40,526 nt of DNA from Gemmatimonadaceae bacterium (GTDB taxonomy: Bacteria > Gemmatimonadota > Gemmatimonadetes > Gemmatimonadales > Gemmatimonadaceae). Under the pieces are notes generated by a model. The model was not told where the DNA came from. It saw only the letters and a list, made by a program, of their open reading frames with translations, and did not search any database. This document shows positions 1-40,526 of the stretch, in pieces. Location: contig JACMME010000205.1 of NCBI GenBank assembly GCA_014379205.1, forward strand, positions 1 through 40,526. The letters are read 5' to 3'. How positions within the stretch are numbered: the stretch's first letter is position 1; every line of letters begins with the position of its first letter. The position numbers were made by a program, and so were the translations under genes.

Positions 1-2847
1 ATTGGTAAGCAGAATGACGAAAAGATCCCGGCTCGGGTCGATCCACAGTGAAGTTCCGGTGAAGCCGGTGTGCCCAAACGCCGCACGCGACATCAGACGT
101 CCCGCCGAGCTCGCGCCGCGGGCAGTCTCCCAGCCGAGCGCCCGGTGGGATAGCGAGGGATCCTGGACGCGAGTGAATTCGTGGATCGTCTCGGCCGGCA
201 CAATTCGGACCTTCTGCAGCGGATCTCCCGGTTTCGAATCCGCAGGTGCCACTCCAAGACCCGCATCCCCCACTCCCTGTTTTAGAAGCATTCGCGCGAA
301 GAGAACCAGATCATGCGCCGAACTGAACAACCCAGCATGTCCCGCCACCCCGCCCAGAGCGAAGGCATTCTCGTCATGAACTTCACCTCGTAAATGCCGC
401 TGCCGCCACGGATCGAATTCCGTTGGCGCCGTGCGGGCGATGTCAGCGGGGCCAGGCTTGTAGCGAGTGGCAGACATTCCAAGCGGGCCGAACACGTTCT
501 CCGCGAGATACCGTTCGAGCTTCTGTCCTGTGACCACTTCCACGATGTGTCCGAGAAGAATGGCGCCAAGGTCGCTGTACACCATGCGCGAGCCCGGAAC
601 GGTATCGAGTGGCGTAGCCAGCACTATCGCCATCGCGTTGACGGGTGACGTAGCCTCCTTGTAAAGAGGACGCCACGATGGTAGCCCGGACGAATGCGTG
701 AGAAGATGCCGCACTGTGACCCGCTCCTTGCCTTCGCCAGCGAACGCCGGAAGATAGCGGCTCACTGGAGCATCGAGTTCAACCTGCCCGCGCGAGGTCA
801 GCTGCATCATCGCGCTTGTCATTCCCACAACTTTTGTCAGTGAGGCGAGATCCCAAAGCGTGTTTTCAGTCGGCGCTGGCGAAGCCGCCCAATCCAGCTG
901 ACCAGTGCCCAGACTCGCGTAGATGGCTGTCGTGCTCCCCACGACGGCATAGGCGCCAGGAAATGCGCTGTCTGCTGCTGCGCGGGCGAGCAGCTGCCGC
1001 ACGGTATCGCTAAGGGCTTGTTCCAATTGCCGTTGGGCGAGCAGGGAGCGTCGCATGATGCCATCGCCACGAGAGAAATGCCCAGGCAGCGAAATAGGCG
1101 AATGTCCAGAGATGGCCGCTTCGCCTGTTAGCGCTCTGGCGGACGCGCGCTCGAGCAGAGGATCGATGCCGTAAGTCAACATATAGCTCTTGATACTCGG
1201 AAAATGCCTCACGACGTACGGATTGCCATTCGCCACGACAATTACGTTGAGCTTTGAAGCCAGCCTGTCGACCCAGGCGGACACATGCTGCGGAATTGCG
1301 AATCCCCCCGATCCTTCGATCGTTCGCACGTGCGACGTTACTATAACGCGGTCGGCACTACCTATCGCTACCTCGAGAGAATCCAGCTGGGACGAGGTAG
1401 ATCCCGGTCCAATGCGGTACACAGCGGCGACATTCACGAGGGGTCGCAGCTCAGCTACGAGCGCACGTCCGGCCAGAACCTCGAGCTCGGGTGCGTAGCT
1501 GACGATAACGACCTTTGCTGTGCGAGGAATGGGGACAAGATCCGCACTGTCACGCAACAGTGTGATGGCGCGTTGCGCAACGTCTCGTGCGACCGCCCAG
1601 TGGTTTGGTGCTCCAACTACTTCCCGCACCCTGTCCAGATCTGCGAATCTCGTTCCGGGCAAGCCGAGTCGCGCTTTCACTGAGAGAATCGCTCGCACGG
1701 AGCGCTCTATGCGTTCCGGCGAGATTTGGCCGCTTTCGACGGCGCTCACTACGGCCGCAATTGCTCTTGGAATATCGCCAGGTTTGAGCAGGATGTCGGC
1801 GCCAGCCTTCACCGCAAACACGGCGCTGTTCTCCACGGTGTATCCCTTGCCGACACCCTCCATGGTAAGCGCGTCGGTAATTATCAGGCCGCGAAACTTC
1901 AGGGAATCGCGCAGCAGCCCTGTTATGACGTCCGGAAGCAGCGTCGCAGGAGCTGTAGGATCACCGATTGCGGGAAGCGCGATGTGGGCCGTCATAACTG
2001 CGCCAACGTTGGCCGCGATGGCGGCCCGAAAAGGAACCAGCTCAACGGAATCCAGTCGAGCGCGATCAGACTTCACGACTGGCAGAGCCAAATGAGAATC
2101 GGTGTCGGTATCGCCATGTCCGGGAAAGTGCTTGACTGTCGCGATAACACCTTGATCCTGAACTCCGCGAACAAACGCGGCGCCGAGACGCCCTACGGAC
2201 GCGGGATCTTCGCCGAATGAGCGGGTATTTATGACCGGATTCGCTGGGTTGTTGTTGACATCCACCGTCGGCGAGAATGCGACGGTAATGCCTATTGCGC
2301 GCGCCTCGCGGCCAGCGATCCTGCCTAGCCGGTACGCATCTTCGTCGCGTCCAGCGGCGCCAATGGCCATGTTGGTGGTCAGGAGCGTGGCGCTGCCACC
2401 GGGGAGCAGGGAAGGCAAGTGAACTCCGCCAACGAGCCGGCCAAGACCGGGTTCCAGATCGGACGAAACGAGCAGCGGTATCGCTGCAATGCGCTGTAGG
2501 GCGTTGATCTTGGCCGCAACCTCGATCGGCGAGCCAAGCGACATGGTAATGCCGCCGATCTTGCTTTCTGTGACGAGCTGGCGAGTTTCAGAAAAGGACG
2601 GATCTTCCAAATTTGCGTAATCTCCCAGCACCCACGCGTGCAGCATCTGCCCCACGCGCTCGCGGAGGGTAAGCCGAGAGAGAGTCTGATCGACCCACTG
2701 TTGCTGCGCCGGGGTAAGAGGGGCGGAGAGCGAGTCGGAGGGCCCGGTTGGCAACGCTGCTGGCGAAGGCTGCGGAGCTCTCGTGCAGCCGAAGGCGAGA
2801 GCCGCCGCGACAGCCGGTCCAAGAAATCCTGGAGAAAATGAATGCAT
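1..2847 (-). CDS. NagZ-like GH3 glucosaminidase fused to AmiE-like serine hydrolase (partial, 3' end off window)
   Basis: The frame is open from the ATG at 2847 to the window edge (949 codons, no stop). The N-terminal half is glycoside hydrolase family 3 of the NagZ type: the signature KHFPGHGDT begins at residue 239 and the nucleophile Asp lies in TDALTM at residue 325. The C-terminal part is a class C beta-lactamase/PBP-like serine hydrolase with SLTK (Ser669, Lys672), YSD (Tyr757) and HTG (His926). The N-terminus is hydrophobic and ends in AFGC, so it is probably an exported lipoprotein, although the n-region has no positive charge and no Shine-Dalgarno is visible. Family knowledge: NagZ removes GlcNAc from muropeptides, and the Bacillus subtilis partner AmiE, an amidase, is a beta-lactamase-family protein. 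I infer a single-chain glucosaminidase/amidase or esterase acting on cell-wall fragments. The divergent neighbour is NamZ-like, which supports this. The activity of the C-terminal domain is not certain. Confidence 0.9.
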   Translation of the reverse strand, partial: MHSFSPGFLGPAVAAALAFGCTRAPQPSPAALPTGPSDSLSAPLTPAQQQWVDQTLSRLTLRERVGQMLHAWVLGDYANLEDPSFSETRQLVTESKIGGITMSLGSPIEVAAKINALQRIAAIPLLVSSDLEPGLGRLVGGVHLPSLLPGGSATLLTTNMAIGAAGRDEDAYRLGRIAGREARAIGITVAFSPTVDVNNNPANPVINTRSFGEDPASVGRLGAAFVRGVQDQGVIATVKHFPGHGDTDTDSHLALPVVKSDRARLDSVELVPFRAAIAANVGAVMTAHIALPAIGDPTAPATLLPDVITGLLRDSLKFRGLIITDALTMEGVGKGYTVENSAVFAVKAGADILLKPGDIPRAIAAVVSAVESGQISPERIERSVRAILSVKARLGLPGTRFADLDRVREVVGAPNHWAVARDVAQRAITLLRDSADLVPIPRTAKVVIVSYAPELEVLAGRALVAELRPLVNVAAVYRIGPGSTSSQLDSLEVAIGSADRVIVTSHVRTIEGSGGFAIPQHVSAWVDRLASKLNVIVVANGNPYVVRHFPSIKSYMLTYGIDPLLERASARALTGEAAISGHSPISLPGHFSRGDGIMRRSLLAQRQLEQALSDTVRQLLARAAADSAFPGAYAVVGSTTAIYASLGTGQLDWAASPAPTENTLWDLASLTKVVGMTSAMMQLTSRGQVELDAPVSRYLPAFAGEGKERVTVRHLLTHSSGLPSWRPLYKEATSPVNAMAIVLATPLDTVPGSRMVYSDLGAILLGHIVEVVTGQKLERYLAENVFGPLGMSATRYKPGPADIARTAPTEFDPWRQRHLRGEVHDENAFALGGVAGHAGLFSSAHDLVLFARMLLKQGVGDAGLGVAPADSKPGDPLQKVRIVPAETIHEFTRVQDPSLSHRALGWETARGASSAGRLMSRAAFGHTGFTGTSLWIDPSRDLFVILLTN

Positions 2848-4149
2848 CAGACGCGCCGCAGGTATCTCATTGCTCTTACGATGGCCGTGCTCTCATGCGC
2901 ACCGGCTCCCGGCACGTCGAACGGCGAATCTGCCGCTGGAAGTGTCAGCGGGCGCACCCGCGTGCGTCCCGGGATCACGGTGTTGCTCGAGGACAGTATC
3001 GCACTCATCAACGGCAAACGCATAGGTCTGCTTACCAACCAAACGGGTATCGATGAACGAGGTCGCAGCGATATCGATCTACTGTATCGCCCGCCCGGTA
3101 CCACAGGACCGCAACTCGTGGCGTTGTTCTCACCTGAGCATGGGATTCGAGGAGTCGAAGATCGGAGCAATATCGTTAGTGGCGCCGACGGGCGCACGGG
3201 GCTTCCAATCCATTCACTGTACAATCCAACAACCATCGAGCCGCCGGACAGCACTCTGGCAGGGCTCGACGCGCTGATAATTGACCTCCAGGACCTTGGG
3301 ACGCGCACATGGACTTATCCAGCGTCCATGGTCTACGCAATGCGAGCTGCCGCTCGGAACAAGGTTTCCGTCATAGTACTCGATCGGCCAAACCCGATCA
3401 CCGGAGCACGTGTTGAAGGCCCGCTGCTCGATTCATCGCAGACTTATGCGGGCTCGCACAGCGCGAATCGGCGCTCCCAGCCGGTGTCATTGTATCCGTT
3501 GCCGTTAAGGCACGGGATGACGATGGGTGAGCTAGCGCTGATGTACAACGAGGAATTGGAGATAGGTGCTGACCTTCACGTAATCCCCGCCGATGGATGG
3601 CGTCGCGCAGCCTGGTTTGACGAGACCGGACTCCCATGGGTAAAACCCTCTCCGAACATGCCCTCGCTCACAAGCGCCGTGCTGTACCCAGGGATCGTTC
3701 CTTTCGAAGGGTCCAACCTTTCAGTAGGGCGTGGAACTCCAGATGCCTTTCAGCGCGTGGGCGCTCCCTGGCTGAACGCAAGACGCGCCGTGGAGCTGTT
3801 GAATGATCGTGGTCTTGCGGGCGTCAAGTTCGAAGCTCAGCGATTCGCCCCGGTAGATCCGACGGACAAGAAGTTCGCAGGTGTGGACGTATCGTGGATA
3901 AGGGTAGTTGTGACCGATCGCGACCGAATTCATGCGGCCAGGGTCGGTGCAGCGATTCTGTGGGCAATAGCCAAAACAAACCCCGACTCACTGCAGCTCA
4001 GAGATCGCACATTCGATGAGCGCATGGGGCCGTCCCGGGTGCGCGAGGCATTGATGCGCGGAGAGGATCCCGATACAGTCATTGATGGCGAGGTGCCGCA
4101 TGCAGTGGCATTCGATCAGCGCGTCCGGAGATTCAAGTTGTATCGATGA
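2842..4149 (+). CDS. namZ: NamZ-like exo-beta-N-acetylmuramidase (DUF1343, GH171), lipoprotein
   Basis: This 435-residue protein has the full DUF1343/GH171 pattern: LLTNQTG near residue 60, FSPEHG at 96-101 (its Glu99 is the likely catalytic glutamate), DLQDLGTRTWTYP and LDRPNPI. Family knowledge: NamZ releases N-acetylmuramic acid from the non-reducing end of peptidoglycan fragments after NagZ has removed GlcNAc. The N-terminus has three arginines, a hydrophobic stretch and a VLSC lipobox, so it is probably an exported lipoprotein. GGAG at 2831-2834 lies 7 bases before the ATG and fixes the start. The start codon lies head-to-head with that of the divergent GH3 fusion gene (ATGCAT at 2842-2847). 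I infer that the two proteins act in sequence on muropeptides in the periplasm or at the outer membrane. Confidence 0.9.
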   Translation: MHQTRRRYLIALTMAVLSCAPAPGTSNGESAAGSVSGRTRVRPGITVLLEDSIALINGKRIGLLTNQTGIDERGRSDIDLLYRPPGTTGPQLVALFSPEHGIRGVEDRSNIVSGADGRTGLPIHSLYNPTTIEPPDSTLAGLDALIIDLQDLGTRTWTYPASMVYAMRAAARNKVSVIVLDRPNPITGARVEGPLLDSSQTYAGSHSANRRSQPVSLYPLPLRHGMTMGELALMYNEELEIGADLHVIPADGWRRAAWFDETGLPWVKPSPNMPSLTSAVLYPGIVPFEGSNLSVGRGTPDAFQRVGAPWLNARRAVELLNDRGLAGVKFEAQRFAPVDPTDKKFAGVDVSWIRVVVTDRDRIHAARVGAAILWAIAKTNPDSLQLRDRTFDERMGPSRVREALMRGEDPDTVIDGEVPHAVAFDQRVRRFKLYR

Positions 4150-4223
4150 GCGAGTGGCACATGTGCACGTGTCTTGCACACTGAGAACCGAGTAATGAAT
4201 ACAATCTCATCAAGGGAGGAATC

Positions 4224-4553
4224 ATGAAGGCATTAGCTGCCGTCCTGATGTTCGCGCTGGTAACGGCGTGCGGTCAGCGTCAGGTCGATGTTGAAACAGG
4301 TCCCCAGCAAGCAAGCACCATGTCGCTCGCGGTAACGAACAACGCCAATCAGGCTGTGAACGTGTATGTCGTTAGCGGAGGAAACCCGATTTTCGTCGGA
4401 CAGGTTAGCGGAAACAGCACCCAGACACTCAGTGTTTCCGGAGTTGCATCGGGGTCTGTAGTCTCGCTTCAGGCACGCACCACGGATGGCACCAAGACAT
4501 ATACCAAGGACAACGTTACCTTGTCTGGTTCATACGCCTGGCCGGTTCCATAG
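4224..4553 (+). CDS. Small lipoprotein, probable beta-sandwich
   Basis: The protein has 109 residues and a clear lipoprotein signal: a short charged start, a hydrophobic core and the lipobox VTAC near residue 16. The rest is rich in Thr, Ser, Val and Asn with alternating hydrophobic residues, as in an immunoglobulin-like beta-sandwich, and contains no cysteines beyond the lipidated one. A strong Shine-Dalgarno (AGGGAGGA at 4213-4220) sits just before the ATG, suggesting good expression. It stands alone, 74 bases after namZ and about 200 bases before the inositol phosphate synthase. I do not recognise a named family, and its function is unknown. Confidence 0.75.
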   Translation: MKALAAVLMFALVTACGQRQVDVETGPQQASTMSLAVTNNANQAVNVYVVSGGNPIFVGQVSGNSTQTLSVSGVASGSVVSLQARTTDGTKTYTKDNVTLSGSYAWPVP

Positions 4554-4636
4554 TGCTTTCCGGATAGTTGTATGAGATGGCGAAGCTCGAACTCGTCGCA
4601 CCGTCAAAACATTCCAATCGGCCATAGCGTTACTGG

Positions 4637-4665
4637 TTGCCGCTCGTAGTCTACTCGGCTAGTTT
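4637..4665 (+). promoter_or_regulatory. Candidate sigma70-type promoter for ino1
   Basis: TTGCCG at 4637-4642 and TAGTTT at 4660-4665 are separated by exactly 17 bases. They lie about 90 bases before the chosen ino1 start. The -10 match is weak (T, A and final T conserved). It is a pattern match only. Confidence 0.3.
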
Positions 4666-4669
4666 ACCG

Positions 4670-4690
4670 GGCCGGAGTGACCCTCCGGCC
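4670..4690 (+). promoter_or_regulatory. Perfect 8-bp hairpin in the ino1 leader
   Basis: GGCCGGAG (4670-4677) and CTCCGGCC (4683-4690) form an 8-bp stem with the five-base loop TGACC. No T-run follows directly, so a rho-independent terminator is doubtful. It would lie at the very 5' end of an mRNA starting from the candidate promoter just upstream. Its role is unknown. Confidence 0.45.
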
Positions 4691-4752
4691 TGTGCTGTAT
4701 CTTGTTGCGATTATTTCGTTTTGCCGTCCGTCAGGCAAAGGAGAGTGACTGC

Positions 4753-6099
4753 GTGCGGGGTTCTTCGCCGGCCGCGAGCGGAAGCGCTCAGCGGCCTAAT
4801 TCCATAGCCGAGCCAACTGGGCGCCTGGGGGTGCTTACCCCAGGCCTCGGAGCTGTCGCGACCACGTTCATGGCCGGAGTCGAAAGCATCCGGCGGGGCC
4901 TTTCCCAGCCAATCGGCTCGCTCACTCAAATGGCGACGATCCGGCTCGGAAAGCGCACCGACAACCGGTCCCCGCTCATCAAGGATTTTACTCCGCTCGC
5001 CAGTCTCGAAGATATCGTGTTCGGAGCCTGGGATCCCATTCCTGATGACGCACTCACCGCGGCGCGCAAAGCAGGAGTTCTCGAAGAAAAACACCTGGGG
5101 CCGGTCGCAGACATGCTGTCGTCCATTCGGCCGATGCCGGCGGTTTTTGACCAGAAGTACGTTACGCGGATCAACGGCACCAACGTCAAAAAGGGAAAGA
5201 CGAAACGCGATCTTGCCGAACAGTTGCGGCAGGATATTCGTGACTTCAAGGCGCAGAACAAGCTGGATCGCGCCGTCATGGTCTGGTGTGCTTCCACGGA
5301 AATATTCATCCAGCCAGGGTCGCATCACGCCACCCTCGAGCAGTTCGAGAAAGCCATGGACAGGAATGACGCCGCGATCGCACCGTCCATGCTTTATGCG
5401 TACGCCGCCATAATGGAGGGAATTCCCTTCGCCAACGGCGCGCCGAACCTGACGGTCGATACGCCAGCGTTGCTTCAGCTCGCGAATGACCGGGGCGTGC
5501 CCGTTTCCGGAAAGGACTTCAAGACCGGCCAGACCTGGATGAAAACAATCGTGGCTCCCGGTATCAAGGCGCGAATGCTCGGGCTCGCGGGCTGGTATTC
5601 CACCAACATTCTTGGCAACAGGGATGGCGAAGTTCTGGATGATCCGGCTTCATTCAAGACGAAGGAAGAATCCAAGCTCAGCGTCCTGCACACGATCCTG
5701 CAGCCCGAGCAGTATCCCGCTTTATACAAGGATTTTTCTCACGTGGTGCGGATCAATTACTATCCTCCTCGAGGCGACAACAAGGAAGGTTGGGACAACA
5801 TCGATATTGTCGGGTGGATGGGGTATCCGATGCAAATCAAGATCAACTTTCTCTGCCGTGATTCCATTCTGGCGGCGCCGATTGTTCTCGATCTCGCACT
5901 CTTCATGGACTTCGCTCATCGAGCTGGGATGAAGGGAATCCAGGAATGGCTTTCCTTCTATTTCAAGAGCCCGATGGCAGCGCCCGGCCTCCAGCCGGAG
6001 CATGACCTGTTCATTCAGCAGACGAAACTGAAGAACACCCTGCGGCACCTCATGGGTGAGGATCAGATTACACATCTCGGGTTGGAGTACTACGCTTGA
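4753..6099 (+). CDS. ino1: myo-Inositol-1-phosphate synthase
   Basis: The product (448 residues) makes 1L-myo-inositol 1-phosphate from glucose 6-phosphate with NAD, the first step to inositol lipids or soluble inositols. The N-terminus has the family NAD-binding pattern GLGAVATT followed by GSLTQM and RLGKRTD. The middle has the family's NGTP-like segment as NGAPNLTVDTP, and further on come GNRDGEVLDDP and WDNIDIVGW. The length fits the prokaryotic family. I chose the GTG at 4753 because GGAG (4740-4743) lies 9 bases before it; a TTG at 4702 in the same frame would add 17 poorly conserved residues. A hairpin and a weak promoter-like pair precede it. A small lipoprotein gene follows. Inositol use in this bacterium is inferred, since no lipid-synthesis partner is in view. 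Confidence 0.92.
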   Translation: MRGSSPAASGSAQRPNSIAEPTGRLGVLTPGLGAVATTFMAGVESIRRGLSQPIGSLTQMATIRLGKRTDNRSPLIKDFTPLASLEDIVFGAWDPIPDDALTAARKAGVLEEKHLGPVADMLSSIRPMPAVFDQKYVTRINGTNVKKGKTKRDLAEQLRQDIRDFKAQNKLDRAVMVWCASTEIFIQPGSHHATLEQFEKAMDRNDAAIAPSMLYAYAAIMEGIPFANGAPNLTVDTPALLQLANDRGVPVSGKDFKTGQTWMKTIVAPGIKARMLGLAGWYSTNILGNRDGEVLDDPASFKTKEESKLSVLHTILQPEQYPALYKDFSHVVRINYYPPRGDNKEGWDNIDIVGWMGYPMQIKINFLCRDSILAAPIVLDLALFMDFAHRAGMKGIQEWLSFYFKSPMAAPGLQPEHDLFIQQTKLKNTLRHLMGEDQITHLGLEYYA

Positions 6100-6143
6100 C
6101 CAGGGGAGGGCACGGATACGGGAAGACTGGTTGGGCGAGACCA

Positions 6144-6557
6144 ATGCGAAGGCAGTTTTTTCTCGCGATCGGCGTAATCGCCGTTGTGATCGCGTGCAGG
6201 CCAACGCAGCCGCGTGCCATCCGGCAGCGCTCGGACACGTTCATGTTCCGGATTATGTCCGAGCCCAGTCGTCCTTATGCGCGCGAGGAGATTTTGTACA
6301 AGATTGTGGTGCTCGATGCAGAGAGCAACCAACCGATCGAAAATGGAGAAGGTCGTGTCTTCGCCGAGAACCGCGATCGCGCGAAGACGTACGATGCTTT
6401 GGAGCGTGGACCGGAGGTCGCCACATACTATGCGAAGCTCGAATACGTGACCGCTGGGGAATGGGCTGTCGCAATCCAGTTCCGCCGCGATTCTCTCGCG
6501 CCTCTGGAGCGGATTGACTGGACTCAGCAGGTATTCGAGGAACGGAGCGCGCCATAG
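6144..6557 (+). CDS. Small lipoprotein, YtkA/FixH-like fold suspected
   Basis: From the ATG at 6144 the protein has 137 residues, starting with two arginines, a hydrophobic helix and the lipobox VIAC. This lipoprotein signal is why I prefer this start over a TTG at 6096 that would overlap ino1 and bury the signal. The mature part reads like a single beta-sandwich domain: a segment on dual-use phrases such as VVLDAESNQPIENGEGRV, then EYVTAGEWAVAIQF, resembling YtkA/FixH-like domains. The family assignment is tentative. It is followed after 3 bases by a small unknown gene and then by the E1alpha gene. Confidence 0.7.
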   Translation: MRRQFFLAIGVIAVVIACRPTQPRAIRQRSDTFMFRIMSEPSRPYAREEILYKIVVLDAESNQPIENGEGRVFAENRDRAKTYDALERGPEVATYYAKLEYVTAGEWAVAIQFRRDSLAPLERIDWTQQVFEERSAP

Positions 6558-6560
6558 CGA

Positions 6561-6854
6561 ATGCGTCACTATTATCGGACTCACATCAGCCCGGACGCCG
6601 TGCTGTCGCTGGCAGATGAATATTTTAAGGCGCTCAAGCTGGAACGGAAATCATCGGAGTCGCGCAGCCGGGAGTATTCCGGTCTTCTCGGTACGCTCGC
6701 GCTTACCGTTGGACCCGAAGGAGGCCACTACACGCGGATCGAGGCTAATACGAATCAGATGGGGGAGAGCCGGCTGGACCGCAACGTCAAACGATTCTTT
6801 GTCAATGTGCATCGCGCAGCCGATCCGTCCCACGCGCTGCGGGCCGCTTACTGA
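6561..6854 (+). CDS. Conserved-looking small protein of unknown function
   Basis: This is a 97-residue soluble protein with no signal peptide or membrane segment. It begins with MRHYYRTHISPDAVLSLADE, and a helical, charged first half is followed by a glycine-containing stretch that could form strands. Its TGA overlaps the ATG of E1alpha by one base (TGATG), so translation is probably coupled to the dehydrogenase genes. No cysteines or known catalytic motifs are seen. I do not recognise the family. Its position directly before a 2-oxoacid dehydrogenase suggests a linked role, but this is only context. Confidence 0.65.
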   Translation: MRHYYRTHISPDAVLSLADEYFKALKLERKSSESRSREYSGLLGTLALTVGPEGGHYTRIEANTNQMGESRLDRNVKRFFVNVHRAADPSHALRAAY

Positions 6855-7990
6855 TGGCTTCGCGCGCGGCTGGGCGCACGGCGCGGCCTCGTCGGAAATC
6901 GGCTGCGGTGGCGGAACGCCCGTCCGACGAACTCTCCAGCGATCAGAAGCTCGAGCTGTATTACTACATGCGACTGACGCGCTCACTGGAGGAGCGTCTC
7001 GTCAACCTTTACCGTCAGACGAAAGTCGTCGGCGGGCTGTTTCGTTCGCTCGGCCAGGAAGCGGACGCCGTAGGAAGCGCCTACGCTCTCGATAGGAATG
7101 CGGGGGATTTCCTCTCCCCGCTGATCCGCAATCTTGGCTCGATGCTGGTGCAGGGCGCGCAGCCTACGGAAATTATCCGGCAATACATGGCCAAGGGTGA
7201 TTCGCCCACACGCGGACGCGAGCTCAACATCCACTTCGGGGACCTGGAGCGGGGGTTCATAGGCCAGATATCGCACCTCGGCGACATGGTGCCGGTCATG
7301 ACCGGAGTGACGCTGTCATTCAAGCTTCGCGGCCAGCCGCGTGTGGGTCTGGTGTACGTCGGCGATGGTGCGACATCAACTGGCGCTTTTCACGAAGGAA
7401 TAAATTTCGCGGCCGTGCAGCGCTGCCCGCTCGTCGTCGTAGTAGAAAACAACGGTTGGGCCTACTCAACTCCCATCTCGAAACAGACTGCCTCAAGGCG
7501 ATTCGTCGATAAAGCGCTAGCCTATGGGATACCGGGAGTGCAGGCTGACGGCAATGATGTACTGGCGGTGTACGACGCTACCAGGGCAGCCGTAGACCGT
7601 GCACGGCGGGGCGACGGGGTGACTCTCGTCGAGCTTCTCACCTATCGGCGAAAGGGGCACGCCGAGCACGATAATCAGTCGTACATCCCGGCGGGGGAGC
7701 TGGAGCGGTGGGCGGCTGAGAACGATCCACTTGACCGATACTTCAAGGAGTTGGTTGAAGTCGAAAATGTCACGCCAGAAACAATGACGGCTATAGATCT
7801 GCGCGTCCAAAGCGAGATCGACGCAGCCACTGACCTGGCGGAGTTGTCTCCGATGCCAGAGCCAGCGGATTCGCTCACAGGGATTTACGCAGATCCGCCT
7901 TCCGTAGAGCCATTATGGTTTCGCGAAGGTGTTCGTTCCGCGGTTGCTCAGCACGAACGCGCGGCGGGATGGGGCACCTTCAGTGGCTGA
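6854..7990 (+). CDS. 2-Oxoacid dehydrogenase E1 component, alpha subunit
   Basis: The 378-residue protein is the thiamine-diphosphate-binding alpha subunit of a heterotetrameric E1 (pyruvate or branched-chain 2-oxoacid dehydrogenase). The thiamine motif GDGATSTGAFHEG begins near residue 170 and ends in ENNGWAYSTP. Also visible are the family segments GLFRSLGQEA near the N-terminus and TYRRKGHAEHD, which is the phosphorylation-loop region in relatives. The N-terminal 30 residues are basic and Ala-rich, possibly a flexible tail. It decarboxylates the oxoacid and passes the acyl group to the lipoyl domain of E2. It overlaps the E1beta gene by 8 bases. Substrate choice (pyruvate or branched-chain) cannot be decided from sequence alone; no E3 gene is nearby. 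Confidence 0.9.
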   Translation: MASRAAGRTARPRRKSAAVAERPSDELSSDQKLELYYYMRLTRSLEERLVNLYRQTKVVGGLFRSLGQEADAVGSAYALDRNAGDFLSPLIRNLGSMLVQGAQPTEIIRQYMAKGDSPTRGRELNIHFGDLERGFIGQISHLGDMVPVMTGVTLSFKLRGQPRVGLVYVGDGATSTGAFHEGINFAAVQRCPLVVVVENNGWAYSTPISKQTASRRFVDKALAYGIPGVQADGNDVLAVYDATRAAVDRARRGDGVTLVELLTYRRKGHAEHDNQSYIPAGELERWAAENDPLDRYFKELVEVENVTPETMTAIDLRVQSEIDAATDLAELSPMPEPADSLTGIYADPPSVEPLWFREGVRSAVAQHERAAGWGTFSG

Positions 7991-8960
7991 AGTCACCTAC
8001 CTCGAGGCGATCCGCCAGGCTCTATTCGAGGAGATGGAACGTGACCCGAACGTTTTCTGCCTGGGCGAGGATATCGGTGCCTATGGTGGTGCGTTCAAGG
8101 TCACGGAAGGGCTGATTGAGAGATTCGGCGAGGCACGAGTCATCGACACACCCATATCGGAAGCCGCTATCGTCGGAGCGGCGGCCGGTGCCGCGCATAT
8201 GGGCATGCGCCCCGTGTGCGAGATGCAATTCATAGATTTCATCTCATGCGCGTATGACATGCTTACCAACTACGTTGCGACGTCACGCTACCGCGCTTTT
8301 CTTCCATGCCCAATCGTCGTGAGAGGGCCGAGCGGAGGCTACGTGCGGGGCGGACCATTCCACTCACAGAATCCGGAAGCGGCATTCCTCCATACCCCTG
8401 GGCTCAAGATCGTTTATCCTGCGACGGCCAGCGACGCCAAAGGGCTGCTCAAAGCGGCGATCAGGGACGATGATCCGGTGTTGTACTTCGAGCACAAGTA
8501 TCTGTACCGCCGAATCAAGGAGGAGATGCCGCCGGGCGACCACGTTGTCCCTATCGGAAAGGCACGCATTGCGCGTGAAGGTCGCGACCTGTCCATCATT
8601 ACATATGCCGCTACAGTGTGGAAGGCACTGGAAGCAGCCGAGCAGCTGGAGAAGGAGGATGGATTGAGCGTGGAGATTGTCGATCTTCGGTCTCTCCTCC
8701 CGATGGATGATGAAACAATCATCGCGACTGTGAAAAAGACAAATCGTGTGCTTATCGTCCACGAGGATACGCGCACCGGGGGTATCGCTGGTGAAATCAC
8801 CGCACGCATCACGGAGCGCGCCTTCGAGTGGCTGGACGCTCCCATACTGCGCGTGACGGCTGCCGACGTGCCTCTGCCGTATTCGCCCCCGCTCGAGGAT
8901 TACGTGCTTCCGCAAACGGCGGACATAGTGAAGGCCGCCCGGGTTCTCGCCGCGTATTAG
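7983..8960 (+). CDS. 2-Oxoacid dehydrogenase E1 component, beta subunit
   Basis: The GTG at 7983 gives a 325-residue product starting VAEVTYLEAIRQAL, the usual N-terminus and length of E1beta. A longer frame back to 7929 lies wholly within E1alpha and is not needed. Family landmarks are GEDIGAYGGAFKVTEGL, a PISE-type segment (DTPISEAAIVG) and the C-terminal half with LLPMDDETI and VHEDTRTGG. Together with E1alpha it forms the active site for oxidative decarboxylation. It overlaps E1alpha by 8 bases and the following small membrane protein by 1 base, which indicates tight translational coupling and a fixed subunit ratio. Confidence 0.92.
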   Translation: MAEVTYLEAIRQALFEEMERDPNVFCLGEDIGAYGGAFKVTEGLIERFGEARVIDTPISEAAIVGAAAGAAHMGMRPVCEMQFIDFISCAYDMLTNYVATSRYRAFLPCPIVVRGPSGGYVRGGPFHSQNPEAAFLHTPGLKIVYPATASDAKGLLKAAIRDDDPVLYFEHKYLYRRIKEEMPPGDHVVPIGKARIAREGRDLSIITYAATVWKALEAAEQLEKEDGLSVEIVDLRSLLPMDDETIIATVKKTNRVLIVHEDTRTGGIAGEITARITERAFEWLDAPILRVTAADVPLPYSPPLEDYVLPQTADIVKAARVLAAY

Positions 8961-9244
8961 TGGCGTTGGAGGAAAAGCAGAGCCAGGAGGTCCGACCGCA
9001 CTATGGTACAATCGGCTGCGTACTCGCCATTGCGGGATTGTTTGCGGGCGGGATGATCGCTGTGGCAGTCGGAAAGTTGGTTGGAAGATTGCAGCGCTGC
9101 ACTCCAGCGGAGGGGTTGCCGGCGTGCGATTACGAGGTGTATTTGCTTGTAGGTATGCTGGTGGGCGCGCTAACGCTGCCTGGTCTGACGCTTTGGAAGA
9201 TGCGGCGCAAGCAAAGTCCTACGACAAACTCTGGGAGGAGCTGA
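8960..9244 (+). CDS. Small two-helix membrane protein within the E1-E2 operon
   Basis: A GTG at 8960 overlaps the E1beta stop (TAGTG) and opens a 94-residue frame. The N-terminal 17 residues are charged. Two hydrophobic stretches follow: one around IGCVLAIAGLFAGGMIAVAV and one around YLLVGMLVGALTLPGLTLW, separated by a short segment with two cysteines, and the tail is basic. This fits a two-pass inner-membrane protein. The family is not recognised. The 4-base gap to E2 and its position between E1beta and E2 suggest co-expression, but a role in the complex is only inferred. GGGAGGAG within its last codons serves as the ribosome site for E2. Confidence 0.75.
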   Translation: MALEEKQSQEVRPHYGTIGCVLAIAGLFAGGMIAVAVGKLVGRLQRCTPAEGLPACDYEVYLLVGMLVGALTLPGLTLWKMRRKQSPTTNSGRS

Positions 9245-9248
9245 TCTG

Positions 9249-10673
9249 GTGGCACGCGTAGACGTCATCATGCCGCAAATGGGAGAATCGATCGCTGAAG
9301 GCACGCTCTCACGCTGGCTGAAGAAGGCCGGGGACGAGATCAAGCGCGACGAGCCCCTCTTTGAGATTTCAACTGACAAGGTGGATGCGGAAATCCCGGC
9401 TCCCGCGGCTGGTGTCCTGGCGGAGATATTGGTGCTGGAAGGCCAGACTGTTCCCGTTCAGACGGTTGTCGCGCGTCTCGAGACCGAAAAAGGTGCAGCT
9501 GTGGCGTCGCCTGCAGGTGGTGATGGTGCCGGTGCTGCAAAGGCGGACTCCGACGTTGCGAAGGCCGCGGTGGGCCCTGGCGCAGGATCGCCTGTCGCGA
9601 AGTCGCAGGTCGCTGGCGCGTCTGCAGCTGGGGGCCCCCCCCCGACTAAAGAATCTATGCCGCCGCGATCATCCGGCCCGCAGCGTTCCAGTGCATCGCC
9701 AACCATACCATCCCCAGGGCACGGAGGAAGCTCCCTCGAAGAGCGGCTCCGCACGCGCTCGTCTCCTCTCGTTCGAAAGATTGCGGCGGAGCACGGCATC
9801 GAGATCGCCGCGATGCCGGGGTCGGGGATAGCGGGAAGGGTCACGAAGAAGGACATCCTGAGTTTCATTGAATCGGGTGGAGCCGCTCTAGTGACGGGAG
9901 ACAGCTCGGCGTCCTCAGTGCACGCGACTGCTCCGTCCACCCACGGGCCTCTACCGAAACCGTGGCCTGGTGACAGCGTCGAGCCCATGTCGAAAATGCG
10001 CGCACTCATCAGCGAGCACATGGTGGGATCGCGCCGCACATCAGCGCACGTAACGTCGTTCATGGAGATCGACTTCACGCGAGTTTCGCGAATACGGGCC
10101 AAGAACCGAGCGGCTTTCGAGGCGGCGTCCGGGCAGAAGCTCACGTACATGCCGTTCATCATCAAGTCCGTTGTAGACGGCCTCAAGCAGTTCCCCGTTA
10201 TGAATGCGTCGGTAGCTGGCACGAACGTTATTTACAGAAAGCAATTCAACATCGGGGTCGCCGTCGCGCTCGATTGGGGACTGATCGTTCCTGTCATCAG
10301 GGGCGCAGACGATCTTTCACTCAGCGGAATAACCCGGGCCCTCAACGATCTTGCTGACCGCGCGCGCGTTAAGAAACTGGATCCCCGTGAGGTGCAGGAC
10401 GGCACGTTCACCATTACTAATCCCGGGGTCTTCGGCTCGCTCATGGGAACCCCGATCATCAATCAACCCCAGGTCGCCATTCTGGGTGTCGGGGCGATCG
10501 AGAAACGACCCAAGGTAATCAGCGGCGCCGATGGTGAAGACACCATTGCGATTCGGACGTGCGCATACTTCTCAATTTCTTTCGACCATCGAATAATTGA
10601 TGGTGCGATCGCCGACCAGTTCCTCGCATTCGTCAAGAAAACCATAGAGACGTTTCCGGACGCGGGAATCTGA
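9249..10673 (+). CDS. 2-Oxoacid dehydrogenase E2 (dihydrolipoyl acyltransferase)
   Basis: The 474-residue E2 starts at GTG 9249, with GGAGGAG a few bases upstream. Domain order: lipoyl domain (residues about 1-78, lipoyl lysine in STDKVDAE); a long Ala/Pro/Gly/Ser linker; the peripheral subunit-binding domain (SPLVRKIAAEHGI, GSGIAGRVTKKDI); a second linker; then the catalytic acyltransferase domain, whose active-site motif DHRIIDG is near the C-terminus. It forms the core that carries acyl groups from E1 to CoA. The first linker contains G5C9 in the DNA (9630-9643), a slippage-prone tract, but the frame is intact. It is called acetyl- or branched-chain-acyltransferase; the substrate is undecided. 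Confidence 0.93.
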   Translation: MARVDVIMPQMGESIAEGTLSRWLKKAGDEIKRDEPLFEISTDKVDAEIPAPAAGVLAEILVLEGQTVPVQTVVARLETEKGAAVASPAGGDGAGAAKADSDVAKAAVGPGAGSPVAKSQVAGASAAGGPPPTKESMPPRSSGPQRSSASPTIPSPGHGGSSLEERLRTRSSPLVRKIAAEHGIEIAAMPGSGIAGRVTKKDILSFIESGGAALVTGDSSASSVHATAPSTHGPLPKPWPGDSVEPMSKMRALISEHMVGSRRTSAHVTSFMEIDFTRVSRIRAKNRAAFEAASGQKLTYMPFIIKSVVDGLKQFPVMNASVAGTNVIYRKQFNIGVAVALDWGLIVPVIRGADDLSLSGITRALNDLADRARVKKLDPREVQDGTFTITNPGVFGSLMGTPIINQPQVAILGVGAIEKRPKVISGADGEDTIAIRTCAYFSISFDHRIIDGAIADQFLAFVKKTIETFPDAGI

Positions 10674-10675
10674 CC

Positions 10676-10936
10676 ATGTCACGAACACTCACAGCACAGC
10701 GGTTCGTTGTTCCCCTCGCGCAACGCAAAAAACACCTCGACCGCATGCGCGCGAGGCGCGCTTATTACCATGGAGCTGGATGCCGCTTCTGGGTGTTTGA
10801 GGAGATCGATCTCTCAGGCGCGTTTATGGAGTTCATTGAGGCTGGAGATGCAGCGACCCTCAAGGCTGCTCTCGCCAACGCACCGGAGAGATTCAATGAC
10901 CCGGCGCGCATCTACCAGGAAATGGAACTGGAGTAG
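10676..10936 (+). CDS. Small unknown protein downstream of E2
   Basis: An 86-residue soluble protein starts 2 bases after the E2 stop. It is strongly basic at first (RKKHLDRMRARRAYYHG), then acidic and helical (GDAATLKAALANAPERF). No signal peptide, membrane helix or metal motif is seen. One Cys (AGCRFWVFEE) is present. I do not recognise a family. Two bases separate it from a second small gene, so the two are probably co-translated and may act together. Confidence 0.65.
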   Translation: MSRTLTAQRFVVPLAQRKKHLDRMRARRAYYHGAGCRFWVFEEIDLSGAFMEFIEAGDAATLKAALANAPERFNDPARIYQEMELE

Positions 10937-10938
10937 CC

Positions 10939-11205
10939 ATGCCCACACGAGCCATAACGGTTGGTGGACGGCGTTGGGATGTCTCGCATTCCGGGCGCGT
11001 GACGCAATACGATCGCGACGAATTCAGCCTCTTGTTCGTTACAGCCGACGAAGGTGACAAGGAAGTTCGCGTTACACGCTATTCTCCGCTGGGTGCGCGC
11101 TGGCGAGATCAATCACTGGCGGAAATGACGGACGACGATCTCTTGCGCTTGTTCGGTTACTCGCAGCCGAGCTTTACATCGCCTGAAACCGGCTACAAGC
11201 CGTGA
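10939..11205 (+). CDS. Small unknown protein upstream of PHP gene
   Basis: This 88-residue soluble protein begins at ATG 10939 and overlaps the following PHP-domain gene by 4 bases (GTGA). The sequence looks like a small beta-rich domain (ITVGGRRWDVSHSGR, EFSLLFVTAD, EVRVTRYSP) followed by an acidic helix (LAEMTDDDLLRLF). No cysteines, no signal. It resembles the small beta-rich proteins often annotated only as hypothetical in this lineage. Function is unknown. The preceding 86-residue gene is probably its operon partner. Confidence 0.65.
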   Translation: MPTRAITVGGRRWDVSHSGRVTQYDRDEFSLLFVTADEGDKEVRVTRYSPLGARWRDQSLAEMTDDDLLRLFGYSQPSFTSPETGYKP

Positions 11206-12077
11206 GTAATTTGCCGTCGGAATCTGGGTCGCGCAGAGCCCGTTATATCGATCTGCACCTCCATTCCACAGCATCGGACGGCACCCATACGCCCGCTGCT
11301 GTCGTCGCCGCGGCGCGGGCGGCGGATTTGACGGCGGTTGCGCTGACCGATCACGATAGCCTGGCTGGAGTGCCGGAGGCCCGTGAGGCTGGAACTGCCC
11401 TGGGAATACGGGTTGTATGCGGCGTTGAGCTCAGCGCGACCGAAGGTGAACGGGAGACTCACGTACTCGGGCTCCACCTGTCGAACCCCAGTGAAATTGA
11501 ATCGCACCTCGCCACCTTTCGCGCGAGTCGCAGGGACCGGGCGGAACGGATAGTTCAGACGTTGAACGGCATCGGGGTCTACCTGTCATTCGAAAGTGTT
11601 CTCGAAGTAGCAAACGGAGGCGCCATCGGACGCCCGCATATCGCCAAGGCCATGGTCGCATCCGGCTGGGCGCGTGATGTCCGTGACGCGTTTGATCGAT
11701 ATCTCGGCAACGGCCGGCCGGCATTCATACCGAAGTACCGTTTCGGCATCTCTGACTCAATTCAGCTCATTCATCGAGCGGGCGGACTTGCGTTCCTGGC
11801 TCATCCGGGGGTGGATGGCACGCGGGCGCGTCTCGAGACGCTGGCGGCAATGGGTCTCGACGGCGTCGAAGTGCGTCATCCCGGCCATCATGCGCATGAT
11901 ACCGCGAGGCTCGCAACGCTCACCAGTCATTTCGGACTGCTCGCGACCGGCGGCTCCGATTGGCACGGTTCAGCGGAAGGGCCGAGGGCGCTGGGCTGCA
12001 TGCGCGTTCCGTACGAATGGCTGGAGCGTCACGATGAACGGCTCGAAGAGGCATGCCGTCAAGGAAGGGTAGCATGA
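11202..12077 (+). CDS. PHP-domain metal-dependent phosphoesterase (RNase AM/YciV-like)
   Basis: The 291-residue protein has the PHP signature DLHLHSTASDGTHTP at residues about 12-26, then ALTDHDSLAGV and GVELSA, all metal-ligand regions. Later landmarks are GRPHIAKAM, FLAHPG and GGSDWHG, which supply the remaining histidine and aspartate ligands. Known members include the E. coli YciV (RNase AM, a 5'-3' exoribonuclease acting on rRNA 5' ends and 3',5'-bisnucleotides). I infer a nucleotide or RNA 5'-phosphoesterase. The start is GTG 11202, overlapping the previous stop by 4 bases. Its own stop overlaps the ATG of the selenoprotein peroxiredoxin (ATGA). Confidence 0.88.
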   Translation: MSNLPSESGSRRARYIDLHLHSTASDGTHTPAAVVAAARAADLTAVALTDHDSLAGVPEAREAGTALGIRVVCGVELSATEGERETHVLGLHLSNPSEIESHLATFRASRRDRAERIVQTLNGIGVYLSFESVLEVANGGAIGRPHIAKAMVASGWARDVRDAFDRYLGNGRPAFIPKYRFGISDSIQLIHRAGGLAFLAHPGVDGTRARLETLAAMGLDGVEVRHPGHHAHDTARLATLTSHFGLLATGGSDWHGSAEGPRALGCMRVPYEWLERHDERLEEACRQGRVA

Positions 12078-12520
12078 GCTCCGAACTTCTCGAGGTCGGC
12101 GCCCGTGCGCCTGACTTCGTCGCTGTTGGGGACGATGGCATGTCGAGGTCTCTTTCCGACCTCCTACAACGCGGTCATGTCGCGCTCTTCTTTTATCCGG
12201 GAAACAACACTCCTGGCTGAAATCGCCAACTCTCCGCCGTGCGCGATGAGATGAACAGGTTCAACGAGGCAGGGGTTCAGGCGTTTGGTGTTAATCCGGC
12301 CAGCGTTGGAGCTCACGCGTCTTACGCCGCGAAGATGCAATTCGGCTTTCCGCTCCTCAGCGATGCGGATCGCGGGATCGCGGCCGCGTATGGTGCTCTG
12401 AAGGAGGATGGTCGTGGCGTACAGCGCACGGTGTACGCCATCAGTCGTAACGGCCTTGTTGCGTACGCCGTGCGCGGTGCGCCGCCGCCCGCCGAGGTGA
12501 TTGCCGCGCTGGACTTGTAG
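12074..12520 (+). CDS. Peroxiredoxin with in-frame TGA at the peroxidatic position (selenoprotein)
   Basis: The frame from ATG 12074 to TAG 12518-12520 encodes 148 residues if the TGA at 12218-12220 (codon 49) is read through. Upstream is the peroxiredoxin N-terminus (GARAPDF, VALFFYPGNNTPG). Codon 49 falls exactly on the peroxidatic cysteine of PxxxTxxC (Pro42, Thr46). Downstream continues as peroxiredoxin: FGVNPAS, FPLLSDADRGIAAAYGA, and the conserved Arg118 in QRTVYAIS. No cysteine occurs anywhere in the protein, so without selenocysteine it would have no redox residue. It resembles BCP-type enzymes but lacks a resolving Cys. A weak stem-loop follows the TGA. The gene starts by ATGA overlap with the PHP gene and is followed after 2 bases by an SDR. 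It would reduce peroxides; the electron donor is unknown. Confidence 0.88.
12218..12220 (+). other. Recoded UGA (selenocysteine 49) in peroxiredoxin
   Basis: This TGA is in frame with both the N- and C-terminal halves of a peroxiredoxin and sits at the peroxidatic Cys position. TGA serves as a true stop in many neighbouring genes, so local recoding is required, not a genome-wide code change. Confidence 0.85.
12222..12251 (+). promoter_or_regulatory. Candidate bacterial SECIS element of the peroxiredoxin
   Basis: After the UGA, CGC (12235-12237) pairs with GCG (12241-12243) around the loop CGU, whose second base is G and which begins 17 bases after the UGA. The lower stem can be UCUC/GAGA (12231-12234 with 12248-12251, leaving a 4-base bulge) or AUCG/CGAU (12222-12225 with 12244-12247). 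The fold is weak and needs computed energies. Confidence 0.4.
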
Positions 12521-12522
12521 CC

Positions 12523-13251
12523 ATGAAACTGGAAGGACGCGTCGCTCTTGTGACGGGTGCCGGACGGCGCGTTGGGCAGGCGATAGCGCTGGCGCTCGGC
12601 GAGCGCGGAATGCGTGTCGCTGCTCACTACCACGAATCTGCCGCTGGCGCTGAAGAGACCGGAACGCGCATCCGCGACTCCGGCGGGTTCGCACAAACGT
12701 TCCGCGCAGATCTTCGGCGCGTGCAGGCGTGTGAGAGCCTCATCGAGGAAGTTGGAACAGCTTTTGGAGGGCTGGACGTTCTCATCAACTCAGCGGCGGT
12801 AATGCTGCGTACTCCGATTGGCAGCGTTACGCAAGCACAATGGGACGATATGTTCGCAATCAACCTTCGTGCCCCCTTTTTCTGTGCCCAGGCGGCCGCG
12901 GGAATGTTGGGCAGGAACGGCGGCTCTGTCGTGAACATTGCCGACCTCGCGGGACTCGAATCGTGGCCGGCATATGTGCCTCACGGAATCAGCAAGGCGG
13001 GGGTTATTCAGATGACCCGCTCACTTGCGCGCGCTCTGGCGCCCACCGTCAGGGTCAATGCCGTCGCTCCGGGGGCGGTCTTGCTACCCGAGGATTTCAG
13101 TGACGAAGAGAGAGCGCGACTCGAACGCACCACACCGCTGGCGCGCATCGGTACGCCACAGGATGTCGCCCTTGCAGTTGTGTACCTCCTGGATGCGGAC
13201 TATGTGACGGGTGAAACGCTCGTAGTCGACGGCGGAAGGCTGGTGCGTTGA
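12523..13251 (+). CDS. Short-chain dehydrogenase/reductase (pteridine-reductase-like), Tyr-to-His in the YxxxK site
   Basis: The 242-residue protein has the SDR cofactor motif (VTGAGRRVGQAIA near residue 10), an Arg-rich cofactor region, LINSAAV for the NAA(G) position and the C-terminal VNAVAPGAV and GETLVVDGG motifs. The usual catalytic Tyr-x-x-x-Lys appears as His154-x-x-x-Lys158, with a tyrosine three residues earlier (Tyr151). The TGxxxRxG start resembles pteridine reductases (PTR1/FolM). The reaction is therefore unclear. If Tyr151 cannot act, it may be a divergent or non-catalytic member. It follows the peroxiredoxin after 2 bases and is the last gene before a 407-base gap. Confidence 0.85.
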   Translation: MKLEGRVALVTGAGRRVGQAIALALGERGMRVAAHYHESAAGAEETGTRIRDSGGFAQTFRADLRRVQACESLIEEVGTAFGGLDVLINSAAVMLRTPIGSVTQAQWDDMFAINLRAPFFCAQAAAGMLGRNGGSVVNIADLAGLESWPAYVPHGISKAGVIQMTRSLARALAPTVRVNAVAPGAVLLPEDFSDEERARLERTTPLARIGTPQDVALAVVYLLDADYVTGETLVVDGGRLVR

Positions 13252-13658
13252 ACCATGCGCTCTGGACTGGCTGAAGCCAGCCAGGCGATCTATTGCGGAA
13301 AAAACCGCAAAACCGGGGACAAAGGAAAGGATCGCGGCATAAGGCATCTTATACCGACAGAAGACAGGTTGAACGAGGTTTAAAGGGTGCAACTAGCCCA
13401 GATTCACAGCCGCTCCTGTCGACGGTGATCATCTGTCAGATCAGCCGGCGCTTGCGGGCCATGCCATCTTTCGCCCGGTTACGTGCAAAGGACACGGGAA
13501 TGCTCGACACAGTCGAACTTATCCGGGCCGCAATGCACTTATACAGTGCCTGGAAGCATGGCCGGAGTGCGACTGCGCCGTCCGGCCAATTGGATGATCG
13601 TAAGCACATGCTCAACTCAAACCGTTCCTAGTCCCACAGAATTCGTAAGGACCTATTC
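13252..13658 (+). promoter_or_regulatory. 407-base intergenic leader before trxB with several hairpins
   Basis: No convincing gene is seen. Structures visible are CTGGCT/AGCCAG (13267-13272 and 13279-13284), GCGG/CCGC with an all-A loop (13295-13298 and 13305-13308), and a perfect 7-bp pair GGCCGGA/TCCGGCC (13560-13566 and 13581-13587) about 70 bases before the trxB start. The first two could terminate the SDR operon, although no long T-run follows. I searched by eye for tRNA-Sec, RNase P, tmRNA and 4.5S motifs and found none. The trxB promoter should lie here. Confidence 0.4.
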
Positions 13659-14645
13659 GTGCCAGAAAACCTTGACTACGATGTAGTGATAGTTGGTGCA
13701 GGGCCGGCCGGGCTGTGCGCCGGTATGTATGCGGGCCGCGCCATGCTCAAGGCAGTTCTCATCGAACGGGGGGCTTCCGGAGGCGAGCTACTCAACACCG
13801 AGATCATCGAGGACTATCCCGGCTTCGAGCACATCGATGGGTGGGACCTCGCTCAGAAGTTCGAGAGCCACGCCCTCAAGTTCGGCGTTGAGATCCATCG
13901 GAAGACAGTGGAGACGGTTAGGAAGCTTGATTCCGGCACCTTCGAGACAATAACCGACGGCGGAGATACGTACCGATCACCAACGGTCATTGTCACAGCA
14001 GGTGGAACTCCCATAAAACTCGGGGTGCCCGGCGAACTCGAGTTCGCGGGAAAGGGAGTCTCCTACTGCGCCATCTGCGACGGAGCTTTTTTCAGGGGCC
14101 ATACGATCGCCGTTATTGGCGGAGGTGATGCAGCCGCAGAGGAAAGCGATTTTCTGACGCGTTACGCAGAGAAGGTTTATCTTGTTCACCGGCGTGAGGA
14201 GCTACGTGCCTCCAAGATCCTGCAGAAGCGCGTCTTCGAAAATCCCAAGATCGTGCCGATCTGGAACTCCGTGGTCGAGCGGATCGATGCAGACGAGCAG
14301 GGGCTGGTCAACAACATTGTCCTGCGGGATGCAATAACGGCCGAAAGGCGCGATCTCACCGCTTCGGGCGTTTTTATATTCATCGGATTCCGTCCGAATA
14401 CGGGAATTATTGAAGGTCACATCGGTCACGACTCGAGCGGCTATCTCACCACAGACGCGAACATGGAGACTTCTATACGTGGACTTTTCGCGGCTGGCGA
14501 TCTGCGTTCCCAGCTTACGCGCCAGGTGACTACAGCGGTCGGGGATGCGACCACCGCGACGATCGCTGCAGAGAAGTATCTGACCGCCCTCAAGAGCGGC
14601 CAGACCAGTCCGGAGATAGCAGGCTCGGGAGGTTACGCGGTATGA
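13659..14645 (+). CDS. trxB: Thioredoxin reductase (NADPH)
   Basis: The 328-residue flavoprotein has the FAD motif GAGPAGLCAGMYAGRA near residue 12, the redox site Cys137-Ala-Ile-Cys140-Asp, the NADPH fold motif GGGDAAAEE followed by VHRREELRAS (HRRxxxR, typical for NADPH), and the C-terminal GLFAAGD FAD motif. It would reduce thioredoxin or a similar disulfide carrier. The GTG start at 13659 is supported by AAGGA at 13647-13651, 7 bases upstream. It overlaps the next gene by 4 bases (ATGA). Its place between the two selenoprotein genes suggests that it powers them. No thioredoxin is encoded in the window. Confidence 0.95.
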   Translation: MPENLDYDVVIVGAGPAGLCAGMYAGRAMLKAVLIERGASGGELLNTEIIEDYPGFEHIDGWDLAQKFESHALKFGVEIHRKTVETVRKLDSGTFETITDGGDTYRSPTVIVTAGGTPIKLGVPGELEFAGKGVSYCAICDGAFFRGHTIAVIGGGDAAAEESDFLTRYAEKVYLVHRREELRASKILQKRVFENPKIVPIWNSVVERIDADEQGLVNNIVLRDAITAERRDLTASGVFIFIGFRPNTGIIEGHIGHDSSGYLTTDANMETSIRGLFAAGDLRSQLTRQVTTAVGDATTATIAAEKYLTALKSGQTSPEIAGSGGYAV

Positions 14646-15283
14646 TCGTCCAGACGTTCACGGTGGGACCATTTCAGGAAAATGCGTATCTTCTCATCGA
14701 CGAGGACGCTCAGCATGCTGTGTTGATAGATCCAGGCGATGATGGCAAGCGTCTCCTCGACGCCGTCGCGAAGTCGGGCGCCCAGCTGGATGCGATTTGG
14801 CTCACGCACGCGCATGTAGATCATGTCGGCGGCATTGCGGCCATCAAGCGCGTCTCGAACGTCCCTGTGTACCTGCACCCGCTCGACCGCCCGCTGTACG
14901 ACAATGCCAAGCGTCACGGTGAAGTTTTCGGTCTGCAAGTCGAGTCGCCGCCGCCGCCCGACAGAGACATGGCAGCCGGCGATACACTGCGTGTCGGTGA
15001 GCTGACGTTTGCCGTGATGCATACTCCCGGTCACGCGCCTGGGCACGTCGTTATTCACGGGCACGGGATTGCATTTGTGGGAGATTGTCTCTTTGCTGGT
15101 TCAGTTGGGCGCACTGACCTGCCATTCTCGAACGGCGCTGAGCTGGCCCGATCGCTCGAGCGTATTTGCGCACTTTCGAGCGAGACCATCGTCTATGCCG
15201 GGCATGGGCCACCGACTACCATCGCGGAGGAGCTCGAAAGCAATCCGTTCATCAACGGGTCCGTTCGGATTTCGGGCCGATGA
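14642..15283 (+). CDS. Metallo-beta-lactamase-fold hydrolase (glyoxalase II-like)
   Basis: The 213-residue protein begins MIVQTFTVGPFQENAYLL and has the metal-binding motif THAHVDHVGG near residue 55, then HTPGHAPGH, GDCLFAGSVGRTDL and YAGHGP, giving the expected His/Asp ligands for two metals. The family includes hydroxyacylglutathione hydrolases, which cleave thioesters such as S-lactoylglutathione, and persulfide dioxygenase relatives. Substrate is not settled; glyoxalase II-like is the best guess. It sits in an ATGA chain between trxB and the selenocysteine AhpD-like gene, suggesting a role in thiol metabolism or detoxification. Confidence 0.85.
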   Translation: MIVQTFTVGPFQENAYLLIDEDAQHAVLIDPGDDGKRLLDAVAKSGAQLDAIWLTHAHVDHVGGIAAIKRVSNVPVYLHPLDRPLYDNAKRHGEVFGLQVESPPPPDRDMAAGDTLRVGELTFAVMHTPGHAPGHVVIHGHGIAFVGDCLFAGSVGRTDLPFSNGAELARSLERICALSSETIVYAGHGPPTTIAEELESNPFINGSVRISGR

Positions 15284-15813
15284 GCGACGTACCACGCCTG
15301 CCAATGCTCGGGCCGGAAAATGTCAGTGGGAAGGTGCGCGCAATCTTCGAAGCCTTCCTCAAGGAACGCGGTAACATTCCGAATCTTTTTCGCACGGCGG
15401 CCCACCGTGAACCGATAGCGGAAACGCTGTTCGCTCACATGCGAGCCGTTATGGGACCCGGCCAGGTGGACGTGCGCCTCAAGGAGCTGCTCTCGGTGCG
15501 CGTGTCACATATCAACCTGTGCGATTATTGACTTTCATCTCATACTGCCTTGGCAAGGCGGCTGGGAACGACTGAAAAGGAGCTCGAAGCGCTAGAGCGT
15601 GGCGATTTCGCTGACTTTGAACCATCCTGGCGCGCGGCGCTGGAGTTCGCAGAAGCGATGACGCCTACACGTGGCCTTGCCAGCGAAGCAGTGTACGGCC
15701 GGGTTTCGGAGTATTGGACGGCGGCGCAGACCGTCGAGATAACGGCTGTGATAGCGCTTTTCAATTACTTCAATCGCTTTGCGAATGCCTTGCGTATCCC
15801 GCCAACGACGTGA
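15280..15813 (+). CDS. AhpD-like (carboxymuconolactone decarboxylase family) selenoprotein, CxxU
   Basis: The frame from ATG 15280 (ATGA overlap with the hydrolase gene) to TGA 15811-15813 is interrupted only by TGA at 15529-15531 (codon 84). Residues 81-88 read C-D-Y-U-L-S-S-H, i.e. the AhpD redox motif C-x-x-C-x3-H with selenocysteine replacing the second, nucleophilic cysteine. The sequence before it (SVRVSHIN) and after it (ALARRLGTTEKELEAL, then ITAVIALFNYFNRFANAL) is continuous family homology, and the full 177 residues match the peroxidase-related CMD proteins. A compact stem-loop (15545-15561) follows the UGA. Family members relay electrons to, or act as, peroxidases. The substrate here is unknown. 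Without recoding, an 83-residue fragment ending before the active site would be produced. Confidence 0.92.
15529..15531 (+). other. Recoded UGA (selenocysteine 84) in AhpD-like protein
   Basis: This in-frame TGA follows TGC-GAT-TAT, so the protein would read Cys-Asp-Tyr-Sec. The histidine four residues later is the conserved partner in AhpD. The frame stays open and homologous to 15813. Confidence 0.9.
15545..15561 (+). promoter_or_regulatory. Bacterial SECIS-like stem-loop of the AhpD-like gene
   Basis: CUGCCUU (15545-15551) pairs with AAGGCGG (15555-15561), with one G-U pair and otherwise perfect, around the three-base loop GGC. The stem starts 13 bases and the loop 20 bases after the UGA. 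A short stem with G at the start of the loop, at about this distance, is the known bacterial SECIS pattern for SelB binding. Confidence 0.75.
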
Positions 15814-15849
15814 AGCGCAAACAACCGGTGCGTGATTATGGAGCATGAG

Positions 15850-17277
15850 ATGTCCGAAAAATTCCGCGACGAAAAGGATCCACTCGGCACTTTGAAGGTG
15901 CCGGCATACGCGCTGTACGGAGTGCAAACACTGCGGGCGGTTCAGAACTTTCCCATAAGCGGTCTGCGGGCGCTTCCAGCATTTGTGATTGCTACCGTGC
16001 GCATCAAGAAGGCTGCCGCACTCACTCACATGGAAACGGGGAGGCTCGACGCAAAACTCGGGCGCGCGATAGTCAGCGCTGCCGACGAAGTTCTGGGTGG
16101 GCAACATCATGAACACTTCGTGGTCGATGTCTATCAGGCGGGCGCGGGGACGTCTCATAACATGAACACGAATGAGATACTGGCCAACCGCGCAAACGAG
16201 TTGCTCGGCGGCTCGCGCGGCGAGTATGCGCCGGTTCATCCCAACGATCACGTCAACATGGCCCAGTCAACCAATGACGTGATTCCCACCGCCATCCGAC
16301 TTGCCTGTCTCGCCGAGCTCGACGGTCTCGTGGACGCCTACTCGAGCCTACGTGACGAGCTGCTTGCCAAGGGGGAGGAATTCGACGACGTCCTCAAGTC
16401 AGGTCGCACGCACTTGCAGGACGCTATGCCCATCCGGCTCGGCCAGGAATTCAAGGCGTACGGAGGAACGATTCAGCGCTGCATACGGCGCATTCAGGAA
16501 TCGGCTGATTACCTGCGTGATCTCGGAATCGGCGGGAGCGCGGTAGGCACGGGAGTAACGGTCGAACCGGAGTATCCCGATCTCATGCGCAAGCACCTGA
16601 CTGCCATTTCGGGACTGACGCTCCGCACAGGCGAAGACAGAATACAGCTCATGCAGAGCATGGGCGACATTGCGGCCTTCAGCGCAAGCCTGCGTGGACT
16701 CGCACTCGATCTGAGCAAGATTGCCAGCGATCTTCGACTGATGGCGAGCGGACCCAGGACGGGCTTTGATGAGATCCGTCTTCCCGCCGTTCAGCCCGGC
16801 TCCTCCATCATGCCCGGGAAGGTGAATCCCTCGATTCCGGAGATGGTGAACCAGGTCTGCTTTCAGGTGATCGGAAACGACACGTGCGTTGCCATTTCCG
16901 CCGAGCATGGCCAGCTCGAACTCAACGTCATGATGCCCGTGATCGCGTACAACGTCCTTCTCTCAATGCAGATTCTCAGGAACGCAGGCGTCTCCCTCGC
17001 CGAGCGCACGATCGAAGGCATCGAGGCCAACCGCGAGCAGTGCCAGTACTGGCTCGAGCGGTCCGCGGCGCTCGCCACGGCTCTCGCTCCGCAGATCGGC
17101 TATGCACGAGCGGCGGAGATCAGCAAACAATCCGTAAAAGAGAACACTCTCATCAGGGAACTCGTGCGCCGCGAACAGATTCTTCCGGACGATCAGATCG
17201 ATGAGGTGTTGGACATGCGCAAGATGACCGAGATCGGTGTGCCCGGTGGCAAGTTTGGGGCGGCCGCTGCGGGCTGA
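15850..17277 (+). CDS. aspA: Aspartate ammonia-lyase
   Basis: This 475-residue protein belongs to the aspartase/fumarase superfamily; it would convert L-aspartate to fumarate and ammonia. The signature is GSSIMPGKVNPSIPEMVNQV, with the VxxxVNQV ending typical of aspartase rather than class II fumarase. Also seen are YGVQTLRAVQNFPIS, GAGTSHNMNTNE, SGRTHLQDAMP and QLELNVMMPVI. Note the Gly (PGKVNP) where many aspartases have Ala. The ATG at 15850 has GGAG 6 bases upstream; GTG 15832 or ATG 15838 in the same frame would add a few residues. It ends just before a large inverted repeat and an Rrf2 regulator gene. Confidence 0.88.
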   Translation: MSEKFRDEKDPLGTLKVPAYALYGVQTLRAVQNFPISGLRALPAFVIATVRIKKAAALTHMETGRLDAKLGRAIVSAADEVLGGQHHEHFVVDVYQAGAGTSHNMNTNEILANRANELLGGSRGEYAPVHPNDHVNMAQSTNDVIPTAIRLACLAELDGLVDAYSSLRDELLAKGEEFDDVLKSGRTHLQDAMPIRLGQEFKAYGGTIQRCIRRIQESADYLRDLGIGGSAVGTGVTVEPEYPDLMRKHLTAISGLTLRTGEDRIQLMQSMGDIAAFSASLRGLALDLSKIASDLRLMASGPRTGFDEIRLPAVQPGSSIMPGKVNPSIPEMVNQVCFQVIGNDTCVAISAEHGQLELNVMMPVIAYNVLLSMQILRNAGVSLAERTIEGIEANREQCQYWLERSAALATALAPQIGYARAAEISKQSVKENTLIRELVRREQILPDDQIDEVLDMRKMTEIGVPGGKFGAAAAG

Positions 17278-17297
17278 GCGTGGGAGTGGGCGTTGGA

Positions 17298-17390
17298 GTG
17301 GGGAGTAGGGGTTGGGGGATAGGGAGTAACTGAACGCGCAACCAACTCAAGCCTCAGCGCACTCCCCATCCCCCAACCCCCACTCCCCAC
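17298..17390 (+). repeat. Large purine/pyrimidine inverted repeat (30-base arms)
   Basis: The 30-base arm at 17298-17327 is almost all G and A with three T. Its complement is found at 17361-17390 with only two mismatches, separated by a 33-base loop. The arm contains several runs of three to five G, and a similar G-rich stretch begins at 17279. It could be a strong hairpin (terminator of aspA without a T-run) or form a G-quadruplex or triplex. No coding potential is seen in 17278-17426. Confidence 0.8.
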
Positions 17391-17426
17391 CTTGTCCCAT
17401 CCTGCCGTCGCATCTATCCTCAAGAC

Positions 17427-17882
17427 GTGCGCATAACCACCTGGGCCGAGTACGGCCTCATCTGCGCGCTTCATCTCGCGCGTCGTAAAACGGAAGGGCC
17501 GGTGACTGGCCGCGAGATCGCCGAGCGCGAGAAGCTGCCGGCGGACTACGTCGAGCAGATTCTGCTCCGGCTCAGGCGTGCCGACGTAGTGCGGAGTGTG
17601 CGCGGGGCGCATGGTGGTTATCTCCTGGCGCGGCAACCGGCTTTGATTTCCGTTCGCGAGGTCATCAGCGCATCCGAGCTTGCCACCTTCGATTTGCATT
17701 GCGTATCGCATCCTGTCGACGATGAGCGCTGTGCCGCTTCGCACGAATGCAGCATCCGGCCCGTGTGGGTGATGCTGCAACAGAAAATCGACCACGTTCT
17801 CGAAGGGGTTCATCTATCGGATTTATTGCACGATGAACAGACCGTGCGCGGCCGCGTAGGGTTGCCCGTTCTTCAGGCGTAA
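17427..17882 (+). CDS. Rrf2-family transcription regulator
   Basis: The 151-residue protein starts at GTG 17427 with the Rrf2 winged-helix pattern: MRITTWAEYGLICALHLA, then GREIAEREKLPADYVEQIL and VRSVRGAHGGYLLAR. Three cysteines in the region that binds an iron-sulfur cluster in IscR and relatives are Cys92, Cys102 and Cys108 (spacing x9, x5, against x5, x5 in IscR). I infer a redox or iron-sulfur sensing repressor. Its targets are unknown, but it lies 1.6 kb after the selenocysteine AhpD-like gene, so that redox cluster is an attractive candidate. Confidence 0.88.
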   Translation: MRITTWAEYGLICALHLARRKTEGPVTGREIAEREKLPADYVEQILLRLRRADVVRSVRGAHGGYLLARQPALISVREVISASELATFDLHCVSHPVDDERCAASHECSIRPVWVMLQQKIDHVLEGVHLSDLLHDEQTVRGRVGLPVLQA

Positions 17883-17893
17883 CGCCCGGCAAC

Positions 17894-18463
17894 ATGGCCG
17901 GGCGCATCGGTAGCCAACTGAATTCGCTTCTGCAAGGATGGCGCACGACTCGATCCGACAGAGCCCGGGCGAGAGCGTACGTCACAACGCTTTTTGCGGA
18001 GCCGTCGCCGGATGATACGGCTTGGCTTGCCGAGCACGGCACCAGGGGCGATGTGGATCATGCGCTCTGGGAGCTTCGATATGCCCGTCGAGCGCTGGGA
18101 TTGATCGTCGCTCAGAGAGATGCCCTCAACGACCAGACCGCATCTTTGGTTGCGCGCGCCCTTGCAGCGGCCCTTGGGCGCGACCGCTCCGTTGCCGCAG
18201 GGAAGCTGCGAGTTTCTGAACAGCAGCTCAATACTCGACTGCGTGCGTACGCCGATGCCCTCGGTAACCGCGCAGGAGCCGGCAGTGCGTGGCACCTTGG
18301 CCGCACGCTGCTCCGCTTTGCTGGTCGCGTGGAAGGCACGCCGCCCGAAGGGGTATCACGGGCATCCGATATTTTGACCAATTATCTTGCTGACGCCAAT
18401 GAAGCATTGCGCGAGCAGTTTGGTGGAGCTGAGCTAGTTGAGCCCGCAACGCGTGAGCGGTGA
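17894..18463 (+). CDS. Unknown helical protein after the Rrf2 gene
   Basis: The 189-residue protein is Ala/Arg/Leu-rich, predicted mostly helical from its composition, and has no signal peptide or membrane segment. The middle (LWELRYARRALGLIVAQRDALNDQTASLVARAL) looks like helical hairpins, and no cysteines are present. It begins 11 bases after the Rrf2 stop, so it is probably in the same transcript. I do not recognise a family. Confidence 0.65.
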   Translation: MAGRIGSQLNSLLQGWRTTRSDRARARAYVTTLFAEPSPDDTAWLAEHGTRGDVDHALWELRYARRALGLIVAQRDALNDQTASLVARALAAALGRDRSVAAGKLRVSEQQLNTRLRAYADALGNRAGAGSAWHLGRTLLRFAGRVEGTPPEGVSRASDILTNYLADANEALREQFGGAELVEPATRER

Positions 18464-18477
18464 ACGGACCACTCGAT

Positions 18478-18508
18478 AAAAATCGCGACACGTTGGACGT
18501 GTCGCGAT
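18478..18508 (-). terminator. Rho-independent terminator of tRNA-Leu
   Basis: On the - strand ATCGCGACACG (18508-18498) and CGTGTCGCGAT (18492-18482) form a perfect 11-bp stem with a 5-base loop, and a T-run follows. It lies about 20 bases past the tRNA 3' end. On the + strand it is preceded by A residues, so it may also act after the unknown gene ending at 18463. Confidence 0.8.
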
Positions 18509-18525
18509 GACAGGCGGGACTTCTC

Positions 18526-18610
<85 letters not shown>

Positions 18611-18621
18611 GTAAGGGTCGA

Positions 18622-18650
18622 AACGTAAGCGTACTGGACGGATGCGTCAA
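18622..18650 (-). promoter_or_regulatory. Promoter of tRNA-Leu
   Basis: On the - strand TTGACG (18650-18645) and TACGTT (18627-18622) are separated by 17 bases. The tRNA begins 12 bases after the -10 box. The -35 box is near consensus. Confidence 0.65.
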
Positions 18651-18772
18651 CGCGATATGGCGTTGCAGCGAGTCGGAGCCAGCTCTACTTTTCGCCGCGT
18701 TGCCTGGAGAACCACGTGCTCTCGCACGGAGTGTGACGATGCGGTGCTCCGGCTAGTCTTTTATCATGAATG

Positions 18773-19240
18773 ATGCACAAGACTGACACACCGGATGCGC
18801 ACACGATTGTCAGGAACAAACGCGCACGTTTTGACTACCACATCATGGAGACGTGGGAGGCTGGAATCGTTCTGTCCGGAACGGAAGTCAAGTCGCTCCG
18901 GTTGGGCAAGGCGAATCTGGTGGATAGCTACGCGATTGTGACCAAGGGCGAGATATGGCTGCTCAACCTGCACATCTCGCCTTACGAACAGGGAAACCAG
19001 TTCAACCACGAGCCCACGCGAACGCGTAAACTCCTCCTGCATCGGAAGGAGATAACGCGACTGATCGGCGCGGTCGAGCGGCAAGGCCTCACGCTGCTGC
19101 CACTCGATCTGCATTTCAGACGCGGCATTGCAAAAGTGACTCTAGCACTCGGAAAGGGGAAGAAATTGCACGATAAGAGGGAAGACCAGAAGCGGAAGGA
19201 CGATGAGCGTGACATTGCGCGCGTCGTGCGAACTCGATGA
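18773..19240 (+). CDS. smpB: SsrA-binding protein SmpB
   Basis: The 155-residue protein binds tmRNA and delivers it to stalled ribosomes in trans-translation. Family features: [10 protein letters not shown], then [14 protein letters not shown], an INLxxxHIxPY-type segment here as [13 protein letters not shown], and a basic C-terminal tail ([13 protein letters not shown]...). Two ATGs, at 18770 and 18773, are adjacent and in frame; either can start it. Its stop overlaps the amidase start (ATGA). The ssrA RNA gene was not seen in this window. Confidence 0.95.
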
Positions 19241-20457
19241 TCGTCGCCGTGCTCCTGGCGGCTCAGATCGCCGCAGCGCACCCCGCAGTCATCACGATAC
19301 GGGGACAGAGTGGTGAGCAGAAAGTCGCGGTAGCGGAGAAGCTGTCCGGCCCAGCCATTCGTCTGTCGGCGCTGTCCCCCGTCATTCCGGTATCGATTGA
19401 CTCACTTGGCGGTGGCCGATACCGGGTCACCCTCGCGGGGATAGAATTTTTTGTAGCTGATCAAGCACCGTTCATGGAGATCGGCGACCGCGTACTGCCT
19501 CTCGCCACTGCTCCCTTTTTGGACAACGGCGACCTGTTTTTGCCACTGCAGGTGCTTGTGGAGCAGCTACCGCGCGCCGCTTCCAACCGCCTTCGCTACG
19601 ATATGGCCAAGGCGGAGCTGCTGGTGTTTGCGGCACCTTCCGCAGGACCGACGGCGGCGCTCGCAGTCCCATCGCGTTCCAGGCCTGCGTCCTCAGCCGC
19701 ATCCAGGAAGCGCACTACCACGCATACCGGAAAAAGGCGGGTAGTTGTCGATGCAGGGCATGGTGGCCCGGACAATGGAATGAGCGGGCCGTTGAGGGGT
19801 GAAGGCTTCCGCGTCCATGAGAAGCACATAACTCTGGCGGTTGCAAAGCGTCTCGCTTCCATACTGCAGTCGCGCGGTGTCGACGTCGTGATGACGCGTA
19901 CGACCGACACGCTCATCGCGTTGTCCGACCGCGGGCGTATTGCGAACCAGCGCAACGGCGACGTCTTTGTATCAATTCACGTCAACGCCGCAAACCTGCG
20001 TTGGCCGCGCCCCGAGGCCGCCCGCGGTTTCGAGACGTACTTTCTGGCGGAAGCGAAGACCGAGGATGCGCGACGGGTAGAGCGAATGGAAAACGAATCC
20101 GTAAAGTTCGAGACTGGCGTCACTGCGGATAAGGACGACCCGCTCAGTTTCATCATGAACGACATGGCTCAGAATGAGCACCTGAGGGAGTCCAGCGAGC
20201 TCGCTTCGATGATACAGGCAAGCCTCGGCGATATGCATCCGGGACCGGATCGCGGTGTCAAGCAAGCCGGCTTTCGCGTACTGGTAACAGCCTTCATGCC
20301 CGCGGTGCTCGTAGAAATCGGCTTCGGAACGAACGTGGACGAAGCCCGCTTCCTCACGCAACCACAGCGGCAGCAGGAGATCGCGACCGCGGTAGCAGCC
20401 GCTACCATGAAGTATCTCGAACACTACGAACGTAGAGTGGGGCTCGCGGGGCGTTGA
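19237..20457 (+). CDS. N-acetylmuramoyl-L-alanine amidase (Amidase_3, exported)
   Basis: The 406-residue protein has a short signal sequence ([16 protein letters not shown]), then an N-terminal all-beta copper-amine-oxidase-like or AMIN-like region with two similar strand-rich segments, a Ser/Ala/Arg linker (residues about 135-165), and a C-terminal zinc amidase. Zinc-site motifs are [11 protein letters not shown], the following Glu in the EKHITL region, SIHVNA and the catalytic Glu in [10 protein letters not shown]. It cleaves the amide between MurNAc and L-Ala in peptidoglycan, in the periplasm, for daughter-cell separation or wall turnover. It overlaps smpB and the next lipoprotein gene by 4 bases each. 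Confidence 0.92.
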
Positions 20458-21851
20458 AGCGGATCGCTCCGCTCCTGGCACTGACGCTGGTAGCAGGTTG
20501 CGCTTACTTCAACGGCATCTACAACGCCCGTCAGGCAGAGAAGCGAGGGGACAGGGAGTCTGATCGAGGTCGCGATGCAGCGGCCGCAGGTTTCTACGGT
20601 ATCGCTGCAGCGAAAGCCGAAACGGTGCTGGTCAGACATTCGAAAAGTGGTTGGTCTGACGATGCGCTATATCTGGCTGGCCGCGGCTGGGCGCTCAGTA
20701 GCCAGTGTGACCGTGCTGTTCCGCGGCTGGAAGCATTTCTCGCTCTCCCTTCACGACATGACGAACGCAGCGAACGCGCGGCTCTCGCGCTCGGCATCTG
20801 CAGGGTGAAATTGAGCCAGCACGTGCCTGCACGGGAGCTTTTGGTTCCGTTGCTTCGCTCGCGCAACTCCAAAATCACCAATCTCGCCGCCGTGTGGGCA
20901 GCTCGGGCTTCCATGGCCCTCGGTGAGAATGATTCGGCCCTCGTGTACCTGCGCGGGGCGTCTGCCTCAGCGGCGGAGTGGGAACTCGCCACGGCTTACC
21001 TCTCGCAGCGCCGATTTACCGCTGCGGAATCGCTATTGGTCAGGCGAGCGGAGCAAGGCGACTACCGGCCGGATATATTGGGCGTCATGTCAGAGCTGTG
21101 GGCCGCCGGCCGCAAGGATGCTGTACTTCGGCTCGCTGCCACATACGCCAGCTCACGTGCACGTCGGGTTGAAAAGGCGCGCATACACCTTGCGGCGGGA
21201 GATCTGCTCATGGCCCAGGGACAAGACTCCGTCGCTACGACGCATTTCATCGAAAGTCAGCGGCTGGGTCGGGATTCAATCCCCGCGCGAGAGGCAACCG
21301 CGAGACTGACGCTCCTTTCGCTCGGCACGCTCGCGACGCTTCCAGATATCGAGGCAGCGATTGTGCGCTCGCATGAAGCTGCCGATGGAACGGCGCTGCA
21401 ACGTCGCCTTGAACAGAACCTGCTGTTCGTGAAAATTCTCGATGCGCGAACAGACTACACGGGCTCGTCACTCTTTCTCGCTGGGGAGGTTGCGCGAGAT
21501 AGCCTGGGTGGGGGAGGATATGCTCACGCGGTTTTCAAGCGGATCGCGGCGACTATTCCCAACGCTCCGGTAGCGCCCAAGGCTCTCCTGGCAGCGGCGG
21601 CTCTTCGGCCCGATTCCGCGCAGACTTACAACGCGCGGCTGCGCGAGCAGTATGCGTCTTCCCCATACGTGCTGGAACTGGAGGGACGCGACAACCCGAT
21701 CCTCGGCGCAGTGAAACCCGCTGAGACGTTGTTACAGCAAGCGTGGACGGCCGCGCTCAAGGAGTACACGGACAGCCTCACGGTCCGGCAGCGTGCGGCA
21801 AGCGCCACGACCAACGCGCAACCAGCTCCGGTACCGCCACCCCCCGCATGA
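20454..21851 (+). CDS. TPR-type helical-repeat lipoprotein
   Basis: The start is a TTG at 20454 overlapping the amidase stop (TTGA). The 465-residue product has a good lipoprotein signal ([16 protein letters not shown]). The rest is a series of helix pairs like TPR or Sel1 repeats, e.g. SDDALYLAGRGWAL, SERAALALGICRV and FTAAESLLVRRAEQG. The C-terminus is a Pro/Ala-rich tail. This looks like an outer-membrane-anchored scaffold, such as those seen in BamD- or YbgF-like proteins, but no specific family is recognised. Its operon partners are an amidase and pyrD, which does not reveal its role. Confidence 0.75.
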   Translation: MKRIAPLLALTLVAGCAYFNGIYNARQAEKRGDRESDRGRDAAAAGFYGIAAAKAETVLVRHSKSGWSDDALYLAGRGWALSSQCDRAVPRLEAFLALPSRHDERSERAALALGICRVKLSQHVPARELLVPLLRSRNSKITNLAAVWAARASMALGENDSALVYLRGASASAAEWELATAYLSQRRFTAAESLLVRRAEQGDYRPDILGVMSELWAAGRKDAVLRLAATYASSRARRVEKARIHLAAGDLLMAQGQDSVATTHFIESQRLGRDSIPAREATARLTLLSLGTLATLPDIEAAIVRSHEAADGTALQRRLEQNLLFVKILDARTDYTGSSLFLAGEVARDSLGGGGYAHAVFKRIAATIPNAPVAPKALLAAAALRPDSAQTYNARLREQYASSPYVLELEGRDNPILGAVKPAETLLQQAWTAALKEYTDSLTVRQRAASATTNAQPAPVPPPPA

Positions 21852-22804
21852 GCTCCAGGCAGCAAAGCAAGCTCAACGGTGCAGCTGTCCTGACCGTTCG
21901 CATCGGGGGACTGACCTTTCAGAATCCGATCGTCCTTGCAGCTGGAACGGCGGGCTACGGACGCGAGCTTGCGGGCGTCATGGACCTTGACGCGCTGGGG
22001 GGAATTGTAACAAAGGCGGTCAGCCCACTCCCGCGCTCGGGAGCTCCGGCCCCACGAGTTGCTGAATTCGCAAATGGGATGATCAATGCAGTCGGCCTCG
22101 CCAACCCGGGATTGCAAGAGGTAAATGAGGAGCATCTTCCCTGGCTCAGTCGTAACCTGCGCCGCGCCATAACGATTGTTAACGTGGTTGGATACACAGC
22201 TGACGATTACGTCGAGGTTGTTACGGTACTGTCTGATTCTCCCGGTGTTGGTGGGTTCGAGTTGAACGTGAGCTGTCCGAACGTGGAGCGCGGCGGTTTG
22301 GAGTTCGGCTCGGATCTCCAGGTGTTGGGCGATCTCGTGCGCCGAACTCGCGAGGCGACGCGAAAGCAGCTCTTCGTCAAGCTGTCACCGGTCGCACCAG
22401 ACATAGTTTCCAGCGCGAGAACTGCTGTGGATGCGGGTGCCGATTGTCTCACTCTCGTGAACACCGTACCGGGATTGGTTATCGATGTCGGCGAGCGCCG
22501 GCCGGTGCTCGGTTTTGGCACGGGCGGCATCAGCGGCAGCGCCATTCTGCCGATCGGCGTACTTGCCACGTGGAAGGTGCGCAATGCGGTGACAGTTCCT
22601 CTAATGGGCGTCGGCGGCGTGTCTTCGGCCATGGATGCCCTGCAATACCTCATAGCCGGCGCTTCACTCGTAGGCGTTGGCACAGGAGCGTTACGGGATC
22701 CGGGGCTACCTGCGCGTATAGTCGCGGACCTGGAACGCTGGTGCAGTGAGAATTGCAAAGGTGGCCTTGGCGAGATAATCGGCTCCCTCCAGATGCCGAA
22801 ATGA
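21848..22804 (+). CDS. pyrD: Dihydroorotate dehydrogenase (class 1B catalytic subunit)
   Basis: The 318-residue protein oxidises dihydroorotate to orotate in pyrimidine synthesis. Key motifs: NPIVLAAGTAGYG, NAVGLANPG, FELNVSCPN with the catalytic Cys of class 1 enzymes (soluble, not the class 2 Ser), KLSPVA, NTVPGL, GGISGSAILP and GVGGV. Class 1B enzymes usually need a PyrK electron-transfer subunit, which is not in the window. The ATG at 21848 overlaps the preceding stop by 4 bases. An upstream in-frame extension to 21743 exists but lies in the previous gene. pyrF follows with another ATGA overlap. Confidence 0.92.
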   Translation: MSSRQQSKLNGAAVLTVRIGGLTFQNPIVLAAGTAGYGRELAGVMDLDALGGIVTKAVSPLPRSGAPAPRVAEFANGMINAVGLANPGLQEVNEEHLPWLSRNLRRAITIVNVVGYTADDYVEVVTVLSDSPGVGGFELNVSCPNVERGGLEFGSDLQVLGDLVRRTREATRKQLFVKLSPVAPDIVSSARTAVDAGADCLTLVNTVPGLVIDVGERRPVLGFGTGGISGSAILPIGVLATWKVRNAVTVPLMGVGGVSSAMDALQYLIAGASLVGVGTGALRDPGLPARIVADLERWCSENCKGGLGEIIGSLQMPK

Positions 22805-23493
22805 TCCCGCGAATAATCGTGGCGCTCGACGTTGGCTCACAGGCCGCCGCTTTGGCTATGGTAGATGCTCTTGGGGAAGACTGCGATTTCTTCAAGGTTG
22901 GGAGTGAGTTGTTCACTGCTGCCGGACCGCCGATCGTGGAGAAATTGGCAGCGCGCGGCAAGGATGTTTTTCTGGATCTCAAGTTCCACGACATTCCCGC
23001 CACGGTTCGCAGTGCCGCGCGCAGCGGGGCGTCGCTCGGCGCGCGGCTGCTTACTGTGCATTCGTCGGGCGGCCGTAGCATGATCGAGGCAGCTGTCGAG
23101 GGAGCAGGTGACAAGTGCGGAGTTCTCGGCGTTACCGTTTTGACATCGCTTTCACCTGTTGAGCTTGCAGACGCATTGGGACGGCCATTTGCCGACGTGG
23201 AACTCGAGGCGACCCGACTGGCGTCGGTAGCTCGATCTGCAGGCGCCCGTGGAGTCGTGTGCGCGGCATCGGAGGTACGAACAATCAGAAGGCAGTTTAG
23301 TGAGCCCTTCGAGATACTTGTTCCGGGACTTCGCATGCCTGGGGGTGCCAGGCAGGATCAGGCTCGGGTGGCAACGCCGCGTGAAGCTGCTGACAGCGGC
23401 GCGAACTACCTCGTGCTGGGTCGCGCCGTAACGAGCCGGCCGGATATCGCAGCCGCGTTACTGGAAGTGCGCGCATCGCTCGCCATCCACTGA
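22801..23493 (+). CDS. pyrF: Orotidine 5'-phosphate decarboxylase
   Basis: The 230-residue protein decarboxylates OMP to UMP, the last step of pyrimidine synthesis. The signature DLKFHDIPATV carries the catalytic Asp/Lys residues; other landmarks are the start IIVALDVG, FFKVGSELF, GVTVLTSL, VPGLRMPGGARQDQ and LVLGRAVT. The length is typical of the bacterial short form. The ATG at 22801 overlaps the pyrD stop. The gene is the end of the smpB-to-pyrF chain, followed by 549 bases without a gene. Confidence 0.94.
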   Translation: MIPRIIVALDVGSQAAALAMVDALGEDCDFFKVGSELFTAAGPPIVEKLAARGKDVFLDLKFHDIPATVRSAARSGASLGARLLTVHSSGGRSMIEAAVEGAGDKCGVLGVTVLTSLSPVELADALGRPFADVELEATRLASVARSAGARGVVCAASEVRTIRRQFSEPFEILVPGLRMPGGARQDQARVATPREAADSGANYLVLGRAVTSRPDIAAALLEVRASLAIH

Positions 23494-23531
23494 TCACCTT
23501 ACCCCGAGACTTCGACCGGCACTGTCACCGG

Positions 23532-23900
23532 GAGTTTTCAAGGGGTCAGAGTCGTTGAAATGTGGAGTTTCAAGGGGTCAGAGTCGTTGAAGTGTAAGGC
23601 ACCCGTTTCTCGTGCAAATGGTCTCGACTAACCGGGTGGTTCACTGTTCAACAACTCTGACCCCTTGAAACTCCCCTGTTCATCGACTCTGACTCCTTGA
23701 AACTCCCCTATTCTTACTGCTACTGCGACTGGCGCCGGTCACCGCTACCAAGCTTATCCTTGAGTTTTCAAGGGGTCAGAGTCGTCGAAATGTAAGGCGC
23801 CCGTTTTTCGTGCAATGGTTTCGATTAACAGGGTGGTTCACTGTTCAACGACTCTGACCCTTGAACATCCTGTTCAACGACTCTGACCCCTTGAAACTCC
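23532..23900 (+). repeat. REP/REPIN-like inverted repeats, seven copies in two palindromic units
   Basis: The core TTTCAAGGGGTCAGAGTCG continues as TTGAA. Forward copies lie at 23532-23559, 23564-23591 and 23762-23789. Reverse copies lie at 23647-23674, 23679-23706, 23844-23865 (shortened) and 23873-23900. Two units (about 23564-23674 and 23762-23865) consist of a forward copy, a related spacer of about 55 bases (with GTAAGGC, CCCGTTT, CGTGCAA and GGGTGGTTCACTG) and a reverse copy. The second unit is a diverged duplicate of the first. Such palindromic short repeats are the kind mobilised by REP-associated tyrosine transposases; no transposase gene is present here. The rest of 23494-24042 is simple intergenic sequence and the presumed rpmJ promoter. 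Confidence 0.8.
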
Positions 23901-23971
23901 CACTTACCCTCCCACTGGCACACTGCCTCGTGTTGGGTTCTTGGGGTGTTGAAATCGCGTAACCCTCTCCC

Positions 23972-24000
23972 TTGCGTGAACCTACATGCCCGGTTAACCT
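23972..24000 (+). promoter_or_regulatory. Candidate promoter of the rpmJ operon
   Basis: TTGCGT (23972-23977) and TAACCT (23995-24000) are 17 bases apart, 43 bases before the rpmJ start. It is a weak match, but a promoter is needed here because the upstream block holds only repeats. Confidence 0.35.
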
Positions 24001-24042
24001 TTAGGGTCTTGACCCGAAAGTTTACGATTCTGGAGCGAACCC

Positions 24043-24159
24043 GTGAAAGTCCGCAGCAGCGTAAAGCCGATTTGCGAGCACTGCAAGGTGATTAAACGCC
24101 AAGGCGTTATTCGCGTAATCTGCAAGCGCAACCCCAAGCACAAGCAGCGTCAGGGCTGA
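24043..24159 (+). CDS. rpmJ: 50S ribosomal protein L36 (zinc-binding form)
   Basis: This 38-residue protein starts at GTG 24043: [20 protein letters not shown], with the zinc ligands Cys11, Cys14, Cys27 and His32 of the C+ form. It is a component of the large ribosomal subunit. It is followed at once by rpsM as in the usual alpha operon, but the gene normally before it (infA or secY region) is missing; repeats and pyrF stand there. Confidence 0.97.
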
Positions 24160-24163
24160 TAAA

Positions 24164-24541
24164 ATGGCACGTATAGCTGGTGTCGACCTCCCTCGTGAGA
24201 AAAAGGTAGAGATTGGACTCACGTACATCTACGGTATCGGTCGTGCCGTTGCACGTCACATCGTCGAAGAGACGGGAATAAGTAGCGATCTCCGTATTCG
24301 CGATCTTCACGACGCGGATGTCAACAAGTTGCGCCAGGTAATCGAACGGGATTACCGCGTCGAGGGAGCGCTGCGCACCGAGGTCTCGATGAATATCAAG
24401 CGCTTGATGGATATCGGCTCGTATCGTGGCATTCGTCACCGCCGCGGCTTGCCGGTGCGCGGTCAGAGGACGCACACCAACGCCCGAACCAAGAAGGGGC
24501 CGCGTCGAGCGATCGCCGGCAAGAAGAAAGTCACCAAGTAG
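24164..24541 (+). CDS. rpsM: 30S ribosomal protein S13
   Basis: The 125-residue protein begins [20 protein letters not shown] and has the family segment [27 protein letters not shown] at the C-terminal end. It sits at the head of the small subunit and contacts the large subunit. The length and basic tail are typical. It lies 4 bases after rpmJ and 18 before rpsK. Confidence 0.98.
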
Positions 24542-24559
24542 GCGGATTACAACATATCT

Positions 24560-24952
24560 ATGGCGACAGCAAAAGCTGGCGGTTCAAAGAAGTCGAAACG
24601 TGTTGTGGACGCCGAGTGCGTTGCGCACGTGAATGCGACGTTCAACAACACGATGATCACTATTGCCGACATGCGCGGGAATACTGTGTCCTGGTCGTCC
24701 TCCGGAAAGGCGGGCTTCAAGGGATCCAAGAAATCCACTCCCTTCGCCGCTACAGTCGCCGCCGAGCAAGCAGCGCGTGAGGCGATGACTTTGGGTGTAA
24801 AGCGGGTGCACGTCCGCGTGCAGGGTCCCGGAAGTGGTCGCGAATCAGCGATCCAGGCTCTGGCAGCCGCCGGTTTGGTTGTGCGTTCCATCAAGGACGT
24901 CACACCGATTCCGCACAACGGTTGTCGCCCGCCCAAGCGGCGGAGGGTTTGA
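24560..24952 (+). CDS. rpsK: 30S ribosomal protein S11
   Basis: The 130-residue protein contains the S11 hallmarks [41 protein letters not shown], and at the end [18 protein letters not shown]. It is part of the small-subunit platform. ATG 24560 gives a short basic N-terminal tail. It is 3 bases from rpsD. Confidence 0.98.
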
Positions 24953-24955
24953 GGT

Positions 24956-25591
24956 ATGGGTAGATACACGGGCCCCAGCTGTCGCCAGTGCAGACGCGAG
25001 GGGACGAAGCTTTTTCTGAAGGGCATCAAGTGCTTCACCGAGAAGTGCCCGGTGGAGCGTCGCCCATTTCCTCCTGGCCAGCACGGACAGAATACCGGCC
25101 GGCGCCGCAAGGCGTCGGAGTATTCGCGCCAGCTCAGGGAAAAGCAGAAGGTGAAGCGTATCTATGGCGTGAGCGAACAGCAATTCCGAAATACTTTCGA
25201 GCGAGTCAACAAGATGGCCGGAATCACAGGTCACAACTTGCTGGCTGCGCTGGAGAGCAGACTGGATAACATCGTGTATCGAATGGGATTTGCGCCGAGC
25301 CGGAAAGCAGCTCGCCAGATCGTGCGGCACAGGCATGTCGAGATAAACGGCAAGGCCGTTGATGTGCCGAGCTATCTCGTGAAACCGGGCGAGGAGGTTC
25401 GCGTGCGTCCCAAGTCACGGGAGCAGGCTGCAATCCTTACGGCGATGGATCAGTCATCCCGCGGCGCGCCGCTTTCATGGATCGCGGTGGATCGTGACAC
25501 CTTCAGTGGTCGCATGCTCGAGCGCCCTGGGCGTCACGACATCCCGATCGCTGCCCAGGAGCAGTTGATCGTAGAGTTGTACTCGAAGTAA
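24956..25591 (+). CDS. rpsD: 30S ribosomal protein S4 (zinc-binding form)
   Basis: The 211-residue protein starts MGRYTGPSCRQCRREGTKLF and carries cysteine pairs (CRQC, then KCFTEKC) of the C+ zinc form. The S4 RNA-binding domain is seen at SRLDNIVYRMGFAPSRKAARQIV. It nucleates 30S assembly and, in many bacteria, represses its own operon. Structured RNA between rpsD and rpoA could belong to such control. Confidence 0.98.
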   Translation: MGRYTGPSCRQCRREGTKLFLKGIKCFTEKCPVERRPFPPGQHGQNTGRRRKASEYSRQLREKQKVKRIYGVSEQQFRNTFERVNKMAGITGHNLLAALESRLDNIVYRMGFAPSRKAARQIVRHRHVEINGKAVDVPSYLVKPGEEVRVRPKSREQAAILTAMDQSSRGAPLSWIAVDRDTFSGRMLERPGRHDIPIAAQEQLIVELYSK

Positions 25592-25625
25592 GTACTAGTC
25601 ATTAACGACGATTCGAGGTTCGGGA

Positions 25626-25691
25626 CCCTAACTCCCGTACGGGCCCACCGCGCGTTAGGGGCGGGGTGGGGCGTTACCGGCCAAGGCCGGT
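25626..25691 (+). promoter_or_regulatory. Nested hairpins in the rpsD-rpoA gap
   Basis: CCCTAAC (25626-25632) pairs with GTTAGGG (25654-25660), enclosing the palindrome CCCGTACGGG (25634-25643). A second palindrome, ACCGGCCAAGGCCGGT (25676-25691), ends about 9 bases before the rpoA ribosome site AGAGGA. The 119-base gap thus holds two structured elements. They may attenuate or modulate rpoA, but no known riboswitch is recognised. Confidence 0.5.
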
Positions 25692-25710
25692 AGAACCATT
25701 AGAGGACATA

Positions 25711-26775
25711 ATGGCATCACCAGTTGATTTGAGTGGATTGGTTCGGCCGCAGCTCGTGGAAGCCACGAAGCGCGATGATAATCCCAATGTGGCGGAGTTT
25801 CGCCTTCAGCCGTTGGAGCGTGGTTTCGGCCACACGCTTGGCAACGCAATGCGACGCATGCTTTTGTCTTCCTTGCGTGGTTCCGCTGTTTGGGGCTTCC
25901 GGATCGATGGTGTGCTGCATGAGCATCAGACAATTGCCGGAGTGGTGGAGGATGTCCATCAGATCATCGGCAATCTCAAGACGCTGACGCTGGCAATGGC
26001 GCCGGATGTCGAAGAGGCGGTGCTCCGCATCAAGAAGACTGAATCCGGGCCCGTGATCGCCGGGGACATTGAGTCGAACGCATCGGTTGACGTAGTCAAC
26101 CCTTCGCATCACCTGTTCACGTTGCATGATGATCGCGAGCTGAATATCGAGCTGTATGTGAACAAGGGCCGCGGATACGTCGAGTCGGATCAGCATCCCA
26201 TGGATCGCAGCCTTCCGGTCGATCTCGTTCGCATTGACTCGATCTACAACCCGGTGCGCCGGGCGAATTTCACGGTCGCGGAAACTCGCGTTGGGCAGCG
26301 AACCGACTACGATCGCCTTACGCTTACTGTGGAGACGAACGGTACCATCACGCCCGATGAGGCGGTCAGTTACGCGGCCGCTCTCACCCAAACTCACTTC
26401 CAGTATTTTGTCAGCTTCGGATCGCAGGGAGCTGCGGGCCTGCCGTCCAACGGCGAGGGAGCGGCGGACGCGCAACGGCTTTCCCAACTGTTCAAGTCTC
26501 CTATCGACGAATTGGGTCTGTCTGTTCGCTCCGTCAATTCGCTGAAGAACTCGGACGTTCGGACCCTCGGCGACCTGGTCAAGCAGACCGAAGGCCAGAT
26601 GCTGCAAGTCAAGAACTTCGGGAAAAAGTCCCTCCAGGAGATTGCCGAGCTGCTCGAGCGACATGAGTTGAACTTCGGCATGAAATACGAGGAGTCGGCC
26701 GACGGTATACGTGTGCTCGACAGAGGAACACCGCCCAGCCGCGCCGCGGCAGCCGCGCCCGACGACGAGGAGTAA
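25711..26775 (+). CDS. rpoA: DNA-directed RNA polymerase alpha subunit
   Basis: The 354-residue protein has the alpha N-terminal assembly domain (EFRLQPLERGFGHTLGNAMRRMLLSSL; GFRIDGVLHEHQTI) and the C-terminal DNA-binding domain (LKNSDVRTLGDLVKQTEGQML, then NFGKKSLQEI). The tail is Ala-rich and acidic. It dimerises to assemble polymerase and contacts UP elements and activators. ATG 25711, with AGAGGA shortly upstream, is preferred over an in-frame extension to 25666 that runs through a hairpin region. Confidence 0.98.
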   Translation: MASPVDLSGLVRPQLVEATKRDDNPNVAEFRLQPLERGFGHTLGNAMRRMLLSSLRGSAVWGFRIDGVLHEHQTIAGVVEDVHQIIGNLKTLTLAMAPDVEEAVLRIKKTESGPVIAGDIESNASVDVVNPSHHLFTLHDDRELNIELYVNKGRGYVESDQHPMDRSLPVDLVRIDSIYNPVRRANFTVAETRVGQRTDYDRLTLTVETNGTITPDEAVSYAAALTQTHFQYFVSFGSQGAAGLPSNGEGAADAQRLSQLFKSPIDELGLSVRSVNSLKNSDVRTLGDLVKQTEGQMLQVKNFGKKSLQEIAELLERHELNFGMKYEESADGIRVLDRGTPPSRAAAAAPDDEE

Positions 26776-26780
26776 GAAAA

Positions 26781-27140
<360 letters not shown>

Positions 27141-27142
27141 TC

Positions 27143-28439
<1,297 letters not shown>

Positions 28440-28440
28440 A

Positions 28441-29397
28441 GTGCAAGCTCTGGTGACTGGAGCCACGGGTTTCGTGGGCCAGTGGTTGTGCAGGGAGTTG
28501 CTCGCGCAAGGCTGGGACGTTTTCGGATTGGCGCATGGCGATGCTCCGATCGCGACGCTTACCAGTGATGAGCGCGCGCGCGTGAAGTGGCTGCCTTCCG
28601 ACATCCGCGACCCCGCCGCTGTACGCGCCGCCATGGATGCGAGTGCGCCAGAAGCAATATTTCACCTTGCGGGGGTATCCTTTGTCCCGACCGCGGCGGA
28701 GGATCCAGGCGCAGCGCTCGATGTCAACGTTTCAGGCGTTGCGCGACTGCTCGCCGAAGTACGCGTGCGTCACAAGGCTGGAATACTCGATCCCGTCGTT
28801 CTTGTGATAGGAAGTGGGCTGCAATACGGCCGGCACGGCGATTCCGCAATGCCGCTTCGCGAAGACGCCGAACAGCGGCCGCTGGATCTGTATGCGGCGT
28901 CCAAGGCTGCGCAGGAGATTGTTGCTCTAGAAGCATTTCGTGCTGATGAAGTGCGCGTCATCGCGACAAGAAGCTTCAATCACAGCGGGCCCGGACAGGA
29001 CGAGCAATTCCTCATTCCGCGACTCGTTCGACGTGCGCTCGCCGCGCGACTCTCCGGCGAATCAGCGATCGCACTCGGCAACACCACTCCCGTGCGAGAC
29101 TTTCTTCACGTACTTGATGTGGTGCGAGCCTACATAGCGCTGGTGGAGCATGGTACTCCGGGCCAGGCATACAACGTCGCAAGCGGTTTGGGCCATTCGG
29201 TGCGGAGCATCGCCGAGCGGTTGCTCGCTCTGGCCGGCGTACAGGCCGAGCTGCGCAGCGAGCCAGCGCTACAGCGTACTTCTGACATACCCGTTCTCAT
29301 TGGTGATTCGCTGAAGCTCCGCCACGCGACGCTATGGACTCCCGTCAAATCGCTGGATGACATCATCACAGACCTGTTGAATGCCCCGACGCACTGA
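28441..29397 (+). CDS. rmd: GDP-4-keto-6-deoxy-D-mannose reductase (GDP-rhamnose synthesis)
   Basis: The 318-residue extended SDR starts at GTG 28441 with the NAD(P) motif [13 protein letters not shown], followed by [10 protein letters not shown], the catalytic Ser/Tyr-x-x-x-Lys as [10 protein letters not shown], and [10 protein letters not shown], characteristic of Rmd. It would reduce the Gmd product to GDP-D-rhamnose. A fucose or other 6-deoxy epimerase-reductase is a lesser alternative. The end overlaps the carB start by 17 bases, so the sugar and pyrimidine/arginine genes are translationally coupled. Confidence 0.85.
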
Positions 29398-32300
29398 TAT
29401 AGACCGGATTCTGCTGATCGGATCCGGACCGATCATCATCGGCCAGGGCGCTGAGTTTGATTACTCGGGTACACAGGCGGCCAAGGCATTACGAGAGGAA
29501 GGATTTCACGTAATCCTGGTAAATTCGAATCCGGCAACCATCATGACCGACCCGGAGATTGCGGATCGGACTTATATCGAGCCGGTCACTCCGGACATCG
29601 TGGAGCTTGTGATCGAGAAGGAGCGGCCACACGCGCTCCTGCCTACAATGGGCGGGCAGACCGCTCTAAATCTCGCGATGTCTCTGGCTGAGCGCGGCGT
29701 GCTGGCGAAATACAACGTGGAGCTCATTGGCGCGAACGAGCGTGCTATCCGCATGGCTGAAGACCGCGAACAGTTCGCTGACGCCATGCGCAGGATCGGC
29801 CTTCGCGTGCCCACGGGGGGAATTGCTCGGTCCTGGGAAGAGGCAGTCGCTCTGCTCGAGATTACCGGTTTCCCGGCCATAATCCGTCCTTCGTTCACGC
29901 TTGGCGGAACAGGAGGGGGCATTGCCTACAACCGTGAAGAGTATGAGAGAATCGTTCGTCGTGGGCTCGAGCTCTCTCCGGTAGGACAGGTGCTAGCGGA
30001 GCGTAGCGTTCTCGGCTGGAAGGAGTTCGAGCTGGAGGTCATGCGGGATTACGCTGATAACGTAGTGATCGTGTGCTCGATCGAGAATCTCGATCCGATG
30101 GGAATTCATACCGGGGACTCGATCACTGTAGCGCCCGCGATGACGCTCACCGATCGCGAGTACCAGCGGATGCGTGATGCGGCAGTCGCGATAATCCGGG
30201 AGATCGGAGTCGAGGCCGGTGGATGCAATATACAGTTTGCCGTCAACCCTGATGATGGCGAGATACTCGTGATCGAGATGAATCCTCGCGTGTCTCGATC
30301 CTCGGCTCTCGCTTCCAAGGCGACAGGTTTTCCCATAGCCCGCATCGGCGCGAAGCTGGCGGTCGGATATCGCCTGGATGAGCTCGTAAACGACATAACC
30401 AAAACGACGCCGGCATCCTTTGAGCCAGTTCTGGATTACGTCGTCGTCAAGTGTCCGCGGTTCAATTTCGAGAAGTTTCCCGCGGCCAATCCGGAGCTCA
30501 CTACGCAGATGAAGTCTGTGGGCGAGTCAATGGCTATTGGCCGAACGTTCAAGGAAGCCTTTCAGAAGGGTTTGCGTGCATTGGAGACTGGCCGGCCGGG
30601 TTGGAGCACGGGAGCGTCGCTGGAAGACGACCGCCTGAGGGACGATTCCATTGAGTCGCTTCGGCGCGCACTGCGTCAACCGACTCCCGAGCGCATTTTT
30701 CAGGTGAAACGAGCGATGCAGCGCGGCATTTCTTCCGAGGAAATATTCGGGTTGACGAAGATTGATCCGTGGTTTCTGGCGCAGCTGGAGCAGCTCCTGA
30801 AAGCGGAGCAGCAATACGCGCTTCTGGAAAATGTCGATGCAGAGTCAGTCCGCACCATGAAACGAGCCGGATTCTCGGATCGGCAGCTGGGGACTCTGCG
30901 CGGTGAAGACGAGCTCGCTGCGCGCTCACGCAGGCACGCCCTGGGTATTCGCCCCGCCTACAAAATGGTAGACACCTGCGCCGGGGAGTTTCCTTCCAGT
31001 ACGCCTTACCTGTATGGCAGCTACGACGAAGAAAGCGAAGCTCCTCGCTCAGGGCGGCAGTCCGTGATAATCCTGGGAAGCGGCCCCAACCGAATCGGTC
31101 AGGGCGTGGAGTTCGACTACTGCTGTGTTCGCGCCGCATTGGCACTGCGAGAACGCGGCTTCGAGACGATCATGGTCAACTCCAACCCCGAAACGGTCTC
31201 CACCGACTTCGATGTCTCGGACAAGTTGTACTTTGAGCCGCTGACGCTCGAGGACGTCCTGGAAATTGTCGACCGCGAGAAGCCATTGGGCGTGATCGTC
31301 CAGCTTGGAGGTCAGACGCCACTCAAGCTGACACGCGGGCTTGAAGCGGCGGGAGTTCGAATTCTTGGCACTTCTCCAGACGCCATAGATACCGCGGAAG
31401 ATCGTCGTCGGTTCGACGCGATAGCACGCTCGCTCGGCATACATCAACCACCAAATGGCACCGCTACCAGTTTGGATGAAGCCATTGAGGTGTCGCGCCG
31501 GGTTGGATTCCCTGTATTGGTGCGACCCTCTTACGTACTGGGGGGCCGAGCCATGGAAATCCTCTACGATGAGCCTTCGCTGACGGAGTATTTTGCTCGC
31601 GCCGTGCTTGTTTCAGAGGATCGCCCGGTGCTCATTGACCGCTTCCTCGAGGATGCTTATGAGGTGGACGTGGATGCTGTGTCGGACGGAACCACCGTCG
31701 TGATCGGTGGAGTGATGCAGCACATTGAGGATGCGGGTATCCATTCCGGCGACTCTGCCAGCGTGCTTCCCCCCTACATCATCGGTGCTGCCGACCTCGC
31801 CACGATGCGCGCACACACCGTCTCGCTCGCCCGCGCGCTCGGTGTCTGTGGTCTCATAAACGTGCAATTCGCGTTGAAGGATCGAGTCGTGTATGTCCTC
31901 GAGGTAAATCCTCGTGCGAGCCGCACCATTCCATTCGTGTCCAAGGCGATTGGCGTCCCGCTCGCTTCAATCGCCGCGCGCGCCATGGTGGGCGATTCAC
32001 TCGCCAGTATGGGCTTCACGGACGAGATCATCCCTCCATACGTGGCCGTGAAGGAAGCGGTCTTTCCGTTCAACAAGTTTCGTGAGGCGGATCCTATTCT
32101 GGGCCCCGAGATGCGCTCGACCGGTGAAGTAATGGGTCTGTCAGACTCTTTCGGCAGCGCATTCGCGAAGGCCCAGTTGGCAGCCGACAATGAGCTCCCA
32201 CTGACCGGCGCCATACTCATCACGGTCAATGACACGGACAAGCCGACGGTAACCCCAATCGTGCGCCGCTTTCGCGACATGGGATTTCGGATTCTGGCTA

Positions 32301-32641
32301 CCACGGGGACCGCGGCGTTCCTGCGCGCTCGCGGGATTCCAGCCGAGCCCGTCCTGAAGGTGTACGAAGGCCGGCCCAACACGGTAGACGCGATCGTAAA
32401 CGGGGAGGTCCAGTTACTGATCAACACACCGTTGGGAAAACGCGCGCAGAGCGATGACTATACAATGCGCCAGGCCGCCGTGGAGCACCGGATCGCGTAC
32501 ACGACAACCCTGTCTGCCGCGAGCGCCGCGTGTGACGCGATCCTTGCGCTACGCTTTCGTCCGCCAACCGTGCGGGCGCTGCAGGAATGGCACGAGGAGG
32601 CGCTCGGCGCGAAAGCGCAGCTGAAGGTTACCCCGAAGTAA
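29381..32641 (+). CDS. carB: Carbamoyl-phosphate synthase large subunit
   Basis: The 1086-residue protein is a duplicated synthetase. Each half opens with a matching segment ([15 protein letters not shown] near residue 15; [15 protein letters not shown] near residue 567) and has an ATP-grasp region ([36 protein letters not shown]). The C-terminal allosteric domain includes the ATTGTAAFL segment. It makes carbamoyl phosphate from bicarbonate, ammonia and ATP, with CarA supplying ammonia. carA is not in the window. The ATG lies inside the rmd gene (17-base overlap). pyrD and pyrF are 6-8 kb upstream, so pyrimidine genes are only loosely grouped. Confidence 0.97.
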
Positions 32642-32739
32642 TCAGCTTCGTTGACTTCATCTGCAGAGCGTGGCAACTTCAACGCTTGCAATTAATTACG
32701 CCTGATTTCACCCTGTAGTTTTCTCTCAATTTTCCGTGG

Positions 32740-33852
32740 ATGCCTGTTCCTCTTCTGGACCTTCACGCCCAACATGCTCTCATCAGGGACGACGTGGTGA
32801 AGGCCATGCTGCGAGTCGTGGATGAGCAGCAATTCATTCTCGGTAAGTCCGTTGCTGATCTCGAGCGCGCAGTTTGCGAGCTTTCGCGTACGCGCTTCGC
32901 CATTGGCTGCGCGAGCGGCACCGATGCGATCCTGCTCGCGTTGCGCGCTCTTGACGTTGGTCCGGGCGACGAGGTAATTACCACCCCATTCACGTTTTTC
33001 GCCACCGCGGGAACAATTCACAATGTCGGGGCGACGCCGGTGTTCGCGGATATCGAGCCTGGCACCTTCAATCTCGACCCGCGCCACGCGGCCGCGGTGC
33101 GCACCAACAAGACGAAGGCTGTCATTCCGGTTGACCTGTTCGGTCAGATGGCCGCAATCGAGCGGTTTACCGATGCCTTGCCGGGCGTTCCGATAATTGA
33201 AGATGCCGCCCAGTCCATCGGCGCGTGTAGAAGAATCGGTGACGCTTCTGTAATGGCTGGCGAGAATGCCACTATCGGAACGTTCAGTTTTTTCCCTACC
33301 AAGAACCTCGGCGGTTACGGCGACGGCGGAATGCTGGTGACCCAGGATGAGGTGCTGAACACACGGCTTCGTCGCCTGAGAGTGCACGGCGGGGCAACGG
33401 AGTATCATCACGACGAAGTAGGCTACAACAGTCGGCTGGATACACTCCAGGCAGCAGTGCTTTTGGCGAAGCTGCCCCACCTTGCCGGCTGGAGTGCAGC
33501 GAGGAGATCACACGCGGCGCGGTATGACGAGGCGTTTGCCGATGTCCCGGAAATCCAGACCCCCGTTTTGGAGGAAGCTTCCGAGTCGATCTTCAACCAG
33601 TACACGATTCGCTCCGAGCGACGCGACTCGCTCCAGTCGCATTTGAAATCCGCCGGCATTGGAAGCAAGGTGTATTATCCGCTCTCGCTGCACCTGCAGC
33701 CGTGCTTCGCATACCTCGGCTACAGGGAGGGGAGCTGTCCGGAGTCGGAATTGGCGTCCAAGCAGGTACTGTCCCTTCCGATATATCCCGAGCTCCGGCC
33801 GGAGCAGCAGGACGAGACAATAGCAGCGATCCGCTCCTTCTTCGGCCGCTAG
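32740..33852 (+). CDS. DegT/DnrJ/EryC1/StrS family sugar aminotransferase
   Basis: The 370-residue PLP enzyme adds an amino group to a nucleotide 3- or 4-keto sugar. Family landmarks: the start PVPLLDLHAQHALIRDD, GCASGTDAILLALRAL, TTPFTFFATAGTI, EDAAQSIGA and the PLP lysine in SFFPTKNLGGYGDGG. Near the end the ligand region HGGATEYHHDEVGYNSRLDTLQAA is also typical. Substrate is unknown; UDP-sugar 3-keto or 4-keto aminotransferases such as WbpE are close in style. It is the first gene of the polysaccharide cluster and is well placed to act with the following CapD-like dehydratase. Confidence 0.9.
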   Translation: MPVPLLDLHAQHALIRDDVVKAMLRVVDEQQFILGKSVADLERAVCELSRTRFAIGCASGTDAILLALRALDVGPGDEVITTPFTFFATAGTIHNVGATPVFADIEPGTFNLDPRHAAAVRTNKTKAVIPVDLFGQMAAIERFTDALPGVPIIEDAAQSIGACRRIGDASVMAGENATIGTFSFFPTKNLGGYGDGGMLVTQDEVLNTRLRRLRVHGGATEYHHDEVGYNSRLDTLQAAVLLAKLPHLAGWSAARRSHAARYDEAFADVPEIQTPVLEEASESIFNQYTIRSERRDSLQSHLKSAGIGSKVYYPLSLHLQPCFAYLGYREGSCPESELASKQVLSLPIYPELRPEQQDETIAAIRSFFGR

Positions 33853-34028
33853 AGCCGTACAATAGCACTGCCACTTTAGTCTTGCGGTTACACGTCCCCA
33901 GCGGGGTGATAGCGCTCTCGCGTGCGACGCAATGCGAGATCAGGCTAGGCTCGTCTATCTCGTTGCGGGCCCGGATCTTGCCAGTCTGATGCCCTAAGTT
34001 TTTATGGTACATCAATAGCGCTAGAGAA

Positions 34029-35930
34029 TTGATAACACTGCTCTTCCGATACCGCGCGATAATACTGATCGCGCTGCACTGCGTCCTTGTCGCCGCCGGT
34101 TACTCGCTTGCGTTTCTTCTGCGCTTCGAGTGGATGATTCCGGCAGGCTTCCTCAGAACGTACATCTGGACCCTGCCCGCCCTGGTAACAGTGCGGCTTC
34201 TCGCGTTCGCCTATTTCAGATTGTATCAGGGTTGGTGGCGTTACGTAGGCATGCGCGACATGCACGATCTTCTCAAAGCAGTGGCGGCTAGCTCCATCGT
34301 TTTCGTCGCCATTTTGTTGTTCGTTCGGTTTGAGCCCGGTGTCCCACGCTCCGTGCTGGTGCTCGATCCCGTGCTCACGATAGGCTTGATCGGAGGCGTT
34401 CGATTCGCATTGCGCGCATTTCGCGAAAGGCGTCGGCCGCATGCATCTCCGGGAGTGCGGAGAGTTTTGATAATCGGTGCGGGCGATGCTGGTGAACTGC
34501 TCCTTCGCGAGATGCACAATAACTCGCGTCTCCGGTACGCGCCGATCGGATTCGTGGACGACGATCAGCGGAAAGTCGGATTTAGAATCCACGGAGTGGC
34601 GGTGCTGGGAACCACCTCGCGACTTCTGGAAGTTCTGGTGGACCACCCGGCCGACGAGCTGATCATAGCGATCCCGTCGGCCAAGCGTGACCAAATGCAG
34701 GCTATCGTGAACAGGTGTCTCGAGTCGCGGCTGCCGTTCAAGATCATCCCGGCAATTGCGGCTCTGACCGACGGCCAGGTGCACATGAGCGAGGTGCGGC
34801 CGGTGAGGATTGAGGACTTGCTCGGCCGGGAACCGGTGCAATTTGACGCCACGCAGATCCGTGCGGACATCGCCGGACGCAGAGTGCTGATCACTGGAGC
34901 AGGTGGCTCGATCGGTTCCGAGCTGGCTCGACAGATCGCGGCCTACGGGCCGGCTTCAATCGTACTGCTGGAGCGCGGTGAGAATGCGCTGTATCTCATT
35001 GAGCAGGAGCTTCGCCGCAAGCACGGGAGCGTGGAGGTCCGCCCGGTCGTGACTGACATCCGTGATCGCGAGGATGTAGCCAGTCTCTTTCGGGATATGC
35101 GGCCCGAGATCGTTTATCACGCCGCCGCGTTCAAGCATGTGCCGATGATGGAAAGTCACATTGCGCACGCCGTACACAACAACGTTTTCGGGACGTTCAA
35201 CGTAGCGGGCGCGGCCGCGGAGCACGGCGCCAAATTCGTATTGATCTCAACGGATAAAGCTGTCGTACCCAGCAATGTCATGGGAGCGACCAAGCGCCTC
35301 GCCGAGAAGATCGTTCTGTCGCTGAACATGAAGGCCCACAACCATTTCGTAGCCGTACGTTTCGGCAACGTTCTGGGCAGCAACGGCTCCGTGGTGCCAC
35401 TTTTCCAGGAGCAGATAGCGGATGGCGGCCCGGTTACGGTAACGCATCCCGATACGACCCGGTATTTCATGACGATCCCGGAAGCGGTTCAGCTGGTCCT
35501 GCAGGCTTCCGTGCTTGAGGAGGCTCGCGACAAAATAGTCATGCTCGAGATGGGCGAACCGATGAAAATCGTCGATCTCGCACGCAATCTCATCCGCCTC
35601 TCAGGACGCGAGCCGGACCTCGATATTCCAATCGTGTTCACAGGGCTCAGGCCAGGCGAAAAGCTGCATGAACAGCTTACGTCGGATTTCGAGGAAACGA
35701 TCCCCACCAGGTACGAAAAAATCCGGGTGGTCAAGACAGAGTTGCCCGAGTCGATCGATCGGGGACTTTCGTTACTGTGGGATGCGGTCGAATCGCGTGA
35801 AGACCGCGTCATACTTCGCCGACTGCAGGAAGTGGTGCCGGAATTTTCCCCGCAGGCAGCGCTTCTCGCCAGCCTGCGCGACCGGCTTGGGACATCGGAC
35901 TCGCGCGTGCGAAACCGCAGCGCCAGTTGA
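34029..35930 (+). CDS. CapD/WbpM-like membrane UDP-sugar 4,6-dehydratase
   Basis: The 633-residue protein starts at a TTG at 34029. About four hydrophobic helices occupy residues 1-140. A first Rossmann region follows (VLIIGAGDAGELLLREM), then the catalytic SDR domain from about residue 285 (VLITGAGGSIGSELARQI), ending with LRPGEKLHEQL. The usual Tyr-x-x-x-Lys appears as Met418-x-x-x-Lys422 (MGATK), as in the WbpM/PglF group, where Tyr is replaced. Those enzymes remove water from UDP-GlcNAc to form a 4-keto-6-deoxy sugar. I infer the same; the following aminotransferase step could be the DegT protein next door. It overlaps the Wzi-like gene. Confidence 0.92.
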   Translation: MITLLFRYRAIILIALHCVLVAAGYSLAFLLRFEWMIPAGFLRTYIWTLPALVTVRLLAFAYFRLYQGWWRYVGMRDMHDLLKAVAASSIVFVAILLFVRFEPGVPRSVLVLDPVLTIGLIGGVRFALRAFRERRRPHASPGVRRVLIIGAGDAGELLLREMHNNSRLRYAPIGFVDDDQRKVGFRIHGVAVLGTTSRLLEVLVDHPADELIIAIPSAKRDQMQAIVNRCLESRLPFKIIPAIAALTDGQVHMSEVRPVRIEDLLGREPVQFDATQIRADIAGRRVLITGAGGSIGSELARQIAAYGPASIVLLERGENALYLIEQELRRKHGSVEVRPVVTDIRDREDVASLFRDMRPEIVYHAAAFKHVPMMESHIAHAVHNNVFGTFNVAGAAAEHGAKFVLISTDKAVVPSNVMGATKRLAEKIVLSLNMKAHNHFVAVRFGNVLGSNGSVVPLFQEQIADGGPVTVTHPDTTRYFMTIPEAVQLVLQASVLEEARDKIVMLEMGEPMKIVDLARNLIRLSGREPDLDIPIVFTGLRPGEKLHEQLTSDFEETIPTRYEKIRVVKTELPESIDRGLSLLWDAVESREDRVILRRLQEVVPEFSPQAALLASLRDRLGTSDSRVRNRSAS

Positions 35931-37540
35931 TGCGCTTGGGCGCCATTCCCGGCGCGATAGTGGCTTTATTGGCAGCAGGACCGCTCTTTGCTCAACATGG
36001 TCTGATCGCGATTCCCCTTTCCGACCCTGTGTATGTCCAAATTGACGGTCTTCTTCGTCAAGGCTGCAGGGCAGCAATGATTTCGCCCTTTCGCCCATAC
36101 CTCGCATCACAAATTCGCGACGCCGTCGGCCACGCGGAAAGGGACAGTTCGTGCGCGGGAACCATTCGTGACGCCCTCGGGAAGCGATTTGCCCAAGTTG
36201 CCAGCGACTCGATTGCGGCAGAATCTCTTCGAAGCCGCCTTTCTTTTGGAGCCGCGGCCACCCTCCGCGCTACAGCAAGGCGCGACCTGGAGTACCGACC
36301 GCTATGGCGCGACATACGGCCGGATTCGGTGGGCGACCGAGTAGCAGTCGGAATTGTCCGTGGCCGCGTTACGTGGAATGGTGGCGACCGCCTCGTGGCT
36401 GTTGCCGACGCTTACGCGCAAAGCAGCAGGCGCAACGATCCGCAGGTGCGAGGGCGTGGATTTCGACAGAGCGAAGCAGTTGTTGACTTCGGGGATTCGT
36501 ACGTCAATGGCAGTATAGGACCGTTGACAGTGTCACTGGGCAGATCTGGTGAGTCCTGGCTCGCTGAGGCGAACGAATCGCTGGTTCTGTCTGCTCAGGG
36601 GCCGCCTCTTGACAGGTTGAGTGCGTCCGCGCGCTGGCGCCGATTTGAGGCTCGGGCCCTGTTCTCCTCGGTGAACGATGTGGTGCTGGACGCGCGGGAT
36701 TCTCTGACGGTCGGTATACCTCCCCAACGCGTACATCGTTTCCTGGCTGCTCACGCTTTGACCTTTCGCCCTTCTCCGTCCTGGGAATTCACTCTTGGTG
36801 AAACCGCCCTTCTCACCCGGCGAGGCGCAGGCGTCGATCTGGCGTTCGTCAATCCCGTGATGCTTTATGTTGTTTCCGAGAACGACACGAGCCGGGCGGG
36901 CGCGGCAGCCGACGGAAATAATCTCACGGCGTTCGGTTCCGTGCGTGCGGTGCGTGGCCGCGCCACCGCTGCCGCGGAGTTGGTGGTGGACGACATTCAA
37001 ATCGATGGAAAGGACCGGGAAAACATTCCGGATCAGCTTGCCTGGCGGCTTGCCGCGAGCATCGGCTTGCCGCTGTTTGTTCCCGCGAGCGTCGGAGTCG
37101 AGTACAAACGCGTCGGAAGCTTTACCTATCTGCGCCGTTCCTACGCCGAGGTGTATCAGCAGTATGATAGTCCACTCGGCTCCGAGCTCGGTCCTGATGC
37201 GGATCTCTTTCGAGCCTTCGGCGAGGTCTGGGGTAATGGCCGGCTTCGTTTTGGCGGACGGGTGGGACGTTGGCGACGCGGAGCCCGACGCATTGATATG
37301 CGTCCGGCCGAGGGTGCCTTTGGCCATGCCGGAGAACCTTTTCCGTCACTCACCGTCAGCCGCGCTTCTGTTCAGAGTGCCTGGCTTGGCGACGTCTCAG
37401 CGGAGTTTCTCGATCGCATCCTTCCTGTTACGATTCGTGCTGAAGTCGCGCGAGTCGATAACGTGAACAATCAGCCGGCTCAATCGGCCACCTACTTTAG
37501 AGCATCTCTTGTCGGCACCTATCAATTCCGCTATCCGTAG
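35930..37540 (+). CDS. Outer-membrane beta-barrel, Wzi/capsule-assembly-like
   Basis: The 536-residue protein starts at ATG 35930, sharing one base with the previous stop (TGATG), and has a signal peptide ending in LFAQ. It is rich in alternating polar/hydrophobic strands, such as LTVSLGRSGESW and RFEARALFSSVNDVV, and ends with the typical barrel C-terminal aromatic pattern (GTYQFRYP). The context (Wza-like and Wzc-like next) and pattern fit the capsule assembly protein Wzi family, which binds capsule or exopolysaccharide at the cell surface. The homology is fairly weak by eye, so an unrelated barrel is possible. Confidence 0.75.
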   Translation: MRLGAIPGAIVALLAAGPLFAQHGLIAIPLSDPVYVQIDGLLRQGCRAAMISPFRPYLASQIRDAVGHAERDSSCAGTIRDALGKRFAQVASDSIAAESLRSRLSFGAAATLRATARRDLEYRPLWRDIRPDSVGDRVAVGIVRGRVTWNGGDRLVAVADAYAQSSRRNDPQVRGRGFRQSEAVVDFGDSYVNGSIGPLTVSLGRSGESWLAEANESLVLSAQGPPLDRLSASARWRRFEARALFSSVNDVVLDARDSLTVGIPPQRVHRFLAAHALTFRPSPSWEFTLGETALLTRRGAGVDLAFVNPVMLYVVSENDTSRAGAAADGNNLTAFGSVRAVRGRATAAAELVVDDIQIDGKDRENIPDQLAWRLAASIGLPLFVPASVGVEYKRVGSFTYLRRSYAEVYQQYDSPLGSELGPDADLFRAFGEVWGNGRLRFGGRVGRWRRGARRIDMRPAEGAFGHAGEPFPSLTVSRASVQSAWLGDVSAEFLDRILPVTIRAEVARVDNVNNQPAQSATYFRASLVGTYQFRYP

Positions 37541-38192
37541 CTGCGCACTGTTCGCGACATTTCTTCTGGCGTTCGTGGCGTCTCTGGAAGCGCAGAATCG
37601 TCCTGCGGCGGAGATGGACACTGTTCGCGAGCAGAATGTCGGTGTGCTCCGTCCGGGCGATGCGCTTCGCATTATCGTATTTCGTGACCCGGCGCTCAGC
37701 GGTGAGTTTCCAATCGACAGCAGAGGTTTCGTTCAGATTCCTGGACTGGGGGACATTCGCGTTGGGGGACTGACCCCTTTCGCGGCCAGGGAACGCCTTC
37801 GCGAGCAGATGCTGGCGCGGGGTATTTCCCGCGAGCCGGAGTTGGCCGTGCAGCCTTTACTTCGTGTTTCCGTGCTTGGCGAGGTGCGCGCACCGGGTCC
37901 GTTCGCAGTGGAGCCAGGAACAACGCTTCTTCAGATATTGACTCGAGCGGGTGGGCCATCCGAGCGTGCGGATCTACGCAAGGCGCAAGTTGTTCGCGAC
38001 GGCCGGGCCCTGCGAGTAGACCTTCAAAGCGCGTTGGCGGGAAGCGTCGCTGGCCGGTACTCGCTGTTCTCCAACGATGTGCTCTACGTGCCGCGGAAGA
38101 CGGGGTTCACGCGCGAGAATGCTGGTTTTGTTCTAAGCGGCGTTGGTGCTCTCTTGTCGATTGCCACACTCGTAGCGACGTTGCGCCGCTAG
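37509..38192 (+). CDS. Polysaccharide export protein, Wza-like (Poly_export/SLBB)
   Basis: This 227-residue protein starts at a TTG at 37509, overlapping the barrel gene by 32 bases, with a signal sequence ending near SLEAQ. The Poly_export domain is seen as LRPGDALRIIVFRDPALSGEFPIDSRGFVQIPGLG, followed by an SLBB-type beta-grasp (VLGEVRAPGPFAVEPGTTLLQILTRAGG). Unlike E. coli Wza it shows no lipobox, and it ends in a hydrophobic helix (FVLSGVGALLSIATLVATLRR). It would form the outer-membrane or periplasmic export channel. Gene order with Wzi-like and Wzc-like proteins supports this. Confidence 0.88.
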   Translation: MSAPINSAIRSCALFATFLLAFVASLEAQNRPAAEMDTVREQNVGVLRPGDALRIIVFRDPALSGEFPIDSRGFVQIPGLGDIRVGGLTPFAARERLREQMLARGISREPELAVQPLLRVSVLGEVRAPGPFAVEPGTTLLQILTRAGGPSERADLRKAQVVRDGRALRVDLQSALAGSVAGRYSLFSNDVLYVPRKTGFTRENAGFVLSGVGALLSIATLVATLRR

Positions 38193-38241
38193 CAGTGCCT
38201 GCTTCCGATGACGTCCCGAGCTCAGTCCACTATTTTTGTAG

Positions 38242-40526
38242 ATGAGCGAATATTCCGACGAACTTCAGCCTGAGCCTCTAGGGTCGCGCGAGCCCGACCG
38301 CGCGCTAGCCGTTCGGAATGCGATTGCCGCAATCCGGCAGCGCTGGTGGCTTGTGCTGGGAGTATTCGGTGTCATAGTCGCGCTCTCCATTTGGCGCACA
38401 TCTCGCGAGACTCGCCTGTATCGGGCGTCGGCAGTGATTCAGATAGAGGAAGAATCGGGTCCCGTTGCCGCGCAGAGCACTCCAACGCCAGGCAGCTGGC
38501 GCATAGATCCAATGCAGTCGGCTCAGGAGATAATCAAGAGCAAGGAGATTGCGGAACGGGTGGCTCGCGAGCTTGCACTGCAGCTCGTCATTGTCCAACC
38601 ACAGAAAACGCAGCGAAGCAGAATTTTTGGAGAAACGACGCCCTTGGTCGACTCATCGCTCAAGTTCGCAGATTTTCTTGTCCGCTTTGCGAGCTCCGGT
38701 TACGCTCTAACGCAAAACGGCCGAACCCTGGATTCGGCCGCCTATGGTGACACGGTTGTGGGAGGAGGAATTCGGTTTGCGGTACCTGCGCAGCCTGACA
38801 TCGGCGAAGTGGAAGCGGTTCTCTCGCTAACTTCTCTGAGCGGCGCGGCCGGCACCGTGCGTGGTGGCATAGTCACCAAAGGCCGCCCGCAGACCAACAT
38901 AATCGAGATCACCTACACAGGACCAGATCCTTTCACGGTCCAGCAGATAGCCAACTCGGTGGCGCGGGAATATCGCGAGTTCTCCAGCGAGGATCGCCGG
39001 AAAGTGGCGCGTGCGAAAACGCTCACCATCGAAGAAAGGCTGGTCGAACAACGGCGCCGCCTCGACTCGGCGCAGCAGGCGCTCAAGCGTTTCAAGGAGG
39101 GTGCTCAGCTGGGCAACGTCATGGCTGAGCAGACAGCATTGATCCAGTCCATTAACCGGTTCGAGGGGGAGCGCGACGCCGTTCTGGTCGAACGTGGTGT
39201 TTACCAACAGCTGCTCGGTACGCTCTCGGCCGCTGACACGACTACGGAAGATCTGCGCCGGCTGGGAGGTACGGCGGCGATTGAGAGCAACCCGTACATA
39301 GCCAGCCTGTACACCCAATGGTTCGATCTGGTGAAGCGCCGTTCGGAACTCATAACGCAGGAACGGCGCGGCACCGGTTATATCGACGTTGAAGCTACCG
39401 ACAGCCTCATTGCAGCCACCAAGTCCGACCTGCAACAGGCCAGCGGACTGTATCTGAGAAATCTTCAGTCGCGCATAGAATCATTCGAGGCGCGGATTGT
39501 TTCCTTGCGCGCTGAGTTGACCAAGTACCCGGCACTGGAAGCATCCGAGGCGAACCTTCTCGGCGACGTCCGGACGCTACAGCGCGTATATGACGAGCTC
39601 AATTCGGAGCATCAGCGCGCGCTCGTAAGCCAATCGGTTGACGGAACTCGCGTGCGAATAGTCGATGAAGCCGGGCGTCCCTCTGCTCCCATCTCGCCGA
39701 ACCGCCGGCGTGCGGCAATGACTGCCATGATCCTTGGGCTGCTGCTTGGGCTGGCGGGCGCCGTGGCCGTCGAGCAGCTGGATGATTCGGTGAAATCCCC
39801 TGACGAAATCCGCGATCAGATCGGCCTTTCAGTACTCGGAACGATTCCCGGTATCAAGACAGGTGCAGGCCGAGCGGATTCGCGCCATGGCCACAGACTG
39901 GTCACGGCCATAGATCCGAGATCACCGGTTGCCGAGGCCTATCGATCGCTGAGGACGAACCTGGCATTTGCACGCGCACACGAGGCGCTCCGAACCATCG
40001 TGCTCACAAGCCCGGGCCCTGCTGACGGTAAATCCACGACAGTAGCCAACCTGGCCATCACGTTCGCTCAGCAGGGACAGCGGACACTCCTGATCGATGC
40101 GGATCTCCGCCGAGCGGTGCTGGACAAGCTATTCGAAGTACCACGTGAGCCCGGTCTCACTGACGTTCTCGTCGGGAAGGCGACTCTCGCGTCGAGCGTC
40201 AGTGCAACCGCAATTCCAAACCTGTCGGTGCTCGGTAGCGGTCCCTTTCCTCCCAATCCTTCGGAATTGCTGGGCTCGGCCCGGATGCGCGAAACGCTGC
40301 GTGAGGCGAAGGAGATCTTCGACGTGATACTGCTCGACTCACCGCCGCTCCTCGCGGTGACGGATGCTGCGGTACTGTCAACTCTCGTCGACGGCGCAAT
40401 CCTGGTGATTCGCATAGGATCAACAGCGCGAACGGCCGTCCGCAGGGCGATTGGCCAGCTTCACACGGTTCATGGCCGCGTTGTAGGCTCTGTGCTGAAC
40501 GACGTTGATTTCAGAAGCGGCGTATA
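38242..40526 (+). CDS. Wzc-like polysaccharide co-polymerase with BY-kinase domain (partial, 3' end off window)
   Basis: The frame is open from ATG 38242 to the edge (761 codons). Features in order: short cytoplasmic N-terminus, first transmembrane helix (WWLVLGVFGVIVALSIW), a long periplasmic coiled-coil-rich region with Gln/Arg/Glu heptads, the second helix (AAMTAMILGLLLGLAGAVAV) near residue 500, and then a cytoplasmic BY-kinase. The kinase has Walker A (GPADGKST), Walker A' (LLIDADLRR) and Walker B (VILLDSPP). The C-terminal tyrosine cluster, if present, lies beyond the window. Such proteins control chain length and export of exopolysaccharide, and their tyrosine phosphorylation cycles with a phosphatase. 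Confidence 0.92.
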   Translation, partial: MSEYSDELQPEPLGSREPDRALAVRNAIAAIRQRWWLVLGVFGVIVALSIWRTSRETRLYRASAVIQIEEESGPVAAQSTPTPGSWRIDPMQSAQEIIKSKEIAERVARELALQLVIVQPQKTQRSRIFGETTPLVDSSLKFADFLVRFASSGYALTQNGRTLDSAAYGDTVVGGGIRFAVPAQPDIGEVEAVLSLTSLSGAAGTVRGGIVTKGRPQTNIIEITYTGPDPFTVQQIANSVAREYREFSSEDRRKVARAKTLTIEERLVEQRRRLDSAQQALKRFKEGAQLGNVMAEQTALIQSINRFEGERDAVLVERGVYQQLLGTLSAADTTTEDLRRLGGTAAIESNPYIASLYTQWFDLVKRRSELITQERRGTGYIDVEATDSLIAATKSDLQQASGLYLRNLQSRIESFEARIVSLRAELTKYPALEASEANLLGDVRTLQRVYDELNSEHQRALVSQSVDGTRVRIVDEAGRPSAPISPNRRRAAMTAMILGLLLGLAGAVAVEQLDDSVKSPDEIRDQIGLSVLGTIPGIKTGAGRADSRHGHRLVTAIDPRSPVAEAYRSLRTNLAFARAHEALRTIVLTSPGPADGKSTTVANLAITFAQQGQRTLLIDADLRRAVLDKLFEVPREPGLTDVLVGKATLASSVSATAIPNLSVLGSGPFPPNPSELLGSARMRETLREAKEIFDVILLDSPPLLAVTDAAVLSTLVDGAILVIRIGSTARTAVRRAIGQLHTVHGRVVGSVLNDVDFRSGV

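Follow-up and report, generated by a model that had tools for sequence, protein, structure and literature searches.

The question raised by this locus is whether a TGA codon within an AhpD-like reading frame is read as selenocysteine (Sec), and how Sec and cysteine have been exchanged at that position among related proteins. The locus lies in a 40,526-nucleotide stretch of DNA from a Gemmatimonadaceae bacterium, which was analysed as a whole and is referred to here as the window. The predicted AhpD-like (CMD family) selenoprotein gene occupies positions 15280..15813 of the forward strand, beginning with an ATG at 15280, ending with a TGA stop codon at 15811–15813, and comprising 177 codons when the internal UGA is read through. 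Codon 84 (15529..15531, forward strand) is the only in-frame TGA within this frame and falls on the second position of a CxxCxxxH motif, giving C81-D-Y-U84-L-S-S-H88 with a predicted Sec84. The original prediction described one TGA interrupting a 177-residue AhpD-like frame, and its coordinates and motif were reproduced. It also placed homology on both sides of the UGA, in agreement with the match to the Pfam CMD model PF02627 (62.9 bits, residues 46–126, cut-off 23) and with relatives that align across residues ~1–176, flanking the UGA. The frame stays open 3′ of the UGA, and codon 84 aligns with Cys when the protein is compared with its homologues. The in-frame UGA at the second Cys of CxxCxxxH is confirmed, and the earlier reading of the gene as encoding an AhpD-like selenoprotein is supported.

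In a mechanically generated ORF list, the gene appears as two ORFs divided at the UGA, one ending at 15531 and the other starting at 15550, the fragmentation that had been foreseen for gene callers. The last residue of a public predicted protein, P0080, directly precedes the Sec column (...SHINGCEY), and its N-terminus is penicillin-amidase-like. Judged by its sequence, P0080 probably represents a gene call truncated at the UGA, and its contig of origin is possibly chimeric.

The codon at the Sec column was compared in three overlapping collections of genomes. From a scan of named genomes that yielded 225 relatives, the best 80 were taken; with the window added, the resulting 81 sequences carry UGA in 55 cases, TGC in 25, and TGT in one. 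Without the window, the UGA count is 54 among these best 80 of 225 relatives, with the same 25 TGC codons and single TGT codon; the close relatives L040–L044 carry TGC. The second collection consisted of the window's own genome and 39 relatives, and six of the best 80 loci come from these same genomes. Some match at E 0.001 is found in 27 of its 40 genomes, and close orthologues, the window's included, number seven: those of the own genome, G012, G027, and G035 have UGA, and those of G006, G008, and G017 have TGC. The third was a phylum-wide draw of 298 Gemmatimonadota genomes, including the own genome and many shared with the best-80 genomes. Matches at E 1e-30 numbered 31, and those below 1e-59 numbered 27; the latter threshold was chosen after the gap to the next match (8e-43) had been seen. 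One TGA is present in 24 of these 27 branch members and none in the other three; one of five weaker matches has a TGA. Single in-frame TGA codons also occur in distant AhpD-family genes, namely at locus L157, where the codon lies within CPFUID, and in matches from genomes G005, G015, G024, G029, G032, G038, and G039, all of which are candidate further selenoproteins by sequence.

Immediately downstream of codon 84 lies a predicted bacterial SECIS element (15545..15561, forward strand), with stem arms at 15545–15551 and 15555–15561 and a GGC loop at 15552–15554. The hairpin starts 13 nucleotides 3′ of the UGA and contains seven pairs, one of them U–G. Bacterial SECIS constraints given in passages of PMC13188914 comprise an upper stem of 4–16 bp, an apical loop of 3–9 nucleotides, a G in the first two loop positions, and a spacing of 16–37 nucleotides, taken here as the distance from UGA to loop. 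The stem of seven pairs, the GGC loop, and the 20 nucleotides between UGA and loop fall within these ranges, which bears out the earlier description of a near-perfect 7-bp stem, capped by a GGC loop and beginning 13 bases after the UGA, and of a fit to the published pattern. When a 62-nucleotide stretch is folded alone, its stability is like that of shuffled sequences (z −0.32), and Rfam at gathering scores gives no match here. The single-sequence fold is unremarkable; the case for a SECIS element is comparative.

Of the 55 UGA genes, counting that of the window, 53 have all seven pairs, compared with 1 of 26 Cys genes; the loop reads GGC in 53 of the 55. UGA genes lacking the shared hairpin are found in the Bacillota (L105 and L117), where another SECIS may operate. 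Synonymous recoding of the window retained all seven pairs in only 43 of 200,000 trials; some perfect 7-bp hairpin over a broad range arose in 827 of 20,000, a looser criterion under which 4 of 26 Cys genes have a hairpin too. Across the 53 hairpins, all 371 of 371 cells are paired, and four of the seven pairs include changes on both sides. The number of double-change cells (47) compares with 16.8 in shuffles, none of 500 of which reached as high, and pairing falls to 34.5–62.5% when the partner is shifted by 1–3 columns. Two further covariation statistics are weak: pairs with double changes numbered 4 versus 2.4, a value reached in 26 of 500 shuffles, and additional pair types numbered 7 versus 7.5, a value reached in 500 of 500. 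Stems in the phylum draw have seven pairs in 23 of 24 UGA genes and six in the remaining one; the loop is GGC in 23 and GTC in one, and the stems of L150, L153, and L154 are re-paired with different letters. A search pattern combining UGA and hairpin, derived from these same sequences, has a single match in the window and none in 100 shuffles.

The selenium machinery of the genome was surveyed in an assembly of 339 contigs that is 91.76% complete and 3.91% contaminated. A search for selA, selB, the tRNA-Sec gene, and selD had been proposed, and all except selA were recovered: tRNA-Sec scores 73.5 bits (cut-off 47; anticodon TCA, UCA in the tRNA), SelB scores 343.5 bits (cut-off 242.25), and SelD lies above its cut-off. 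The selD gene spans two contigs, L121 at the end of C233 and L001:1-678 at the start of C31; these contig ends overlap exactly over 141 bases, and the tRNA-Sec gene directly follows selD. SelD is likely a second selenoprotein, since it contains an in-frame TGA and reads CAGUASK. No SelA was found in the own genome; SelA is above its cut-off in 28 of the 40 genomes of the relatives set, with the own genome counted as a miss. In G012, selA is grouped with valS and purH in an arrangement that also occurs in G013. When the own genome was searched with the ValS of G012, the sole match was a leucyl-tRNA synthetase (32% identity; TIGR00396, 794.9 bits); the PurH of G012 had no match there. Valyl-tRNA synthetase is essential. 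Because valS and purH are missing as well, the whole selA/valS/purH stretch is likely unassembled, and the missing SelA is most likely an assembly gap.

Among relatives, SelB was surveyed for 50 of the 80 loci, the remainder being six already in the 40-genome set and others, mostly near-duplicates. SelB exceeds its cut-off in 25 of 29 UGA genomes versus 8 of 21 Cys genomes (Fisher p 0.0007); when the own genome and six relatives are included, the counts are 28 of 33 versus 9 of 24 (p 0.0005). It was not seen in 4 of the 29 UGA genomes (L052, L058, L066, and L068), and genome G035 has the UGA and tRNA-Sec with no SelB above the cut-off. In G017, a 170-bit match interrupted by an in-frame TAA was considered as a possible SelB remnant and rejected, as its sequence reads as part of an ordinary EF-Tu frame with 30% identity to the own SelB.

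These data bear on three other readings of the UGA. It is very improbable that the codon arose from a sequencing error, or from a nonsense mutation that has turned a Cys gene into a pseudogene. The fragmented draft assembly and the TGC codons of such near kin as L040–L044 would fit this explanation, but they are opposed by the recurrence of UGA in 54 of the 80 other loci (best 80 of 225) and in 24 of 27 Gemmatimonadota branch members, whose genomes partly overlap the best 80, as well as by a hairpin maintained through compensatory change and by the open frame beyond the UGA. Only slightly less remote is ordinary termination at the UGA, with an 83-residue protein or two separate polypeptides as the real product. 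The ORF lists are split at this codon and P0080 ends at the same place, as termination would predict. Such a product, however, would end short of the conserved catalytic Cys/Sec and His88, which lie at or beyond the UGA; in addition, the Cys relatives are single full-length frames, and the genome encodes tRNA-Sec and SelB. The least probable reading, to which we assign hardly any weight, is a genome-wide code change in which UGA specifies an amino acid and selenium plays no part. No support for it was found, and it conflicts with the TGA stops of the neighbouring trxB gene (14645), of the MBL-fold gene (15283), and of the selenoprotein gene itself (15813), and with the location of the in-frame TGA at the catalytic Cys column.

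We regard with high confidence, on the strength of comparative sequence data, a model in which this AhpD-like gene would be decoded with Sec84 at its UGA by SelB acting at the downstream hairpin, the product would likely be a CxxU reductase, and the branch with this hairpin would have experienced one gain of Sec and about six losses, with a separate gain in two Bacillota genomes.

The history of the Sec and Cys forms was assessed with two trees. A careful, unrooted tree of the 81 rows, from which the Sec and hairpin columns had been removed, implies seven state changes, at least five of which are forced by starred branches. A quick tree was built from the 81 rows together with six Gemmatimonadota UGA rows and four distant Cys rows as the outgroup, which were spread over more than one group prior to rooting. 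Under equal costs, parsimony on this outgroup-rooted tree yields two Sec gains and six Sec-to-Cys losses. One gain comprises L105 and L117, the Bacillota rows that lack the shared hairpin; the other covers 83 of 87 ingroup rows and leaves the Planctomycetota Cys rows L059 and L081 outside. Both pairs of rows are inside the branch in the careful tree and near the base in the quick tree. Raising the cost of gain to 1.5 or 2 produces one gain and seven losses, raising the cost of loss to 1.5 or 2 leaves two gains and six losses, and a loss cost of 3 converts the result to 15 gains and no losses. It is important to note that the count of two gains and six losses depends on the outgroup rows, the quick tree, and the costs, and that it describes the best 80 of 225 relatives.

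Loss is favoured over repeated gain by the shared hairpin and by L053:3275-3793, a TGT Cys gene from a member of the Terriglobia (Acidobacteriota) that has the whole hairpin and SelB in its genome. From its sequence, L053 likely represents a very recent switch from Sec to Cys. Our preferred interpretation, held with some confidence, is that Sec is the old state, that one hairpin is shared across Gemmatimonadota, Acidobacteriota, and others, and that Sec has been lost about six times, both in genomes that have SelB and in genomes that lack it, with L053 having just switched. If true, this would be the reverse of the Cys-to-Sec trend documented in families of this type. According to passages of PMC1794560, Cys-to-Sec replacement is the general trend, with 33 Cys-to-Sec versus 15 Sec-to-Cys events and the latter confined to four families. 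The same source already reports remnant SECIS elements in Cys homologues, so L053 is a new instance and not a new phenomenon.

That published trend also lends some plausibility to a series of independent Cys-to-Sec gains in place of one gain and about six losses, an alternative that we consider unlikely, if well short of negligible. Parsimony delivers it when a loss costs three times as much as a gain (15 gains, no loss), yet the two-gain, six-loss result is unchanged at 1.5 or 2 times. Many gains would require convergence on one hairpin, which stands at the same position in 53 of 55 UGA genes, recurs in all 24 of those from the 298-genome draw (with six pairs in one case), and is retained whole in the Cys gene L053. 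What this work adds is the evolutionary record of Sec/Cys exchange in the branch. The dense series of Sec and Cys forms, together with a hairpin that serves as an independent marker of ancestry, makes the direction of exchange directly testable.

The setting of the gene was examined for functional clues. Upstream on the forward strand lie trxB, encoding a thioredoxin-disulfide reductase (13659..14645; TIGR01292, 351 bits, cut-off 343.45) and a candidate electron donor, and a gene for an MBL-fold metallo-hydrolase (14642..15283), whose best NCBIfam match is GloB TIGR03413 at 107.4 bits (cut-off 200.8). The MBL gene overlaps the trxB stop at its 5′ end and the selenoprotein gene start at its 3′ end; given these overlapping stops and starts, the three genes likely form one transcript. 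The downstream neighbour, also on the forward strand, is an aspartase/fumarase-family lyase gene (15832..17277; NF008909, 624.1 bits, cut-off 510). A lipoyl-domain 2-oxoacid dehydrogenase E2 subunit, an alternative electron donor, is encoded at 9249..10673 (forward strand). Promoter and terminator searches at the gene gave one match of each type, where shuffled sequences averaged 0.9 and 2.1. The window also contains a G-rich inverted repeat (17298-17390), with 30-nucleotide arms that are 93% complementary, in the interval separating the aspartase-like gene from the gene for an Rrf2-type regulator.

The trxB and metallo-hydrolase genes do adjoin the selenoprotein gene, as the original prediction had emphasized, but their value as a functional clue is weakened because the arrangement is Gemmatimonadota synteny: within up to 6 kb of sequence on each side, 28 of 34 Gemmatimonadota loci have both genes, and 0 of the 46 remaining loci have either. 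Three of the six Gemmatimonadota misses have under 2 kb of upstream sequence. The E2 gene belongs to the shared synteny of part of the Gemmatimonadota loci, and in some of this phylum intervening genes encode DUF4149 (L040) or LPG-synthase-TM (L094) proteins. At L094:2160-2687, the selenoprotein gene is on the strand opposite that of trxB, the MBL gene, and the aspartase-like gene; wherever else these genes were located, they share its strand. In the Acidobacteriota loci L047 and L090, the conserved upstream genes encode a SurA-like peptidyl-prolyl isomerase and RsbW-like/STAS proteins.

Profile searches place the predicted protein within the CMD/AhpD-like family. It matches the AhpD core model TIGR00778 (55.7 bits, cut-off 27.8) and lies below the cut-offs of the full-length NCBIfam models. 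For TIGR01926 (peroxidase-related enzyme), it scores 67.2 bits against a cut-off of 81.8; of ten other branch members, four pass (L047, L073, L075, and L102) and six miss, two of them by under 1 bit, and 38 of 39 members of set A3 match this model at E 1e-10 or better. Since four of the ten other members pass, the branch belongs with the TIGR01926 subfamily. The top-scoring full-length model is NF053654 (GroundWater_YciW, a YciW-related (seleno)protein), at 75.7 bits; despite the full-length match, the window protein is not a member (cut-off 310), and nine of the ten other members have listed matches with scores of 64–96, none near the cut-off. TIGR00777, which describes AhpD sensu stricto, gives 21.4 bits, below its cut-off of 191.95.

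An AlphaFold2 model with Cys replacing Sec (mean pLDDT 96.1) finds its best PDB match in 2prr (TM 0.88), and the five-residue relay Glu-Cys-(Tyr/His)-Cys-His is present as E69, C81, Y83, U84, and H88. The product would likely be a CxxU enzyme that reduces peroxides or disulfides. Once SelB at the downstream hairpin had directed the reading of UGA as Sec84, Glu69 and His88 would activate the Sec84 selenolate. The selenolate would attack the substrate, physiologically perhaps a hydroperoxide, and Cys81 would resolve the intermediate to form a Se–S bond. This bond may be reduced by thioredoxin and TrxB, whose gene lies two genes upstream, or by lipoyl-E2. The electron donor is a guess, because the proximity of trxB and MBL is limited to Gemmatimonadota loci and that of the E2 gene to part of them. 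The M. tuberculosis AhpD is reduced by lipoyl-E2 and Lpd. A peroxidase function is likely by analogy with the family.

A selenoprotein with another job, either an adaptor that reduces a peroxiredoxin, as AhpD does for AhpC, or a Bmp8-like reductive dehalogenase, is a possible though less favoured alternative. It would accommodate the fold match to the AhpD-fold debrominase Bmp8 (6ohj, TM 0.78) and the fact that the peroxidase activity of PA0269 is only weak in the passages available. Against it, ahpC-like and dehalogenase-like names are absent among the scanned window genes, which represent part of the ORFs, and the closest structures are peroxidase-related proteins; both arguments are weak. 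More generally, the redox biology of Gemmatimonadota and Acidobacteriota may be under-read, since ordinary gene calling cuts the protein at its active site.

The window protein shares its fold with PA0269 (2o4d/2ijc) and the peroxidase-related structures 2prr, 3c1l, and 2pfx, in which the second position is Cys in contrast to the Sec predicted here. The PA0269 relay described in the available passages (Glu36, Cys48, Tyr50, Cys51, and His55) corresponds to E69, C81, Y83, U84, and H88 with a constant offset of 33. The M. tuberculosis AhpD (1gu9) is a weak fold match (TM 0.53, E 0.43); in a comparison made via PA0269, the relay Glu, CxxC, and His are common to it and the window protein, and its His132 corresponds to Tyr83. 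We take its second Cys to be the attacking one. The original prediction likewise named the second Cys as the nucleophile, a point to be taken with some reserve; the literature, in the passages available, names both cysteines as catalytic. PA0269 itself shows weak, thiol-dependent reduction of H2O2. The literature consulted also included PMC12013277 and PMC3141380.

Word searches of the main text of PMC13188914 returned no occurrence of Gemmatimonad or Acidobacteri, and papers retrieved for selenocysteine and Gemmatimonad, judged by title and start of abstract, include none about the window protein. The family itself, as anticipated, is not new: AhpD-like CxxU selenoproteins appear in the available passages of prokaryotic selenoproteome surveys, including marine ones (PMC1088965 and PMC2398784), and those of PMC13188914 include a TIGR01926 selenoprotein entry with MCB9421940.1 as the exemplar. 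Judged by its predicted sequence, the window protein is a CxxU selenoprotein of this published, TIGR01926-like kind, and, as far as the published members are described in these passages, they share with it the CMD/AhpD domain, the CxxU motif, the Cys homologues, and a SECIS element after the UGA.
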